DNA of 64,000 nt from positions 434,001-498,000 of the forward strand of contig NZ_CP025791.1 in NCBI RefSeq assembly GCF_002886045.1, in the 5' to 3' direction. Each line of letters begins with the position of its first letter. The stretch's first letter is position 1. The position numbers were made by a program, and so were the translations under genes. The notes beneath the pieces were generated by a model. That model made no database searches. It saw only the letters and a list, made by a program, of their open reading frames with translations, and was not told where the DNA came from. The DNA is from Flavivirga eckloniae. Lineage in GTDB: Bacteria; Bacteroidota; Bacteroidia; Flavobacteriales; Flavobacteriaceae. Below, in pieces: positions 1 to 64,000 of this stretch.

Positions 1-339
1 GAACAGGATATAGAAAACATTATTTGGAATTATGACAAACCCTTAGCACTGTATGTGTTTTCAAAAAACAATGCTTTTATTGAACAAACCATTAAAAAAT
101 ATAGTTTTGGCGGTGGTGTGGTAAATGATTTGCTCATCCATTTTGGAAATCACAGATTACCCTTTGGAGGTGTTGGGGCTAGTGGCATGGGCGCATACCA
201 TGGAAAAACTGGTTTCAATACGTTTTCACACGATAAAGCTATTTCCAAACGAGGCAATTGGACCGATCCAGGTGTGAGATACGCTCCATATAAAGGGAAA
301 TTCCAACTCTTAAAAAACATGTTTAAATATTTCTCTTAA
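1..339 (+). CDS. Aldehyde dehydrogenase, C-terminal fragment (cut by window edge)
   Basis: The reading frame is open from base 1, so this is the 3' end of a longer gene rather than a small ORF. The visible 112 residues include LALYVFSKNN, FGGVGASGMGAYHG and a basic aromatic tail, the typical end of class 3 type NAD(P)-dependent aldehyde dehydrogenases, which oxidise fatty or aromatic aldehydes to acids. The FGG(V/M)G.SG.G.YHG motif is the family C-terminal signature. The catalytic cysteine and the cofactor domain lie upstream of the window. The gene is convergent with the histidine kinase that ends at 440. Family assignment is firm; the substrate cannot be deduced. Confidence 0.9.
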   Translation, partial: EQDIENIIWNYDKPLALYVFSKNNAFIEQTIKKYSFGGGVVNDLLIHFGNHRLPFGGVGASGMGAYHGKTGFNTFSHDKAISKRGNWTDPGVRYAPYKGKFQLLKNMFKYFS

Positions 340-439
340 TTTTAAAGTGAGCTTTTATTTTAACAATAAACTGACTAAAAGATTAGTATTCTTGATTAGC
401 AAAAAGAGTTACGATTCATATTGTGATCTTATTCGCCTC

Positions 440-1240
440 TTAAGTAATCGGATAATTTAAAACCAATTGTACACCCTCGTTAGGTTTAGAGAGTAAATCA
501 AATTCTGCATGAATTAATGATGCCCTACTTTTCATATTTATTAATCCTGCACCTTTTTCTACTTCATTAAGATCGAAGCCCTTACCATCATCTGTCGCAA
601 TAATCTTAATGCTTTCTTTTTTGTATTCTATGGTAACAGATAGGTTACTTGCTTCAGAATACTTCACCGAATTGGACATAAACTCCTGCAGTATTCTAAA
701 AATAATAATTTCGTGCTTCTTGTTTGTAAAATCAATCTTCTCTCCTACTGTTTTAAGCTCGGCAGAAGTAAACTTCATCCTTTTAAGTCGGTCTAATTCG
801 TTAGTAATAGACTTCTCAAAACCGATATTCAACACCACTTCATTATTTAATGTTTTTGAAAGGGCGCGTACTTCAGACAAACTATTTTTAAGCGCTTCAG
901 AAGTATCTTTAAACTTTTCTTTAACATCTTCTGCCACTTGCATTTTTAAAATACTCAACTGCATATTGGCAAACGACAACAACTGTCCAACATTATCATG
1001 CAACTCCCATCCTATATTCTTAAGCGTCTGTTCTTGTATTTCGGTTTGTGCCTGTGCTATTTCTTCTTCAAAAGCTTGTTGTTGCTTTATTTTCTCCAAT
1101 AACAATTTATTTTTTCTCTTTTGAAATACCACAAAAAAGATAATGACCAAAAGCGTTACGACTACTAAAACAGTAATCATATATGCTAATAAATAACGTT
1201 CTGAAGCGGTACTCGCTAATTGTTCTCTGGTTTGCACCAT
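440..1240 (-). CDS. Sensor histidine kinase, HisKA_3/HATPase type (NarL-system family)
   Basis: A 266-residue kinase. It has one N-terminal membrane helix (about residues 18-42), a short coiled coil, the dimerisation/phospho-acceptor motif ELHDNVGQLL (HisKA_3 H-box), and an ATPase domain with N-box (EFMSNSVKYS), G1 (DDGKGF) and G2 (GAGLINMKSR) motifs. The frame could start 27 residues earlier at 1321, but that leader is inside the upstream gene and looks unlike a kinase N-terminus. The ATG at 1240 leaves a 25-base overlap with the upstream membrane protein and was chosen. HisKA_3 kinases normally signal to a LuxR-type response regulator. None is adjacent, so the partner must be elsewhere. Confidence 0.88.
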   Translation of the reverse strand: MVQTREQLASTASERYLLAYMITVLVVVTLLVIIFFVVFQKRKNKLLLEKIKQQQAFEEEIAQAQTEIQEQTLKNIGWELHDNVGQLLSFANMQLSILKMQVAEDVKEKFKDTSEALKNSLSEVRALSKTLNNEVVLNIGFEKSITNELDRLKRMKFTSAELKTVGEKIDFTNKKHEIIIFRILQEFMSNSVKYSEASNLSVTIEYKKESIKIIATDDGKGFDLNEVEKGAGLINMKSRASLIHAEFDLLSKPNEGVQLVLNYPIT

Positions 1241-1938
1241 ATTAAAGCAAAGGTAAAAGTTAAGTACATAAAAATATTGGCAAATAAATAAATTCCCCTT
1301 CTTAAAAAGATGAAATCCCAATCTCGATTTGGGTTTCCTACTTCATAGGTGAAATATATATCATAAAAATCTAAAGGAGTAATAATGAGCCACCAAACAA
1401 ATATGGCGGCACTAATGTAAAAGTTGAGCGATCTATAAAAAGTTAATATATTATCACTTTGTAAAGTCTCAATAAAATATAATACGGCACATAAAAAAAT
1501 AATTACCGCACCAAAAATACTTATTACTGGAAAAAAACTGTTAAAATACTTATCCCAATTTAAAGCAATGTATACTATCGAGAAAAACAAAAAACTATAA
1601 CTAGAGTATTTAACTATATTTTTGAATGCTTTATTTTCTAATATTTTATGATAATAAAATCCGAAAAAAAGAATAGCTCCGATACCCCAAAACAAAGTTG
1701 ACCACCAATGATTTTTCTCAAAAACTGAACCTATAAGAAAATCAAAAACTTTTCCTGGTGAAACATACCTTGTATAAAAGCTAAAAAAATCACATATAGT
1801 TAGATAAGCTAAAAAGTATATAAAATATTTAGCAGCTGTAAATTTGTACCTTTTATAAAGCAACAAACCTGTTACAGCTGCTAACGATTCCATTATTGTT
1901 GTTAACAAATAATAATTCTGTTTTATAAACTCTTCCAC
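1216..1938 (-). CDS. Multi-pass membrane protein, putative sensory partner of the histidine kinase
   Basis: A 240-residue protein made almost entirely of hydrophobic helices, about seven by eye, rich in Phe and Tyr, ending in CKPENN. No catalytic motif is visible and I do not recognise a named family. It overlaps the downstream histidine kinase by 25 bases, so the two are very likely translated together. The kinase has only one membrane helix and no sensor domain, so this protein may supply ligand or membrane sensing. That role is inference from gene order. Confidence 0.7.
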   Translation of the reverse strand: MEEFIKQNYYLLTTIMESLAAVTGLLLYKRYKFTAAKYFIYFLAYLTICDFFSFYTRYVSPGKVFDFLIGSVFEKNHWWSTLFWGIGAILFFGFYYHKILENKAFKNIVKYSSYSFLFFSIVYIALNWDKYFNSFFPVISIFGAVIIFLCAVLYFIETLQSDNILTFYRSLNFYISAAIFVWWLIITPLDFYDIYFTYEVGNPNRDWDFIFLRRGIYLFANIFMYLTFTFALIWCKPENN

Positions 1939-1950
1939 AAAAAGAATATA

Positions 1951-2496
1951 CTAGTTGGGATATCCTCCGTTACCTCCACCTCCATTGTTGTTAGGGGGCG
2001 TAGGAATATCTCCTCCACCTTGAAAGGTAGTGAATGGGCTCATACTTGCCGCATCATACGACTTATGCCCAGTTGGTACCATAAACATGGTTGTTAAATC
2101 TCCCTTTTCCTCACCTGCATCTTTCCCGTAAACTCCCAAATAAAAACGAAGCCCTGTCATTTCGTAGCCCATATCTTCTGCTGCTTCTTTAGAAAACTCT
2201 ATATAGTTTTCAATTTCGTCTAAAGACCAATGTGTCCAGCGGTAATCTTTTTCTTTTTTACCACCTGTCTGCGTTGTTACACAACTATCTACAGCTTGGC
2301 ATCTGAATTTGTTCCAGTTTTCATTTAATTTTTTGGCATAGCTAGTGTCGATAAGTCCTTTAGGTTTTTTAACGTGCCCGTCGGCAGTCCTGAATCTTGT
2401 TTTCATAGCATCTACTTCAGGTCCCCTAGGACAAAAATAATACGTCAACACGGCTCCAATGATGAAGCCTAAAATGATGTAACTTAATTTCTTCAT
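1951..2496 (-). CDS. Small membrane-anchored protein with Gly/Asn/Pro-rich tail, unknown function
   Basis: 181 residues. An N-terminal hydrophobic segment (about residues 4-22, MKKLSYIILGFIIGAVLTYY) could be an anchor or uncleaved signal. A soluble middle region with two cysteines follows (RCQAVDSC), then a low-complexity tail rich in Gly, Asn and Pro. It lies 12 bases upstream of the membrane protein/kinase pair on the same strand, so the three may be one transcript. No family was recognised. Confidence 0.65.
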   Translation of the reverse strand: MKKLSYIILGFIIGAVLTYYFCPRGPEVDAMKTRFRTADGHVKKPKGLIDTSYAKKLNENWNKFRCQAVDSCVTTQTGGKKEKDYRWTHWSLDEIENYIEFSKEAAEDMGYEMTGLRFYLGVYGKDAGEEKGDLTTMFMVPTGHKSYDAASMSPFTTFQGGGDIPTPPNNNGGGGNGGYPN

Positions 2497-2581
2497 GTTT
2501 TGTTAGTTAAACGGTTAATAAATAGCTGACCAAAAATAAGAAAAAGATTTAATTCTGTAGTCCTTTTTCCTAATGGATAAA

Positions 2582-3208
2582 TTAGGCAGGAAAACCTAGC
2601 ATATCCCCCATGCCTACTGTAAATAACCAACAACCGTAAACGGCATGTTCTATGGATACTAACACTGTTGATTGTGTTCTGTTATAAGTTATCGCAAATA
2701 GCAAACCACCAAAAAAAGTGAGTATAATCACCAAACTATTTTTAAAAAATATATGCCCCAAAGCAAATATAACGGCATTTACGAATACAAATAGCGCTTC
2801 TTTTTTAAACAAACCCTTGTAGCGCTCGAAGAAAAAGGTTCGGTAAATGATCTCTTGTGGGTACACCGAAAAGAAACTATATATAAACAATATAAAGACC
2901 CAAAGCTTGGGTTTATTAAGTAATACATTAAAAAGCAATGTGCTATCGGTTAGCCAAACAAATAATGTAGTAAGTACAGCAATGATAACCAGTTTAAAAA
3001 TTGTGAGCTTCCAAAATTTCTGCCATTTAAGGTTTGGGGCTATTTTAAAGACTTTTTTTTCAACCTTTAACAGAACATAAACAATATACAAGAACCCGAG
3101 TAGTCCAATACCCATTTTAATTCTTACAGAATAGTTTATAGCAAAACTAACAGGCAGTAAGATAAAAATGATTAAAAACTCAATACTCTTATATAGTCTT
3201 GTATCCAT
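2582..3208 (-). CDS. CPBP-family intramembrane metalloprotease (CAAX protease/abortive-infection type)
   Basis: 208 residues with about six membrane helices. The family motif 1 is present as PQEIIYRTFFFERY (E..xR followed by F..R), and a later helix carries ALGHIFFKN, supplying the motif His. These are the glutamate and histidine residues expected of CPBP glutamic intramembrane endopeptidases. The first of the usual paired glutamates is Gln (QE instead of EE), a common variant. The gene starts 14 bases after the Lrp-type regulator and is probably cotranscribed with it. The substrate is unknown. Confidence 0.8.
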   Translation of the reverse strand: MDTRLYKSIEFLIIFILLPVSFAINYSVRIKMGIGLLGFLYIVYVLLKVEKKVFKIAPNLKWQKFWKLTIFKLVIIAVLTTLFVWLTDSTLLFNVLLNKPKLWVFILFIYSFFSVYPQEIIYRTFFFERYKGLFKKEALFVFVNAVIFALGHIFFKNSLVIILTFFGGLLFAITYNRTQSTVLVSIEHAVYGCWLFTVGMGDMLGFPA

Positions 3209-3222
3209 ATTGAAACTCCTTA

Positions 3223-3681
3223 TTACATATTAATTGCCGTAGTGTGTTTTACTTCGTTTATTACAAACATGCTATGGGTGCTTCCAATGTGATTGATGGT
3301 TGTTAACTTTTTAACCATAAATTCGCGAAAAGCACGCATGTCTTTTACCAAAACTTTTAATAGGTAGTCGTAATCACCACTAATATGATAACACTCCAAT
3401 ACTTCATTAATATCGGTTACTTCCTTTTCAAACTTCACTACGTAATCCTGACTGTGTTGAACTAATTTAATATGGCAAAATGCAACAAAAGCCTTATCAA
3501 CCTGTTCTTTATTTACCAAAGCGACATACTTATCTATAAACCCCTCTCTTTCCAGTTTTTTGATCCGCTCATAAACAGCAGTTACAGAAAGATTTAATTT
3601 ATTAGAAAGCTCTTTATTCGTTTGTTTACTATCCGTTTGCAAGTAATCTAGTAATTTCCTATCTATTTCATCAAACACCAT
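3223..3681 (-). CDS. Lrp/AsnC-family transcriptional regulator
   Basis: 152 residues from the ATG at 3681, starting MVFDEIDRKLLDYLQ, the standard N-terminus of this family. The frame extends 20 codons upstream, but those residues have no family resemblance. An AsnC-type winged helix-turn-helix (KELSNKLNLSVTAVYERIKKLEREGFI) is followed by an alpha-beta effector domain (HISGDYDYLLKVLVKDM). Members bind amino acids and form octamers on DNA. It is transcribed away from the gamma-family PLP enzyme at 3842, and such pairs usually mean local control of that enzyme. A palindrome at 3783-3803 could be its site. Confidence 0.92.
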   Translation of the reverse strand: MVFDEIDRKLLDYLQTDSKQTNKELSNKLNLSVTAVYERIKKLEREGFIDKYVALVNKEQVDKAFVAFCHIKLVQHSQDYVVKFEKEVTDINEVLECYHISGDYDYLLKVLVKDMRAFREFMVKKLTTINHIGSTHSMFVINEVKHTTAINM

Positions 3682-3782
3682 AATTGAAAATTTTTCATCA
3701 AGATACATAAAAAACAGGCAAGATTCAGTATAAAAAACCACATTTAAACCATATTTAAGTTTTATTTTCTAAATAATTAACG

Positions 3783-3803
3783 ATAGATTGTTTTTTAATC
3801 TAT
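3783..3803. promoter_or_regulatory. Candidate Lrp-type operator, inverted repeat ATAGATT-N7-AATCTAT
   Basis: The divergent intergenic region between the Lrp-type regulator and the PLP enzyme contains a perfect 7-base inverted repeat with a T-rich 7-base spacer. Lrp proteins favour AT-rich palindromes of this size. It lies about 40 bases upstream of the enzyme start. Assignment is by position and symmetry only. Confidence 0.45.
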
Positions 3804-3841
3804 TAATACTCAATTTTGTTATATAAAAAACCTAAATCATT

Positions 3842-5086
3842 ATGGCTTTTAAACCAGCAAACAATATACAAGATTTACAATATTTCGGTGAATTCGGAGG
3901 TGTAAACCCTTCTATTTCAGATTCTTCAACTTACACATTCTTATCCGCAAAAACCATGTTCGACACCTTTGAAGGTAATGCAGATGGCTGTTATTTATAT
4001 TCGCGACATTCCTCACCTTCAAACTTATATCTAGGTGAAGCTTTAGCTGCTATGGAAGGTACCGAAACTGCAAATGTCTCAGCTTCAGGAATGGGTGCTA
4101 TCACCCCTGTTTTATTACAGTTGTGTGGTGCTGGAGATCATATAGTTTCCAGTAGAACTATTTATGGTGGTACATATGCTTTTTTGAAAAACTTTGTGCC
4201 TCGATTAAACATTGAAACCTCGTTTGTTGATATTACAAATTTGGAGGCAGTAGAACATGCCATTACCGAAAACACAAAAGTATTATATTGCGAATCTGTT
4301 AGTAATCCACTTTTAGAAGTTGCAGATATAAAAGGGCTGGCAGATATTGCCAAAAGACACAACCTAAAGTTAGTGGTAGACAATACCTTTTCCCCACTAT
4401 CGATATCTCCTGTAATACTAGGCGCAGATGTTGTTATTCACAGTTTAACAAAATTTATTAACGGTTCTAGCGATACCGTTGGTGGCGTTGTTTGCGGATC
4501 TCAAGAATTTATAAACGCGTTACGTAATGTAAATGATGGCGCTAGCATGCTACTAGGTTCTACAATGGATAGTGTTAGAGCAGCTTCTATATTAAAAAAC
4601 CTAAGAACATTGCATATTAGAATGCAACAGCATAGCCATAATGCCATGTATCTCGCCGAAAAGTTTGAAGCTGATGGTTTAAAAACGGTTTATCCGGGAT
4701 TAGAATCCCATCCATCACACAATCTCTTTAAAAGTATGATGAATGAAAAATATGGTTTCGGAGGTATGCTAACCATCGATGTGGGATCTTTAGATAAAGC
4801 CAACGAACTTATGGAAATGATGCAAGATAAAAACCTGGGCTATTTGGCAGTAAGCCTTGGGTTTTACAAAACACTTTTTAGTGCTCCCGGGAGCTCAACA
4901 TCGTCTGAAATTCCAGAAGATGAACAAAAGGAAATGGGCTTAAGCGACGGATTAATCCGCTTTTCTATAGGGCTGGATGCAGATATCGAACGTACTTATA
5001 AAACCATGCGTACCTGTATGGAAACATTAAACATCCTTGATCCCAGAGAAGAAATAATAAAACCTAGTAAACTACAAAATGCTTAA
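3842..5086 (+). CDS. Cys/Met metabolism PLP-dependent enzyme (methionine gamma-lyase/cystathionine gamma-synthase type)
   Basis: 414 residues of the gamma family of PLP enzymes. The cofactor lysine is K204 in HSLTKFINGSSD; VVDNTFSP carries the pyridine-binding Asp, and TIYGGTYAF the Tyr that stacks on PLP. The C-terminus (MGLSDGLIRFSIGLD) is typical. Overall wording is close to methionine gamma-lyases (alpha,gamma-elimination of Met to methanethiol, ammonia and 2-oxobutyrate), and the divergent Lrp-type gene supports a catabolic role. However, the position of the characteristic active-site Cys of that enzyme (in YGCTFA) is Gly here, as in cystathionine gamma-synthase/lyase, so the reaction is left open. 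Confidence 0.85.
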   Translation: MAFKPANNIQDLQYFGEFGGVNPSISDSSTYTFLSAKTMFDTFEGNADGCYLYSRHSSPSNLYLGEALAAMEGTETANVSASGMGAITPVLLQLCGAGDHIVSSRTIYGGTYAFLKNFVPRLNIETSFVDITNLEAVEHAITENTKVLYCESVSNPLLEVADIKGLADIAKRHNLKLVVDNTFSPLSISPVILGADVVIHSLTKFINGSSDTVGGVVCGSQEFINALRNVNDGASMLLGSTMDSVRAASILKNLRTLHIRMQQHSHNAMYLAEKFEADGLKTVYPGLESHPSHNLFKSMMNEKYGFGGMLTIDVGSLDKANELMEMMQDKNLGYLAVSLGFYKTLFSAPGSSTSSEIPEDEQKEMGLSDGLIRFSIGLDADIERTYKTMRTCMETLNILDPREEIIKPSKLQNA

Positions 5087-5158
5087 AAACAACCTATTAA
5101 GCTTAGGTAGTATAAATTAAAAAGTTTAGTAATCATATGTATTTAGATCAGGATCAAG

Positions 5159-6181
5159 TTAAATCCCTTTAATACGCGTCCATAGGTCGGACATAACCGT
5201 TTCAAAGTTTTCAAACTCTGGCTCAAAAGGTTTAATATTCAATCGATTATTGTCCTTATAAAGCTTTAAGCTAAAAACAGAAGAATTAGGGTTGTTTTCG
5301 TCTAAAGTCGGATACCGTAAATCATTGTATTGATAGTTATTATCCTTCATCTTATAAATGCTATAATAATGATTACTAAACTTTGCTAGGTTTTTAATAT
5401 CATCATATTGAGAAGGTTTTAAATCACGCTGTTTTGGCAGCACTCTAAAATTCAAAAACTTACTTTGCCTATCTAACAACGAATAGTTAGACACAAAGTA
5501 TAAAGAATCCGTTTCAACAATTCCGTACCACAATACATTATTAAATATAGCTGGTTGTGTACTATACCGCTTAAAATTAATCTGACTTTCTGCCATCGAT
5601 TTTCTAAATACGGCATCTATATAAAGCTTGTTCCCTATGGTAAACAACATATATGTAGAACTTATACCTAGACCCAATTTTAACCAAAGCTCCCTTCTAT
5701 TCGATGTTCTGTTAATAAACATCAAAACGATCATGCAGATAAGGAACGGTAACGTATAAATGGGATCTACTACCGCAATATTATTAAAAGCAACACGGTA
5801 ATTACTAAATGGCGTAAACAACTGCGTTCCATAGGGTGTAAAACAATCTAAAATTGGATGCGTAATCAAAGACCAAAAGTATAACCACATCCAATCCTTT
5901 GCAGTAGTAGTATGAATCCGTTTGCCGGAATTATATATTTTATGAGTGAGCCATCCTAAAAGAAATGTAGCAAGAACCGAAAATAAAATGGAATGCATAA
6001 AACCTCTATGAAACAGCATGGCGTCAATTTCGTTACCATAAAGTAAGCTGCCAACATAAACGTCTAAATCTGGAATTGTGCCACCAATAGCGCCGAATAA
6101 AAGCGCTTTGTTACCAATTTTCTTTCCAAGAACAGCTTCACCGCAAGCAGCCCCTAAGACAATTTGAGTTAATGAATCCAT
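5159..6181 (-). CDS. Membrane-bound metal-dependent hydrolase, YdjM/DUF457 family
   Basis: 340 residues. The N-terminal half has the family layout: MDSLTQIVLGAACGEAVLG, then GGTIPDLDVY, then FHRGFMHSILFS, and later SLITHPILDCFTPYGTQLF. The conserved Asp and His residues are proposed metal ligands, set between about five membrane helices. The last 140 residues are soluble and specific to this subgroup. Substrate and physiological role of the family are poorly defined. A small coiled-coil gene lies 45 bases upstream on the same strand. Confidence 0.85.
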   Translation of the reverse strand: MDSLTQIVLGAACGEAVLGKKIGNKALLFGAIGGTIPDLDVYVGSLLYGNEIDAMLFHRGFMHSILFSVLATFLLGWLTHKIYNSGKRIHTTTAKDWMWLYFWSLITHPILDCFTPYGTQLFTPFSNYRVAFNNIAVVDPIYTLPFLICMIVLMFINRTSNRRELWLKLGLGISSTYMLFTIGNKLYIDAVFRKSMAESQINFKRYSTQPAIFNNVLWYGIVETDSLYFVSNYSLLDRQSKFLNFRVLPKQRDLKPSQYDDIKNLAKFSNHYYSIYKMKDNNYQYNDLRYPTLDENNPNSSVFSLKLYKDNNRLNIKPFEPEFENFETVMSDLWTRIKGI

Positions 6182-6226
6182 ATACGCCGGTAAAAATACA
6201 ATTTAAACGGCTTCATCAAAACGCCA

Positions 6227-6469
6227 TCATCTTAACATTTTTTGTAAAGATTTATAGTAGTTTATTTTTTCAGTAATTCTAATTATATTTTCCTGAATGT
6301 TAATTTTGAACTCTAAAAGTTCTTCATAACTTTCTTTTTTCTGCTGTTTTGCGTAATCATTTTCTATCATATAGATATATTCCAGGGTTTTTAAGCTTCT
6401 GGATAGTGTCTGATTATATTTTTCTATTTTAGTTTTTACATGATTACGCGTTTCTACGTTATACTTCAT
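6227..6469 (-). CDS. Small coiled-coil protein, unknown function
   Basis: 80 residues, highly charged, with heptad-like spacing of hydrophobic residues (TRNHVKTKIEKYNQTLSRSL and onward). No signal peptide or membrane helix. It starts with ATG just after an intergenic region and is followed by the YdjM-like gene on the same strand. Coding seems likely because the frame is open, isolated from other genes and has normal composition, but no homology was recognised. Confidence 0.55.
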   Translation of the reverse strand: MKYNVETRNHVKTKIEKYNQTLSRSLKTLEYIYMIENDYAKQQKKESYEELLEFKINIQENIIRITEKINYYKSLQKMLR

Positions 6470-6824
6470 TGCTATTAATCTGGTTGGTTGGTTAGTTTTA
6501 TTTAAGTCAAAATCAGAGATTTAGATACAGATTAAGTGACAAACCCTATTTAGGGCGAGAGAATCACTATACTGTTGGATTTAGTGGTTTCAAAATAAAA
6601 AAAAATAACTGAAAAAAAAATCAAAATCTTAAATTGTAACATTTTGTTGTAGTAATAGAACCAAGAGTACTCCTGCTACATTAATTACGACACGACTTTT
6701 ATTACAAAGTCACACCCAAATAGGCCATTCGTAATCCAGACAACACAAAAATTTAAAAATTGAAGTTTAACAATTTGCTAAAAAATAAGGATTATCGTAA
6801 CATTACGTGACTAAAAAAAAATAG
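6470..6824. other. Intergenic region with short palindrome upstream of nhaC
   Basis: 355 bases between divergent genes, so it should carry promoters for both. The only clear structure is CCCTATTTAGGG (6544-6555), a perfect 5-base inverted repeat with a TT centre. Poly-A tracts follow at about 6597-6620. No open frame or RNA gene was seen. Confidence 0.4.
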
Positions 6825-8315
6825 ATGCAAGACGAAAACAATCTCTCTGAAATTAAAATCGACGATCAAAAAATAATTGACAACAAAGAATTAAGCATTT
6901 TGGAGGCTTTAATTCCTGTAATAGCATTGGTTGGTATGCTGGCATATAACATATATGTTTATGGCGATGATGCTTTAAGCGGAAGTAACCAGTTTATTTT
7001 ACTCCTAGGTGCTGCCGTTGCTGCCATAGTTGGTTTTAAGAACAAAGTATCTTACAAACGAATGATTGAAGAAGTTTCTGAGAATGTAAAGTCGACCACC
7101 GGAGCGCTATTAATATTACTTATGGTAGGTTCTTTAGCAGGAACCTGGTTAATTAGTGGTATTATTCCAACCATGATCTATTATGGTCTACAAATATTAA
7201 ACCCAACTATCTTTTTAGCAGCCTGTGTAATTATTTGTTCCATTATTTCTGTGGCAACTGGAAGCTCTTGGACTACTTCTGCTACTATTGGTATTGCTCT
7301 TGTTGGTATTGGTGAGGCCTTAGGTATATCGGTTGGAATGACAGCAGGAGCCGTATTATCTGGTGCCTATTTTGGTGATAAACTATCGCCACTTAGCGAC
7401 ACGACCAACCTTGCGCCGGCTATGGCAGGTGGGGAATTGTTCAGTCATATTAAATATATGTCATTAACTACAGTGCCAACCATACTAATAACACTTATCA
7501 TTTTTATTATAATAGGTTTAAATCTAGATATAACCGGTACTCCACAAATAAATGATAAACTAACTGCTATTAAAGGAGCTTTTAACATAAGTCCATGGTT
7601 ATTTATCGTTCCAGTATTAGTTATAGTTATGATTGTAAAGAAAACCCCGCCATTAATAGCTTTACTTGCAGGAGCTTTACTTGGTGGTGTAGCTGCTCTT
7701 ATTGCACAACCAGACATTGTAGCAAAAATTGCTGGGGCAGAATCATTAACATTTCAATCGGCATATCAAGGCGTCATGAATGCTTTAACAGTAGACACTG
7801 CTGTTGAAACATCTAGCCCAGAATTGAACGATTTATTTACAGCTGGAGGTATGAAAGGTATGCTTGGAACCATCTGGCTAATCGTTTGTGCTATGGTATT
7901 TGGAGGAGTTATGGATGCTATAGGTGCCTTATCCAGAATCACCAAATCTTTATTAAATTTAGCAACAACTACATTTGGCCTATTTGCAAGTACGGTTGCT
8001 AGCTGTTTAGCCCTAAACCTGACAGCTTCCGATCAATATCTAGCTATTGTAGTTCCCGGAAAAATGTTTAAACAAGCTTATAAAGACAAAGGTCTCGCCC
8101 CCGAAAACTTAAGTAGAACACTCGAAGATTCCGGAACGGTAACATCTGTTCTTATTCCTTGGAATACTTGTGGGGCCTACCATTCTAAAGTTCTATTTGG
8201 TTATGCAGGAGCCACAGCATACATTCCGTACGTTTTCTTTAGTATTCTTAGTCCATTCGTTACCTTACTGTTTGCTGCCTTTTCAATTAAAATAAAACAG
8301 CTTACTGAAAAATAA
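6825..8315 (+). CDS. nhaC: Na+/H+ antiporter, NhaC family
   Basis: 496 residues with about 11-12 membrane helices. Family landmarks include SVATGSSWTTSATIGIALVGIG, GAYFGDKLSPLSDTTNLAPA and, near the C-terminus, ASDQYLAIVVPG and LIPWNTCGAYH. The conserved Asp/Ser/Thr cluster in the DKLSPLSDTTN segment is characteristic of NhaC proteins. It should expel Na+ in exchange for protons across the cytoplasmic membrane, consistent with a marine lifestyle. It is monocistronic by spacing. Confidence 0.93.
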   Translation: MQDENNLSEIKIDDQKIIDNKELSILEALIPVIALVGMLAYNIYVYGDDALSGSNQFILLLGAAVAAIVGFKNKVSYKRMIEEVSENVKSTTGALLILLMVGSLAGTWLISGIIPTMIYYGLQILNPTIFLAACVIICSIISVATGSSWTTSATIGIALVGIGEALGISVGMTAGAVLSGAYFGDKLSPLSDTTNLAPAMAGGELFSHIKYMSLTTVPTILITLIIFIIIGLNLDITGTPQINDKLTAIKGAFNISPWLFIVPVLVIVMIVKKTPPLIALLAGALLGGVAALIAQPDIVAKIAGAESLTFQSAYQGVMNALTVDTAVETSSPELNDLFTAGGMKGMLGTIWLIVCAMVFGGVMDAIGALSRITKSLLNLATTTFGLFASTVASCLALNLTASDQYLAIVVPGKMFKQAYKDKGLAPENLSRTLEDSGTVTSVLIPWNTCGAYHSKVLFGYAGATAYIPYVFFSILSPFVTLLFAAFSIKIKQLTEK

Positions 8316-8386
8316 ATTTAAATTATTGTTTTTTGAATTACGAATAGACAAAATCTATTGACTAATAAATAATAAAAATTTCAATT

Positions 8387-8418
8387 CTTACAAAAATCAC
8401 TATTCTGCTTTATATTTG
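8387..8418 (+). promoter_or_regulatory. Putative Bacteroidota-type promoter of the peroxiredoxin operon
   Basis: TATATTTG at 8411-8418 matches the TAnnTTTG -7 element. The -33 region, about 20 bases upstream, is only CTTA-like instead of TTTG. It lies about 40 bases upstream of the start codon. Confidence 0.5.
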
Positions 8419-8456
8419 TATTGTCGAAAATTAATAACAATTAAAATATAAAACAC

Positions 8457-9095
8457 ATGGCATTAGTAGGAAAAAAATTTCCAGATTTAAACGTTGACGC
8501 AATGAACGAAATGGGCGATACTTTTAAAGTAAACGTTCTTGAAGAAGCAGTTAACAACAAGAAAAAAGTAGTATTATTTTGGTATCCAAAAGATTTTACA
8601 TTTGTATGTCCTACAGAATTACATGCATTTCAAGCAGCATTACCAGAATTTGAAAAACGCAATACCATTGTAATTGGCGCATCTTGCGATACACCAGAAG
8701 TTCATTTTGCATGGTTAAACACTTCTAAAGATAATGGTGGTATCGAAGGTGTTACCTACCCTATTCTTGCAGATAGCAACAGAAACCTATCAAGTGTTTT
8801 AGGTATACTGGATATTACTAATGAAACATACGACGAAGCAACAGAAACTGTACAAGTTGAAGGCGATAACGTAACGTACAGAGCCACTTACATTATAGAC
8901 GAAGAAGGTACCGTACAACACGAAAGCATAAACAACATGCCTTTGGGTAGAAATGTACAAGAATATATTCGTCTTGTTGATGCATTAACCCATGTACAAG
9001 AAAAAGGAGAAGTATGTCCTGCAAACTGGGAAGAAGGTAAAGATGCCATGAATCCTAATGCTAAGGCTACAGCAGAGTATTTAGCTTCTCACTAA
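8457..9095 (+). CDS. 2-Cys peroxiredoxin (AhpC/TSA family)
   Basis: 212 residues. The peroxidatic cysteine is C51 in FTFVCPTE, and the resolving cysteine is C187 in GEVCPANW, placed as in typical 2-Cys peroxiredoxins acting as obligate dimers. It reduces H2O2, organic peroxides and peroxynitrite at the expense of a thioredoxin. A thioredoxin-like protein is encoded 87 bases downstream, the likely electron donor. The GxxxP residues and the C-terminal tail needed for regulation by overoxidation are not obvious. Confidence 0.95.
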   Translation: MALVGKKFPDLNVDAMNEMGDTFKVNVLEEAVNNKKKVVLFWYPKDFTFVCPTELHAFQAALPEFEKRNTIVIGASCDTPEVHFAWLNTSKDNGGIEGVTYPILADSNRNLSSVLGILDITNETYDEATETVQVEGDNVTYRATYIIDEEGTVQHESINNMPLGRNVQEYIRLVDALTHVQEKGEVCPANWEEGKDAMNPNAKATAEYLASH

Positions 9096-9116
9096 ATAAA
9101 TATCAATAGTCAAAAT

Positions 9117-9150
9117 GCCAAATTCCTACGATTCCATCTCGGAATTTGGC
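9117..9150 (+). promoter_or_regulatory. Intercistronic hairpin between peroxiredoxin and thioredoxin genes
   Basis: A perfect 10-base stem (GCCAAATTCC with GGAATTTGGC) and 14-base loop. No T tract follows, so it is more likely an mRNA-processing or partial-attenuation hairpin than a full terminator. Confidence 0.55.
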
Positions 9151-9182
9151 GCTTGATCTATTGAAAATTCAATAAAAATATT

Positions 9183-9491
9183 ATGCTACAAGAATTAGAT
9201 CAAGATAATTTAACAGAAATAGTTTCTAACAACAACATCGTAGTTGTTCAATATTCTGCTACCTGGTGTGGTAATTGTAGAATTATGAAACCTAAATTCA
9301 AGAAATTAGCTTCAGAAAACGAAAACGTTTCTTTTGTTATTGCAGATGCAGAAAAATTTCCGGAATCCAGAAAATTAGCAACTGTTGACAATTTACCGAC
9401 TTTTGCAACCTTTAAAGATGGCGTACTTTTAAATCAGGTTCAAACAAACAAGTTTGACGTTTTAAAAGAGTTAGTCGACGAAGTTATTTAA
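9183..9491 (+). CDS. Thioredoxin-family protein (CGNC active site)
   Basis: 102 residues in a plain thioredoxin fold without signal peptide. The redox motif is WCGNC (C29, C32), with the cis-proline loop present as NLPTFATF. It lies between a peroxiredoxin and a small acidic protein and probably feeds electrons to the peroxiredoxin. The Gly-Asn dipeptide between the cysteines differs from the Gly-Pro of canonical thioredoxin and should shift the redox potential. Confidence 0.92.
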   Translation: MLQELDQDNLTEIVSNNNIVVVQYSATWCGNCRIMKPKFKKLASENENVSFVIADAEKFPESRKLATVDNLPTFATFKDGVLLNQVQTNKFDVLKELVDEVI

Positions 9492-9505
9492 AACACATTA
9501 TTTAA

Positions 9506-9766
9506 ATGAAGTTACCAGTAATTAAACATCTTACACAGTTTATTGAAGACAATGACGAGGATTTTGTAATAGAAACCATCGAAACCCTTGAAGCATTAAC
9601 AGAAGTTCCCTCTTTAAAAGATGAAGAATTAGATGTTATTGGTGAGCTTATTTCTAACATGTACGGCGCCATTGAAGTAAATAAAATGATAAAAGATGGT
9701 GTAGATAAGAAAGAAGCCCTGAACAGTTTTATGAAACGTGTTTTAGGATCTATTGATAAAACTTAG
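9506..9766 (+). CDS. Small acidic protein, DUF6952-like
   Basis: 86 residues, strongly acidic and helical, without cysteines or membrane segments. It begins 14 bases after the thioredoxin gene and ends just before a terminator, so it is the last gene of the peroxiredoxin transcript. Small proteins of this kind follow the thioredoxin gene in other flavobacteria; I recall the family as DUF6952, from memory. Its role is not known. A linked redox function is inference. Confidence 0.7.
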   Translation: MKLPVIKHLTQFIEDNDEDFVIETIETLEALTEVPSLKDEELDVIGELISNMYGAIEVNKMIKDGVDKKEALNSFMKRVLGSIDKT

Positions 9767-9789
9767 AAAAAGAAAAATTCCAATAATTT

Positions 9790-9822
9790 AAAACCGTCTA
9801 AATAGTGATTTTAGACGGTTTT
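9790..9822 (+). terminator. Rho-independent terminator of the peroxiredoxin operon
   Basis: A perfect 13-base stem (AAAACCGTCTAAA paired with TTTAGACGGTTTT) with a 7-base loop, ending in T residues, 24 bases after the last stop codon. Confidence 0.85.
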
Positions 9823-10042
9823 ATATTTTAAAGCTATAAAGAACTAAACAATAACTACTCATTACATTTCTGCAAGTCATCCGTTTTATAAATTAGCATT
9901 TTACAAGAGATCTATTATATAAAAATTGAATACTTTATCCGTAAACATAGATGAAGTGTTTTTTATTAAAACAATTTTTAAAATTTAGTAGGTAAAAGAT
10001 TAAATATTTATATTTTTAAATTCAAATAAAAATTATAAAAAA

Positions 10043-10543
10043 ATGGCAACAGTAACCCTAAAAGGAAATGCAATAGAAACGTCTGGAAACTTACCTGAAA
10101 TTGGAAGTCCAGCTCCAGATTTTAAATTAACAGCAACCGATTTATCTACTAAAACGTTAAGCGACTTTAAAGGAGAAAAATTAGTTTTAAATATTTTCCC
10201 AAGTATCGATACTGGTACTTGTGCACAATCTGTTAGACAGTTTAACAAAGAAGCTAGTAACCTAGAAAACACTAAAGTTCTTTGTATTTCTCACGATTTA
10301 CCATTTGCTCATGCACGCTTTTGTGGTGCGGAAGGATTGGAAAACGTTATTAGTTTATCTGATTATAAAGATGGAAGTTTTGGAAAAGATTACGGATTAA
10401 ACTTTGTAACCGGTCCATTAGAAGCATTGCACTCAAGAAGTGTTGTAATCGTAGACGAAAACGGTATTGTAAAATACACAGAGCAAGTTCCGGAAACCGT
10501 TAACGAACCTAATTACAAAGCTGCTCTAGAAGCTTTACAGTAA
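10043..10543 (+). CDS. tpx: Thiol peroxidase Tpx (atypical 2-Cys peroxiredoxin)
   Basis: 166 residues. The peroxidatic cysteine is C60 in SIDTGTCAQSVR and the resolving cysteine is C94 in ARFCGAEG, the usual Tpx arrangement. The enzyme reduces lipid and alkyl hydroperoxides using thioredoxin. It follows the peroxiredoxin/thioredoxin operon after a terminator, giving a local group of peroxide-defence genes. dgkA begins 21 bases downstream and may be cotranscribed. Confidence 0.96.
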   Translation: MATVTLKGNAIETSGNLPEIGSPAPDFKLTATDLSTKTLSDFKGEKLVLNIFPSIDTGTCAQSVRQFNKEASNLENTKVLCISHDLPFAHARFCGAEGLENVISLSDYKDGSFGKDYGLNFVTGPLEALHSRSVVIVDENGIVKYTEQVPETVNEPNYKAALEALQ

Positions 10544-10564
10544 ATACTAGATCTTATTTAGTAC

Positions 10565-10933
10565 ATGACAAAACAAGACTCCTTTTTAGTAAATCGTTTA
10601 AAAAGTATAGGATATGCCTTTAAAGGAGCCTTGATACTTTTAAAAACCGAGGCAAGTATTAAAATTCAGTTTGCGATTGCCATCATTATAACAATAGCAG
10701 GCGTATATTATGATATTTCATCTACAGAATGGATGATTCAATTACTTTGTATCGGTATAATAATGAGTATTGAAGGCGTAAATACAGCCATAGAAGCGAT
10801 TGCCGATTTTATTCATCCAGAGCACCATAACAAAATTGGTTTTATTAAAGATATTGCAGCAGGAGCCGTATTTATAGCTTCTATTTTTGCCATCATTATT
10901 GGTTTCATTATATACCTGCCAAAGATTTTTTAA
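10565..10933 (+). CDS. dgkA: Diacylglycerol kinase / undecaprenol kinase (DgkA family)
   Basis: 122 residues with three membrane helices and the family motif EGVNTAIEAIADFI, followed by KDIAAGAVFIAS. It phosphorylates diacylglycerol or undecaprenol in the inner membrane. Gram-negative members recycle diacylglycerol; some Bacteroidota members may prefer undecaprenol, which cannot be told from sequence alone. It stands between tpx and ftsK. Confidence 0.93.
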   Translation: MTKQDSFLVNRLKSIGYAFKGALILLKTEASIKIQFAIAIIITIAGVYYDISSTEWMIQLLCIGIIMSIEGVNTAIEAIADFIHPEHHNKIGFIKDIAAGAVFIASIFAIIIGFIIYLPKIF

Positions 10934-10996
10934 AATACTATTACTTTAGGATAAACGTTAGTAATTTGTATTTTTGTTTAAACTAACAACGCATTA

Positions 10997-13384
10997 ATGG
11001 CGAAGAGAAAAACTAAGACTAAAAAACCACCTACACAAAAAATTAAAAAACCAAGTTTTAAGCTATCAAACCAACAAAAATTGGTGTTTGGTAGTTTACT
11101 TGTTATTAGTGGTATTTGGTTGTGTATTGCCTTTGTTTCCTATTTCTTTACCGGAAAAGCAGACCAAAGTATTATAAATACGTTTCCTTCCAGAACCATA
11201 GAAACCCAAAATTGGGTAAGCCAGTTTGGTGCCTGGATTGGGGAATACCTTATTCAACGTGGTTTTGGTGTTGCTTCGTTTATATTCTCTGGACTAATAT
11301 TTTTATCGGGAATATATGTGCTAATGAATCTTAATAAATCCAAATTAAGAAAGCATTGGTTTTGGGGTACTTTAATCATTATTTGGCTATCCGTTCTTTT
11401 TGGATTCTTCTGGAATAAAACGGCTATTCTTGGTGGTACAATTGGGTATGAAATTAATTCTTTCTTACAAGATTATATTGGTAAAATAGGAACATCTCTC
11501 CTACTCTTATTTGGTTTTATTACGTATTTAGCTATCCGTTTTAGAGTAACGTTCGAAAGTATAACAGCCCTTTTTAAATCTGCAAAAAAGGATCTTAAAA
11601 ATGAAATTTCCGATTTAAAAGACGATTTGGTGGTGCCTTTAGATAACAACTTATCTGATGAAGCTGAAGCTATTAAGTCTGCTTACGAAATTTCTTTGCA
11701 AAATGATGAACCTACATTAAAAAAGGATGACAAACCTATAAAAGAAGTAGCCCCTCTGGAAGTTAAAGTAGCTCCAAAAGAAGCAGAAGAAGAACTCGAT
11801 TTGGAAATGAAGGTTGAAGAAGTTTCAGAAGAACTTTCAGAAAAAAATAATTTAGCTAATAAATTGGTTGAGGATTTTGGACAATTCGACCCAACGTTAG
11901 AATTATCCAAATATCTGTTTCCACCGTTAGACCTTCTTAAAAAATACGATTCAGAAAGTATTACTATAAACCAAGAAGAGTTAGAAGATAATAAGAATAA
12001 AATTGTTGAAACCTTAAGCAACTATAAAATTGGTATTGCCAGTATTAAAGCGACTATAGGACCAACCGTTACTTTATACGAAATAGTTCCAGATGCTGGA
12101 ATCCGTATTTCAAAAATTAAAAACCTAGAGGATGATATTGCTTTATCCCTATCGGCACTAGGTATTCGTATCATTGCTCCTATCCCAGGAAAAGGAACCA
12201 TTGGTATAGAAGTACCAAATAAAAACTCAACAATAGTTTCTATGCGATCGGTAATTGCATCCAAAAAGTTCCAAACTTCAGAAATGCAACTTCCTATAGC
12301 TTTAGGAAAAACCATTAGCAACGAAACCTTTGTTGTCGACCTTGCCAAAATGCCTCACTTACTAATGGCTGGTGCTACGGGACAAGGTAAGTCGGTAGGT
12401 TTAAATGCCGTTTTAACATCATTACTATATAAAAAGCATCCGGCAGAAGTTAAGTTTATTCTTGTCGATCCTAAAAAAGTAGAGCTAACACTATTCAATA
12501 AAATTGAACGTCATTATTTAGCCAAATTACCAGATAGTGAAGAAGCTATAATAACAGACAACACCAAGGTAATCAATACATTAAACTCATTATGTATTGA
12601 AATGGACAACCGCTATGAGCTGCTTAAAAATGCTATGTGTAGAAACATTGCAGAATACAATACTAAGTTTAAGGCTCGCAAATTAAATCCTAATGACGGA
12701 CATCAATTTTTGCCATACATTGTTTTGGTGGTTGATGAGTTTGCAGACTTAATCATGACTGCTGGAAAAGAAGTAGAAACACCCATAGCACGTTTAGCAC
12801 AATTAGCCAGAGCTATCGGTATTCATTTAATCATAGCAACGCAACGTCCGTCTGTAAACGTAATAACAGGTATTATAAAAGCAAACTTCCCTGCCCGTAT
12901 AGCATTTAGAGTAACTTCTAAAATCGATTCAAGAACCATTTTAGATGGCTCAGGAGCCGATCAATTAATTGGTCGCGGAGATATGTTATTTACCCAAGGG
13001 AACGATGTTATTCGTTTACAATGTGCTTTTGTAGATACACCAGAGGTTGAAAGAATTACTGATTACATAGGTGCTCAAAAGGCTTATCCAGATGCTTACC
13101 TTTTACCAGAATATGTTGGTGAAGAAAGTGGCACAAGTATTGATGTAGACATATCAGACAGAGACAAATTGTTTAAAGATGCTGCTGTTGTTATTGTTAC
13201 AGCACAACAAGGTTCAGCTTCATTATTGCAACGAAAATTAAAACTAGGCTACAATAGAGCCGGTAGATTAATCGATCAATTAGAAGCAGCTGGAATAGTA
13301 GGGCCTTTTGAAGGCAGCAAGGCAAGACAAGTTTTAATTACCGACCTAATTGCCTTAGATCAACATTTAGAAAACGAGATATAA
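10997..13384 (+). CDS. ftsK: DNA translocase FtsK
   Basis: 795 residues. The N-terminus is basic and is followed by four membrane helices (to about residue 185), an acidic linker, and the RecA-like motor: Walker A GATGQGKS (about residue 459) and Walker B VLVVDEFADLI (about residue 575). The C-terminal winged-helix gamma domain (ASLLQRKLKLGYNRAGRLIDQLE) recognises polar DNA motifs. The protein pumps chromosome dimers to the XerCD site at the division septum. Length is normal for Bacteroidota. lolA follows after about 12 bases, an order seen in other flavobacteria. Confidence 0.97.
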   Translation: MAKRKTKTKKPPTQKIKKPSFKLSNQQKLVFGSLLVISGIWLCIAFVSYFFTGKADQSIINTFPSRTIETQNWVSQFGAWIGEYLIQRGFGVASFIFSGLIFLSGIYVLMNLNKSKLRKHWFWGTLIIIWLSVLFGFFWNKTAILGGTIGYEINSFLQDYIGKIGTSLLLLFGFITYLAIRFRVTFESITALFKSAKKDLKNEISDLKDDLVVPLDNNLSDEAEAIKSAYEISLQNDEPTLKKDDKPIKEVAPLEVKVAPKEAEEELDLEMKVEEVSEELSEKNNLANKLVEDFGQFDPTLELSKYLFPPLDLLKKYDSESITINQEELEDNKNKIVETLSNYKIGIASIKATIGPTVTLYEIVPDAGIRISKIKNLEDDIALSLSALGIRIIAPIPGKGTIGIEVPNKNSTIVSMRSVIASKKFQTSEMQLPIALGKTISNETFVVDLAKMPHLLMAGATGQGKSVGLNAVLTSLLYKKHPAEVKFILVDPKKVELTLFNKIERHYLAKLPDSEEAIITDNTKVINTLNSLCIEMDNRYELLKNAMCRNIAEYNTKFKARKLNPNDGHQFLPYIVLVVDEFADLIMTAGKEVETPIARLAQLARAIGIHLIIATQRPSVNVITGIIKANFPARIAFRVTSKIDSRTILDGSGADQLIGRGDMLFTQGNDVIRLQCAFVDTPEVERITDYIGAQKAYPDAYLLPEYVGEESGTSIDVDISDRDKLFKDAAVVIVTAQQGSASLLQRKLKLGYNRAGRLIDQLEAAGIVGPFEGSKARQVLITDLIALDQHLENEI

Positions 13385-13396
13385 CCTAATTTGAAG

Positions 13397-14032
13397 ATGA
13401 GAAGAATTATTACATACCTTTTTATTGCATGTGCATTTAATGGCATAGCACAAAATAAAGCAAAAACATTACTAAACGAAGTTTCCCAAAAAGTAAAGAG
13501 CTATGAAAATATTTCCATAGACTTTAAATATACACTAGAAAACACGTCAGAAAATATAAAGCAAGAAACGCGCGGTGATGTTATCATGAAAGGCGAAAAA
13601 TATAAGCTGAATATTCTTGGTGTTATTCGTCTTTTTAATGGTAAAACACTTTACACTATAAGCCCAGAAGATGAAGAAGTAACCATTTCTTCAGAAAGCA
13701 ATAGCGAAGAGGATGCCATTACGCCAAGTAAAATGTTGTCTTTTTATGAAGATGGCTATATGTACGCTTTAGATATCGAACAAAATATAAAAGGCAGAAA
13801 AATACAATACATCAAGTTAACACCTATCGATTCAAATTCTGAAATAAAATATATTTTGCTAGGTATCGATTCACAAACCAAGCATGTATACAATTTGATT
13901 CAGCTTGGAAAAAACGGTACAAAAACTACATTAACTGTTAATTCTTTTAAAACTAATGAGCCTTTATCAAAAAGCTTATTTACCTTTGATGCCAATAAGT
14001 ATACAGACTATTACATCAATAAATTAGATTAG
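13397..14032 (+). CDS. lolA: Outer-membrane lipoprotein carrier protein LolA
   Basis: About 211 residues. A cleavable signal peptide (MRRIITYLFIACAFNGIAQ) is followed by a LolA-type beta domain: SIDFKYTLEN, GDVIMKGEKYKLN and GKTLYTISPED. It should ferry lipoproteins across the periplasm from LolCDE. The ATG at 13397 was preferred to the in-frame TTG at 13391. It follows ftsK closely and precedes a hairpin terminator and an LptF/G permease, so the neighbourhood concerns the cell envelope. Confidence 0.88.
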   Translation: MRRIITYLFIACAFNGIAQNKAKTLLNEVSQKVKSYENISIDFKYTLENTSENIKQETRGDVIMKGEKYKLNILGVIRLFNGKTLYTISPEDEEVTISSESNSEEDAITPSKMLSFYEDGYMYALDIEQNIKGRKIQYIKLTPIDSNSEIKYILLGIDSQTKHVYNLIQLGKNGTKTTLTVNSFKTNEPLSKSLFTFDANKYTDYYINKLD

Positions 14033-14094
14033 GCAAACGCTTGTGAAACAGTTATTATTAAAATCTAAACAACTATTTTAAAAAGTTTTAATTC

Positions 14095-14118
14095 AAGAAC
14101 GAGTTTATACTCGTTCTT
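14095..14118 (+). terminator. Hairpin terminator after lolA
   Basis: AAGAACGAG paired with CTCGTTCTT around a 6-base loop, followed by a T-rich stretch, about 60 bases after the lolA stop codon. Confidence 0.7.
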
Positions 14119-14283
14119 TATATTTATAAATTAGCTCGTTAACCAAGTAACCAACAAACCTTAACCACGTAAAACATTTATGAAAATAAACTTAATCACT
14201 AGAAAGAATTATTACATAAATGTTATATTCTTGTATTAAGCGAGACCGAACCATGACTGTAAAAAAACAATAAGTTTGAGCAG

Positions 14284-16263
14284 ATGAAAATACTAGATCG
14301 ATACATACTAACCACATACCTTAAAACCTTTTTCAGCGTGTTTATAATACTCATGCTGATTTTTATTTTACAGACCATTTGGCTCTATATTAAAGAACTT
14401 GCTGGTAAGGACTTAGACATTGTGGTAATCGTTAAGTTTTTAGTTTATTTCATGCCTAAACTAATTCCGTTGGTATTACCTCTAACCATATTACTATCTT
14501 CCATTATGGTTTTTGGAGCATTTGCAGAGAATTACGAGTTTGCTGCCATGAAATCTACTGGTATCTCCTTGCAGCGTGCTATGTCTGGTCTTAGTATTTT
14601 TATAGTCGTATTAGGTATTATCACATTCTTCTTTTCCAATAATGTTATTCCGTGGGCAGAACTTAACTCCTATAACCTGCGCCGAAATATAGCGAAACTA
14701 AAACCAGCCATGCTATTAGCCGAAGGCCAGTTTAACGAGGTAGGTACTTATAATATAAAATTCGCAGACAAACACGGTGATAGAGATCAATATTTAACCG
14801 ATATCACCATACATATTAAAGGAAACGATGGTAAAAAAAATGCCACAACTATAAAATCCAAAACAGGAGAACTTGCCAGTGAAAAGAATTCGAATGTTTT
14901 AAAACTTATATTGCTAGATGGTAATTATTATACAGACCTTAGTCCTAAAAAATCAAAGGATAGAGAAAAAAAGCCATTCGCAAAAAGTACTTTCGAAAAG
15001 TATATTATCAATATAGACCTCTCTAAGCTTAACAAAGTTGATTTTGATGAAAAATCGCAAACAGATAAATACAACATGTTAAGTGTAAATGGATTAAACA
15101 AAACCATTGATTCCCTTGCAGAAAAAAGACAATCCGATTTTCAAACATTTTCAAAAAATCTACATCTAAGATCTGGTGTTTCCAATGTTATTAAAACCAA
15201 AGCCGTTATAAAGGATTCTGTTTATACAGGAGCTATTTTGGACATCTTTAGTCCCGAAAAAAAAATAGAGTTGGTAGACCTTGCGGATAAATCAATAACA
15301 AGTGCTAAACAGATTATCATATCAAAACAAAAAACACGAAAAAACTCAAAAATCATGTTTAACAAGCATATTATTTCTTTACAAGAAAAATTTGCTTTAG
15401 GCTTTGCATGTATTATATTATTCTTTGTTGGTGCACCATTAGGAGCTTTAATTCGCAAAGGAGGTATTGGACTTCCTATGGTTATAGCTATATTGTTATT
15501 CTTATCCTATCACTTTATAGGTATTTTTGCCACTAACAGCGCAAAAAGTGGTAACCTTAACCCTATTTTAGCCAGTTGGTTCTCCACCCTTACCATGCTA
15601 CCTCTTGGCATTATTTTAACCAAAAGAGCCACGGCAGACAGGGGTCTGTTTGAAAGTGAAGGGATTTTAACACCGTTAAAGAAACTGTTTAGAATAAAAA
15701 GTAATAAGCCAGATATCGCAAATGTTAATTTCGATACATCTTCTGAAGATTATAAGCTTCTTAATTCTTACGAAAACGACAAACTTATAGACATCCTTAA
15801 AAATTACAAACAATACGATTACGATGCAAGCTTTAAGGCGATGTCGCTATCTATATTGGAAAATAGAGGAGTTTCCAAACAAGAATTGAAAATTAGTAAT
15901 AATTTTTCAAATCAAAAATATGAAGAAGCCGTTCGATTAACCTCTGCCTTTGAAGAAGATTCGAAATTAGCCTTTATTCTATACATAATCGGGGCAGTAT
16001 TAGCCGTACCAGGCTTAATCCTAAAGAATAACACCTTCCCTACCTTAGGAACAACATTAGTAGCTATAGGAATTGTTTTTGGCGTAATTTACCTTATAGC
16101 ATTAGTAAAATCATTCAACTACCAATCTAATTTTTATAAATTAATAGATAAAAGGTCTATTGGTAATGTTATTCTTTTTATTCTTATTGGTCTGCCTCTA
16201 TATTTTATTTATTACCTACTCCAAAGAAAAAAGATTAAAGAAGATTTAAATCAAATAATTTAG
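14284..16263 (+). CDS. LptF/LptG-family permease (YjgP/YjgQ)
   Basis: 659 residues. It begins MKILDRYILTTYLKTFFSVF, the standard N-terminus. Three N-terminal helices, a large periplasmic beta region, and three further helices (EKFALGFACIILFFVGAPLGALIRKGG) form the conserved core of the lipopolysaccharide export permease. The protein is nearly twice the length of the proteobacterial proteins because of an extra cytoplasmic and two-helix C-terminal extension, the usual form in Bacteroidota. It works with LptB2 to extract LPS from the inner membrane. F or G cannot be distinguished here. Confidence 0.9.
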   Translation: MKILDRYILTTYLKTFFSVFIILMLIFILQTIWLYIKELAGKDLDIVVIVKFLVYFMPKLIPLVLPLTILLSSIMVFGAFAENYEFAAMKSTGISLQRAMSGLSIFIVVLGIITFFFSNNVIPWAELNSYNLRRNIAKLKPAMLLAEGQFNEVGTYNIKFADKHGDRDQYLTDITIHIKGNDGKKNATTIKSKTGELASEKNSNVLKLILLDGNYYTDLSPKKSKDREKKPFAKSTFEKYIINIDLSKLNKVDFDEKSQTDKYNMLSVNGLNKTIDSLAEKRQSDFQTFSKNLHLRSGVSNVIKTKAVIKDSVYTGAILDIFSPEKKIELVDLADKSITSAKQIIISKQKTRKNSKIMFNKHIISLQEKFALGFACIILFFVGAPLGALIRKGGIGLPMVIAILLFLSYHFIGIFATNSAKSGNLNPILASWFSTLTMLPLGIILTKRATADRGLFESEGILTPLKKLFRIKSNKPDIANVNFDTSSEDYKLLNSYENDKLIDILKNYKQYDYDASFKAMSLSILENRGVSKQELKISNNFSNQKYEEAVRLTSAFEEDSKLAFILYIIGAVLAVPGLILKNNTFPTLGTTLVAIGIVFGVIYLIALVKSFNYQSNFYKLIDKRSIGNVILFILIGLPLYFIYYLLQRKKIKEDLNQII

Positions 16264-16285
16264 ATCAAAAATTTAACAATATCAA

Positions 16286-16293
16286 TATCTTTG
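16286..16293 (+). promoter_or_regulatory. Possible -7 element TATCTTTG for ribB
   Basis: It matches TAnnTTTG, but no clear -33 box lies 19-20 bases upstream. If used, transcription would begin near the first ATG (16298), making translation almost leaderless or favouring the second in-frame ATG at 16313. Confidence 0.35.
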
Positions 16294-16297
16294 CATT

Positions 16298-17461
16298 ATG
16301 ATTTCAGATACCATGATACAAAAGACGACCACTAAATTCAAGCTAAACACCATACATGAAGCCATTGATGACATTAGAAATGGTAAAGTAATTATTGTTG
16401 TTGATGACGAAAACCGTGAAAATGAAGGTGACTTTGTTGCTGCTGCCGATATGGTAACACCACAAATGATAAACTTTATGGCCACGCATGGTAGAGGGCT
16501 TATATGTACACCTCTAACCGAAAACAGATGTAAGGAGCTTGAGCTTAATATGATGGTACGTAATAACACCGATCCTATGGAAACGGCTTTTACAGTATCT
16601 GTAGATTTAAGAGGCAATGGTGTTACAACAGGAATTTCAGCTAGCGATAGAGCAAAAACGATCAAAGCCTTAATAGACCCTAACATTAAACCTTTTGAGT
16701 TGGCGCGTCCAGGACATATTTTTCCTTTGGTTGCCAAAGAAGGTGGTGTTTTAAGAAGAACGGGGCATACAGAAGCCGCTATCGATTTTGCCAGATTGGC
16801 CGGGTTAAATCCAGCTGGTGTAATCGTAGAGATTATGAATGAAGATGGTACTATGGCACGCTTACCAGAGCTTATGGATGTTGCAAAAAAGCTCGATTTA
16901 AAAATTGTATCTATTGAAGATTTGGTAGCATACAGGATGCAACACGATTCTCTAATTGAGAAAAAAGAGGATTTTCAAATAGAAACTCGTTTTGGAAGTT
17001 TTAGGTTAAGAGCATATAACCAAACAACTAACAATCAAGTACATATAGCTTTAACCAAAGGACAATGGAAAGATGATGAGCAGGTACTCACCAGAATAAA
17101 TTCGAAGTTAGTTAATAACGATATTTTAGGCACACTTACCAATGACATCGACAAAAAATTAGATGGCATGTTTAAAGTGATTAACGATGAAGGTAAAGGC
17201 GCCATATTATTTATTAACCAACAAATACAAAGCAGAAATATTTTAAAGCGTTTGAGTATTTTAAAAGAGAATCAGGTCGCTGGTCAATTAACTAAAGCTC
17301 CTCGAATTGAAATGGATTCCAGAGATTTTGGTATAGGTGCTCAAATACTTCACGATTTAAATATTCATAAATTAAGATTAATTTCTAACGCCGAAGAACA
17401 TACCAAACGTGTTGGTTTAGTTGGTTATGGTTTAGAGATTGTTGATTATGTGAAATATTAA
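16298..17461 (+). CDS. ribB: 3,4-dihydroxy-2-butanone 4-phosphate synthase with degenerate GTP cyclohydrolase II domain
   Basis: 387 residues. Residues about 15-215 form a complete RibB domain: VVDDENRENEGDFVAAAD (acidic loop), THGRGLICTPL, and RRTGHTEAAIDFARLAG. It converts ribulose 5-phosphate to the four-carbon riboflavin precursor. Residues 225-387 align with RibA by order and end (LGTLTNDID, GLVGYGLEIVDYV), but the zinc-binding cysteines of the C..GD..FG.LRC.C motif are absent and the region reads LVNNDILGTLTNDIDKKLDG. The RibA half is therefore probably inactive as a cyclohydrolase. The ATG at 16313 is an alternative start. Confidence 0.93.
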   Translation: MISDTMIQKTTTKFKLNTIHEAIDDIRNGKVIIVVDDENRENEGDFVAAADMVTPQMINFMATHGRGLICTPLTENRCKELELNMMVRNNTDPMETAFTVSVDLRGNGVTTGISASDRAKTIKALIDPNIKPFELARPGHIFPLVAKEGGVLRRTGHTEAAIDFARLAGLNPAGVIVEIMNEDGTMARLPELMDVAKKLDLKIVSIEDLVAYRMQHDSLIEKKEDFQIETRFGSFRLRAYNQTTNNQVHIALTKGQWKDDEQVLTRINSKLVNNDILGTLTNDIDKKLDGMFKVINDEGKGAILFINQQIQSRNILKRLSILKENQVAGQLTKAPRIEMDSRDFGIGAQILHDLNIHKLRLISNAEEHTKRVGLVGYGLEIVDYVKY

Positions 17462-17468
17462 AAGTTTT

Positions 17469-17518
17469 ATCATTCCTACCTGCACTTCGACTACGCTCAG
17501 TGACCAGGCAGGAATGAT
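17469..17518. repeat. Palindromic intergenic repeat/bidirectional terminator between convergent genes
   Basis: A 14-base arm at 17469-17482 pairs with 17505-17518 with one mismatch. The loop (CACTTCGACTACGCTCAGTG) is itself a partial palindrome, a form of dispersed intergenic repeat often seen in Bacteroidota. It lies in the 75-base gap between ribB and the convergent aminotransferase gene and can terminate both. Confidence 0.7.
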
Positions 17519-17536
17519 AATTAAGTTACTTATTCA

Positions 17537-18730
17537 TTAAATACCCGATTTAATAATCTCGGCCATTTTACTCGCTCTTTCTTTTACTTCTGCTTCCGTC
17601 CACGATAGCTTTATTAAACAAGAAATGTTTCTACCAATATAATGATCAGACTGGGTGAATTCTTTTGTCTTTAAGTAGCTAAGTCCTTCTTTAATTTCTG
17701 AAGAAATTGGAAATAACGATTTCAAATTCGTTAAATGATCCCATTTTCTAATATAGTGCCAATTATTATCGTAATAATGAAAACAGGCATCTACTCCATT
17801 TTGTTTAAAAGCTTCCGACACTTTTCGAGCAGTTTCCAAATCTGGTAAAAAGAAATTCAAAAATGCACAACTCTCCTCCCCTCCTTCTGGTACAGTTCTA
17901 AAAGTTACCTCGGGAATTTCAGACAAAGCGTCTCTAAGTATTGAAAAATTCTTCTTTTGAATCTCTAAAAACTCCGGTAACCGCTTTATTTGTGCCAAAC
18001 CTACGGCCGAATGTAATTCAGAAATTCTAAAATTATATCCTAAAAAAGGGTGTGTTTCTGCTCCTCTATCATTACCCACATGATCATGACCATGATCGCT
18101 ATAATGATCTGCATTAGTATAATAGGTTTCATTATTTGTAATAACCGCACCACCTTCTCCACAGGTAATCGTTTTTACAAAATCAAAGGAAAAGCAACCA
18201 AGGTCTCCTACACTCCCTAGAGACTTACCTTTATAGCTTCCTCCTATGGCCTGGCAGGCATCTTCTACCAATAATAAATTGTGCTTATTACAAATAGCCT
18301 GTATAGCATCCATATGCCCCATGCTTCCACACATCTGTACAACCATGACAGCTTTTGTTTTTGGAGTAATCGCAGCTTCAACAGCCTTTGGATCTACTGC
18401 AAGCGTATCGTCAATATCGACTAAAACGGGAACTGCGCCTAGCATCATTATAGCTTCAAAACTCGCCACAAATGTAAACACTGGCATAATAACTTCGTCT
18501 CCAGCTCCAACGCCAGCAGAAGCCAATGCAACCGAAACGGCAGCTGTACCACTCGAAACTAGTTGTACGTGTTTTGTTTTAAACGACGCTTGTAAAGCTG
18601 TTTCAAGTTCTTTAGATTTCCAATGACCGTTGCGCATACCATCAAAACCATAGCGCATTAAAACACCGTTATCTAACACATCGTTAACTTCCTTTCGTTC
18701 TAATTCTCCAAATAATTCAAATCCTGGCAT
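17537..18730 (-). CDS. DegT/DnrJ/EryC1/StrS-family aminotransferase
   Basis: 397 residues. It is a fold-type I PLP enzyme: SSGTAAVSVALAS (phosphate site), VFTFVASFEA, VEDACQAIGGSYKG with the ring-binding Asp, and the Schiff-base lysine K186 in SFDFVKTITCGEGGAV. The C-terminal domain contains NFRISELHSAVGLAQIKRL. Such enzymes aminate keto-sugars in surface glycan or antibiotic pathways, and some are dehydratases; the Lys means aminotransferase. There are no sugar-nucleotide genes beside it, so the substrate is unknown. Confidence 0.92.
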   Translation of the reverse strand: MPGFELFGELERKEVNDVLDNGVLMRYGFDGMRNGHWKSKELETALQASFKTKHVQLVSSGTAAVSVALASAGVGAGDEVIMPVFTFVASFEAIMMLGAVPVLVDIDDTLAVDPKAVEAAITPKTKAVMVVQMCGSMGHMDAIQAICNKHNLLLVEDACQAIGGSYKGKSLGSVGDLGCFSFDFVKTITCGEGGAVITNNETYYTNADHYSDHGHDHVGNDRGAETHPFLGYNFRISELHSAVGLAQIKRLPEFLEIQKKNFSILRDALSEIPEVTFRTVPEGGEESCAFLNFFLPDLETARKVSEAFKQNGVDACFHYYDNNWHYIRKWDHLTNLKSLFPISSEIKEGLSYLKTKEFTQSDHYIGRNISCLIKLSWTEAEVKERASKMAEIIKSGI

Positions 18731-18793
18731 AAATAATATTTTGTTGTTTTTATAAAGCTGTCTAAATATGACTTCTTAAACAGCCCGTTTAGT

Positions 18794-19423
18794 TTATAAT
18801 TCAATAATCGCGTCTTTAATTGGTTTTCTAACTTTTTCAAATTCAGAAAACATATCATCATCAGCCCTGTATCCTACAGGTAATAGCAATACAGATTTTA
18901 GTTTCATTGTATCCAATCCCAAAGCGGCATCAAATTTATCTGGTAAAAACCCTTCCATCGGGCATGAGTCTATACGCTCTACAGCACATACCGTCATTAA
19001 ATTACCTAATGCAATATAAGCTTGGTTTTTAGACCATTGCTGACGTTCTTCTACAGACATTTTTTTCATATAATTAATAAGATCCAATCTATAGGGGTCT
19101 AAAATCTTTTCGGATGTTCCTCTAATAGATTTGATGTTATTGTAATACGTATTAACATCTTCCTCATGAATATTATCTTGTATACAGATTACAAATAAAT
19201 GAGAAGCATCTAAAACCTGTTTCTGGTTAAATGCATGCTTAACCAATGGTGTTCTTAAGGCTTCATCCTCTACAACTATTAACTTGATAGTTTGAAGTCC
19301 GAAAGAAGTAGCCGTTAAATTAAAAGCTTCTTTTAAAGTGTTAAGCTTCTCGTTTGATAGTTTCTTATTGCTATCAAACTTTTTAGTAGCATAACGCCAT
19401 TGTAATTGTTTTATAGTATCCAT
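18794..19423 (-). CDS. NAD(P)H-dependent nitroreductase-family oxidoreductase (NfsB-like)
   Basis: 209 residues with the flavin-binding nitroreductase layout: MDTIKQLQWRYATKKFDSNKKL at the N-terminus (WRYATKKFD binds FMN phosphate), QAYIALGNLMTVCAVERIDSCPMEGF in the middle, and LLPVGYRADDD near the C-terminus. It probably reduces quinones, nitroaromatics or related electrophiles using NAD(P)H. It stands alone between the aminotransferase gene and tRNA-Ser. Confidence 0.9.
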   Translation of the reverse strand: MDTIKQLQWRYATKKFDSNKKLSNEKLNTLKEAFNLTATSFGLQTIKLIVVEDEALRTPLVKHAFNQKQVLDASHLFVICIQDNIHEEDVNTYYNNIKSIRGTSEKILDPYRLDLINYMKKMSVEERQQWSKNQAYIALGNLMTVCAVERIDSCPMEGFLPDKFDAALGLDTMKLKSVLLLPVGYRADDDMFSEFEKVRKPIKDAIIEL

Positions 19424-19540
19424 TTCATTTTAATATTACGCAAAAATAAGGTTTTGAGATTTTGTTTTTTAAAATTTTAAGGGATAAAATAATCTGGTTC
19501 GGATGACGTGAAAATTATTTTTTAAAAAGTTTGCATTTTA

Positions 19541-19572
19541 TTTGAAAGAATTAAAAAAGGGTTCTATATTTG
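19541..19572 (+). promoter_or_regulatory. Bacteroidota-type promoter of tRNA-Ser
   Basis: A textbook match: TTTG at 19541-19544, 20-base spacer, TATATTTG at 19565-19572 (consensus TTTG-N19/20-TAnnTTTG). The tRNA begins 38 bases after the -7 box. Confidence 0.8.
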
Positions 19573-19610
19573 CACCCGCATTCAGGCAAATAGCTTGATG
19601 AGGCACTCAA

Positions 19611-19695
19611 GGAGAAATGGCAGAGTGGTCGAATGCGGCAGTCTTGAAAACTGTTGAGGGTCACACCTCCGGGGGTTCGAATCCCTCTTTCTCCG
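19611..19695 (+). tRNA. tRNA-Ser(TGA)
   Basis: 85 nt including the discriminator G. The acceptor stem GGAGAAA pairs with TTTCTCC. The anticodon stem-loop is GCAGT-CTTGAAA-ACTGT, giving anticodon TGA. A long variable arm (class II) follows, and the T loop contains GGTTCGAATCC. CCA is not encoded. Confidence 0.96.
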
Positions 19696-19697
19696 CA

Positions 19698-19731
19698 AAA
19701 ACCCTTGTAATCGTACGATTACAAGGGTTTT
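19698..19731 (+). terminator. Terminator of tRNA-Ser, near-continuous perfect palindrome
   Basis: A 34-base perfect palindrome (centre TCGT/ACGA) with no unpaired loop in DNA, followed by TGTTTTTT. It begins two bases after the tRNA and should be a strong Rho-independent terminator. Confidence 0.85.
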
Positions 19732-19841
19732 GTTTTTTAGCTGACAGTATCATTGACAATTAACGGATCAAGACATTTTATGAAAACTACATGTCGTTTT
19801 AATAGGTAAGAATTGGGTTATTTCCTTTTAAACTTATCATA

Positions 19842-19985
19842 TTAAAAGATATAAAGTCCCTACAAATAATATTGTCAAAAGAATTAGAAGAACAACTGGC
19901 ATCCTTGGAATCTTTTCCAACACCCCAAAATCGCTTCTTACTTGAATTACTAGTAAAACAACATTCATACTGGATTGGTATATGA
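19842..19985 (+). pseudogene. Possible gene remnant in the 19732-20060 gap
   Basis: The 330-base gap between the tRNA terminator and the GNAT-like gene has one open stretch without an ATG. It reads LKDIKSLQIILSKELEEQLA and continues to a TGA at 19983-19985. Composition looks protein-like (coiled-coil, then FPTPQNRFLLELLVKQHSYW). It may be the tail of a decayed regulator-type gene or a chance frame; no family was recognised. Confidence 0.25.
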
Positions 19986-20060
19986 ATGCAAATATAAGTT
20001 ACAAATTGATTTTAAAAATTAGCCTTTAAAACAGAATCAAAGGAGTTTATTTATATAAAC

Positions 20061-21227
20061 TTATCCAATGTTCGTTATTCTTTGAAAAGGTATATTCCCA
20101 TTAAAACTGTAACGATATGTTGTATGCTCTTTTGCTACTTCCCCCCCGACCTGTTTTATTACCATTAACATCTTTTTATTAAAATCTCCAATACCATTAA
20201 TCTCCAATATTGGGTACCTAGGGTATTCCTTTTGAATCATTTGGGCTGCTGCCATAATTAGTGCACCATCTAACCCTTTTCCTTGATGTTCTGGCACCAC
20301 ACCAAACACCAATCCCAACATTTTGTTATTTGTTTTTCTCCATTGGTGCCAAACAAATTTTAATTTGCCTATAATACCTAACTTTCCGTTTACATATTTT
20401 AAAACCTGATTCACCTCGGGGATGTTAATATAAAAAGCAACCGGGGCTTTTTTAAAATATGCAAACCAAATAATCTTTTCATCTATTATGGGGCGTAACT
20501 CTGCTATAATAGCACGTCCCTGCTCTAAAGATAACTCTGCCACTCCCTCATGGTTTACCCAAGCCTTATTATAAATATGCACAATATCTTCGGTATACTT
20601 ATCTATATGTTTTAGGTTCATATGCTCAAAATGATAGTTTTTATCCTTACTAAATATATCAGATTTGTACTTAATTCTGTGATGTAAAGGGTCTGCAGTA
20701 TTTCGTATAAAAGTATAATGCTTAAAGTACGTTTCAAAACCATAGTTTTCAAACAAATCCTTATAGTATGATAAATGATAATTACATCTGTAATTAGGTT
20801 CTAATTCAAATCCTTTGGTTAACAAACCCCACCATTTATCCCGATCTCCAAAATTTATGGGGCCATCCATGGCTTCCATACCTTTATTCTTCAACCATTC
20901 CTTAGAAGCATCTAAAAGCATGTTAGCAGCTTCTTGATTATTTATACATTCAAAAAAGCCAATCCCTCCTACTGGTGCTTCTCCATTTTTATATGCAATT
21001 CGGTAGTCTATAAAAGCGGCTATTCTGCCCACACACATACCATTATCCATTAAAATCCATCGAGTACAAACACCATTTTTAAAATTCTGGTTAACCTTTT
21101 CATTAAACACATCTTCAATATCCTTGTCTAAAGGCCGAATCCATGCCCTTTCTTCTTTATATAACCAAGTATGTAATTTAACAAACTCTTTTGCCTCCTT
21201 TGACGTTTTAACCTCAATTAACTTCAT
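20061..21227 (-). CDS. GNAT-like acyltransferase superfamily protein, unknown substrate
   Basis: 388 residues with no signal peptide. The C-terminal 120 residues have the GNAT acyl-CoA signature region (GLVFGVVPEHQGKGLDGALI), and an N-terminal half with MDNGMCVGRIAAFIDY and GPINFGDRDKWWGLL suggests a duplicated GNAT fold. Proteins of this length are common in Bacteroidota without known function. It starts from ATG at 21227 and has no close neighbour on its strand. Confidence 0.75.
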   Translation of the reverse strand: MKLIEVKTSKEAKEFVKLHTWLYKEERAWIRPLDKDIEDVFNEKVNQNFKNGVCTRWILMDNGMCVGRIAAFIDYRIAYKNGEAPVGGIGFFECINNQEAANMLLDASKEWLKNKGMEAMDGPINFGDRDKWWGLLTKGFELEPNYRCNYHLSYYKDLFENYGFETYFKHYTFIRNTADPLHHRIKYKSDIFSKDKNYHFEHMNLKHIDKYTEDIVHIYNKAWVNHEGVAELSLEQGRAIIAELRPIIDEKIIWFAYFKKAPVAFYINIPEVNQVLKYVNGKLGIIGKLKFVWHQWRKTNNKMLGLVFGVVPEHQGKGLDGALIMAAAQMIQKEYPRYPILEINGIGDFNKKMLMVIKQVGGEVAKEHTTYRYSFNGNIPFQRITNIG

Positions 21228-21296
21228 AACACACTTATTTTATTACGCATAGAATTGTTTTAAAAATTTTAATATCATGATTTAAAAGTAAATGAT

Positions 21297-21484
21297 CCTC
21301 GGGGCAAACGCACGAGGCATTCAATTGAAAATATTATTTATAAATTCCGAAGCAAGCTTCGTGGTATTAAACTTAAGATCCCGCCAGATACTGAAACAAG
21401 TTCAGCACAGGAAGCGGGATTAGTTCTACTTACTATTTTGAATGCTTTGCTTCGCAACTTTTCAAAATAGAGTTTCACTAATAA
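21297..21484 (+). repeat. Structured dispersed repeat, copy A (four successive hairpins)
   Basis: This ~190-base element has a second copy on the opposite strand at 35458-35636. Stems in order: CCTCG/CGAGG (21297-21317), CGAAGC/GCTTCG (21348-21361), ATCCCGC/GCGGGAT (21378-21420) and ATTTTGAA/TTCAAAAT (21435-21468), ending GAGTTTCACTAATAAA. Stems are kept in both copies while loops differ, and the second stem carries a C:G to T:A compensatory change. Copy A has extra bases in the third loop. There is no coding frame across it that resembles a protein. Confidence 0.75.
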
Positions 21485-21691
21485 AAAATGATTAAATATG
21501 TTACTATCGTTTTGGAACATTATACCAAAAACAGCATCCTTTTTTTTTGACCCAAAAATGATAATTACAAAGGCAGTAATTGTGGTTACTTTTTAAAACC
21601 ATACCACATGTAGGAAAGCAACTTGAATTCAAAAAACAAAAGAATACGTTTTAATTCTTTAGGCTAAACTAAATATTTTAACTAATTAAAA

Positions 21692-21851
21692 ATGAAAAAA
21701 CTTAAAACAATACAAAAAAATTCTGGTCGTTGGCAACACTAACAATAAAATAGCTCGCAATGCTTTCGAAAATAATGCTGTAAAGCACTTTGCAAAACAT
21801 GAGGTAATTGCAAAAGCTTCTTTAATTGAAAATAAACATAAATCCTTCTAA
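21692..21851 (+). pseudogene. Frameshifted fragment of a small signal-less protein
   Basis: The frame opens with ATG (MKKLKTIQK) and runs into an A7 tract at 21714-21720. Removing one A lets it continue as ILVVGNTNNKIARNAFENNA and on to HKSF before a TAA at 21849. The pattern resembles the start of Bacteroidota proteins beginning with a short hydrophobic strand and TPxNxxRxxFE-like motif, then stops. It is probably a decayed gene; the A7 tract could also be a phase-variable or sequencing slip, but the frame still ends early. Confidence 0.45.
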
Positions 21852-22503
21852 TACAATTATTTATACGTTTAAAATAAATTTTATTTAACACTTTTGTATT
21901 GTTATTTAAAAAGTATAGCAATACCAAACATAGAGTAATCTTGATAGAACCACTTTCCTTCTAAGTTCAATATCCAGGTAATTTTACTATACTAAAAAAA
22001 CAAACACGTTGCATACACGATTCAGCATTAGGATACCCCACTAATGCAGGGCAAACCTCTAATTGAAAGCGTTGTTATTTCAATAATAATGTACTACGCC
22101 TGCTTGTCAAAATGAATTACCAGTAGCAATATTAAATGCAAAGACATTTAAGAACCCTGTTCAGAATAAACCAGTTTCTCAATGAAAAAAGGTTTATCGA
22201 AAGGAACTACAACTAGTAATACATAAATCTTGTGCATTAATTAAAGAGACACAGGATGAATCAAACTCAAAAAAAGTAGAACTAAACACTTCTAATTTTG
22301 AGCTAGAAAGAGTATGCTGTAAACTAACCACAAAAAAGAAAAGAGAAATTAAGAATAGCTATAACCTATTCTTAAAACCTAATAAACATACACATTCAAG
22401 AAGATAGCCATGTGCTATAACGCCCCCTTCTTTATGGTTATAGTGAATGTTTTCTCGAAAATAGAAAACAACAAACCGCAATATATAAACACATAACACG
22501 ATC

Positions 22504-25500
22504 ATGAAATCAACCAACAAAAAGAAAAGAAATTGGGGCATCACTTTCTTTAAGAAAAACAATCGCAAACTTTACCTCATTATCATATTAGCATCACTTT
22601 CTATAGCGTTTAGATCATTTATACAAGTTTACGATGGCACCGCAGGCCCAGAAATGACAACCCAAACCTGGCCGGCGGGAACATTTTTAGCCAACTTCCC
22701 AGAAGGAGACAGAATTAGCACCTACCACCGTAACTATTTTTTTATGAATGGTCAGGCAGGAACCAGTGTTTGGGATATTTCCAATCCCACAGCACCAAAA
22801 AGAATACAATTTAGTAATGCAGCAAATAACGGTCATCGGTGGTGGAAACTGGAAGGCGATTTATTCTACAGGGAATATTCGGTACCAGAAGTTCAAGGAA
22901 CCGGATATAAATACCTCGATATTTCCAATGTGCTGGACAGAAAACCTGTAACCGCCTCAAGTATTTTATACAACGTAAACGATGGTCAGTCAAACTATGA
23001 CAATCTGGAAACATTTCCACACACTATAGACGGCAGCCGGGTTTTTGACATGAGAACTGGAGTACAGGTAGACGACATCCCCACTACTGTAGCTCTCCCA
23101 GACATTGTAGTACGCATTGGAAACTATGTTTTTTATGCCCCCCAAACCGGAGCCATTAGCGTATTTGATTTCGGAGATCCATTAAATATTAAATTCTTGG
23201 GATCGTTTGGTGGTAATGTACCACACGAGCAATATAGCACAGCAATCCAGTTATGGAGAAACCATCTTGTCTTTATGAGTGGTAACCAAGGCCCTGATGC
23301 TTTGGTAGGTTTCAATATTAGCGACCCCACCAATGTAACCAAAAGCTTTAGTTTACATTCCGATCAAATTACTTTAGGAAGGTATATGATTTTTCAGGAT
23401 GAATACGGATTCTCCGGACGATTTGACCGCGGCGTAAAGTTTAATTTTGAAACGATGCAGATCGCACAGGAATTTATACCGCCGTCTAGTGATGAAACGG
23501 TTCAGTTTATAGACAACCAATGGATGCCAATCGGCCATATTCTCGTTGCTAGCGGAGATGACAAAACCTCTATTTTCACACATCAAGACGGGTTAGACAT
23601 AAAACCGCCAACAGTGGGGCATCATTTTCCAGTATCGGGAGCAATAAATCAGCCACAAACCACCACATTAGGTTTTGTGATCAACGAAACCCTTAATGAT
23701 TTAACTGTAAACGACCAAACCATACAAGTAAGTCCATTAGGAGGCGCTCCTATCCAAGGCGATGTAACCACAACCTCCTATCAAGTTGTTAATTATGCTC
23801 CAAAACAAGCCTTGTTGCCAAACACCACATACGAAGTAAAATTTGTTGAGGGCGGTATAAAAGATGCCGTAGGAAACGGTATGGAAGAATACATCTTTTA
23901 TTTTACTACAGGAGGTGATACCACAAATCAATCTCCACAAATTACAGGGATTAATTTAAGCACCCCTTCCCCTATTACCATAAGTACCGGAGTAAATTTT
24001 ACTGCCAATGCTACAGACGCCGATGGAAACACACTGACCTATAGATGGGATTTTGGAGATGGTTCTCCAAAAACAGGATGGATCGGCAATACAACATCCC
24101 ATACCTACACCGAAGCCGGGAATTATTTAGTTCAGGTACAGGTATCAGATAATAATGGAGGGTTTATAGTCGGATCACAATCTATAGTTGTTGTACCAAA
24201 TTTACCTGTAAACTTACCTACGCAATCCGGGCCTATAACTGTAGATGCCACGAATAGAATTGTTTGGTCCGTTAATCCGGACAATAATACTGTAGCCCGA
24301 GTTAATGCAGATAACCTAACAAAAATCAACGAAGTAGCTGTTGGAAAAGACCCGGTAAATGTGGCTTTAGATGGTACGGGAAAAGCATGGATTACCTGTA
24401 GAGACTCCGATGAAGTCTACATTCTTAATACAAACGGTTCATTTCAAACCAAAATAGTTTTACCCAAAGGATCTCGCCCTTATGGTATCGTTTTCACTCC
24501 AGATGGCACGAGAGGCTTTATATCTGCCTTCGGATCGGGTAAACTTATAGAAGTTTCTCCTTCTACAAATACAATAACCAACACTATCGATATTGGCCCA
24601 ACACCAAGAGCTCTGGCAGTTACCAGCGATGGATCAAAATTGTTTGTAACCCGATTCATTTCACCAGATCTAGAAGGACAGGTTTGGGAAATCAACCTAA
24701 ATACATTCGCACTTACTAAAACCATTCCACTAGCCCTGGATAATTTTACAGTAGATAACGGAAATGCGGGCAGAGGCTTACCAAATTATGTGGCAGGAAT
24801 AGCCATTAACCCAGATAACTCATCAGCCTGGTCTGTAGCCAAAAAAGATAATATTCTTAGGGGACTTGCCAGAGATGGAAAACCTATGACTTTTGATAAC
24901 GCTGTTCGTACGGCAATCTCTCCAATAAATCTAACAACAAGCACAGAGGAACTTACAAAGCGATTGGATATTGATAATCACGGACAACCTTCCTCGGCTT
25001 TGTATACCCCAACTGGCAACTACCTTTTCATCACCATGCAAGGCAATAACAGAATTGTTGTAATCGACCCTAAAAAGGGATTAGAACTCTTAAAAAAAGA
25101 TGTAGGCAAAGCACCTCAGGGCATAGCGATAGATCCAACCACCAATAGGGTTTTTGTAAAAAACTTTATGAGTAGAAACGTGACTGTTTTTGATGCTTCG
25201 GAAATGATTACAACAGGAAGTACCACCTTGACCGAATTAGCTACTATTAGTACAGTTAGCAGTGAAACATTAAGCCCTGTAGTACTTAAAGGGAAACAAA
25301 TATTTTATGACGCTGCCGATTTAAGAATGGGAACCGATGGTTACATTAGCTGTGTTAGTTGCCATAGCGACGGTACTCAGGACGGACGGACATGGGATTT
25401 CACAGACCGTGGTGAAGGATTACGAAATACCATTTCCTTAGTTGGTAGAGCTGGTACAGGACATGGAAGGGTGCATTGGAGTGCAAATTTTGATGAAATT

Positions 25501-28299
25501 CAGGATTTTGAAAATGATATCCGTTTCCACTTCAAAGGTCAAGGATTTATGACCGATGCCAACTTTAATGCTGGCACTACAGGGCTTCCTCTTGGAGATC
25601 CTAAAACGGGTAAATCTGCCGATTTAGATGCCCTAGTCGCCTATGTAGAATCCTTGAATGCTTTCGATCCAAGCCCATATCGAAATACCAATGGTAGCCT
25701 AACTGCGGATGGAGCTGCAGGAAAAGCTATATTCGAAAACTTAAAATGCCATACGTGTCATTCTGGTTCCGATTTTACCGATAGCAGTACAGGTAAAATG
25801 CACGATGTAGGAACCATTAACAATAATAGCGGCCAACGCTTAGGCAAAAACCTATTAGCGTTGGATGTACCAACCTTAAAAGATGTTTGGGCTACAGCCC
25901 CATACTTGCATAACGGAGCTGCTAAAACCTTAACCGAAGTGTTTACAACTTACAACACCAACAATAGTCATGGCGCAACATCTACATTAAGCACAACCGA
26001 AATGGCTCAATTAGAAGCCTATCTTAAACAAATTGATGGATCGGAATCGGCACTAGCAACACAACAAATATTAAAAATAGCCAGTCCAATTGACGGAACA
26101 AACATCGACAAAGCCGATCCTATAAAACTAAGTGTTGAAACAAATTTAACTGGGGTTACAAAAATTGAATACTATGTAGACAATACCCTAATTGAGGCAG
26201 TAACTACAGCACCATTTGAATCTTTATGGACTCCAATAATTTGGAAGACATATACCATTTCTGCTAAGGTATTTTATAATAATGGTCATACTGCCTCAAT
26301 AACCCCAGATATAAAAGTAAAGTATAAGAATACTATAGAAGTTATGTTTGTTGTAGGCGATAAGAATAACTTAACCCTAGAAGATCAAAAAATAAAATCG
26401 AGGTTAGAACAACTGTTCGGTTTCCAAATAACGTTGTTCTCTGATGAAGAATCCACAAGCCCACAATCTGCCAACCCATTTGATATGGCATTAATATCTT
26501 CTACCGTAGATCCCAGAGAATTAGGGAATGATTTAGAAGCTGCCAAAGTGCCACTAATGACCTGGAATCCGTTTATGTATGGTAAACTAAAAATGACAAC
26601 GGGAGGATTAAACACCGGATACGGATTTACACAAAATGGATTTTCCACAATTACCGTTTCAAACCCTACACATCCTATGGCGGCAAGTGTGGGTGCCAGT
26701 ACAGCTTTGTATTCCATAACACAAGCTCTGCCATTTGGGAAACCAACAACAGAAGCCATTGTTATAGCCAAGGCCGGAACGCAACCCATTCTTTTTGGCT
26801 ATGAAGCAAGTATTGCTATTACTTCAAGACGCGTGGCTTTCCCTCTAAGAGATCAGTTTATGCATCTGCTTACTGCTGATGGACTCAAAATGTTTGACGC
26901 CGCCGTATTATGGACGCTTCATGGTGGAGATGCTACTACCCCTATTGCTCCATTACCGGATGTTTATTTTGAATCTCCTGTAGATGGTCAAATGGTAAAT
27001 ACACCGCTAAATATCAAGTTTAAAACCGAAGGCTGGAGCATTCCCTCTCAACAATACAAACTCAGGTTCAGAATTAATGGTGGAGACAGAGGTTTGGTAA
27101 CCAGCAATACTGAATTTACAGATCCGACAAATTTACCTGAAGGCCTACACAAATTAAGCCTGCAGATGGAACGTAGCGATAATTCACTTACCGCTTTGGG
27201 TGATACCATAACCGTTAATGTTACAAACAATCCTTTACCAGTAGGCCCAACAGTTACAATAGAAACACCTACTAATGGTGGGGTAATTGGCCCGAACTTC
27301 GATATCAAGTTTTCAACCTTCAACTGGGATATTACCCCTGGAGGTCGCCACGTAAAATATTTTATCGATACTATAGAACAAGGTTCAGTTTTTGCAACAA
27401 CCCCGATTCCTGTAAGCAATCTTGCAGAAGGACTACATACCCTTAAATTCGTTTTAGTTGAAGCCAATGGAACCCTAGTAGGAAACCCAACAGAGATTAC
27501 CTTTACTGTAGATCCAAGGTTTGGCAATTTACCAAATACAGATTTTAGTGTTGAATACCGTGATGATAGCTCTGGTAACTCCACACAAGAACTAAAACCC
27601 TTTTTCAATATTGTTAGTGAATCTGCGCAAAACCTGCCACTTAGCGACTTTAAGATCCGATATTGGTTTACGCCCGAACATACAGTCCCCATGGCTTTTA
27701 ACGTCGATTATTCTCCAATTTCAAATATAACAGGAGCTTTTGGTACATCAGGCACGCAAAATTACCTTGAAATAAGCTTTGCAGCCTCATCAGGTAACTT
27801 AAATGCTAATAGTAAAGCTGGACCAATACAAACCAGACTACATCACTCCGGGTATCAAACTCACAATCAAAATAATGACTACTCATACGATGCTGGTAAA
27901 ACATCATTTCAGCCCCATGCTTTAGTAACACTGTATCAAAATGGTATTCTGGTTTGGGGCTTAGAGCCTGTAGGAGCTATAGCTAGTAGCAGTAAACAAT
28001 CTAAAATTCCTAACTTAGAAAATGACATAGCTACGGGTATTGGTAATCCTGACCATGTCTACTTAAACATGCAAACATTCCCTAATCCTGTTACGCATCA
28101 TTTAACACTGCAAGGCAACAAAAATCTTAAAGGTGCCATGATTACTATCATGAACCTTTCAGGAAAAGTGATCCATATGCAAAACGTTAAGCAATCAGGA
28201 ACACGAGCATACGTAGATATGAACGCTATGATTCCGGGAATATATTTCGTTAAAATTAAACACGACAAGAACGTTCTTATTAAAAAAATAGTCAAATAA
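22504..28299 (+). CDS. Giant secreted multidomain protein: beta-propellers, PKD, diheme cytochrome c, Ig-like, CBM3 and T9SS tail
   Basis: 1931 residues. In order: a basic leader and hydrophobic signal (about 1-40); an LVIVD-like propeller (about 45-365); an Ig-like SbsA-type domain (about 366-475); a PKD domain (480-560, WDFGDGSPKTGW); a YVTN-type propeller (565-915); a diheme cytochrome region with CVSCH (950-954) and CHTCH (1082-1086) and the peroxidase-like TAPYLHNGAAKTLTEVF; an Ig-like domain; a ThuA/glutamine-amidotransferase-like fold (1280-1475); two Ig-like domains; a CBM3 carbohydrate-binding module (about 1680-1820); and a type IX secretion tail (FPNPV near 1860 to 1931). It should be exported to the cell surface. 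The function is probably redox chemistry on a bound polysaccharide, which is inference. Confidence 0.85.
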   Translation: MKSTNKKKRNWGITFFKKNNRKLYLIIILASLSIAFRSFIQVYDGTAGPEMTTQTWPAGTFLANFPEGDRISTYHRNYFFMNGQAGTSVWDISNPTAPKRIQFSNAANNGHRWWKLEGDLFYREYSVPEVQGTGYKYLDISNVLDRKPVTASSILYNVNDGQSNYDNLETFPHTIDGSRVFDMRTGVQVDDIPTTVALPDIVVRIGNYVFYAPQTGAISVFDFGDPLNIKFLGSFGGNVPHEQYSTAIQLWRNHLVFMSGNQGPDALVGFNISDPTNVTKSFSLHSDQITLGRYMIFQDEYGFSGRFDRGVKFNFETMQIAQEFIPPSSDETVQFIDNQWMPIGHILVASGDDKTSIFTHQDGLDIKPPTVGHHFPVSGAINQPQTTTLGFVINETLNDLTVNDQTIQVSPLGGAPIQGDVTTTSYQVVNYAPKQALLPNTTYEVKFVEGGIKDAVGNGMEEYIFYFTTGGDTTNQSPQITGINLSTPSPITISTGVNFTANATDADGNTLTYRWDFGDGSPKTGWIGNTTSHTYTEAGNYLVQVQVSDNNGGFIVGSQSIVVVPNLPVNLPTQSGPITVDATNRIVWSVNPDNNTVARVNADNLTKINEVAVGKDPVNVALDGTGKAWITCRDSDEVYILNTNGSFQTKIVLPKGSRPYGIVFTPDGTRGFISAFGSGKLIEVSPSTNTITNTIDIGPTPRALAVTSDGSKLFVTRFISPDLEGQVWEINLNTFALTKTIPLALDNFTVDNGNAGRGLPNYVAGIAINPDNSSAWSVAKKDNILRGLARDGKPMTFDNAVRTAISPINLTTSTEELTKRLDIDNHGQPSSALYTPTGNYLFITMQGNNRIVVIDPKKGLELLKKDVGKAPQGIAIDPTTNRVFVKNFMSRNVTVFDASEMITTGSTTLTELATISTVSSETLSPVVLKGKQIFYDAADLRMGTDGYISCVSCHSDGTQDGRTWDFTDRGEGLRNTISLVGRAGTGHGRVHWSANFDEIQDFENDIRFHFKGQGFMTDANFNAGTTGLPLGDPKTGKSADLDALVAYVESLNAFDPSPYRNTNGSLTADGAAGKAIFENLKCHTCHSGSDFTDSSTGKMHDVGTINNNSGQRLGKNLLALDVPTLKDVWATAPYLHNGAAKTLTEVFTTYNTNNSHGATSTLSTTEMAQLEAYLKQIDGSESALATQQILKIASPIDGTNIDKADPIKLSVETNLTGVTKIEYYVDNTLIEAVTTAPFESLWTPIIWKTYTISAKVFYNNGHTASITPDIKVKYKNTIEVMFVVGDKNNLTLEDQKIKSRLEQLFGFQITLFSDEESTSPQSANPFDMALISSTVDPRELGNDLEAAKVPLMTWNPFMYGKLKMTTGGLNTGYGFTQNGFSTITVSNPTHPMAASVGASTALYSITQALPFGKPTTEAIVIAKAGTQPILFGYEASIAITSRRVAFPLRDQFMHLLTADGLKMFDAAVLWTLHGGDATTPIAPLPDVYFESPVDGQMVNTPLNIKFKTEGWSIPSQQYKLRFRINGGDRGLVTSNTEFTDPTNLPEGLHKLSLQMERSDNSLTALGDTITVNVTNNPLPVGPTVTIETPTNGGVIGPNFDIKFSTFNWDITPGGRHVKYFIDTIEQGSVFATTPIPVSNLAEGLHTLKFVLVEANGTLVGNPTEITFTVDPRFGNLPNTDFSVEYRDDSSGNSTQELKPFFNIVSESAQNLPLSDFKIRYWFTPEHTVPMAFNVDYSPISNITGAFGTSGTQNYLEISFAASSGNLNANSKAGPIQTRLHHSGYQTHNQNNDYSYDAGKTSFQPHALVTLYQNGILVWGLEPVGAIASSSKQSKIPNLENDIATGIGNPDHVYLNMQTFPNPVTHHLTLQGNKNLKGAMITIMNLSGKVIHMQNVKQSGTRAYVDMNAMIPGIYFVKIKHDKNVLIKKIVK

Positions 28300-28321
28300 C
28301 ACTATTGTGTATCAACATAAA

Positions 28322-28496
28322 AAGGTCTCAAAAGTTCTTGGGTTGTCATTTTGAGTACTTCAGCTATGCTCAGTATAAACTAAAGTCGAAAAACCTCAAT
28401 ACTCTAATAAACAGATGTTTATTTTTTGAAAGATTCTTCACTTTAGCCTGTCTTGAGTGACAGTCGAAAGGTTCTGAATGACACCTTTGAGACCTT
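28322..28496. repeat. Palindromic element with 11-base terminal inverted repeats
   Basis: AAGGTCTCAAA (28322-28332) and its perfect complement TTTGAGACCTT (28486-28496) enclose a second pair, TGTCATT (28344-28350)/AATGACA (28477-28483). The inside carries TCAGCTATGCTCAGT- and AAAGATTCTTC-like pieces known from dispersed intergenic repeats of this phylum. A related element occurs at 35886-35966. Confidence 0.65.
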
Positions 28497-28536
28497 AGTT
28501 TTTATATTTTAATAACTAAATGTCTGCCTGAGAATC

Positions 28537-28843
28537 CTACGGTGTACCCACAAATATGGCTGCATATTAAATAATAATTTTACAAGGATAGACACTAATT
28601 TCACGAATTATCACAAATGGCTCTAAACACAAATTATTTAACAATAAACAAACAATGTTTACTCATTAATAAATTAAAGTACAGAAATATAATAGAATTA
28701 AATCGGGTTTGGATTATAAAAACAGACTGAAAGTCTGATTCGTGATTATGAATAGTATAGAGAACTATACATCATATTGAGGTTTTACTCGTGTAAATCT
28801 GTGTAATTTGTGGCTTGATTAAAAAGATGTGGGTACACCGTAG
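28537..28843. repeat. 307-base element bounded by 16-base perfect inverted repeats
   Basis: CTACGGTGTACCCACA at 28537-28552 is repeated in reverse complement at 28828-28843. Inner flanks are also partly complementary (TTTCACGAATTATCACAAAT against TCTGTGTAATTTGTGG). No open frame lies inside. The size and ends suggest a non-autonomous element such as a MITE, but no target duplication is visible. Confidence 0.55.
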
Positions 28844-28934
28844 CTGAGAATCGAAGCAAAGAGGATTTATCGAATATACAAAATAACGTCAATAGTAAAA
28901 GAATACTCTACGATACCATACATCATTGATAAAA

Positions 28935-29687
28935 TCAAGAAATCAATTTATTTAAATGCCTTTCTGTTTTCATTTCTAAAGTAACTAACTCACCTTTATA
29001 AAATACACTGTTAAGTATCCAGGGAATAGGCAGTTTATGGGCATCGTCTTTACTTTTTATATGATTTATTTCTAGCGGAATATTCTTTTCTTTGGCATAT
29101 TTCCTTAGCATATTATTTGTATAAAAATCTGTAAAAGGACACGTGTTCGAATAGTAAGCAGTAATCCCTTCATTATTAGGACAAGTGCCTTTTTTAGCAC
29201 TATCCATTATTTGAGGAAATGTAGAATCAGGATTAATTTTTAATCCCCAAAGTTTAAAATATGGAGGGGCTTCATCAATGATTTCAAACCCCTGACATTT
29301 TAAAAAAATTGGATCCGTCATAAAAGGTCGTTTCTTATCACTGGAAATGGCAACAATACCGTCCATTCCTTGAGCCTTGGCATCTTCTTTACATTGTTCT
29401 AACAATTTCTTTCCGTTTCCTTTTCCTTTAAATTGTCCGGATACCCAGAAACAATTAATTACCATATAGTTTTCACCAACTAATGGCAACCAGGAATTTT
29501 CAATGGGTACATATTCAATAAAGACCTTCCCTCTAACATTCAACTTCTTAAAGGTATAGCCATTCTTAAACTCAGTTTTTAGCCAATCCTTCTTCTTTTG
29601 ATAACCGTCTTGACTTTTTTTATCACTTATTGCACAACAAATATGCTCATCTTCTATGTTCTTATCGTTTAACTTAACAATATCCAT
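28935..29687 (-). CDS. GNAT N-acetyltransferase with YoaP-like C-terminal domain
   Basis: 250 residues. Residues about 1-150 hold a GNAT fold with the acyl-CoA loop FKGKGNGKKLLEQCKEDAKA. The second half has GITAYYSNTCPFTDFY and an IPWILNSVFYKGEL ending, which match the YoaP-like domain found fused to GNAT domains in Bacteroidota and Firmicutes. The CPF motif resembles a thiol active site. The substrate is not known. It stands alone, convergent with the giant cytochrome gene. Confidence 0.82.
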   Translation of the reverse strand: MDIVKLNDKNIEDEHICCAISDKKSQDGYQKKKDWLKTEFKNGYTFKKLNVRGKVFIEYVPIENSWLPLVGENYMVINCFWVSGQFKGKGNGKKLLEQCKEDAKAQGMDGIVAISSDKKRPFMTDPIFLKCQGFEIIDEAPPYFKLWGLKINPDSTFPQIMDSAKKGTCPNNEGITAYYSNTCPFTDFYTNNMLRKYAKEKNIPLEINHIKSKDDAHKLPIPWILNSVFYKGELVTLEMKTERHLNKLIS

Positions 29688-29986
29688 ATTTATTGAATTT
29701 TAAGTGGAGTCGGTGGGTATTCTTTATTTTCATGGGGCTTAAGAAAGTGAATCACAAATTATATATAAGCTATACTTTTGGGATTCTTAAATGGTGGTTG
29801 ATATAATGATACACATCCAAATTTAAAGAGATAATGCTATAAAAAGAATGATTTTTATCATACTTAATGTACAATAGTATTGAAAAAACTTTCCTAGAAA
29901 GGATTAATTAATTGAATTGAAAGACAGAATAATATGAATAACCACATAAAAATTATATAGCTAAAATGGTGACATGCTACAGTTAT

Positions 29987-30018
29987 AAATGAATACATAG
30001 TACATTTTACATTCATTT
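29987..30018. promoter_or_regulatory. Inverted repeat AAATGAAT-N16-ATTCATTT upstream of the S24 repressor
   Basis: Perfect 8-base arms, 50 bases upstream of the repressor start. GCTACA half-sites lie on both sides (29976-29981, 30028-30033) and as TGTAGC at 30059-30064, overlapping the -7 box. Either set could be the autoregulatory operator. Assignment rests on symmetry and position. Confidence 0.4.
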
Positions 30019-30052
30019 TAAGATTCAGCTACATTTTTAAGCAAACAATGCT

Positions 30053-30060
30053 TATATTTG
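30053..30060 (+). promoter_or_regulatory. -7 element TATATTTG for the repressor/nuclease operon
   Basis: It matches TAnnTTTG eight bases before the ATG at 30068, so transcription should start at or within a few bases of the start codon and the mRNA would be almost leaderless. No TTTG is found at -33, as often in regulated promoters. Confidence 0.55.
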
Positions 30061-30067
30061 TAGCAAT

Positions 30068-30838
30068 ATGAAAACCATATCAAAAAACATTCGGCATTTA
30101 AGACAGCTAAAAGGACTTACCCAGGAAGCCTTAGCAGACAATCTACAAGTACCCCGATCTCGTATAAGCTCTTATGAAGAAGGGCGCTCTGCCCCTACCA
30201 TTGAGATGCTTATTTTAATTTCAGATTATTTTAAATTACCTATTGATATTTTATTACGCAACGACCTCACAAAGGCTACAGACACCTCTTTTATTGAAGT
30301 TGGGAACCAACGTGTATTATTTCCCATTACGGTAGATAATGATAATAATAACCTAATAGAAGTGGTTCCTATAAAAGCATCTGCCGGGTATTTAGCGGGT
30401 TACGACGACCCTGAATATATTGAACAGTTAGAAAAAATAAAACTCCCATTTCTACCCACAGGAAAACACAGGGCGTTTCCCATAAAAGGAGACTCCATGT
30501 TACCCATGAAAAGTGGTTCCTATGTTGTAGGTCGTTTTATTGAAGACAGAAATGACATTAAAAGCGGAAGAACCTATGTACTCGTAACGCTTAACGACGG
30601 TATGGTTTATAAAAGAGTAATAAATAATATAGAACTTAATAATTCGCTACTCTTAATATCTGATAATAAAATGTATCACGATTACAGTGTTCCTATAAAC
30701 GAGGTCCTAGAAATCTGGGAATTTACCTGTAGTATCAATACCCAGGAGTATGATGAACACGAACTTAAAATAAGTAGTATCATCAATATGTTTAATAATT
30801 TAGGGGTTGAACTAAAAGTTTTAGAAAAACGGCAATAA
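30068..30838 (+). CDS. XRE-family repressor with S24 (LexA/CI-like) peptidase domain
   Basis: 256 residues. The N-terminus is an HTH of the CI/Cro type (QEALADNLQVPRSRISSYEEG, residues 19-39). The C-terminal S24 domain has the nucleophile S143 in KGDSMLP and general-base K182 in MVYKRV. A candidate autocleavage bond Ala106-Gly107 is in KASAGYL. This is the architecture of repressors that cleave themselves on RecA filaments after DNA damage. The stop codon overlaps the start of the nuclease gene (TAATG), so both are translated together. Lambda-like repressors are prophage genes, but there is no prophage here. Confidence 0.9.
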   Translation: MKTISKNIRHLRQLKGLTQEALADNLQVPRSRISSYEEGRSAPTIEMLILISDYFKLPIDILLRNDLTKATDTSFIEVGNQRVLFPITVDNDNNNLIEVVPIKASAGYLAGYDDPEYIEQLEKIKLPFLPTGKHRAFPIKGDSMLPMKSGSYVVGRFIEDRNDIKSGRTYVLVTLNDGMVYKRVINNIELNNSLLLISDNKMYHDYSVPINEVLEIWEFTCSINTQEYDEHELKISSIINMFNNLGVELKVLEKRQ

Positions 30839-32196
30839 TGTACACCATAATAGATGTTGAAACTACAGGCGAAGGCAATAAAATTACAGAAATCTCTATC
30901 TTTAAATATGATGGCTCCCAAATTATTGATGAATTTACATCCTTAGTTAACCCAGAAATTTATATACCAGTTTATATAACAACTTTAACTGGTATTGATA
31001 ATGCCATGGTGGCTAAGGCTCCAACATTCTCTGAAATAGCTGAGGATATTTTAGCTATTACAGAAGGTGCTATTTTTGTTGCACATAGTGTAAATTTTGA
31101 TTACAACGTGATCCGCAATGAATTTAAAGCGATAGACATTGATTTTAGAAGAAAAAAACTATGTACCGTTCGACTCTCCAGAAAATTAATTCCCGGACAT
31201 AAATCCTATAGCTTAGGAAAAATTTGCAAAGCTCTGGAAATCGATATAAAAGACAGACACAGAGCAAGAGGTGATGCCGAAGCCACCGTTGTACTTTTTG
31301 AAAAGTTATTAGGTACCGAAGGTTCTGAAGCGGTATTTCAAGACTTTCTTAAAAAATCCTCAAAGGAAGCTACCTTACCTCCTCATTTGCCAGGCACCGT
31401 ATTTAATGCGATTCCCAATAGCCCAGGTATTTACTATTTTAAAAACAAGAAGGGAAAAGTTATCTATGTTGGTAAGGCAAAGGACTTAAAGAAAAGGGTT
31501 TTAGGTCATTTTTATAACAAAACAGAAAAGGAGCTTAATCTATGTCGTGAAACGGTGGATATTGACTTCGAGTTATCCGGTAGCGAGCTCATTGCCCTTC
31601 TTATGGAAGATGCCGCCATAAAGCAACACTTTCCTGAATTTAATCAGGCTTCTAAAAGAAATCCAAAAGCCTTTGCTATTTTTAGTTATGAAGACAGAAA
31701 AGGTATTATTCATTTAGCATACAATACGTTAAAAGCAACTCCTAACCCACTACTTACTTTATACAGCATTACAGATTGCAGACAGTTTTTAGAGCGCCTA
31801 TGCTCACAATTCGAATTGTGCCCTAAATATTGTCACTTGCAAGAAGGTGTCTCCCAATGCTCACATTTCAAGATTAAGAACTGTCATGGTATTTGTATTG
31901 AAAACGAATCTGTAAAAGGATACAATGGTCGTGTAAAAAATGCTATAACACATGCTGTAGAAAGTACTAAAAATGCTGTTATTAAATCAAAAGGAAGACA
32001 TCAAGAAGAAAACGGATTTATACTTATTAAAAATGGCCTATACTTAGGCTATGGGTTCATAGACAACTCTGAACAAATTACCACAACAGAAGATTTAGAA
32101 AACTATTTGACTCCTCAAAAGGATAATGTTGATGTACAGAAGATTTTGCGTGCGGCTATAAACAAGAATCCGCGAATTGTTAAGAATTTTGACTAA
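30838..32196 (+). CDS. DnaQ-like 3'-5' exonuclease fused to a UvrC/Cho-type GIY-YIG nuclease
   Basis: 452 residues. Residues 1-165 are a DEDDh exonuclease: D6/E8 in IIDVETTGEG, HSVNFDYNVI with the second Asp, and HRARGDAEAT with the last acidic residue and His. Residues about 190-290 are a GIY-YIG domain (SPGIYYF at 196, YVGKAKDLKKRV, Glu in MEDAAIKQHFPEFN). A cysteine group follows (C328, C332, C341, C349, C353), spaced like the iron-sulfur cluster of UvrC. UvrB-binding and helix-hairpin-helix parts of UvrC are missing. Fusion of this type is known as PolC/epsilon-Cho-like protein in Bacteroidota. It likely nicks damaged DNA and trims ends. Confidence 0.9.
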   Translation: MYTIIDVETTGEGNKITEISIFKYDGSQIIDEFTSLVNPEIYIPVYITTLTGIDNAMVAKAPTFSEIAEDILAITEGAIFVAHSVNFDYNVIRNEFKAIDIDFRRKKLCTVRLSRKLIPGHKSYSLGKICKALEIDIKDRHRARGDAEATVVLFEKLLGTEGSEAVFQDFLKKSSKEATLPPHLPGTVFNAIPNSPGIYYFKNKKGKVIYVGKAKDLKKRVLGHFYNKTEKELNLCRETVDIDFELSGSELIALLMEDAAIKQHFPEFNQASKRNPKAFAIFSYEDRKGIIHLAYNTLKATPNPLLTLYSITDCRQFLERLCSQFELCPKYCHLQEGVSQCSHFKIKNCHGICIENESVKGYNGRVKNAITHAVESTKNAVIKSKGRHQEENGFILIKNGLYLGYGFIDNSEQITTTEDLENYLTPQKDNVDVQKILRAAINKNPRIVKNFD

Positions 32197-32473
32197 TACA
32201 TAGACTTTTAATTATGGTTCTTCTTTCAATTCAATGAACAGAAAATAGGGTTTAGCTTCTTAGTTACACCTTTAAAAATAAAGTGATTATAAAACAAAAA
32301 TAACATCAATGACAATACAGGATTAAAACTCACAAAAAATCCAGTAAGTCATAAATAATAACTGCTTTAGTTACTTGCAGACAAATAACATCTCCCAATT
32401 ATTCAAAATTGTCCAAAAATGACAAATTATTCAAACCCGCTATGGGTAATTTCGTAGCCATAAAACCATACGA

Positions 32474-33547
32474 ATGAAAAATAGAATTATAGGAATAGAT
32501 GTTGCTAGATCATTAGCTGTAATAGGCATGATTATAGTTCATTTCAAAATTGTTTTTGGAGATCAGGGTAATGCTTGGATAAAAGCATTTGCCAATTTTT
32601 TTGATGGAAAAGCTGCAGCCACATTTGTTGTTTTGGCAGGTGTTGGATTGGCATTAATGACAAACTCATCTGTAAAAACACAAAATCTTGAAAAACTAAG
32701 ATTAATTCGAATCCGAATAATAAAAAGAGCCATTTTTCTTTTTCTTATCGGGTTATCCTATTTGTGGATATGGCCTGCCGATATATTACATTCTTACGGG
32801 GTATATTTACTCTTAACCCTATTCTTTATAAACAAAAAGGCGACTCCTATTCTAATCGCTGTAATTGCGATTATTGCAATATTTCCTTTATTGCTTTTAA
32901 TATGGGATTACGATAATGGATGGGATTTTACAACATTATACTATGACAACTTTTGGACCGTAAAAGGCTTTCTAAGAAATCTATTCTATAACGGCTATAA
33001 TCCTGTATTCCCTTGGGTAGCTTTTATGCTATTTGGGCTATGGTATGGCAGACAAAATTTAAATGACGAAAAATTTGTAAAAAAATCATTTTGGATAGGT
33101 TTGAGTGCCTTTATTTTTATTCAATTGTTTTCCAATGGAATGGTTCAATATCTTTCAAATAGTAATAACATCGCTTTTGAAGAAATTAACTCCATTTTTG
33201 GAACTGAACCTATGCCACCTTTGCCCATATTTATGATGAACGGTTTATCTATTGCGGTCACGACTATATCAGGATGTATTTTAATGTGTAGAAACACATC
33301 CAATATAATAATAGATGGATTATATAAAACCGGACGGTTAGCGCTTACATTTTACGTTGCTCATGTCGTTATTGGAATAGGTTTTATGGAAGAATTGGGC
33401 TCTGAAAACTTTGGAAACTACTCCATAGAATTCTCTGTGTTATATGCTTTTGCTTTTAGTTTCTTCTGCGCTTGTTTTGCATGGGTTTGGTTTAAGTATA
33501 AAGATGCTGGGCCATTGGAATGGGTTATGCGGAAGTTGACGGACTAA
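32474..33547 (+). CDS. Multi-pass membrane protein, DUF418/HGSNAT-like acyltransferase family
   Basis: 357 residues with about ten membrane helices. The start MKNRIIGIDVARSLAVIGMIIVH is the family signature (R.xgiDvaRalAvlGmi.vH); the first-helix Asp and the His are thought to act in acyl transfer. The context gives no substrate. Members move acetyl groups across the membrane onto glycans or are of unknown role. The 277-base gap upstream contains a direct repeat of ATTATTCAAA (about 32399 and 32426), possibly regulatory. Confidence 0.78.
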   Translation: MKNRIIGIDVARSLAVIGMIIVHFKIVFGDQGNAWIKAFANFFDGKAAATFVVLAGVGLALMTNSSVKTQNLEKLRLIRIRIIKRAIFLFLIGLSYLWIWPADILHSYGVYLLLTLFFINKKATPILIAVIAIIAIFPLLLLIWDYDNGWDFTTLYYDNFWTVKGFLRNLFYNGYNPVFPWVAFMLFGLWYGRQNLNDEKFVKKSFWIGLSAFIFIQLFSNGMVQYLSNSNNIAFEEINSIFGTEPMPPLPIFMMNGLSIAVTTISGCILMCRNTSNIIIDGLYKTGRLALTFYVAHVVIGIGFMEELGSENFGNYSIEFSVLYAFAFSFFCACFAWVWFKYKDAGPLEWVMRKLTD

Positions 33548-33579
33548 AAATAATTTAAATTAACAGAATATAAAGTTTT

Positions 33580-34749
33580 CTAGTTCCTTATTATTAATTC
33601 TGAATCCCCAATTATTGCATTAGGTAAATGCTTAAGCTTTATTTTGTTATTAAAATCAAAATAGGGAAAAAGTATACGCAATTTACTCAAAGCAGTACTC
33701 TTATCTATAGGTTTATTAGCAATAAGCTTTCTTATACTTGGTATGCTTAAAAGATCTTCTAGCTTAATTATTTTATCATAGTAGGCTATATCTTTATTTC
33801 GCTCAAGCAATTCTCCTAAAGTTGTATTTATATCCTTTTTTTCTTTGTAGATATAATCTCTTTGGTACGGTTTGCCTCTAGGGTCACCTTTAGGGGCTTT
33901 CAGGTTCTTTATGTTAAGAACCCAATCCTCATCAATATCTTCTATGCCATTGATTTTTTTGTTGGAAGTCATTCTTTTAACCCCCATTGGATCATAAGCA
34001 TATTGAGCTCTATATGCCCATACTTCATCGGGGATATCAAGAGCTGTTGGTAATTTTGTATTTTTTACAAAGACAATATACCCTGCGTAAAATTGATAAG
34101 CATGAGTAGCTTCATGGATAAAACTATAAGTTTGCCCGCTTATATAGTTTATTAATACAGTATCATTTTTATAATCATATGTTAAATTACCACTTAATGC
34201 GTTAATAGGTAATTCGTTCAACTTAAATATATCAGTGGATGATTCAAGTGCTTTTAAATTTCGAGATATTAAATTTAAACAGTCTTTTCTTACACTTAAA
34301 TCATTAATCCTATATTCTATTTTTTTTATCTTATTTGTCCTTTTTTTGTTTGATGAACCAAGCGATTTTATTTTTTCAAGTCTACGTTCTAATCTACCTT
34401 TTTTCTTGATAACTCTAGAATATTCATTTTGAATTTTCTTTTTATGTGAATTATACTTTTCTATACTACCTCTTTCAATTACATCCCCGCTTTTAATTAT
34501 TGAGTAATAATTTTTGGTCTCCAAATCTTTTTTATCAAATATCTCAAAAGCCATTATATCAAAATTCTCTCTTAACTCTTCTTTTTCAATTGTTTTTAAT
34601 AAAAAACCTATTCCTATAATAGCTATTAATAAACTAAACACTGTTAGAATTTTCTGGTATATTTCTTTAATTTTTCTAAATGTCATATAATTTGTAATAT
34701 TAACCACTGGCATAAACATCTCAAGTGGACTAGTTAGACTTGGTTCCAT
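33580..34749 (-). CDS. Membrane-anchored HExxH protein, putative zinc metallopeptidase, unknown family
   Basis: 389 residues. A hydrophobic segment (about 35-52) is followed by a Lys/Arg/Glu-rich probable coiled coil (95-150), then a compact domain with SFIHEATHAYQFY (H212, E213, H216), the HExxH zinc motif. The later PDEVWAYRAQYAYDP could supply the third ligand (E242). The rest of the C-terminus is rich in Lys and Ile. No family was recognised. Start may be any of M1, M11, M13 or M22. No neighbour suggests a role; it is bounded by a membrane acyltransferase-like gene and the riboswitch region. Confidence 0.6.
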   Translation of the reverse strand: MEPSLTSPLEMFMPVVNITNYMTFRKIKEIYQKILTVFSLLIAIIGIGFLLKTIEKEELRENFDIMAFEIFDKKDLETKNYYSIIKSGDVIERGSIEKYNSHKKKIQNEYSRVIKKKGRLERRLEKIKSLGSSNKKRTNKIKKIEYRINDLSVRKDCLNLISRNLKALESSTDIFKLNELPINALSGNLTYDYKNDTVLINYISGQTYSFIHEATHAYQFYAGYIVFVKNTKLPTALDIPDEVWAYRAQYAYDPMGVKRMTSNKKINGIEDIDEDWVLNIKNLKAPKGDPRGKPYQRDYIYKEKKDINTTLGELLERNKDIAYYDKIIKLEDLLSIPSIRKLIANKPIDKSTALSKLRILFPYFDFNNKIKLKHLPNAIIGDSELIIRN

Positions 34750-35260
34750 GAAATAAATAGAATAGTTCTACCAGAAGCTGATATTTTATATTCCAAAAAG
34801 AAAACAAAGTAGATTTGGGTAATAATTTTTCAACTAAGCTTTTCATGAGACAAAAACTTATTTATGCCTCAAACGTTTCAATAAAAAACGATCAAAAAAA
34901 CCAGGCACAATAACTGTAAATGACTGGTTTTATACAGTTCAATAAATATCAATGATAAAAATTACCTTAGATGGATTATTATATATATATAACGGATTAA
35001 AACATGTCTTAGAGGGGGTGAAACTTATCTTAAAGGGATTTTACAATAAAAAAACACTAATATTTCGCTTTTTGGGGTTTATTAATTTTTCCGTTGGATT
35101 ACACATAAAACTCATAACTACACTATTAGTAGTATACAGTTGTAAATTTGTTACAAAAACATTAAAAAGTTGCTTTTCTAATTCATCCTTTTTTCCTAAT
35201 ACTTCAACCCAACATTCAATGTTTATTAAAAAAATCTAGTCATAATCCAGAATTTTAAAT
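34750..35260. other. Intergenic region upstream of the thiamin leader
   Basis: About 510 bases with no convincing gene. One 95-codon ATG frame exists at 34952-35239 but is Phe/Leu/Lys-rich, runs up to the riboswitch promoter and has no recognisable domain. A 7-base stem (AAACCAG at 34898-34904 with CTGGTTT at 34924-34930) is a weak hairpin. Confidence 0.4.
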
Positions 35261-35268
35261 TAAGTTTG
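35261..35268 (+). promoter_or_regulatory. -7 element TAAGTTTG for the thiamin operon
   Basis: It matches TAnnTTTG and would start transcription at about 35274, exactly where the TPP riboswitch begins. The -33 region is not recognisable. Confidence 0.55.
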
Positions 35269-35274
35269 TAATGT

Positions 35275-35356
35275 AAACTTTAGGGGTGTTCCTATATGGA
35301 ACTGAGACAGTCCCTTTGAACCTGATATGGTTAGTACCAGCGAAGGAAAAAGTTAA
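35275..35356 (+). promoter_or_regulatory. TPP riboswitch (THI element)
   Basis: The conserved THI core is complete: GGGGTGTT, ACTGAGA, CCCTTTGAACCTGATATGG, TTAGTACCAGCGAAGGAAAA and the closing AGTTA. The AACTT/AAGTT P1 stem closes it (35276-35280 with 35350-35354). It senses thiamin pyrophosphate and turns off the downstream operon. It is separated from thiS by about 310 bases that hold a dispersed repeat. Confidence 0.97.
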
Positions 35357-35667
35357 GAGATGTATACAACATACATCTACATACTTCTTATATATGTACA
35401 CGGCTACTTATTAGCTGCTGTACTATTTTCAAAGTATTTCGTCTCAGCCTTTAATAGTTTATTAGTGAAACTCAATTTTGAAAATTTCGATTTTACATCG
35501 GAAGAATTCAAAATTGTTAGTTGAACTAATCCCGCTCGTTTCAGTATCTGGCGGGATCTTTAGGTATAACCCTCGAAGTTTACTTCGAAATAAAAAATGT
35601 TTTCTGTTGAATGCCTCGTGGGCTTGCTCCGAGGCACTTTATTCAAACTATTAAAATTGTATTATTT
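35357..35667. other. Spacer between riboswitch and thiS, partly occupied by repeat copy B
   Basis: 311 bases. After the riboswitch come 100 bases with no structure of note except TAGCTG/ACGGCTA pieces that may form an expression-platform hairpin. The repeat then spans 35458-35636, leaving 31 bases before thiS. This is an unusually long leader for a TPP switch. Confidence 0.55.
35458..35636 (-). repeat. Structured dispersed repeat, copy B (inverted relative to copy A)
   Basis: The reverse complement of this stretch aligns with 21297-21484. Stems correspond: CCTCG/CGAGG (35614-35634), CGAAGT/ACTTCG (35574-35587), ATCCCGC/GCGGGAT (35529-35557), and AATTTTGAA/TTCAAAATT (35474-35515). It lies inside the transcribed thiamin leader, so these hairpins may be part of the mRNA. 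Confidence 0.75.
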
Positions 35668-35871
35668 ATGATTAAAATATCAGTAAATGAGACGACAATG
35701 GAGGTTGAAGAAACGACCACCATATCCAAACTACTTACTAAAATTAAATCACCATCAAACGGTATTGCATTTGCTATTAACAATAAAATTATAGCCAAAG
35801 AGCAATGGGACTCATATTACTTTAACTTAAACGATAACATATTAATAATTCAGGCTACTCAGGGTGGTTGA
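35668..35871 (+). CDS. thiS: Sulfur carrier protein ThiS
   Basis: 67 residues, beta-grasp fold, ending in GG (IIQATQGG), the tail that is adenylated and thiocarboxylated as the sulfur donor for the thiazole ring. The frame opens further upstream at 35611, but those residues are inside the repeat, and MIKISVNETTMEVEE is the normal beginning. It is the first gene of the thiamin operon. Confidence 0.93.
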   Translation: MIKISVNETTMEVEETTTISKLLTKIKSPSNGIAFAINNKIIAKEQWDSYYFNLNDNILIIQATQGG

Positions 35872-35885
35872 TGCTATTTAAAAAA

Positions 35886-37844
<1,959 letters not shown>

Positions 37845-37847
37845 GTC

Positions 37848-38429
37848 ATGATCGTAGTTATTGCTCCCGAGGAAGACATTCGTGATGAAATTATAATTCT
37901 AAATCAGCTTTTCGAAGCTGGTTTAGAATATTATCATTTGCGAAAACCAATGAAAAATTTCAAGGAGCATGGTGATTACATACAACAAATAAACACCAGA
38001 TTTCATAATAGAATTGTGGTACATTACCATCATGAATTAATTGATGAATTTGATCTAAAAGGCATTCATTTTCAGGAGCAAAAACGAAGAGATACTTCTT
38101 CTAGAACAATAGATACTTTCTTAAAAAACAAACAAATATCGGTGAGTTCTTCGTTTCATGATCCTAAAGAATTATCTGAATGCACATATGAATTCAATTA
38201 TCAATTTCTTAGCCCTGTGTTTACATCCATTTCAAAAGAAAACTATAAAGGACAAGGGTTTGATGTTAATGATATTCCCAAAAGAATCATTGGAATGGGT
38301 GGTGCTACAAAAGATAATATTAACGACTTTATTCGTCTCGGTTTTCAAGGTGTTGGCGTTCTGGGAGGTATCTGGAACAGTAAAACCCCGGTTGATGATT
38401 TAAAACAAATGCTTAATTATTTTAATTGA
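37848..38429 (+). CDS. Thiamine phosphate synthase-like protein (ThiE/TenI superfamily, divergent)
   Basis: 193 residues with the TIM-barrel pattern (EYYHLRKP, VSSSFHDPKEL, FLSPVFTSIS, IGMGGATKDN, GVGVLGG). Compared with the second ThiE at 39186 it lacks the INDHY/VND and TTTK phosphate/pyrophosphate contacts but keeps the S..H residues seen in TenI. TenI is a thiazole tautomerase, so this may be TenI rather than a second synthase. It is 3 bases after thiC and overlaps thiD. Confidence 0.82.
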   Translation: MIVVIAPEEDIRDEIIILNQLFEAGLEYYHLRKPMKNFKEHGDYIQQINTRFHNRIVVHYHHELIDEFDLKGIHFQEQKRRDTSSRTIDTFLKNKQISVSSSFHDPKELSECTYEFNYQFLSPVFTSISKENYKGQGFDVNDIPKRIIGMGGATKDNINDFIRLGFQGVGVLGGIWNSKTPVDDLKQMLNYFN

Positions 38430-39196
38430 ACAAACAGACTTACATATTGTCCATTGCAGGTTTCGATCCGTCAAATGGAGCAGGAATTGCTTCTGATGTC
38501 AAAACATTTGAAGCGCACGGTTTATACGGGTTATCGGTTTGCACAGCTCTAACTGTTCAAAACGATATGACATTTCAATCGTGTAAATGGGTTGATATTG
38601 ACCTTATTTTAGATCAAATTCATATCCTTTTTGATCGGTTTATGATTGACGTTGTAAAAATTGGAATTGTCGAAAATTGGCAAGTTTTATCCCAAATATT
38701 AGATGAGTTGCTTCGTTTAAACCCTAACATTAAAATGGTATTAGACCCTGTTTTAAAGTCAAGTACGGGTTTCGATTTTCATGAGAAATCGTCACAGCAG
38801 AAATTTGAAAGTATTTTAAATAAATGCTATATCATCACACCAAATTTTGAAGAAATACAAGCTTTATATCCTGATAAAACGGTAGAAGAAACTATTAAAA
38901 TTATTAGCGATAAAACCAACTTATACTTAAAAGGCGGTCACAGAACTGATAACAAAGGACGGGATGAATTATACCGAAAAGATTATAATAAAGTACTGTT
39001 TGAACCTAAACTTACAGACATCTATCCAAAACATGGAAGTGGCTGTGTGTTAGCATCAGCTATAGCTAGTAATCTGACATTACACGCTGATTTAATTGAT
39101 GCTTGCAGACATGCCAAATGGTATACTGAACAATTTCTAAACTCTACAAAAACCCTTTTGGGCACTCATTCTAAAACTAATAGTCATGCTTCCTAA
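38426..39196 (+). CDS. thiD: Hydroxymethylpyrimidine/phosphomethylpyrimidine kinase ThiD
   Basis: 256 residues. It begins MNKQTYILSIAGFDPSNGAGI from a TTG at 38426 that overlaps the previous stop codon; a later start would remove the substrate-binding GFDPSNGAGI motif. KMVLDPVLKSSTG and KHGSGCVLASAI complete the ribokinase-like active site. It phosphorylates HMP to HMP-PP. The end overlaps thiE by 11 bases. Confidence 0.93.
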   Translation: MNKQTYILSIAGFDPSNGAGIASDVKTFEAHGLYGLSVCTALTVQNDMTFQSCKWVDIDLILDQIHILFDRFMIDVVKIGIVENWQVLSQILDELLRLNPNIKMVLDPVLKSSTGFDFHEKSSQQKFESILNKCYIITPNFEEIQALYPDKTVEETIKIISDKTNLYLKGGHRTDNKGRDELYRKDYNKVLFEPKLTDIYPKHGSGCVLASAIASNLTLHADLIDACRHAKWYTEQFLNSTKTLLGTHSKTNSHAS

Positions 39197-39836
39197 ACTA
39201 CATTATATATCACAAGGCCATACAGCCAAAGAACATCTTGAAAACATTCAAAGAGCTTGTACTTCGGGAGCTGAATTGGTGCAACTCCGTTTAAAGAATA
39301 CATCTGAAAAGAAAATTCTGAAAGCTGCAGAAGAAGCCCGGGAAATTACATCGCATTATCAAACACGATTAATCATTAACGACCATTATAAAATTGCAAA
39401 AAAAGTAAAAGCAGACGGTGTGCATTTGGGAAAAAACGACACCTGTCCTACTACGGCTCGAAAAGATTTAGACCCCTGGCAAATCATTGGGGGCACGGCT
39501 AACACCCTTGAAGACTGTGAAAAATTAATCGAAAAAAAAGTAAACTATATTGGGATGGGACCTTTTCGCTTTACAACAACTAAAAATAACTTAAGCCCTA
39601 TTTTAGGAACAAACGGCTACCTAACCATTCTTGAAACGCTTCAAACGGACACACCAATTATTGCCATTGGAGGTATTACCTTAAAAGATGTGCCAGAACT
39701 ATTAAAAACGGGCATTCATGGTATTGCTGCCTCTGGAGAAATCACCAAAAATTTCAATACAATTAGTCAATTCAACAAACTGTTAAACAGCCCTTCGGAG
39801 CAAGAACAGGTTTGGAATCCCAATCAAAATACATAA
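39186..39836 (+). CDS. thiE: Thiamine phosphate synthase ThiE
   Basis: 216 residues. Catalytic motifs are complete: [57 protein letters not shown], and IIAIGGI. It joins HMP-PP and thiazole phosphate. Gly-Thr-Ala replaces the usual Gly-(I/V)-S-x-H segment at residues around 102-106, a minor variation. It is coupled to thiD by overlap and sits one base before thiG. Confidence 0.9.
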
Positions 39837-39837
39837 C

Positions 39838-40620
39838 ATGACAACAGATATACTTAACATAGCAGATAAGACCTTTAAGTCGAGATTATTCACCGGTACG
39901 GGTAAATTTAGCAGTTCTGATAAAATGCGAGAAGCCATTATAGCTTCGGAAAGCGAATTGGTTACCGTAGCATTAAAACGTGTGGATTTGGAAAATGAAT
40001 CGGATGATATGCTTGCGCATTTAAAAAGTAATCAAATTAATTTGTTACCTAACACCTCCGGGGTAAGAACAGCCAAAGAAGCTGTATTTGCAGCTGAATT
40101 GGCAAGGGAAGCACTTCAAACCAATTGGGTAAAACTGGAAATACACCCGGATCCCAGATACCTACTCCCCGACCCTATTGAAACCTTAAAAGCAGCAGAA
40201 GAATTGGTAAAATTGGGCTTCGTTGTGATGCCATACATTCATGCCGATCCTGTGCTATGCAAACGTTTGGAAGAAGTTGGCGTGCAATGTGTGATGCCTT
40301 TAGGTGCTCCAATAGGAAGTAACAAAGGCCTTAAAACGCTTGAGTTTTTGGAAATTATTATAGAACAAAGCAACGTTCCTGTTATTGTTGATGCTGGTAT
40401 TGGTGCGCCGTCACATGCTGCATATGCCATGGAATTGGGAGCTGATGCCGTTTTAGTAAATACTGCTATTGCCGTATCTCAAAACCCAGTAGAAATGGGA
40501 ATTGCTTTTAAAATGGCCGTTGAAGCCGGGCGTATGGCTTATAACGCCAAACTAGCACCTATTAAGAAACATGCAGAAGCAAGTAGTCCTCTCACCTCTT
40601 TTCTAAACGATCTAAACTAA
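39838..40620 (+). CDS. thiG: Thiazole synthase ThiG
   Basis: 260 residues. A (beta/alpha)8 enzyme building thiazole phosphate from DXP, dehydroglycine and ThiS-thiocarboxylate. Motifs include [24 protein letters not shown] (active-site Lys and Glu), [32 protein letters not shown] and [10 protein letters not shown]. It starts one base after the thiE stop codon. Confidence 0.96.
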
Positions 40621-40630
40621 CAACACAATC

Positions 40631-41749
40631 ATGTCTTTTAAAAACACATTCGAAACATACGATTGGGATACTTTAGAAAAAGAGATATATGAAGTTACCG
40701 CTGAAGAGATAGAAAAGGTGCTTCTTAAAGATAAAATTGAATTAGAAGATTTTAAAAAGCTCATATCTCCAGCTGCCAAACCGTATATAGAAGAAATGGC
40801 GCAACGCAGCAATACTATTACTAAAAAACGCTTTGGTAATACCATTCAAATGTACATTCCTATGTATCTGTCCAATGAGTGTCAAAACATCTGTACCTAC
40901 TGCGGATTTAGTATGGATAATGGTATTAGAAGAAGAACTTTGAGTGATACCGAAATATTGCAAGAAGCCGAACACATTAAAAAATTAGGATATGATCATA
41001 TTCTTCTGGTAACGGGAGAAGCAAACAAAACGGTTGGGGTTTCATACATAAAACATGCTATAGATTTAATTCGTTCTCAATTTTCAAATATTAGTATCGA
41101 AGTACAACCATTACTTCAGGAAGAATACGAAACCTTGATTCAATCTGGATTGTATGCCGTTTTAGTATATCAGGAAACCTATCATAAAGCCACTTATAAA
41201 ACCCATCATCCTAAAGGTAGAAAATCAAATTTTGATTATCGGCTAGATACCCCAGATCGATTAGGCAAAGCTGGAATTCATAAAATTGGATTAGGTGCTC
41301 TTTTTGGGCTTGAAGATTGGCGAGTTGATAGCTTTTATACAGCACTGCATTTAAAATACCTGCAAAAAACATACTGGAAAACAAAATATTCGATCTCTTT
41401 CCCAAGGCTTAGACCGCATCAAGGCGGATTAGATCCAAAGGTAGAAATGACCGATGCCGATCTGGTACAACTCATTTGTGCTTATAGGTTATTGGATGAA
41501 GATGTTGAATTATCCCTATCTACCCGCGAAAATGAATTGTTTAGAAATCATAGTGTTCATTTGGGTATTACCTCTTTTAGTGCCGAATCTAAAACAAATC
41601 CGGGAGGGTATAGTGTAGAACCTGAATCGCTTGAACAATTTGAAATTTCGGACGAGCGTACTACTGAGGAGATCAAAAACATGATTCAATCTCAGGGTTA
41701 TGAGGTGGTTTGGAAAGATTGGTCTAAGTCTTATGTAAATTTTATCTAG
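40631..41749 (+). CDS. thiH: 2-iminoacetate synthase ThiH
   Basis: 372 residues. A radical SAM enzyme; the iron-sulfur motif is C84, C88, C91 in CQNICTYCGFS. It cleaves tyrosine to dehydroglycine for ThiG, the anaerobic-type route, instead of glycine oxidase ThiO. It ends the operon. No thiF-like adenylating enzyme for ThiS is visible downstream; this must be elsewhere. Confidence 0.95.
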   Translation: MSFKNTFETYDWDTLEKEIYEVTAEEIEKVLLKDKIELEDFKKLISPAAKPYIEEMAQRSNTITKKRFGNTIQMYIPMYLSNECQNICTYCGFSMDNGIRRRTLSDTEILQEAEHIKKLGYDHILLVTGEANKTVGVSYIKHAIDLIRSQFSNISIEVQPLLQEEYETLIQSGLYAVLVYQETYHKATYKTHHPKGRKSNFDYRLDTPDRLGKAGIHKIGLGALFGLEDWRVDSFYTALHLKYLQKTYWKTKYSISFPRLRPHQGGLDPKVEMTDADLVQLICAYRLLDEDVELSLSTRENELFRNHSVHLGITSFSAESKTNPGGYSVEPESLEQFEISDERTTEEIKNMIQSQGYEVVWKDWSKSYVNFI

Positions 41750-41785
41750 ATATAAATTACACTAATTTACTCGGATAGGCACATA

Positions 41786-41818
41786 AGACCTGTCAGGTTT
41801 TAAAAACCTGACAGGTCT
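41786..41818. terminator. Perfect palindromic repeat acting as bidirectional terminator
   Basis: A 16-base perfect stem (AGACCTGTCAGGTTTT with its complement), 37 bases after thiH. GACCTGTCAGGTTTT-type palindromes are a recurring dispersed repeat of this phylum. It separates the thiamin operon from the convergent TRAP genes. Confidence 0.75.
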
Positions 41819-41972
41819 GCGGAAAAGCTATTATATTTTTATATATCTTTTGTATATCATTACAACCTGTATTTACACATAAATAAACATAGTTTACTTA
41901 TTAATAAATCATTAGTTTAAACTTGTATCAAAATCCAATTATTTGGCTCCTTCCTATACAATCATACTCTAT

Positions 41973-43268
41973 TTACAACCCAAACAATTTAGGCAACCAC
42001 AATGTTAGACCAGGGATATATGTAACTAAAAACAGTGCAATAATCATAGATACGAAAAGCGGTAATAATGGCTTAACTACTTTCTCTATAGTTGTATTAG
42101 CAATACCTACTCCAACAAATAAGACCGAACCTACGGGAGGGGTACAAAGTCCTATACACAGATTTAGCACCATTACGATTCCAAACTGTACTGGATCCAT
42201 ACCCAATTTGGTTATAATTGGTAAAAATATAGGTGTAAAAATCAAAACAGCTGGTGTCATATCCATAAAGATACCTACAAATAAGAGCAGCAAGTTGATT
42301 ATTAATAAAATGATGATCGGGTTATCACTAACCCCTAAAAGCAGGCTCGAAATATCCTGAGGGATATTCTCATAACTCATAATCCACGACATACTCATTG
42401 ACGCACCAATTAATAGCATCACTATAGCTGTGGTACCGCAAGAATCCAACAATATTTGAGGGATATCCTTAACCGAAATTTCCTTGTACCAAAATCCTAA
42501 AACCAATGTATAAAGTACGGCAATTGCAGAAGCCTCTGTAGCTGTAAAAATTCCGGTGACAATACCACCTATAACCACCACTAAAAGCATTAAACTAGGG
42601 AAAGCATCTATAAATGTTTTTACCACTTCTTTTAAAGAACTACGTTTTCCTACTTTGTATTTTTTCTTTTTAGCCCAAAACGAAGCTACGATCATTAAAA
42701 ATAAGCCCGTTAAGATTCCGGGAATGTACCCCGCAAGGAATAACGCCGCTATAGACACGCCCCCACTAGCTAGAGAATAAACAATTAACACATTACTTGG
42801 AGGAATAATAAGTCCAGTGGTAGAAGATGTGATATTTACGGCTGCTCCAAACTCTTTGGAATAACCTTCTTTTTCCATTTCGGGACCCAAAATACTTCCC
42901 ATAGCAGAGGCGGATGCCATAGCAGAACCCGCAATAGCTCCCATGAGCATTGCAGAAATTATATTTATTAAAGCTAAACCTCCGGGAAGCGATCCTACCA
43001 GAGTTTTAGCAAAAGCAATTAAACGATGGGCTATGCCCCCTTTATTCATGAGTTGTCCTGAGAGGACAAAAAACGGAATAGCGAGTAGTGCAAAACTATC
43101 CAGCCCTGTTCCTATTCTTTGAGAGACTGTTGTTAAAGCTGGTAACGTTGGAATACTTACCATCATCGTTAATAAAGATGAAATGGCTATACTCCAGGCT
43201 ACAGGCACCCCAATTAACAATAAACTGATAAAACTTAGAACTAAAATGATTACTGGTATATATTCCAT
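41973..43268 (-). CDS. dctM: TRAP transporter large permease (DctM family)
   Basis: 431 residues and about 12 helices. Motifs typical of DctM include AIPFFVLSGQLMNKGGIAHRLIAFA, SGSAMASASAMGSILGPEM and FTATEASAIAVLYTL. It forms the Na+-driven channel of a solute-binding TRAP carrier. It overlaps the small permease by one base. Because it lies in a hexuronate operon, it likely imports glucuronate, galacturonate or a related uronate. Confidence 0.94.
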   Translation of the reverse strand: MEYIPVIILVLSFISLLLIGVPVAWSIAISSLLTMMVSIPTLPALTTVSQRIGTGLDSFALLAIPFFVLSGQLMNKGGIAHRLIAFAKTLVGSLPGGLALINIISAMLMGAIAGSAMASASAMGSILGPEMEKEGYSKEFGAAVNITSSTTGLIIPPSNVLIVYSLASGGVSIAALFLAGYIPGILTGLFLMIVASFWAKKKKYKVGKRSSLKEVVKTFIDAFPSLMLLVVVIGGIVTGIFTATEASAIAVLYTLVLGFWYKEISVKDIPQILLDSCGTTAIVMLLIGASMSMSWIMSYENIPQDISSLLLGVSDNPIIILLIINLLLLFVGIFMDMTPAVLIFTPIFLPIITKLGMDPVQFGIVMVLNLCIGLCTPPVGSVLFVGVGIANTTIEKVVKPLLPLFVSMIIALFLVTYIPGLTLWLPKLFGL

Positions 43269-43744
43269 TAGAGTAGTTGTTTGTTAATGATGTCTGAAAC
43301 TTTGTAATAAATAATTATGATACCACTAATAGGAATAACCAAATAAACTAATGCTAGTGGAATTTGGAGCGCGGGAGAATATTGCTCTAATACATAAGTA
43401 ATGTAAACTAGTCTGATCCCTCCTACTACAAGGGCTGTTAAACAAAAAAGTATGATAAGAATATTTACAAATAGTTTTAGCTTAATTTGGTTTTTTTTGT
43501 TAAGCTTTCTGGGGATTAAATCTATAGCTACATGCATTTTTTTTCCCGATACATAAGCAGCACCTAATACCCCAACCCAAATCATTAAATATCGTGCCAA
43601 CTCATCGGTGAACGAACTTGGTGATCCCATTATAAACCTTGTAAATACCTGCCATAGTACATTTATTACCATAACCGCCATAATGAAAGCTAAAATATTA
43701 CCCAGAACTTTATCTATTTTATCTCTTATCTTCATTTTTTGCAA
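43268..43744 (-). CDS. dctQ: TRAP transporter small permease (DctQ family)
   Basis: 158 residues with four helices and the family motif DELARYLMIWVGVLGAAY. It pairs with DctM and its end overlaps the dctM start. It begins 10 bases after the dctP stop. Confidence 0.92.
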   Translation of the reverse strand: MQKMKIRDKIDKVLGNILAFIMAVMVINVLWQVFTRFIMGSPSSFTDELARYLMIWVGVLGAAYVSGKKMHVAIDLIPRKLNKKNQIKLKLFVNILIILFCLTALVVGGIRLVYITYVLEQYSPALQIPLALVYLVIPISGIIIIYYKVSDIINKQLL

Positions 43745-43753
43745 ATTATAGGG

Positions 43754-44743
43754 TTATTTTACTTTTTGAATTCTACTGATTAAACTATAAATCTCACTTT
43801 CATCCTTGTAACTCTCATATACATCCGATACTTTTTCCTGAAACTTAGATTTATCTGGATTAACAACTACAACACCTGCTTTTTTAACAGCTTCTAACGC
43901 ATCCTCTTCTGCTTTAGCCCAAAGTTTTCTTTGGTATTTAACAGATGCATCAACAGAAGCTTGAACCCATATTCTTTGTTCATCATTTAAATCATCCCAC
44001 AGATGTGTTCCCATAATTAATACATCGGGTACAGATGTGTGCTCGTCTAAAGAATAGTATTTACAGACTTCGTAGTGACGTGATAAATAGAAACTTGGTG
44101 GATTATTCTCTGCGCCATCTACTACGCCTTGTTGCAACGATGTATATAACTCTCCCCAGGATATCGGTGTTGGTGAGCCACCTAAACTGTTAACCATGTT
44201 CATAGCCGTGATGCTTTCCATAACACGGATTTTCAACCCTTTTAAGTCTTCGGGCGATTCTATAGGCTTCTCTTTTGTATAAAAGCTACGGCTTCCAGAA
44301 TCGTAATATCCCATCCCCTTTAGCCAGTATTTCTGTCCGCCATCTAAAAGCTCCTTCCCTATGTCTCCATCCAGAACATTAAACGTATGTGCTCTGTCTC
44401 TAAATAAAAATGGCAGGCCAAACACTTTCATGTTAGGCGAGAAATTCTCCATAACAGCTGCCGAAACTTTGGTCATTCCTAAGCTACCTATCTGTATTAA
44501 CTCTAAGGCCTGACGTTCGGTTCCTAACTGTTGATTCGGGTAAATCTGAATCCCCATAGTTCCATTAGAACGTTTTTCCAAATCTTCTGCCATAAACACC
44601 ATAGCTTTATGAACCGGATGACTCATATCTAGTCCATGAGCCAGTTTTATTACTTTTTTACTTTGTAACGTATTACAAGAGCTAAGTACGAATGATGCTA
44701 TTATTAAAACAAATAGGGACTTGATAAAACGTGGATTCTTCAT
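43754..44743 (-). CDS. dctP: TRAP transporter substrate-binding lipoprotein (DctP family)
   Basis: 329 residues. It has a signal peptide with lipobox LSSC (lipid Cys about 23), then the DctP fold: LAHGLDMSHPVHKAMVFMAE, QIYPNQQLGTERQALELIQIG, LKIRVMESI, and the WGELYTSLQQGVVDGAENNP motif, which contains the conserved ligand-contact residues for carboxylates. As a lipoprotein it stays membrane-anchored in the periplasm. The context suggests uronate binding. Confidence 0.93.
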   Translation of the reverse strand: MKNPRFIKSLFVLIIASFVLSSCNTLQSKKVIKLAHGLDMSHPVHKAMVFMAEDLEKRSNGTMGIQIYPNQQLGTERQALELIQIGSLGMTKVSAAVMENFSPNMKVFGLPFLFRDRAHTFNVLDGDIGKELLDGGQKYWLKGMGYYDSGSRSFYTKEKPIESPEDLKGLKIRVMESITAMNMVNSLGGSPTPISWGELYTSLQQGVVDGAENNPPSFYLSRHYEVCKYYSLDEHTSVPDVLIMGTHLWDDLNDEQRIWVQASVDASVKYQRKLWAKAEEDALEAVKKAGVVVVNPDKSKFQEKVSDVYESYKDESEIYSLISRIQKVK

Positions 44744-44752
44744 GGAGAGCTT

Positions 44753-46174
44753 TTAATTAGTATCAAATTTAAAATATTTTACGGCATTATTATAACAAAT
44801 ATCCTGAACTAATTTCCCTAAAAACGGTATATCGTTAGGAACTAACCCTTTTTGAATATCATCTGCAATTAAATCGCACAATATACGTCTGAAATATTCG
44901 TGTCTTGGGAAGGATAAAAAGCTACGACTATCTGTTAGCATGCCAACAAAATGGCTCAATAGTCCAATATTTGATAATGTATTTAATTGTTTTTCAATGC
45001 CATCCTTTTGGTCTAAATACCACCAACCAGAACCCCATTGCATTTTTCCAGGCATTTCTCCGGTATTGAAATTACCCATCATACTCGCAAATACTTCATT
45101 GTGAGCCGGGTTTAAATTATAGCAAATTGTTTTTGCCAGTTTATTTTCATAGTCTAACTGTCCAAATAGCTTTGACATAGATTCTGCAAATGAATAATCG
45201 CCTATAGAATCGCATCCTGCATCTGCCCCACACAATTCAACCAATCTTTTATTATTATTTCTAATAGGTCCTAAATGAAATTGTTGCGTCCATCCCTTAG
45301 TATGGTATTTACGAGATAGGTAAAACATCATAAATGTTCTATATTTTGCTACCTCTTCATTTGTTAAAGGCCTTTTGCTTAAAAACTTTCTGAATATTTC
45401 GGCAACTTCAATCTCTGTATAATCCACAATATGCAAAGCACCTGTAATACCATAATCAGACAATACACAGCCATTTTCATGGAAAAAATCAATTCTTGTA
45501 TCAATGGCTTTAAGCAAGCTACCAAGGCTACTGATGGAAAATTTAACGCAAGCACCCAACTTATCTAAATAGGCATTAAAGTTTGGTGCGTCTTCTATAA
45601 AAAACAAGGCATCAGACCGAAATGTAGGCAACACTTTTGTGTAAAAGGTCCCTTTGTTTATTTGTTTATGATATTTTAAAGAATCTGTGGGATCGTCTGT
45701 TGTACAAACAAGCTCCACTTTCATTTGTTCCAACAACTCAGCGGGTGTCTTTTTAGCTAAAATAGCATTGGCTTTATCGTAAATTTCGTCCGCAGTGCTT
45801 GGCTGTAGAATCGTATCGATGTTGAAATAGCGTTTTAACTCCAATTGCGTCCAATGAAACAAGGGGTTCCTTACGGTATAAGGCACTGTTTCTGCCCACT
45901 TAATAAATTTCTCTTTTAAAGAAGCAAAACCTGTAATAAATGCTTCATTAATACCGTTAGCCCGCATACCCCGCCATTTGTAGTGATCTTCACTTAACCA
46001 AGCTTTGGTAATATTTTCAACAGGTTTATTTTCTGCTATTTGTTTCGCAGATAAATGATTATGATAATCTATTATTGGCAGGTCTTTAGCATAATCATGA
46101 TATAAGATTTCTGCTTCTTTAGATCTTAGTAAAAAATTTTCTGTTATGAATGCTTTGGGGGAAGCTTCAATCAT
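44753..46174 (-). CDS. uxaC: Uronate isomerase UxaC
   Basis: 473 residues. Metal-dependent amidohydrolase-type enzyme that interconverts D-glucuronate/D-fructuronate and D-galacturonate/D-tagaturonate. Motifs include [15 protein letters not shown] (metal His pair), [12 protein letters not shown], and [10 protein letters not shown]. The end region contains [23 protein letters not shown]. It overlaps the end of uxuA by 4 bases, hence coupled translation. Confidence 0.96.
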
Positions 46175-47352
46175 AGTCCTAAGCTTTTGGTAATTCCTAA
46201 TTCTAATCCTCTTAATTCTGCTAACCCACGTAAACGTCCAATACCTGAATATCCCGGGTTAGTTTTTTTATGTAAATCGTCCAACATTTGATGGCCATGA
46301 TCCGGGCGCACCGGAATTAAGGCATCTGCTCTTCCTGCTGCCTTTCTCTTTGCTTCTTCTTCTATAACCTCTTTTACGATACTAAACATACCTACATCGC
46401 CTTCTAAATGATTGGCTTCATAGAAGTTTCCTTTTACATCTCTTTTTGTACTTCTTAAGTGTAAAAAGTGTACTCGGTCTGCAAAACGTTTAAAAATTTG
46501 CACCAAATTATTATCTGCTCTTACACCTAAAGATCCTGTACAAAAAGTAATACCGTTAGAAATATGAGGTACTTGTTCAAAAATATATGCGTAATCGGCT
46601 TCTGTACTCATTATTCTCGGCAACCCTAAAATAGCGTAAGGTGGATCGTCTGGGTGAATACACATTAATACATTATTTTGAGCTGCTACTGGTATAATTT
46701 CCTTTAAGAATGCTACCAAATTTTCTTTTAGTTTTTGGGCATCAATATCTGCATAACTATCTAAAATGGTTTGAAACTGTTCTAAAGTATACCCTTCTTC
46801 TGCTCCTGGTAAACCTGCAATAATATTGTTTACCAATCCTCTCTTTTCTTCTTCGGTTAAAGCCTCAGCATAAGCTTTTGCTTCAGCCTTTAATTCAGCT
46901 GTATATGTAGCTTCTGCTCCCGGTCTTTTTAGTAAATGCAATTCGAAAGCTGCAAAAGCTGTTACATCAAAACGTAATGCTTTTGATCCATCTTCAACTT
47001 CATAATCCAAAGAGGTTCTCGTCCAATCTAAAACTGGCATAAAATTGTAACAAACAATGTTAATACCACATGCTGCTACATTTTCTATACTTTTTTTATA
47101 GTTATCTATATATGTTTTAAAGTCTCCCGAACGTGTTTTAATATTTTCATGTACGGGAATGCTTTCTACAACAGACCACTCTAAACCAGCAGCTTCTATT
47201 ATTTGTTTCCTTTCTTTAATCGCTTCTATTGTCCAGACTTCTCCATTAGGAACTTGATGTAAAGCCGAAACAACACCTGTTGCTCCTGCTTGTTTTATAT
47301 CTGATAATTTTACCGGATCATTGGGTCCGTACCAACGCCATGTTTGTTGCAT
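46171..47352 (-). CDS. uxuA: Mannonate dehydratase UxuA
   Basis: 393 residues. It begins [26 protein letters not shown] and contains [20 protein letters not shown] and [11 protein letters not shown], the family metal and substrate motifs. It dehydrates D-mannonate to 2-keto-3-deoxygluconate. KDG kinase and aldolase are not in the window. uxaC follows with 4-base overlap and the SDR reductase precedes by 17 bases. Confidence 0.96.
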
Positions 47353-47369
47353 TTTTTTCTTTTTAATTA

Positions 47370-48185
47370 TTATACTCCACTAAATGCACTAAACCCGCCA
47401 TCGACAGGAACTACAATGCCTGTTACGAATTTTGATGCATCGGAACAAAGATAATGCACCGCGCCATTTAATTCATCCGCTTCGCCAAATCTTTTCATTG
47501 GGGTATTTTGAATAATCGTGTTCCCTCTGTCTGTATAATTCCCCGTTTCTTTATCAATTAACAAATCTCGATTCTGGTTTCCTATAAAAAATCCTGGGGC
47601 AATGGCATTTACCCTTAATCCGTCTCCATATTTCAATGCCAATTCAACAGACATCCATTTTGTAAAATTATCGATCGCAGCTTTTGATGCCGAATAGCCA
47701 ACCACTCTTGTAATGGCTCTTTGGGCCGCCATTGAAGATACATTTAAGATAACACCGCTTTTATTTTTCGCCATTTCCTTCCCAAAAACAATTGATGGCA
47801 AAATACTTCCGAACAGATTTAAATCTACCACCTTTTTAAAGTCATCAATACCTACATCAAAAATCGTTTGTGATGGTGCTATGGTCGCACCAGGCATATT
47901 ACCTCCTGCTGCGTTTATTAAAACATCAATACGTCCATACTTTTTAATAATCGCATGGGATGCTTTCTGTATACTTTCTTCTTTAGTAACATCACAGACA
48001 AAACCATCTACATGCTCGCTTATGCTTTTAAATCCTTCTACGGTTTCTACCAGTGGTTTTTCTTTATAATGCAATAAAACTACTATGGCACCTTCTTCTA
48101 GTAAATATTTTGCAATACCTCCACCAAGTACTCCACAACCTCCGGTTACAAGTACTATTTTACTCTTTATATTAAATAAATTCAT
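47370..48185 (-). CDS. SDR-family oxidoreductase, probable fructuronate reductase/mannonate dehydrogenase
   Basis: 271 residues, short-chain dehydrogenase: [16 protein letters not shown] for NAD(P) binding, NAAGG, then catalytic S..Y..K in [23 protein letters not shown]. The frame runs 8 codons further up (48209), but [16 protein letters not shown] fits the family start. It is first in the uxuA/uxaC operon, in the place of UxuB, which belongs to a different family in proteobacteria. D-fructuronate reduction is inferred from context. Confidence 0.85.
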
Positions 48186-48279
48186 CTTATTTTTATAAAA
48201 GACAATCAATTATATCTTATCCTATTTTTTAATTGTCCTCTCCTATTTCAATAAAAAACATCCTAATTTCTTACAAATA

Positions 48280-48293
48280 CGTGTGCGTACACG
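48280..48293. promoter_or_regulatory. Candidate LacI-type operator in the divergent hexuronate promoter region
   Basis: CGTGT-GCGT-ACACG has 5-base complementary arms and is the only GC-rich stretch in a very AT-rich 260-base gap. The overlapping TGCGT/ACGCA arms (48284-48295) add symmetry. It sits between the SDR gene and the divergent LacI-type gene and probably binds that regulator. Confidence 0.5.
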
Positions 48294-48445
48294 CAAATTT
48301 AAACTATTTTCTTTAATTCGTTTTTAAAAAACAGCGAAAATATTGTAAATAGCTCACTATTTTATATTTTCGTTTTTTTGAAACTTTAAGTAAACTACGT
48401 TTTGTATTTATTTTATTTGAGGTATGAATTTATTTTAAGCACATA

Positions 48446-49483
48446 TTGAAAACAATTAAAGATATTGCAGCCTTAGCTAATGTTTCTATTGGAACAGTAG
48501 ATCGTGTTATTCATAACCGACCTGGGGTTTCTGAAAAAACCAAAGCTCATATTGAAAAAATAATAAAGGAGCACAATTTTCAAATAAACAAGACGGCTAG
48601 TACACTTGCACTAAATAAAAAATATGATATAGCTGTGCTAATTCCTGTAGCGGAGTCTGCCTCAGATTTTTGGTACTTACCCAAAAAAGGTATTGAAAAG
48701 GCTTCGAAAGAAATTGAAATTCATCGCACCTCGGTAAGCTACTTTTATTTTAATCTGCTTGATCCTAAATCTTTCGAAGAAGCGTTTGATAGCTTGCTGG
48801 AAAAATCTTTTGATGCTGTACTATTGGTTCCTATATTCCCAGAAGAAACCAAAAAACGCCTTATACATTTAGAAAAAGGAAACATCCCCTACGTATTTAT
48901 TAATATTGAAATGGAAGGTGCAAACAATATTTCTTACATAGGGCAACATTCTTTTGATAGCGGAGTACTTGCTGCTAAACTCATGTCTTTATTAATAGAT
49001 GATGAAGATGAGATCCTCATTTTAGAAGCCAGAAAAAATAACGGTTTTCATTCTGCTATTTTAGACAGAATTTCGGGCTTTAAATCGTATTTCAACTCCA
49101 AAAATTCAAAGGTTAAAATTAATGAAGCTATTGTTTCGAATATGAAAGACCAAAAATCTTTTGATGAATTAATTTCCGAACAATTAACGAACAACCAAAT
49201 TCGAGGCATATTTGTTCCGTCAAGTAAAGTAAGAACTATAGCAAAACATATTGAAGACAACAACATAAAACATTTAAAATTAATCGGTTACGATCTGAAC
49301 GAGGATAATATACTTTTTATTAAAAATGAAATCATCGATTTTTTAATCGATCAAAATTCTTTTTATCAAGGCTACGAAGGCACAAAAACCTTATTTAATT
49401 TTATTTTAAATGGTATTGTTCCAGAAACAAAAAGGTACTTACCTATAAAATTGTTAACAAAAGAGAATATTAAGTACTTATAA
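48446..49483 (+). CDS. LacI-family transcriptional regulator of the hexuronate operon
   Basis: 345 residues. The start is TTG at 48446 because MKTIKDIAALANVSIGTVDRVIHNRPGVS begins there and no ATG lies upstream in frame; it holds the LacI-type HTH with hinge. The C-terminal domain (AVLIPVAESASDFWYLPKKG and on) is a periplasmic-binding-protein fold that senses a sugar or sugar acid. It is divergent from the uxu/TRAP operon, the expected arrangement for a local repressor. Confidence 0.92.
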   Translation: MKTIKDIAALANVSIGTVDRVIHNRPGVSEKTKAHIEKIIKEHNFQINKTASTLALNKKYDIAVLIPVAESASDFWYLPKKGIEKASKEIEIHRTSVSYFYFNLLDPKSFEEAFDSLLEKSFDAVLLVPIFPEETKKRLIHLEKGNIPYVFINIEMEGANNISYIGQHSFDSGVLAAKLMSLLIDDEDEILILEARKNNGFHSAILDRISGFKSYFNSKNSKVKINEAIVSNMKDQKSFDELISEQLTNNQIRGIFVPSSKVRTIAKHIEDNNIKHLKLIGYDLNEDNILFIKNEIIDFLIDQNSFYQGYEGTKTLFNFILNGIVPETKRYLPIKLLTKENIKYL

Positions 49484-49794
49484 AAACAGTTAATCGTTAA
49501 CAAAAAGAACCTCTTGCGCATCGAAAACTCATATGTAGTACTTCTGGGAAAAAACAACAACAGAATATACATAAATAATACAAAATCCTTTTTTTAAACC
49601 TACAAGAAAGCATATCTTAGTTCTATAAAATCAGGGAGTCGCCTGTAGCTAAATTCAAGTAGCATATTATAGATTTTAAAAACCCCATATAACCAAGCTT
49701 TGAGTAAACTTACCAACCAATTTATACAGAATAACATACTTACGAGTTATTAAAGATAAAAGAGTCCCCCTAATCAACGATATTGAATTTACGA
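49484..49794. other. Intergenic region, no clear feature
   Basis: About 310 bases between the LacI-type gene and the secreted protein. It is AT-rich and contains only weak dyads (GTTAATCGTTAAC at 49490-49502). I see no gene. Confidence 0.4.
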
Positions 49795-50760
49795 ATGAAA
49801 AAATACAGATTACTACTAATTACTATTGTTATGTTTAATTTAGCAAATGCCCAAAACACACCAGATATAATAGGTCAATACAATTTAGGATCATCATCGC
49901 CAGAAGGAGGAAGTCATTTATTCGTGCTGGAAAACAACCATTACGCCATCTTATATTTTGGAGGTATCCAAACAGGACAATGGGAGTTTACCAGTGATCA
50001 GACTTTTAAGTTCAGTCCAGATATTAAAGAAAATAAATTCGAATTATTCGGGAGACATAATAAAGATCTTAAAAACTCTACAAAAATCTTTTTTAATGAT
50101 TTTGAAAAGGGTGAGACATTTGTCCAATTAAAAACAACTCAGGAAAAAGAAAACATCTTCCAACGGGTCTTTAATAAAAATGCAAACTGTTTTTCGTTTC
50201 CTTATGTACACACATTTGAATTAATTGGAGATCGTATTTCATTCATGTCCATTCAATATGATGATAAAAACACTTATAATATTACATTTGAAAACCCAGA
50301 TAAGTATAACGATTTTGTTGCAAATTTCACTGAAGTAGATAGTCATGAAGTCCAACCATTTTTTGCGACATTTAATAATGGTGAACTTAAACTTATTAAT
50401 GATAGTATTGTGAAGCGCATGCCTTTAAACGAAACTGATGAAGGGCTCGAATTTATTAGAAAGTATATAGACATGAAATCGAACAAGGATACTATTTACA
50501 TAAATCCAGCATATAACTTTTTTGGTGATCTTGATTTTGAAGAACAACAGGATATACACGAACATCACGTATTTAATGAACAAAAAAATGCCTTTATAGA
50601 TGAGGAATATTATGTTGAAGGCTCAGAATACACCAAATCTGATGAATCGTTTCATGACATGTCTATAATCTATGCCTATTCTGCTTTAAAGATACACAAC
50701 AAAAAGAATGTTAGCTATAAAATAAATGAGAAACCGTTGTTTCAAGTTACTTGTAATTAA
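49795..50760 (+). CDS. Secreted protein, unknown function
   Basis: 321 residues from the ATG at 49795 (a TTG four codons earlier is possible). A signal peptide (MKKYRLLLITIVMFNLANAQ) is followed by a beta-rich acidic protein with GGIQTGQWEFTSDQTF, suggesting a beta-barrel or sandwich, and an acidic His-containing part near residue 250 (EEQQDIHEHHVF). No family was recognised. It stands alone with no neighbour within 300 bases. Confidence 0.6.
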   Translation: MKKYRLLLITIVMFNLANAQNTPDIIGQYNLGSSSPEGGSHLFVLENNHYAILYFGGIQTGQWEFTSDQTFKFSPDIKENKFELFGRHNKDLKNSTKIFFNDFEKGETFVQLKTTQEKENIFQRVFNKNANCFSFPYVHTFELIGDRISFMSIQYDDKNTYNITFENPDKYNDFVANFTEVDSHEVQPFFATFNNGELKLINDSIVKRMPLNETDEGLEFIRKYIDMKSNKDTIYINPAYNFFGDLDFEEQQDIHEHHVFNEQKNAFIDEEYYVEGSEYTKSDESFHDMSIIYAYSALKIHNKKNVSYKINEKPLFQVTCN

Positions 50761-51341
50761 TATAAGTTCAGAAGAATTTATAATATTACGCAAAGCGGTT
50801 TGAGCTTATACATATACCGTTTTTTACTTCTACAGCATTTCTTTATTTGCTTATAAACAAGGCTCTTTAAACGTTTTTAAACCTAAAAGACGTAAGAATT
50901 AACTTTATGCTTTTACTGTTTAACCCCTATGAGGTGTACAAATAAACCAAATTCTTCTCCTTAGTTATCTATTTACATTTTGCATGTCTTATAATTAACT
51001 CTTTTAAAGTACATTATAGTTGAAAGCAGAAGGTTTTTATATAAGATTTCCCCTCCCCTTCTTAATTTTTTAGCCAGTACCAAATCTATTTGGCTAAAAA
51101 AGTTGACTCTATTTTCGACTAAACACCATGAACTTAAATATAGCAGATTATGGTTTATTTAAAAAAAACAAGAATCAATACTTTTATTAGTGAAATAAAT
51201 ACTAAATCAAAAAAAAGTGATTCTAAAACTTCTAATAAAAAACATCTTTTAAAGTGTTTGTTTATAACAAAACTATTTAGCAGACATCATCTTACACCTA
51301 TGCTTTAATATACTAGAAAAGGAAAAATAATTTCTTAAAAC
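50761..51341. other. Intergenic region with one hairpin
   Basis: 580 bases with no convincing frame. A perfect 11-base inverted repeat (TTTTTTAGCCA at 51066-51076 with TGGCTAAAAAA at 51091-51101) is the only structure. It may terminate a transcript coming from either side. Confidence 0.5.
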
Positions 51342-51375
51342 AAAAAAGCCTCACTAAAAATAGTGAAGCTTTTTG
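51342..51375 (-). terminator. Terminator of tRNA-Arg (minus strand)
   Basis: Near-perfect stem (AAAAAGC..TCACTA with TAGTGA..GCTTTTT) directly after the tRNA on the minus strand, with T-rich end when read on that strand. Confidence 0.75.
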
Positions 51376-51449
51376 TGAGCCCTGAAGGATTCGAACCTTC
51401 GACCGCCTCCTTAGAAGGGAGGTGCTCTATCCAGCTGAGCTAAGAGCCC
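51376..51449 (-). tRNA. tRNA-Arg(TCT)
   Basis: 74 nt on the minus strand. The acceptor stem GGGCTCT pairs with AGGGCTC using two G-U pairs. The anticodon loop is CTTCTAA, anticodon TCT. D-arm GCTCAGCTGGATAGAGC and T-loop GGTTCGAATCC are standard. CCA is not encoded. Confidence 0.95.
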
Positions 51450-51611
51450 TAAAAGAAATCATTTTTGATTTCTGGTGTGCAAATATAAAATTAACTATAA
51501 ATCTATCCAAAGGAAATCTTCATAAATTTTATCAATAATCTTTAATATTTGAAAACCTTGTACTTATTAAGATTAAAGGCTTTTATAACTAATTAAAAAC
51601 TAACGTATAAT

Positions 51612-51646
51612 AAAAAACACCATTTAAAATTTTAAATGGTGTTTTT
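51612..51646 (-). terminator. Terminator of the sodium/sugar symporter gene
   Basis: Perfect stem of about 16 bases centred on AAATTTT (AAAACACCATTTAAAA with complement), 21 bases beyond the stop codon on the minus strand. Confidence 0.75.
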
Positions 51647-51666
51647 AAATATTTATTTAATTCAGA

Positions 51667-53295
51667 CTACCAAAACAAGCCATATAATACAGCTAAAACA
51701 ATCATGATTACAAACGAACCAATATTAAATAATGGCGTTGTTTTAAATAGTTCTTTAGTAAGAGGGATTCCCTTAGGATCATCCGCTCCTTTATTTTGCA
51801 TATTACTTAATATAACAACAATTAGCATAGATAATAAGGTTGCTATTCCCATTTGATGCATCCAAGGCTCAAATGCTGGAATAGGTAAGAACTTAAGAGC
51901 TAATGCAATTGGAATTGATAAAATAGCTCCCCAAATAGCTGCATTGTTTGTCGTTTTTTTCCAGAATAAACCTAAAATGAATACGGCTAATATACCTGGA
52001 CTCACTATACCTGTATATTCCTGGATAAACTGGAATGCTTGATCGATACCTCCTAAAAGTGGTGCAACTATCACGGCTATAACTAAAGCCACAGCAGCAG
52101 AAATACGCCCTACATTAACGGTTGTTTTATCATCTGCCTCTTTGTTAATGTATTGCTTGTATATATCCATAGTAAATATGGTAGATGTTGAATTTAACAT
52201 AGACGCTAAGGAAGATACTATAGCAGCCGCTAAAGCAGCAAAAGCAATACCTTTAAGTCCAGTTGGTAAAAACTGTAATAACCACGGATATGCCTTATCA
52301 GCTTGTTCTGTTGTAGGTACGTTTAACATCCCCGCTTCACCTAAATTGGCCATAATTGAAGGATCGTTTACCATAACGTAAGCTGCAATACCTGGCACAA
52401 CAACAACTAATGGAATGATAAGTTTTAAAAATGCAGCTAATAAAATACCTTTTTGAGATTCTTTTAAAGATTTTGCCGCTAAAGTTCTTTGTATAATATA
52501 TTGATTGAAACCCCAGTAGTATAAATTAGCGACCCATAAACCACCAATTAATACCCAAATACCTGGAAGGTTTACATAGTTATCGTTAGTTTCTTCAAGA
52601 ATCATATGGAATTTCTCTGGTGCAGCCTCAACAACTTTAGCGAAACCAGCAAGAACACCTTCGCCTCCAGACACTGTGTTCAAGGCCAAATACGTAGTAA
52701 TTAAACCACCTAATACTAAAAACACGACTTGTATAACATCGGTCCAGGCAACAGCAGATAAACCACCGTATAAAGAATAAGCAGCGGCAAATAACGCCAG
52801 ACCAATAATAGCATACATCATGTCAACCCCCATAATGGTTTCAATGGCAAGACCACCTAAATATAACACGGAAGCCAGATTTACAAAAATGTAAAGAGCC
52901 AACCAAAATACAGCTAGAATGGTTTTTAAGTTCGTTGAAAATCGCTTTTCAACAAATTCAGGAATCGTATAAAGTCCTTTTTCTATAAAAATTGGTAAGA
53001 AATATTTACCAACAATAATTAAGGTTAAAGCAGCCATCCACTCATAAGATGCGATTGCAAGTCCTAAAGCAAATCCAGATCCAGACATACCAATAAATTG
53101 TTCTGCCGAAATGTTTGCTGCAATTAATGATGTACCTATGGCCCACCATGGTAAAGATTTACTTGCTAAGAAATAATCTTCAGCATTTTTTTGATGGCCC
53201 TCTTTATCGCGAGAAACCCACAGTCCAACGCCTAAAATTAAAATAGCGTAAGCTACGAAGACTACATAGTCCCACATATCGAATCCTGCTGTCAT
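51667..53295 (-). CDS. Sodium/solute symporter, SSS family (SGLT type; probable galactose carrier)
   Basis: 542 residues with about 14 helices. SGLT motifs include WAIGTSLIAANISAEQFIGMSG near the N-terminus, SGLAVAWTDVIQ-like GGLSAVAWTDVIQVVF, and SSLASMLNSTSTIFTMDIYK. The Na2-site serines and alanine are in that last segment. The gene is divergent from a GntR-type regulator followed by galM-galK-galT, so galactose is the likely substrate. That is inference; glucose and other hexoses are also carried by this family. Confidence 0.88.
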   Translation of the reverse strand: MTAGFDMWDYVVFVAYAILILGVGLWVSRDKEGHQKNAEDYFLASKSLPWWAIGTSLIAANISAEQFIGMSGSGFALGLAIASYEWMAALTLIIVGKYFLPIFIEKGLYTIPEFVEKRFSTNLKTILAVFWLALYIFVNLASVLYLGGLAIETIMGVDMMYAIIGLALFAAAYSLYGGLSAVAWTDVIQVVFLVLGGLITTYLALNTVSGGEGVLAGFAKVVEAAPEKFHMILEETNDNYVNLPGIWVLIGGLWVANLYYWGFNQYIIQRTLAAKSLKESQKGILLAAFLKLIIPLVVVVPGIAAYVMVNDPSIMANLGEAGMLNVPTTEQADKAYPWLLQFLPTGLKGIAFAALAAAIVSSLASMLNSTSTIFTMDIYKQYINKEADDKTTVNVGRISAAVALVIAVIVAPLLGGIDQAFQFIQEYTGIVSPGILAVFILGLFWKKTTNNAAIWGAILSIPIALALKFLPIPAFEPWMHQMGIATLLSMLIVVILSNMQNKGADDPKGIPLTKELFKTTPLFNIGSFVIMIVLAVLYGLFW

Positions 53296-53335
53296 AATAA
53301 ATAAGTGATTTAATTGATTAATTAAGTTAAGATAT

Positions 53336-53343
53336 CAAATATA
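53336..53343 (-). promoter_or_regulatory. -7 element TATATTTG for the symporter gene (minus strand)
   Basis: CAAATATA on the plus strand reads TATATTTG on the minus strand, about 40 bases upstream of the ATG at 53295. A -33 TTTG was not found. Confidence 0.5.
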
Positions 53344-53388
53344 GAAATTTAATTTAAAATTCTGTATAACTTTATTGCAAAAAAACAA

Positions 53389-53406
53389 CTAGTAGGGTCT
53401 AGTAGG
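53389..53406 (+). promoter_or_regulatory. Tandem CTAGTAGG repeat, candidate regulator site
   Basis: CTAGTAGG occurs at 53389-53396 and 53399-53406, a 10-base period (one helical turn) immediately upstream of the GntR-type gene, about where the -33 region of its promoter should be. Tandem half-sites on one DNA face suit a dimeric regulator. Confidence 0.45.
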
Positions 53407-53426
53407 TTTTTTTAAAAAATAAATTA

Positions 53427-53434
53427 TACATTTG
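53427..53434 (+). promoter_or_regulatory. -7 element TACATTTG for the GntR/gal operon
   Basis: It matches TAnnTTTG and lies nine bases before the ATG at 53444, so the leader would be very short. The -33 area is the CTAGTAGG repeat, not TTTG. Confidence 0.55.
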
Positions 53435-53443
53435 TAGTGATTT

Positions 53444-54436
53444 ATGATAACAATTAAAGCAAAAATAGGAATTCCCAAATACAAGCAGATCATCAATTCG
53501 ATTGAGCATGCCATACTTTCCGGTACCTTGAAAAAAGGAGATCAAATCCCTTCTATTAATAGTATTAAAGATAACCATAAGCTCTCTAGAGATACTGTTT
53601 TAATGGCTTTTAACGAGTTAAAAAATAGAGGTATTATTCAATCTATCGTTGGTAAAGGGTATTATGTTGCCAGTGAAGATGTAAATGTTACTCAAAAAAT
53701 ATTTTTGCTTTTCGATGAGTTAAATTCCTTTAAAGAAGATTTATACAATTCGTTTTTAGAGCATTTAGGAGACAACATTCAAGTTGATATTTTTTTCCAT
53801 CATTTTAACGAAAACGTTTTCAGTAAACTTATTAACGATAATGCTGGCGACTACAACTATTATGTTATCATGCCAGCAAACTTTACCAATACAAGCAAGG
53901 ATGTAAAAAAACTGCCTAAAGACAAGGTTTATATTTTAGATCGTAATTATGAAGACCTACATGAATATGCCGCCATTTATCAGGATTTTGAGAAAGTGAT
54001 TTTCAACAATCTTACTAAAGCCTGGTACCTGGTTAAGAAATACAAAAAAACAATTTTAATATTCTCTGAAGACAAACAACCTCAAGGTATGCTTAAAGGA
54101 TTTAGTATGTTTTGTAAAAAAAACAAAATGCCTTATGAGGTCATAAATTCTTTAGCTGGTAGAGTTTTAGAAAAAGGAGAATTATACATCATGCCAGATG
54201 ACAACAGTTTACTTCAAATTATAAAAAAAATGAAAAGTAAGAACCTCAAACTGGCAAAAGATATTGGTATTATTTCATACAACGATACCTTACTTAAGGA
54301 AATTGTAGAAGGTGGTATTACTACCATTTCTACAGATTTTAATATGATGGGGCAACGTTTAGCAGAAATGATACTAAATAAAGAACAGGTTAAAGTAGAA
54401 AACCCTAACAAATTGATTATCAGAAACTCATTATAA
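53444..54436 (+). CDS. GntR-family regulator with LacI-like ligand-binding domain, probable gal regulator
   Basis: 330 residues. Residues 1-78 are a GntR winged helix (KYKQIINSIEHAILSGTLKK, IPSINSIKDNHKLSRDTVLMAFNELKNRGI). The remainder is a periplasmic-binding type fold, ending DIGIISYNDTLLKEIVEGGITTISTDFNMMGQRLAEMIL as in LacI/GalR effector domains. This hybrid layout is common for Bacteroidota sugar regulators. It is followed 20 bases later by galM, and faces the symporter. Confidence 0.9.
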   Translation: MITIKAKIGIPKYKQIINSIEHAILSGTLKKGDQIPSINSIKDNHKLSRDTVLMAFNELKNRGIIQSIVGKGYYVASEDVNVTQKIFLLFDELNSFKEDLYNSFLEHLGDNIQVDIFFHHFNENVFSKLINDNAGDYNYYVIMPANFTNTSKDVKKLPKDKVYILDRNYEDLHEYAAIYQDFEKVIFNNLTKAWYLVKKYKKTILIFSEDKQPQGMLKGFSMFCKKNKMPYEVINSLAGRVLEKGELYIMPDDNSLLQIIKKMKSKNLKLAKDIGIISYNDTLLKEIVEGGITTISTDFNMMGQRLAEMILNKEQVKVENPNKLIIRNSL

Positions 54437-54455
54437 AGCCTAAAAAAGCAACACA

Positions 54456-55343
54456 GTGTATAAAATATATCACAATAAAGCATTAAATACTTTAGAGATA
54501 GAAAACTCTAAAGACGAGGTGTACGGAAAAATTCATCTTGATGCTGGCGCCAGTCTACAAGAACTGACATTAAAAGGGCATACCATTATAAAAGATTTAG
54601 CACCTTTAACATATGCTAACACTTACGCATCTTCAATCCTGTTTCCTTTTGCTAACAGAATTAAGGATGGTGCCTATACCTTTAATGATACAGATTTTCA
54701 ATTTGAAATAAACCACAAGGACGAAAACAATGCCTTGCACGGACTCGTTTACAATAAAACGTTTCAAATAATAGAGCAGGAAAACAGTAATGATTCGGCA
54801 TCTATTTTACTGGAATACGAGGAAAAAGAGTTATCTACTGGTTTTCCTTACACCTATATAATTCAATTAAAATATGTTTTCACAGCCAGTAATTTAAGCT
54901 TACAAGTCGCTGTAAAAAACACAGATTCTAAAGCTTTTCCTTTTACTTTAGGGTGGCACCCTTACTTTTTAAGTGATGACCTGTATAACAGTTCATTACA
55001 TTTTAATAGTGATAAAAAATTAGTCTTAGGCGACAGAAATATAACGGTTGGTGTTGAATACATTAATTTTGGAGACCATTTTAAGGTTGAAAACCAACAA
55101 CTGGACGACTGCTGGATTTTAAATTCTAACGATGTAACATTCAAAACGCCTAAATATGAGCTAATAATTGAATCTTCGGCAGATGAGAATAACTTCCTTC
55201 AGGTATATACCCCGCCAAAACCGAATACCATTGCCATTGAACCTACAACAGGAGTTTCAGATAGTTTTAATAACAATATAGGTCTGAAAACTTTAAATGC
55301 AAACGACAGCTACAGTATTAACTGGAACATAAAAATAAAATAA
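54456..55343 (+). CDS. galM: Aldose 1-epimerase (galactose mutarotase)
   Basis: 295 residues starting from GTG at 54456. Motifs include FPFANRIKDGAYTFN, HALHGL-like NALHGLVYNK with catalytic His, and FTLGWHPYF with the second catalytic His; IAIEPTTGVSDSFNN supplies the acidic base near the C-terminus. It anomerises beta- to alpha-galactose for galK. It is second in the operon. Confidence 0.9.
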   Translation: MYKIYHNKALNTLEIENSKDEVYGKIHLDAGASLQELTLKGHTIIKDLAPLTYANTYASSILFPFANRIKDGAYTFNDTDFQFEINHKDENNALHGLVYNKTFQIIEQENSNDSASILLEYEEKELSTGFPYTYIIQLKYVFTASNLSLQVAVKNTDSKAFPFTLGWHPYFLSDDLYNSSLHFNSDKKLVLGDRNITVGVEYINFGDHFKVENQQLDDCWILNSNDVTFKTPKYELIIESSADENNFLQVYTPPKPNTIAIEPTTGVSDSFNNNIGLKTLNANDSYSINWNIKIK

Positions 55344-55362
55344 CTACTTAACCGCATAATAA

Positions 55363-56511
55363 ATGAGCGCAACACTAATTAATGACGTAAAAACAACGTT
55401 TATAAATACATTTAAAACCGAACCCTTACTTGTTTTCTCTCCGGGGCGAATTAATATTATTGGAGAACATACCGATTATAATGATGGCTTTGTTTTTCCC
55501 GCAGCAGTAGATAAAGGTATAGCTGCAGCTATACAAAAAAGCGACACCAATGTATCGACTGCTTATGCGCTGGATAAAGATAGCCGTATAGAGTTCGAAC
55601 TAGACAAATTAAAACCATCTGTCGAAGGTAGTTGGGAAAACTATGTTCTTGGCGTTGTTGCAGAAATTCAGAATAGAAACAAGGTTCTAGGTAATTTTAA
55701 TATTGTTTTTAAAGGCGATATTCCTGGTGGTGCTGGTATGTCTTCGTCTGCTGCTTTAGAGAACAGTGTGGTATTTGGTTTAAACGAACTGTTCAATTTA
55801 GGATTGACCAAACACGAAATGATATTAATATCCCAAAAAGCAGAACACAATTATGTTGGCGTAAAATGTGGTATTATGGATCAATATTCAAGTATGTTCG
55901 GCATTAAGGACAATGCTTTATTACTGGATTGCAGAACCGTAGAATCCAAGCCTTACGAGATCGACTTTAAGGATCATCAACTTATGCTTATTAACACAAA
56001 CGTAAAGCATAGTTTGTCGGATAGTGCATACAACGACAGACGTTCTGCCTGCGAAAGCATAGCAGATTTACTAGGTATTAAAGCCCTAAGAGATGCTACT
56101 GAAGCAGATCTTGAAGCTATAAAAGACAAAGTAACTCCAGAAAATTACCAAAAAGCACTTTACGTTATCCAGGAAAACAACAGGGCCATAAAAGCATCAA
56201 AAGCCATTGAAGATAACGATCTAAACACTTTGGGTAATTTAATTTTTCAATCACATAATGGTTTGCAACACCAATACAAAGTAAGCTGTGATGAGCTAGA
56301 TTTTTTAGTAGATCAGGCAAAAGCAAACGATCATGTTTTAGGTGCTAGAATGATGGGAGGCGGATTTGGTGGCTGCACCATTAACTTAGTTGCTAAAGAT
56401 GAAGCTAAAGCATTTGGAGAAGCGGCATCTGTGGCTTATGAAAATAAATTTAACAAAGCATGCTCAGTTTACTTTATAAAATTATCTGAAGGCACGCATT
56501 TAGTAAAATAA
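55363..56511 (+). CDS. galK: Galactokinase
   Basis: 382 residues of the GHMP kinase family. The galactokinase signature GRINIIGEHTDYNDGFVFP is at the N-terminus; the ATP-binding PGGAGMSSSAALE and MMGGGFGGCTI motifs follow. It phosphorylates alpha-D-galactose. galT follows after about 20 bases. Confidence 0.97.
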   Translation: MSATLINDVKTTFINTFKTEPLLVFSPGRINIIGEHTDYNDGFVFPAAVDKGIAAAIQKSDTNVSTAYALDKDSRIEFELDKLKPSVEGSWENYVLGVVAEIQNRNKVLGNFNIVFKGDIPGGAGMSSSAALENSVVFGLNELFNLGLTKHEMILISQKAEHNYVGVKCGIMDQYSSMFGIKDNALLLDCRTVESKPYEIDFKDHQLMLINTNVKHSLSDSAYNDRRSACESIADLLGIKALRDATEADLEAIKDKVTPENYQKALYVIQENNRAIKASKAIEDNDLNTLGNLIFQSHNGLQHQYKVSCDELDFLVDQAKANDHVLGARMMGGGFGGCTINLVAKDEAKAFGEAASVAYENKFNKACSVYFIKLSEGTHLVK

Positions 56512-56531
56512 TCAATTACAATTAATTGAAG

Positions 56532-57554
56532 ATGGACAATACAGATTTACAGGATTATTCACATAAACGTTTAAATATATTAACCGGCGAGTGGGTTTTG
56601 GTATCACCACATCGTGCAAAACGTCCGTGGCAAGGGCAAAACGAAGCAGTCTCTAACGACGCTAGACCTGCTTACGACGAAAGCTGCTATTTATGTGCAG
56701 GAAATACCAGAATTAATGGCGAGGTAAACCCAAAATACCAAGACGTATTTGTTTTTACTAACGATTTTGCTGCCTTGCAAAAAGATTCCAAATCTTTTTC
56801 TCTCGAAGATGGCTTACTCGTAGCCGAAAGCGAGACCGGAATCTGCAAAGTAGTTTGCTTTAGCCCAGACCACTCAAAAAGTTTGGCCGATATGGAAGCC
56901 AAAGACATTCAAAAAGTAGTTTTTACATGGCAAAAAGAATTCAAAGAACTTTCTGAAAACCCAGATATAAATTACGTTCAAATATTCGAAAACAAAGGAG
57001 CTGTAATGGGATGTAGCAACCCACATCCACATGGACAAATCTGGAGCCAATCTACACTTCCAAACGAAGTCGATAAGAAAAATACGCAACAATTAGCCTA
57101 TTATAATGAAAATAATAGCAGCATCTTAGGAGATTACTTAGCTCAGGAACTGGGAAAACAAGAACGTATTATTTTTGAAAACGATTCGTTTGTTGTTTTA
57201 ATCCCTTTTTGGGCAGTTTGGCCTTTTGAGGCTATGATTGTACCTAAAAAACAACAATCGAATATTTTAGAGTTAAACGATACCGAAGCTTTAGAATATG
57301 CCGAAGCTATTTCGGTGCTTACTAAAGCTTACGATAAATTATTTAACACCTCATTTCCTTATTCCAGTGGTATCCACCAAGCACCAACTGATGGTAACGA
57401 AAACAAACACTGGCACTGGCATATGAGTTTTTATCCACCATTATTGCGAAGCGCTACAGTAAAGAAATTTATGGTAGGTTACGAAATGTTCGGATCTCCA
57501 CAACGCGACATTACTGCAGAAATTGCTGCAAAGATGATTCGGGAACTGATTTAA
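56532..57554 (+). CDS. galT: Galactose-1-phosphate uridylyltransferase
   Basis: 340 residues from the ATG at 56532 (a TTG two codons earlier also fits). HIT-superfamily enzyme; the active-site motif is NPHPHGQIWS with the catalytic central His, and CYLCAGNTR at the N-terminus may bind metal. It swaps UMP between UDP-glucose and galactose 1-phosphate. It is the last gene of the galactose operon; galE is not in the window. Confidence 0.97.
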   Translation: MDNTDLQDYSHKRLNILTGEWVLVSPHRAKRPWQGQNEAVSNDARPAYDESCYLCAGNTRINGEVNPKYQDVFVFTNDFAALQKDSKSFSLEDGLLVAESETGICKVVCFSPDHSKSLADMEAKDIQKVVFTWQKEFKELSENPDINYVQIFENKGAVMGCSNPHPHGQIWSQSTLPNEVDKKNTQQLAYYNENNSSILGDYLAQELGKQERIIFENDSFVVLIPFWAVWPFEAMIVPKKQQSNILELNDTEALEYAEAISVLTKAYDKLFNTSFPYSSGIHQAPTDGNENKHWHWHMSFYPPLLRSATVKKFMVGYEMFGSPQRDITAEIAAKMIRELI

Positions 57555-57580
57555 CGTTTTACAAACCATATTTTTATATA

Positions 57581-57611
57581 AACCTGATGTGTTTTCAAAA
57601 CACATCAGGTT
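57581..57611 (+). terminator. Terminator of the galactose operon
   Basis: Perfect 15-base stem (AACCTGATGTGTTTT with complement) around one C, followed by TTTTTAG, 26 bases after the galT stop codon. Confidence 0.88.
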
Positions 57612-57723
57612 TTTTAGTTTAAACTGTTAATAATAGATAAAATGGGTGTTAAAGTGTATTAATTTCTTACCTCAGATAAACAATAAAGCTTTAATTTGAA
57701 TATCAATCATTATAAACAAAAAG

Positions 57724-58458
57724 TTGAAGTACGTTATTTTTATTCTTTTACCTTTTTCAATGCTTTCTCAAAACATCACAGGAAAAGTATACGATAGTGA
57801 AACAACAGTTAAAGGGATGAAAGTTTTCAACCTTAGCAACCAAAATGGAACATATACAGATAACGAAGGAAACTTTACAATAAAAGCAACCATAGGAGAT
57901 ACACTTTCATTTCATTCTATATTCCACGATAAAAAAATTATAAAACTTACTAAGTTTCATTTTAATGATATAATAGTTATAGAACTAAGTAAAACCGTAA
58001 ATAAACTTAATGAAGTACTAATACAAAGTGATACAAAACAAAAGGCTTTTAATCAAGCTAAAACAGAAGCCACTATAAACGAACAAATCTCTAACGATAT
58101 AAAATCAAATCCTCACCTATATGGTTCTTCTTCTAAATATGGACTTGACATTGTTAGAGTCATTGGTTTAATAGGTAAGCTTCTCAAAAAGAAAAACAAA
58201 AAGAATAGTAATGTAATCCCTATATCTCATAAATCATTAGATTCTTTGTTTTCCAATAGTTCCTTTTTTAATAATGAACTACTTTCTGAAAATTTAGATA
58301 TACCCAAGAACTATAAAAATCTCTTTTTTGATTATTGTGAAACAAAAAATCTAAATGAAGAATTACTCAAAAATAAAAATGAAATGATACTTCTAGATAG
58401 CTTGATTACTTACAGCCGATCGTTTCTAGAAATAATTGAAGCATCGAAAAAAAAGTAG
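57724..58458 (+). CDS. Secreted CarboxypepD_reg-like domain protein
   Basis: 244 residues from TTG at 57724. A signal peptide (MKYVIFILLPFSMLSQ) is followed by a carboxypeptidase-regulatory-like beta domain (ITGKVYDSETTVKGMKVF, NLSNQNGTYTDNEGNF, IGDTLSFHS) of the kind at the N-terminus of TonB-dependent receptors, but no barrel follows. The rest is Lys/Asn/Ser-rich and helical with no recognised domain. Such stand-alone proteins are common in flavobacteria. It may act in the periplasm. Confidence 0.75.
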   Translation: MKYVIFILLPFSMLSQNITGKVYDSETTVKGMKVFNLSNQNGTYTDNEGNFTIKATIGDTLSFHSIFHDKKIIKLTKFHFNDIIVIELSKTVNKLNEVLIQSDTKQKAFNQAKTEATINEQISNDIKSNPHLYGSSSKYGLDIVRVIGLIGKLLKKKNKKNSNVIPISHKSLDSLFSNSSFFNNELLSENLDIPKNYKNLFFDYCETKNLNEELLKNKNEMILLDSLITYSRSFLEIIEASKKK

Positions 58459-58615
58459 AACTCACACACTTTAAATCCCCATTTTAAAGGAAATAGCTAT
58501 TTCAATAGAAACCGTACAACAGGGTATTGAGGAATTATTTTTAATTAAAATAAAGACCATTATACTAAAACCTAGCTTCAAAAGTTATATTTTTATCCAA
58601 ATAATTTTGATTTAC

Positions 58616-60184
58616 ATGAAGCGCTATCTATATTTCGCACTTACCATAGTTTTTATTACACTTTGGAGTTCTTGCAGAAAAGATTTTGAATTTTCACCAA
58701 GTACAGGCAACCTCGAATTTTCGAAAGACACGGTTTATTTAGACACGGTTTTTACCAATATAGGTTCCAGTACATACAACTTAAAAGTCTATAACAGAAG
58801 TAGTGACGATATTTCTATACCATCATTAAGATTAGCCTTAGGGGAAGCTTCTAATTACAGATTAAATGTGGATGGGGTTTCTGGCAAAGTTTTCGAAGAT
58901 ATCCCTATTTTGGCCAAGGATAGTATCTTTATTTTTGTAGAATCGACTATAGACATTAATAATTTCCCAAATCCAGATGGTAATTATTTATATACCGATC
59001 AAATTGAATTCGACGCCGGTTCTAACCTTCAAAAAGTAGAACTCGTTACCTTAGTACAAGACGCTGTGTTTATTTACCCCAATCGGGATAACACCACAAA
59101 AGTTATAGAAACCCTAGTCTTCAATGTTGACGGGAAACTATTTAAAAGCAAAATACAAGGACGAGTACTATTACCGTCTGAACTTACTTTTACCAACGAA
59201 AAACCCTATGTCATTTATGGTTTTGCAGCCGTACCAAATGGTGAAACCTTAACCATTGATGCTGGAGCCAGAATACATTTTCATAACGATTCCGGACTTA
59301 TGGTTACCAGTGGCGCTTCATTACAAGTAAATGGTATGTATAGTAACGATCGGGATGTATTAGAGAATGAAGTTATTTTTGAAGGGGATCGTTTAGAGCC
59401 CAATTTTTCAGATAAACCTGGACAATGGGGAAGTATTTTGCTGTTAGACGGTAGTCTTAGTAGCTCCATAAACTACGCCACTATTAAAAATGCAACAACA
59501 AGTATTTATTGCGAAGGCAACCCAAATGGGATTTCAGATAAACTTACTATAACCAATTCTCAAATCTATAATTCCAGTAACCATGGTATAGTTGGATTAA
59601 ATACATCTATAGCAGCCGAAAACACGGTTATTAATAACTCTGGAGGCGTATCTTTTGCAGGGACTTTAGGCGGTAAATACAACTTTACCCATTGCACTGT
59701 TGCTAATTATTGGAATAATGGTTTTAGACAATTTCCGACTATCTGGATAGACAATCGTAATATAGGTGACAATGAAAATGTTACAGTGGCAGATTTAGCT
59801 GAAGCTAATTTTAATAATTGCATTATTTATGGAAATGATAATGCCGAAATTAGGTTTGAGGAGTTTGAAAATGAATCCGTTGTATTTAATTTTAAATTTA
59901 CCAACTGCTTAATTCGTTTTGACGACCGTAGTAATGAATTTACCGGTCCAAACTACGACTTTGATGATACCAATCATTATGAAGGAAATATTTTTAACGA
60001 GAATCCCGATTTTAAAGATCCGTCTTTAAATCAATTTATTATTGGTGCAGAATCTGCTGCCATTAATAAAGGACTCCCCGGATTTGCTACTCAAGTTCCT
60101 TCAGACATCTTGAATGTTAACAGAACAGCATCTCCCGATTTAGGAGCTTATCAGCATATTGTTTTCCCTGAGGAAGACAACTAA
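58616..60184 (+). CDS. Surface lipoprotein with right-handed beta-helix domain
   Basis: About 522 residues. A signal peptide ends in lipobox WSSC, then RKDFEFSP. A short beta domain (LEFSKDTVYLDTVFTNIGSS) precedes a parallel beta-helix of repeated N-rich turns (GNPNGISDKLTITNSQIYNS, SNHGIVGLNTSIAAENTVIN). A final NFNNCIIYGN coil and AINKGLPGF are typical of the fold's C-terminus. It may bind or process polysaccharide, but no catalytic residues were identified. Alternative start TTG at 58607. Confidence 0.72.
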   Translation: MKRYLYFALTIVFITLWSSCRKDFEFSPSTGNLEFSKDTVYLDTVFTNIGSSTYNLKVYNRSSDDISIPSLRLALGEASNYRLNVDGVSGKVFEDIPILAKDSIFIFVESTIDINNFPNPDGNYLYTDQIEFDAGSNLQKVELVTLVQDAVFIYPNRDNTTKVIETLVFNVDGKLFKSKIQGRVLLPSELTFTNEKPYVIYGFAAVPNGETLTIDAGARIHFHNDSGLMVTSGASLQVNGMYSNDRDVLENEVIFEGDRLEPNFSDKPGQWGSILLLDGSLSSSINYATIKNATTSIYCEGNPNGISDKLTITNSQIYNSSNHGIVGLNTSIAAENTVINNSGGVSFAGTLGGKYNFTHCTVANYWNNGFRQFPTIWIDNRNIGDNENVTVADLAEANFNNCIIYGNDNAEIRFEEFENESVVFNFKFTNCLIRFDDRSNEFTGPNYDFDDTNHYEGNIFNENPDFKDPSLNQFIIGAESAAINKGLPGFATQVPSDILNVNRTASPDLGAYQHIVFPEEDN

Positions 60185-60239
60185 TACTAAAATATTCTTA
60201 CTAGTACCACTGTTTTTAATCTTGATTTTGTAAAAAAAC

Positions 60240-60256
60240 TAAACTAACTTAGTTTA
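60240..60256. promoter_or_regulatory. Palindrome TAAACTAA-C-TTAGTTTA
   Basis: A perfect 8-base inverted repeat 33 bases upstream of a -7 type box (TATTTTTG at 60289-60296) and 70 bases before the following gene. It is a candidate operator for the tail-fibre-like gene at 60326. Confidence 0.45.
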
Positions 60257-60288
60257 ACAATCGATAAAAGTTCATTGAAACGGAACTT

Positions 60289-60296
60289 TATTTTTG
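60289..60296 (+). promoter_or_regulatory. -7 element TATTTTTG for the gene at 60326
   Basis: It fits TAnnTTTG, 29 bases before the ATG. No TTTG -33 box lies 19-20 bases upstream. Confidence 0.45.
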
Positions 60297-60325
60297 CATT
60301 ATAATCAATTAAACAAACTATATAA

Positions 60326-61201
60326 ATGAAAGCATTATTTTTTTTATCGTTAACACTTTTTGCTGCAAACGGTATACAAGCACAATGGACTGAAAATGGG
60401 ACATCAATAGAAACACAAAAAAACTTGAAGATTACTAATCCAGAAGGTAGATTTTTTTCAATAGATAATAATAGTAGCTCTATCGAGCCTGTAAAATTTT
60501 ATTTATCAGGTAATAATTATACAAGAGGATTACAATTAGGAAGAGATGATGAAAATCATAGTATATTTATTAAAGGCGAACTAAAAGCTTATAAGGAAAT
60601 AAAAGCATATAATGATATAAGAGCTTTTAAAAATATGATGTTCACAAACCCAGAAGATAGACATTTCTCAATAGAAAACAGCAATAGTGCAACTGAACCT
60701 GTAAAGTTTTATTTGTCAGGTTATAATTATGATCGGGGATTGCAATTAGGAAGAGACGATGGGAATCATAAAATCATACTTAATGGAAAAGTAGGAATTG
60801 GGACATCAAACCCTAGTGGTTGGAAACTTGCTGTGAATGGTCAAATAAGAGCAAAGGAAATCAAAGTAGAAACTGGTTGGTCTGATTTTGTTTTTTATGA
60901 TGATTACAAATTGCCAACCCTACAAGACGTGGAAAATCACATAAAAGAAAAGGGACATCTTAGAGACATTCCTAGTGCTAAAGAAGTTCAAGAAAATGGA
61001 ATTTTTCTTGGAGAAATGGATTCTAAATTACTTCAAAAAATTGAGGAATTGACTCTTTATACAATCTCCCAAGAAAAAAAATTAAAATCTCAAGACTTGA
61101 AAATTGAAAGACTTGAAAAAGAGAACGAATCTTTAAAACTTTTGGCTGTTGAATTCTTAGAATTGCAAAAAAGATTAGAAAAATTGGAAAAGTCAAGGTA
61201 G
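60326..61201 (+). CDS. Secreted tail-fibre-like protein with internal duplication
   Basis: 291 residues. A signal peptide (MKALFFLSLTLFAANGIQAQ) is followed by two copies of a ~40-residue unit: NPEGRFFSIDNNSSSIEPVK and NPEDRHFSIENSNSATEPVK, each followed by FYLSG.NY.RGLQLGRDD. Then come GKVGIGTSNPSGWKLAVNG and GWSDFVFYDDYKLPTLQDVE, a segment seen at the end of many Bacteroidota repeat-rich surface proteins. The last 60 residues are a coiled coil. I infer a trimeric fibre-like protein. Confidence 0.75.
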   Translation: MKALFFLSLTLFAANGIQAQWTENGTSIETQKNLKITNPEGRFFSIDNNSSSIEPVKFYLSGNNYTRGLQLGRDDENHSIFIKGELKAYKEIKAYNDIRAFKNMMFTNPEDRHFSIENSNSATEPVKFYLSGYNYDRGLQLGRDDGNHKIILNGKVGIGTSNPSGWKLAVNGQIRAKEIKVETGWSDFVFYDDYKLPTLQDVENHIKEKGHLRDIPSAKEVQENGIFLGEMDSKLLQKIEELTLYTISQEKKLKSQDLKIERLEKENESLKLLAVEFLELQKRLEKLEKSR

Positions 61202-61320
61202 TTACTATTTTATTGCGTCTGTTCTCCTACGGAAAATTCTCGTCTATAGGGCAGCAACTATCCTTAATACTAAATGTTAAACGAACAAATCTAAAAATAT
61301 TCGATTACTAATTATAAATA

Positions 61321-61347
61321 AAAAATCCTGCTTTACGCAGGATTTTT
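61321..61347 (-). terminator. Terminator of glyA (minus strand)
   Basis: Perfect 11-base stem (AAAAATCCTGC with GCAGGATTTTT) and 5-base loop. Its ends are A- and T-rich, so it can act in both directions. Confidence 0.85.
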
Positions 61348-61368
61348 CAATAACACTTAATTATTAAC

Positions 61369-62640
61369 TTATACAAATAAAGGTTTATCCTTCATCATTG
61401 CATTTACTTTATCTTTAACAGCTTCTAGAGCCGATTCGTTTTCATAATTAACAATAACGTCATCAACCAATTCAGCAATAGCCAACATATCGTCCTCTTT
61501 TAAACCACGCGTAGTAACGGCAGCAACGCCTAAACGAATTCCAGACGTTACAAATGGCGATTTATCATCAAAAGGCACCATGTTTTTGTTTACTGTAATA
61601 TCTGACTTAACCAAAGCCTGTTCCGCATCCTTACCAGAAAGATTCTTATTACGTAAATCAATTAACATACAATGGTTATCCGTTCCTCCAGAAATAATAT
61701 TATATCCTTTAGAAACTAAAGCTTCAGCCATAGTTGCTGCATTTTGCTTAACCTGTAATTGGTAATTTAAAAAATCGTCTGTTAATGCTTCTCCAAAGGC
61801 AATCGCTTTAGCAGCAATAATGTGCTCTAATGGCCCTCCTTGATTTCCTGGGAAAACAGCAGAATCCAACAACGAAGACATTTTTCGAAGGTTTCCATTC
61901 TTTAAAGTAATTCCAAACGGATTTTCAAAATCTTCTCCCATCATGATAATTCCTCCTCTTGGACCTCTTAACGTTTTATGGGTTGTAGTAGTTACGATAT
62001 GGCAATGTGGTATTGGGTCGTTTAAAATACCCTTAGCAATTAATCCAGCAGGGTGCGATATATCTGCCATTAAAATAGCTCCAACACTATCAGCTATAGC
62101 TCTAAAACGTTTAAAATCAATATCGCGAGAATATGCAGAAGCACCAGCAATAATTAATTTTGGCTGCTCCTTAGTAGCGATCTCTTGTATTTTATCATAA
62201 TTTAAAACACCTGTCTCCTGCTCTACCCCATAAAATACAGGATTATACAATTTACCCGAAAAATTTACTGGAGAACCATGCGTTAAATGCCCACCATGAG
62301 ACAAATCGAAACCTAAAATTTTATCACCAGGTTTTAAACAAGCTGCAAAAACCGCTGTATTTGCCTGACTTCCAGAATGTGGTTGTACATTTACGTATGC
62401 CGCACCAAACAATGCTTTTGCCCTATCGATAGCAATCTGCTCAACTTCATCAACAACCTCACAGCCACCGTAATATCGTTTTCCTGGGTAACCTTCAGCA
62501 TATTTGTTTGTTAACACAGAGCCAGCAGCCTCCATAACCTGGTCGCTTACAAAATTCTCTGATGCAATAAGTTCAATACCATGTAGTTGGCGTTCTTTTT
62601 CAGCTTGAATAAGTTCAAAAATTTGTTCGTCGCGTTGCAT
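61369..62640 (-). CDS. glyA: Serine hydroxymethyltransferase
   Basis: 423 residues. PLP enzyme making glycine and methylene-tetrahydrofolate from serine. The Schiff-base lysine is in [14 protein letters not shown]; other motifs are [21 protein letters not shown], and [13 protein letters not shown]. Length and motifs are standard. The upstream side has TATTTTTG on the minus strand (62668-62675) as a possible -7 element. It is divergent from fahA. Confidence 0.98.
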
Positions 62641-62843
62641 AAAATTAAATTATGGTTAAATATTCGGCAAAAATAGGAAATAGAATAGTTAATCACATCA
62701 AAAAAGGTTTATTTACAATGAAGTTTTTAACCATTTTATTAACGATTATATGAAATCTATATTTTCATACATTTTTTCAATTAAAATAAAAAAAATGTGT
62801 AGGTTTGATGTGAATTTAATAAACTATAAATATAAAACCAGTT

Positions 62844-64000
62844 ATGCCGTTATCAGCTAACAATCCAGATAGAAAGTCGTGGTTACACGTAGACAAGAAC
62901 TCTGATTTCCCAATTCAGAATATTCCCTTTGGTGTTTTTTTAACCAGAGATGATATCATTACCATAGGAACACGTATTGGAGATACAGCCATAGACCTAG
63001 GTGCTTTACATCAATTGGGGTATTTTGATGGTATCCCTTTAACAGAAGATATTTTTCTTCAAGACACGCTAAATGATTTTATTGCTGACGGTAGAAAAAC
63101 ATGGCGGTTGGTACGTAATAGAATTGCAGAAATTTTCGATTCTGAAAACACAACACTAAAAAATAACAAAAAACATAAGGAGATTGTATTATTTCGTTTA
63201 GATGAAATTGAAATGCAATTACCAGTACATATAGGCGATTACACCGATTTTTACTCAAGCAAAGAACACGCCACTAATGTAGGCACTATGTTTAGAGACC
63301 CAGATAATGCTTTATTACCAAATTGGTTACACATACCCGTTGGATACCATGGTAGAAGTTCTTCTATTATTCCTTCTGGAATACCAGTTCACAGGCCACA
63401 AGGTCAAACGTTACCGGGAGATTCTAAAGCACCTGTTTTCGGTCCAAGTAAATTAGTCGATTTTGAATTGGAAATGGCATTTATAACTACAGATGCTAAC
63501 GATTTAGGAGAATCTATTCCAATTGAAGAAGCCGAAGAATATATCTTTGGACTCGTTTTATTTAACGATTGGAGTGCTAGAGATATTCAAAAATGGGAAT
63601 ATGTACCATTAGGACCGTTCTTAGCCAAAAATTTTGCTTCTTCAATCTCTCCATGGATTGTAACACTTGATGCCTTGGAACCTTACAGAGTTGAAGGGCC
63701 AAAACCTATAAAACCGCAGCTAGATTACCTTAAATACAAAGGAAAAAAGAGTTTTGATATCAATTTAGAAGTTGCCATACAACCAAAAGGCGCTAAGGAA
63801 ACTGTAGTAAGCAAATCCAATTTTAAATATATGTACTGGAATATGGCACAACAATTAACCCACCATACGATTAACGGTTGTCCTGTAAATTCTGGTGATA
63901 TGATGGGAAGTGGTACCATTTCCGGACCTACTCCTGATTCTTACGGTTCTATGCTGGAACTTTCTTGGAAAGGAGAAAAACCTATTAAAATGAAGGATGG
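62844..64000 (+). CDS. fahA: Fumarylacetoacetase, N-terminal part (cut by window edge)
   Basis: 385 residues are visible and the frame is open to the end of the window. It begins MPLSANNPDRKSWLHVDKNS, and contains FGVFLTRDD, LPIGYHGRSSSII-like WLHIPVGYHGRSSSIIPSG (catalytic His region), VFGPSKLVDFELEMAF, and GTISGPTPDSYGSMLELSW. It hydrolyses fumarylacetoacetate to fumarate and acetoacetate, the last step of tyrosine degradation. No other tyrosine-pathway gene is in the window. A TAGGTTTG at 62800-62807 may be its -7 element. Confidence 0.96.
   Translation, partial: MPLSANNPDRKSWLHVDKNSDFPIQNIPFGVFLTRDDIITIGTRIGDTAIDLGALHQLGYFDGIPLTEDIFLQDTLNDFIADGRKTWRLVRNRIAEIFDSENTTLKNNKKHKEIVLFRLDEIEMQLPVHIGDYTDFYSSKEHATNVGTMFRDPDNALLPNWLHIPVGYHGRSSSIIPSGIPVHRPQGQTLPGDSKAPVFGPSKLVDFELEMAFITTDANDLGESIPIEEAEEYIFGLVLFNDWSARDIQKWEYVPLGPFLAKNFASSISPWIVTLDALEPYRVEGPKPIKPQLDYLKYKGKKSFDINLEVAIQPKGAKETVVSKSNFKYMYWNMAQQLTHHTINGCPVNSGDMMGSGTISGPTPDSYGSMLELSWKGEKPIKMKD

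Follow-up and report, generated by a model that had tools for sequence, protein, structure and literature searches.

A di-haem protein of Flavivirga eckloniae with a cellulose-binding module as a probable redox helper in bacterial cellulose degradation

Results

Domain organisation of the protein

The window, i.e. the whole 64,000-nucleotide stretch of Flavivirga eckloniae DNA analysed here, contains on its forward strand an open reading frame for 1931 residues that had been recognised in a preliminary description as a large fusion protein; its coordinates, length and frame were all confirmed. Homologues from Bacteroidota, which range from 1905 to 2575 residues, could be aligned across most of the 1931-residue protein. 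This demonstrates that positions 22504-28299 form a single gene and rules out a chance reading frame. The following features were delineated (window positions, strand, description):

22072..22341, +, decayed 3' end of a GH5 cellulase gene with in-frame stops (tblastn E 2e-15)
22504..28299, +, whole gene, 1931 residues; domain order: signal-like N-terminus, propeller 1, Big_5, PKD, propeller 2, di-haem unit, Big_7, unassigned region, CBM3, T9SS tail
22504..22626, +, residues 1-41, lysine-rich start followed by a hydrophobic stretch; putative Sec signal, read from the sequence
22633..23598, +, residues 44-365, propeller 1 (LVIVD/WD-like), moderate support (designed propeller Tako8, E 5e-6)
23596..23910, +, residues 365-469, Big_5 (Pfam E 2.5e-13)
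23956..24162, +, residues 485-553, PKD (Pfam E 2.3e-15)
24181..25254, +, residues 560-917, propeller 2 (YVTN; relative of hydrazine synthase beta; profile)
25261..26058, +, residues 920-1185, di-haem unit resembling CCP, MauG and hydrazine synthase gamma (profiles)
25351..25365, +, residues 950-954, first CXXCH, CVSCH (C950, C953 and H954 in 42/42 aligned)
25474..25512, +, residues 991-1003, HWSANFDEIQDFE, putative haem 1 pocket loop with Trp992
25747..25761, +, residues 1082-1086, second CXXCH, CHTCH (invariant in 42/42 aligned)
25894..25917, +, residues 1131-1138, TAPYLHNG, inside the RoxA-like_Cyt-c match (H1136 in 42/42)
26074..26262, +, residues 1191-1253, Big_7 (Pfam, over cut-off)
26317..26973, +, residues 1272-1490, conserved domain, not ThuA by profile
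26974..27537, +, residues 1491-1678, region that looks beta-rich or Ig-like (no Pfam match)
27541..27975, +, residues 1680-1824, CBM3 (Pfam and solved CBM3s)
28078..28293, +, residues 1859-1930, T9SS type A sorting domain (PF18962, TIGR04183)

Pfam matches, 19 of which were obtained for the protein at E<=1, were judged against curated cut-offs; Big_5, PKD and Big_7 are among those that exceed them. Most of the domain mix proposed earlier was recovered by profile, namely the haem unit, CBM3, T9SS tail, PKD and propeller 2. The proposed PKD repeats are reduced by Pfam to one domain, and the two beta-propellers differ in support. For propeller 2, the family profile retrieved a surface-layer YVTN propeller of known structure (E 7e-45) and, sixth in the list, hydrazine synthase beta (E 3e-25). 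Support for propeller 1 is moderate: its Tako8 match is weaker, and LVIVD repeats were found at E<=0.001 in 8 of the 25 family members scanned. Comparison of the two propeller profiles gave 1%, a value still compatible with a common fold. The ThuA-like fold did not survive. Residues 1270-1487 lack a match to PF06283 or any other Pfam family at E<=1, profile-profile comparison with ten ThuA domains gave a probability of 2%, and the best solved structure was a flavodoxin at an unconvincing E 0.23. This region is possibly an alpha/beta domain.

At the C-terminus, the type IX secretion tail was borne out by both PF18962 (Por_Secre_tail; 45.8 bits, cut-off 27) and TIGR04183 (42.4, cut-off 23). The CBM3-like region likewise proved to be a CBM3: residues 1683-1757 match CBM_3 (PF00942) with 42.9 bits (cut-off 22.4), and solved CBM3s stretch the match to residues 1680-1824 (E 4e-26). 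Position 1784, which we take to be the planar-strip tryptophan site for crystalline cellulose, is Tyr in this protein and Tyr or Phe in 36 of the 38 CBM3s of the same protein family; it is Trp in 38 of 42 cellulase-linked CBM3s. Cellulose binding by the CBM3 may therefore be weaker than, or different from, that of cellulase-linked CBM3s.

The di-haem unit and its putative haem pocket

Three Pfam families match the di-haem unit above their cut-offs: CCP_MauG at residues 930-993 (28.1 bits, cut-off 25.6), Cytochrom_C at residues 1071-1177 (31.0, cut-off 21.3) and RoxA-like_Cyt-c at residues 1123-1148, spanning TAPYLHNG (32.2, cut-off 26.7). Conservation was scored in 42 aligned homologues chosen from a set of 75 genes. 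Both CXXCH motifs are confirmed and invariant, and their position in the CCP/MauG family by profile upholds the proposed diheme peroxidase/MauG-like identity. H991, W992 and E998 are also invariant (42/42), W992 being the conserved Trp of the bCCP/MauG di-haem superfamily, and H954 and W992 are 38 residues apart in 41/42. This spacing equals the distance from His106 to His144 in hydrazine synthase (HZS) gamma; the His144 position is described as the place where the CCP/MauG Trp sits (PMC12758564). Judged from these residues, loop 991-1003 may line the haem 1 pocket, and catalysis by haem 1, rather than mere electron carriage, is slightly favoured. Two copies of a gene for a cytochrome c assembly protein (PF01578) were found.

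The haem unit bears on two other explanations. The protein might be structural or adhesive, its haems solely conducting electrons to or from the surface, as its large architecture with many propeller and Ig-type domains might suggest, together with a haem 2 that is probably bis-His, H1156 being the likely second ligand in the cellulose clade. However, an invariant W992 loop is expected of a reactive pocket, and two haems would be few for long-range conduction; we consider this reading very unlikely. The second explanation is an enzyme of MauG/MbnH type that modifies another protein, such as a surface cellulase, by oxidising its residues. MbnH-family and MauG models do match the second haem region, but the column that we take to be the MauG Tyr ligand holds Tyr in only 5 of the 42 homologues and is thus not conserved. 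Clustering of neighbours also speaks somewhat against a dedicated partner, since no non-cellulase neighbour occurs in more than five loci of that clustering. We rate the odds of such a modifier as poor. Small neighbour clusters (three to five loci) that include members lacking CBM2/3 were L064/L072 with L019, L045 and L049; L073/L076 with L044; and L054/L058/L060.

Homologues with a CBM track cellulases

When the homologues and their neighbours were looked up across genomes, cellulases were found beside the gene or in the genomes of relatives. For the flank count we started from 75 main genes and set aside that of the window, L001 (the same gene), L079 and L080 (copies of L042 and L029), L045 (its contig ends before the CBM region; GH9 and GH48 are adjacent) and L049 (CBM6 instead; an adjacent GH5-CBM6 was confirmed). 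This left 37 loci with CBM3 or CBM2 and 32 without, the latter including L070, a near copy of L069. A cellulase ORF (GH48, GH9, GH6 or GH5) was present in the fetched flanks of 27/37 versus 0/32 loci (Fisher 3e-11, kinship ignored). The remaining 10/37 had no cellulase ORF within the flanks examined, of which that of L081 spans only about 1.5 kb; some other contigs are short as well. A further count, in which 56 of 65 ORFs had a GH match, is rough: the nine others include ORFs of loci L084 and L098-L102, whose GH tables were not part of that count, and some loci overlap.

The locus of A. algiphila (L009) is one example of adjacency, with GH9-CBM3-PKD-GH48 and GH5 upstream, and a GH5 with two CBM3 and a GH5 with CBM6 downstream. 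The former downstream GH5 (L009:16886) gave no cellulase match when scanned as a whole protein; a separate scan of residues 1-390 matched PF00150 (40.2 bits, cut-off 23.5), and the count of 27 does not depend on it. In the tree, L009-L042 (minus L040 and L041) are labelled 'CBM3+cellulase' by CBM3 alone, a label that does not prove adjacency; L001, L070, L077, L079 and L080 are left out of it.

GH48 was found in 10 of 13 genomes of clade members (taking in L045, L049 and L077) versus 1 of 24 genomes with other homologues (Fisher 8e-6, kinship ignored; for L043 and L045, both among the ten, the flank data had already revealed GH48). It was not found in the genomes of L044 (Endozoicomonas), L049 and L077; in L044, GH6 and GH5 adjoin the gene despite the lack of a GH48 match. 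The contrast for GH9, 12/14 versus 6/24, is weaker. In a family sample of 397 genomes GH48 occurred in four, from four genera, three with the intact gene and one (G187) with only an N-terminal remnant of it. G010 has the gene and no GH48, but does encode GH9; in G008, outside the sample, GH48 lies on the same contig about 26 kb from the gene copy.

The fused CBM family also matches that of the neighbouring cellulases: CBM3 in Bacteroidota, CBM2 in Gammaproteobacteria. CBM2 is borne by the same core at four gammaproteobacterial loci (L043, L044, L047 and L077), and the neighbours in Exilibacterium and Endozoicomonas ascidiicola are GH6-CBM2 and GH5-CBM2. The core without CBM2/3, found in Verrucomicrobiota, Acidobacteriota and others, has no cellulase neighbours, so that the basic chemistry need not involve cellulose. 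Members bearing a CBM, on the other hand, track GH48, GH9, GH6 and GH5 cellulases, and a role in cellulose degradation is on this pattern quite likely.

Much of the adjacency could reflect descent: 24 of the 27 cellulase-flanked loci, and all of the adjacency cases in Bacteroidota, belong to Aquimarina or Tenacibaculum, and the gene might have hitch-hiked in Aquimarina-type clusters, the remaining link to cellulose being chance. This is highly improbable in view of the gammaproteobacterial loci with CBM2 and GH6/GH5 neighbours, and of six further genomes that encode GH48 without a cellulase in the flanks fetched (Reichenbachiella, two Flammeovirga, A. algicola, a Cyclobacteriaceae isolate and Pseudarcicella). 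The window itself provides a third argument, as the gene is intact next to a dead piece of GH5.

The locus in the window

No cellulase ORF was seen in the window, and no operon around the gene. The neighbours, named by reading, include acetyltransferases, a repressor, an exonuclease-like protein and a thiamine operon. The decayed GH5 piece just upstream aligns to residues 695-784 of the 793-residue GH5 of A. algiphila; in Aquimarina this GH5 gene sits directly upstream of the gene, and the upstream region plus gene start gives 69% at the DNA level over 557 bp. The protein is 84% identical to its A. algiphila homologue and is nested among Aquimarina in the tree; comparison of the two genes gave dN 0.088 and dS 1.29 over 1823 codons, i.e. 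purifying selection. About 210 kb away (C1:239855-248345), the same genome has consecutive genes for a GH9-CBM3, a GH48 and a GH5, which carry T9SS tails, and this GH48 is only 63% identical to that of A. algiphila. The difference between 84% and 63% suggests that the gene was acquired by transfer into a host with its own GH48 system. The neighbour at 20061-21227 has only 26-28% matches in genus mates, so that an empty site is not demonstrable, and a repeat search around the gene gave short imperfect repeats only.

Distribution of AA10

The AA10 family was present in 8 of the 17 genomes searched, one of which (G187) has the gene remnant only. AA10 (PF03067) was not found in the window's genome, nor in G008, G010, G082, G329, L019 (Reichenbachiella), L022 (Flammeovirga aprica), L044 (Endozoicomonas ascidiicola) and L049 (Flexithrix), nor among the protein's own Pfam matches. 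These data bear on the possibility that the protein is an electron partner of an LPMO, a bacterial counterpart of cellobiose dehydrogenase. There is a precedent, the X183 cytochrome domain of Cbp2D being reported to activate LPMOs in vitro (PMC8981238), but related cytochrome domains of Teredinibacter are described as giving no electrons to their own AA10 (PMC10916295). As AA10 is absent from 9/17 genomes including that of the window, where the gene is nevertheless under purifying selection, AA10 partnership cannot be its only role, and the LPMO-partner reading is quite improbable. The earlier idea that the protein feeds a partner oxidase is thus narrowed: an AA10 LPMO is excluded as partner in its own genome, and any other reaction of this kind would be conjectural.

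A protective peroxidase, which would remove H2O2 at the surface during cellulase action and use the CBM for placement only, is improbable too. It would fit the kinship to cytochrome c peroxidases and the conserved Trp and acid loop, but on its own leaves the tie to GH48 and the matched CBM family unexplained; moreover, considering LPMO sources only, carriers without AA10 have no LPMO as local source of H2O2.

Discussion

Together, these results point to a surface protein, anchored to cellulose and exported by the T9SS, that acts as a di-haem oxidoreductase of GH48-type crystalline-cellulose degradation. We give this reading, drawn from sequence and genomic context, about two chances in three. 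The GH48/GH9/GH6/GH5 context of the relatives strengthens the earlier suggestion that the protein acts in redox chemistry on a bound glycan; the reaction itself, whether electron transfer to the glycan, supply of an oxidase or direct oxidation, is conjectural.

One close parallel is HZS, in whose beta and gamma subunits a di-haem CCP-like unit likewise comes after a YVTN propeller. Among solved structures the di-haem profile matches HZS gamma best (E 5e-30), and in both the haem unit has an HGxTS.L stretch close to its end. However, scores against HZS models are far below the NCBI cut-offs (70.9 of 625, 66.8 of 1250 and 25.3 of 560 bits), gamma-Cys165 has no counterpart (no Cys between residues 955 and 1081 in 42/42) and gamma-His144 is replaced by Trp992. 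Membership of hydrazine synthase is ruled out by these scores and residues. HZS homologues outside anammox bacteria with Trp at the His144 position have already been noted (PMC12758564).

The two c-haem domains, the conserved Trp and the TAPYxHxG motif are shared with the bCCP/MauG superfamily, of which BthA (PMC6405878) and MbnH are members; to these the present protein adds propellers, Ig-type domains, a CBM and a T9SS tail. With the RoxA/RoxB rubber oxygenases only the C-terminal haem motif is in common: the short RoxA-like_Cyt-c motif is over cut-off, but equivalog scores were not reached (NCBIfam RoxB 19.4 of 900 bits, RoxC 17.7 of 900). RoxA carries two haems and acts by cleaving a polymer. 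PDB entries 6e1c and 6nx0 are presumably MbnH and BthA, respectively. Fungal PQQ-dependent pyranose dehydrogenase (AA12) has the order propeller, cytochrome b and CBM1, and in this outline resembles our protein; it differs in its cytochrome b and PQQ. A PQQ propeller was rejected, no PQQ-dehydrogenase family being among the 19 Pfam matches at E<=1.

Cbp2D and Cbp2E of Cellvibrio japonicus, like the protein described here, are redox proteins that bear a CBM. They are reported to be important for growth on insoluble cellulose, and Cbp2D to contain c-type cytochrome domains (PMC12542752; PMC8981238). The Cbp2D domains given are CBM2, X158 (YceI-like), FN3, X183 and X132, with one CXXCH each in X183 and X132 (PMC8981238); no YceI or FN3 match was found in our protein at E<=1.

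The following mechanism can be proposed. After export by the T9SS and anchoring at the surface, haem 2 would pass electrons to or from haem 1, which would activate H2O2 or O2 beside Trp992 in the fashion of CCP/MauG. This chemistry would thus stay close to the cellulose, and either the polysaccharide or an adjacent partner may be oxidised, to the benefit of the hydrolases. In a bolder version, which we regard as unlikely, the protein would be the haem equivalent of an LPMO: a MauG/RoxA-like di-haem centre, fixed on crystalline cellulose by a CBM3 or CBM2, would itself cleave or oxidise cellulose with H2O2 or O2. Chain ends would thereby become accessible to the GH48/GH9 (or GH6) enzymes that the genome encodes, and such direct attack would account for the persistence of the gene in GH48 systems that lack an AA10 LPMO.

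How bacteria without LPMOs open crystalline cellulose, and what part redox proteins play in those that have them, are open questions. According to PMC10916295, no proteins other than Cbp2D/E have been put forward as protein redox partners for bacterial LPMOs. The protein described here represents a second design from another family, in which a peroxidase-type di-haem unit is combined with a propeller and a cellulose-binding module. It is present in two phyla, with differing CBM families and cellulases, and is kept where AA10 was not found; H954, W992, H1136 and H1156 are identified as its candidate residues. Its probable place in the degradation of cellulose by bacteria is that of a redox helper not recognised before, or even of an oxidative attacker. 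Action on cellulose would mean a chemistry new to biomass breakdown; as an electron carrier or a peroxidase, the protein would still define a missing part of GH48 systems.

A single open gene encodes a multidomain di-haem protein

Positions 22504-28299 (+) of the window form a single open gene of 1931 codons, in agreement with the one reading frame of 1931 residues proposed in the preliminary description. The regions distinguished in its product are listed below.

Regions of the protein encoded at 22504-28299 (+), in residues
N-terminus: signal-like stretch
44-365: repeat region (propeller 1); the family profile matches a designed propeller (E 5e-6)
365-469: Big_5, profile match
485-553: PKD, profile match
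560-917: YVTN propeller (E 7e-45 to a solved surface-layer propeller; E 3e-25 to hydrazine synthase beta)
920-1185: di-haem unit; best solved relative hydrazine synthase gamma
1191-1253: Big_7
1272-1490 (window 26317-26973): conserved domain without profile match
Between 1490 and 1680: beta-looking region
1680-1824: CBM3 (E 4e-26 to a solved cellobiosidase CBM3)
1859-1930: T9SS type A tail

The ThuA-like fold that had also been proposed found no support in profile, hhalign or solved-structure comparisons. For the conserved domain at 1272-1490 no Pfam match was obtained at E<=1, hhalign against ten ThuA domains from this genome and its genus mates gave a probability of 2%, and the best solved relative in the family profile search reached only E 0.23. 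The motif AFPLR and a later HL are invariant in this domain (13/13), and in blastp with the window protein residues 1272-1490 were matched, a few residues excepted, in Bacteroidota members only.

The di-haem unit is related to hydrazine synthase gamma and to peroxidases

The two CXXCH motifs reported previously (950-954 and 1082-1086) are in place within the di-haem unit and are unchanged in all 42 aligned homologues, a set drawn from 75 genes so as to cover the whole family. The same holds for Y947, H991, W992, E998, Y1047 and H1136. Among solved structures the di-haem profile matched hydrazine synthase gamma best (E 5e-30), followed by bacterial cytochrome c peroxidases (CCP), a 'di-heme enzyme', which we take to be MbnH, and MauG, and weakly by RoxA. 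RoxA is a two-haem enzyme that cleaves a polymer.

Hydrazine synthase gamma uses His106 as haem-1 ligand and has His144 at the place of the CCP/MauG Trp (PMC12758564). The spacing between these residues, 38, equals that between H954 and W992 in 41/42 rows, which indicates, at the level of the alignment, that the family retains the peroxidase-type Trp. Hydrazine synthase possesses a third haem bond; this bond however is absent from the di-haem family, since none of the 42 aligned homologues has a Cys between residues 955 and 1081. H1156, located downstream of TAPYLHNG, is present in 17/17 rows of the CBM2/3 clade and in 14/25 of the other rows, and the HG of hydrazine synthase gamma aligns at this position. 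The second haem of hydrazine synthase gamma is bis-His (PMC12607021), and by analogy haem 2 of the di-haem protein would be bis-His ligated. That homologues of hydrazine synthase beta-gamma are widespread and contain the Trp has already been published, and the available part of that paper draws no link to cellulose (PMC12758564).

CBM-bearing members are often encoded near cellulases

The genome scan for homologues yielded 70 loci from the best 80 of 336 stretches, to which genus mates were added (L079-L081). A tree of the 70 core sequences, built by a quick search with SH-aLRT as its sole support measure and with several long branches flagged, joined the members bearing CBM2 or CBM3 in one group of 40 (SH-aLRT 96), which also includes L040, in which no CBM was found, L045 and L049. 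The other homologues belong to Pseudomonadota, Verrucomicrobiota, Acidobacteriota, Planctomycetota, KSB1, Chloroflexota and one genus mate. At a Verrucomicrobiales locus (L060:771-12956) the core is present in two tandem paralogues. Large related proteins are encoded near the di-haem gene in five loci from both halves of the family (L019:3-2054, L045:1608-5828, L049:1-3030, L064:2-2329, L072:13333-15255 and 2433-6299).

The Aquimarina algiphila di-haem gene is flanked on one side by GH9-CBM3-PKD-GH48 and GH5, and on the other by a GH5 with two CBM3 and a GH5 with CBM6. Exilibacterium and Endozoicomonas ascidiicola have this core with a terminal CBM2, in the neighbourhood of GH6-CBM2 and GH5-CBM2; tunicate cellulose is a likely substrate for an ascidian-associated Endozoicomonas. 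At a fourth gammaproteobacterial locus, from a MAG, the di-haem part occurs with two CBM2. This gene (L077:7269-12726) consists of two overlapping ORFs, the second containing both CBM2, which may reflect a frameshift, a sequencing error or a real split.

A local search with GH5, GH6, GH9, GH48 and CBM queries detected a cellulase ORF in the flanking sequence retrieved for 27/37 CBM2/3 loci versus 0/32 loci without CBM2/3, a count that exaggerates independence because 24 of the 27 are from Aquimarina or Tenacibaculum. Exilibacterium supplies two of the remaining three and Endozoicomonas one; among all 37, 21 are named Aquimarina and 4 Tenacibaculum. L045 and L049, left out of this count, likewise have adjacent cellulases.

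A module of ~128 residues, for which no Pfam family was reported at E<=0.01, recurs in the GH9, GH48 and GH5 of the window's own genome (GH5, L084:12145-14346, residues 498-627) and in the A. algiphila di-haem gene (L009:9364-16314, residues 2098-2226). Of the 75 di-haem genes, 26 contain it (Aquimarina, Tenacibaculum, Flammeovirga, Reichenbachiella), as do 65 further ORFs at the loci examined, some of them overlapping, at least 56 of which encode GH5, GH9 or GH48. Its presence in both groups points further to a di-haem protein assembled from the same building blocks as the cellulases, and the module is a candidate new carbohydrate-binding module. The window protein lacks both the module and the adjacent PKD run (1931 versus 2316 residues in A. 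algiphila).

The CBM2/3 clade co-occurs with GH48

GH48 is a hallmark of crystalline-cellulose degraders. Among 37 genomes searched it was found in 10/13 with a clade member (L017, L019, L022, L023, L027, G008, L041, L043, L044, L045, L047, L049, L077; that of L043 and L045 was known beforehand from the flank search) versus 1/24 with other homologues (the genome of L069). No GH48 was found in the genomes of L044, L049 and L077. The contrast for GH9 was weaker, with 12/14 clade genomes (the 13 plus G010; none found in L043 and L044) versus 6/24 others.

In a sample of 397 genomes from the family to which the window belongs, four (G000, G082, G187, G329) have GH48, and the CBM3-region protein was found in G000, G010, G082 and G329; six further genomes, including G187, have core homologues without the CBM3 region. 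G187 contains besides a 240-codon ORF (L098:8727-9449), located between GH48 and GH5-CBM3, that covers only residues 20-212 of the CBM3-type di-haem gene. The di-haem gene is thus intact in three of the four GH48 genomes and a remnant in the fourth, while G010 has it together with GH9 and without GH48. AA10 is present in G187 and absent from the other three; as four genomes are too few, and the Aquimarina genomes L009, L012 and L018 have AA10 and the di-haem gene together, a trade-off between the two is not to be claimed.

The window gene is placed inside Aquimarina

About 210 kb from the di-haem gene, the host genome encodes three consecutive cellulases with T9SS tails, GH9-CBM3, GH48 and GH5-PKD (C1:239855-248345; L084:5856-14346). 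The window protein shares 84% identity with its A. algiphila counterpart, and the tree places it inside Aquimarina. Within the genus, homologues at E<=1e-30 were found only in G008 and G010 (59%) and G001 (34%) of 11 other members searched. For the host GH48, identity is 63% with the A. algiphila enzyme and lies at 61-69% with the remaining full-length GH48s compared. Directly upstream of the gene, window 22072-22341 contains the decayed 3' end of a GH5 gene (tblastn E 2e-15, in-frame stops), the DNA of the upstream region and gene start is 69% identical to Aquimarina over 557 bp, and in Aquimarina the GH5 counterpart precedes the di-haem gene. We infer that the decayed end is what remains of a transferred cellulase cluster.

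G+C content is 40% for the gene and 34% for the window; as the A. algiphila gene has only 36%, composition by itself does not point to the donor. Comparison with the latter gene gave dN 0.088 and dS 1.29 (1823 codons), with dN 0.065 for the di-haem part and 0.155 for CBM3. The simplest reading, in which we infer the direction of transfer, is that part of a cellulase cluster of Aquimarina type moved into a host with its own GH48 system, after which the GH5 piece decayed and the di-haem gene was kept. Elsewhere in the window, a TPP riboswitch (35272-35365) lies ahead of a thiamine operon, the operon being assigned by reading the sequence.

A putative oxidoreductase at the cellulose surface

The position that we take to be the aromatic of the CBM3 planar strip is Tyr/Phe in 36/38 CBM3s of the di-haem family and Trp in 38/42 cellulase-linked CBM3s. 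With a strip aromatic unlike that of cellulase CBM3s, cellulose binding by the di-haem protein is putative. Titles and abstract beginnings among the matches listed, covering few subscription papers, contained no account of the di-haem family with cellulases. Among known CBM-bearing redox proteins, Cbp2D of Cellvibrio japonicus has an X183 cytochrome domain that activates LPMOs in vitro (PMC8981238), and in Teredinibacter related cytochrome domains failed to pass electrons to its AA10 (PMC10916295).

AA10 was found in 8/17 genomes searched (the L016 genome left out; G187 having a remnant only; the L045 gene running off its contig) and is absent from the window's own genome, which excludes partnership with an AA10 LPMO as the sole role. 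A peroxide- or oxygen-activating oxidoreductase is therefore the preferred type of activity, and the invariance of the Trp loop speaks for haem 1 being reactive. A simple peroxidase is a credible alternative. In the favoured reading, predicted from domain content and gene context, the CBM would hold the protein on cellulose, the T9SS tail would put it outside the cell and its genomic context would tie it to GH48 systems. The di-haem protein would then be a peroxide- or oxygen-activating oxidoreductase at the cellulose surface that may act on the cellulose, on a partner protein or on peroxide.
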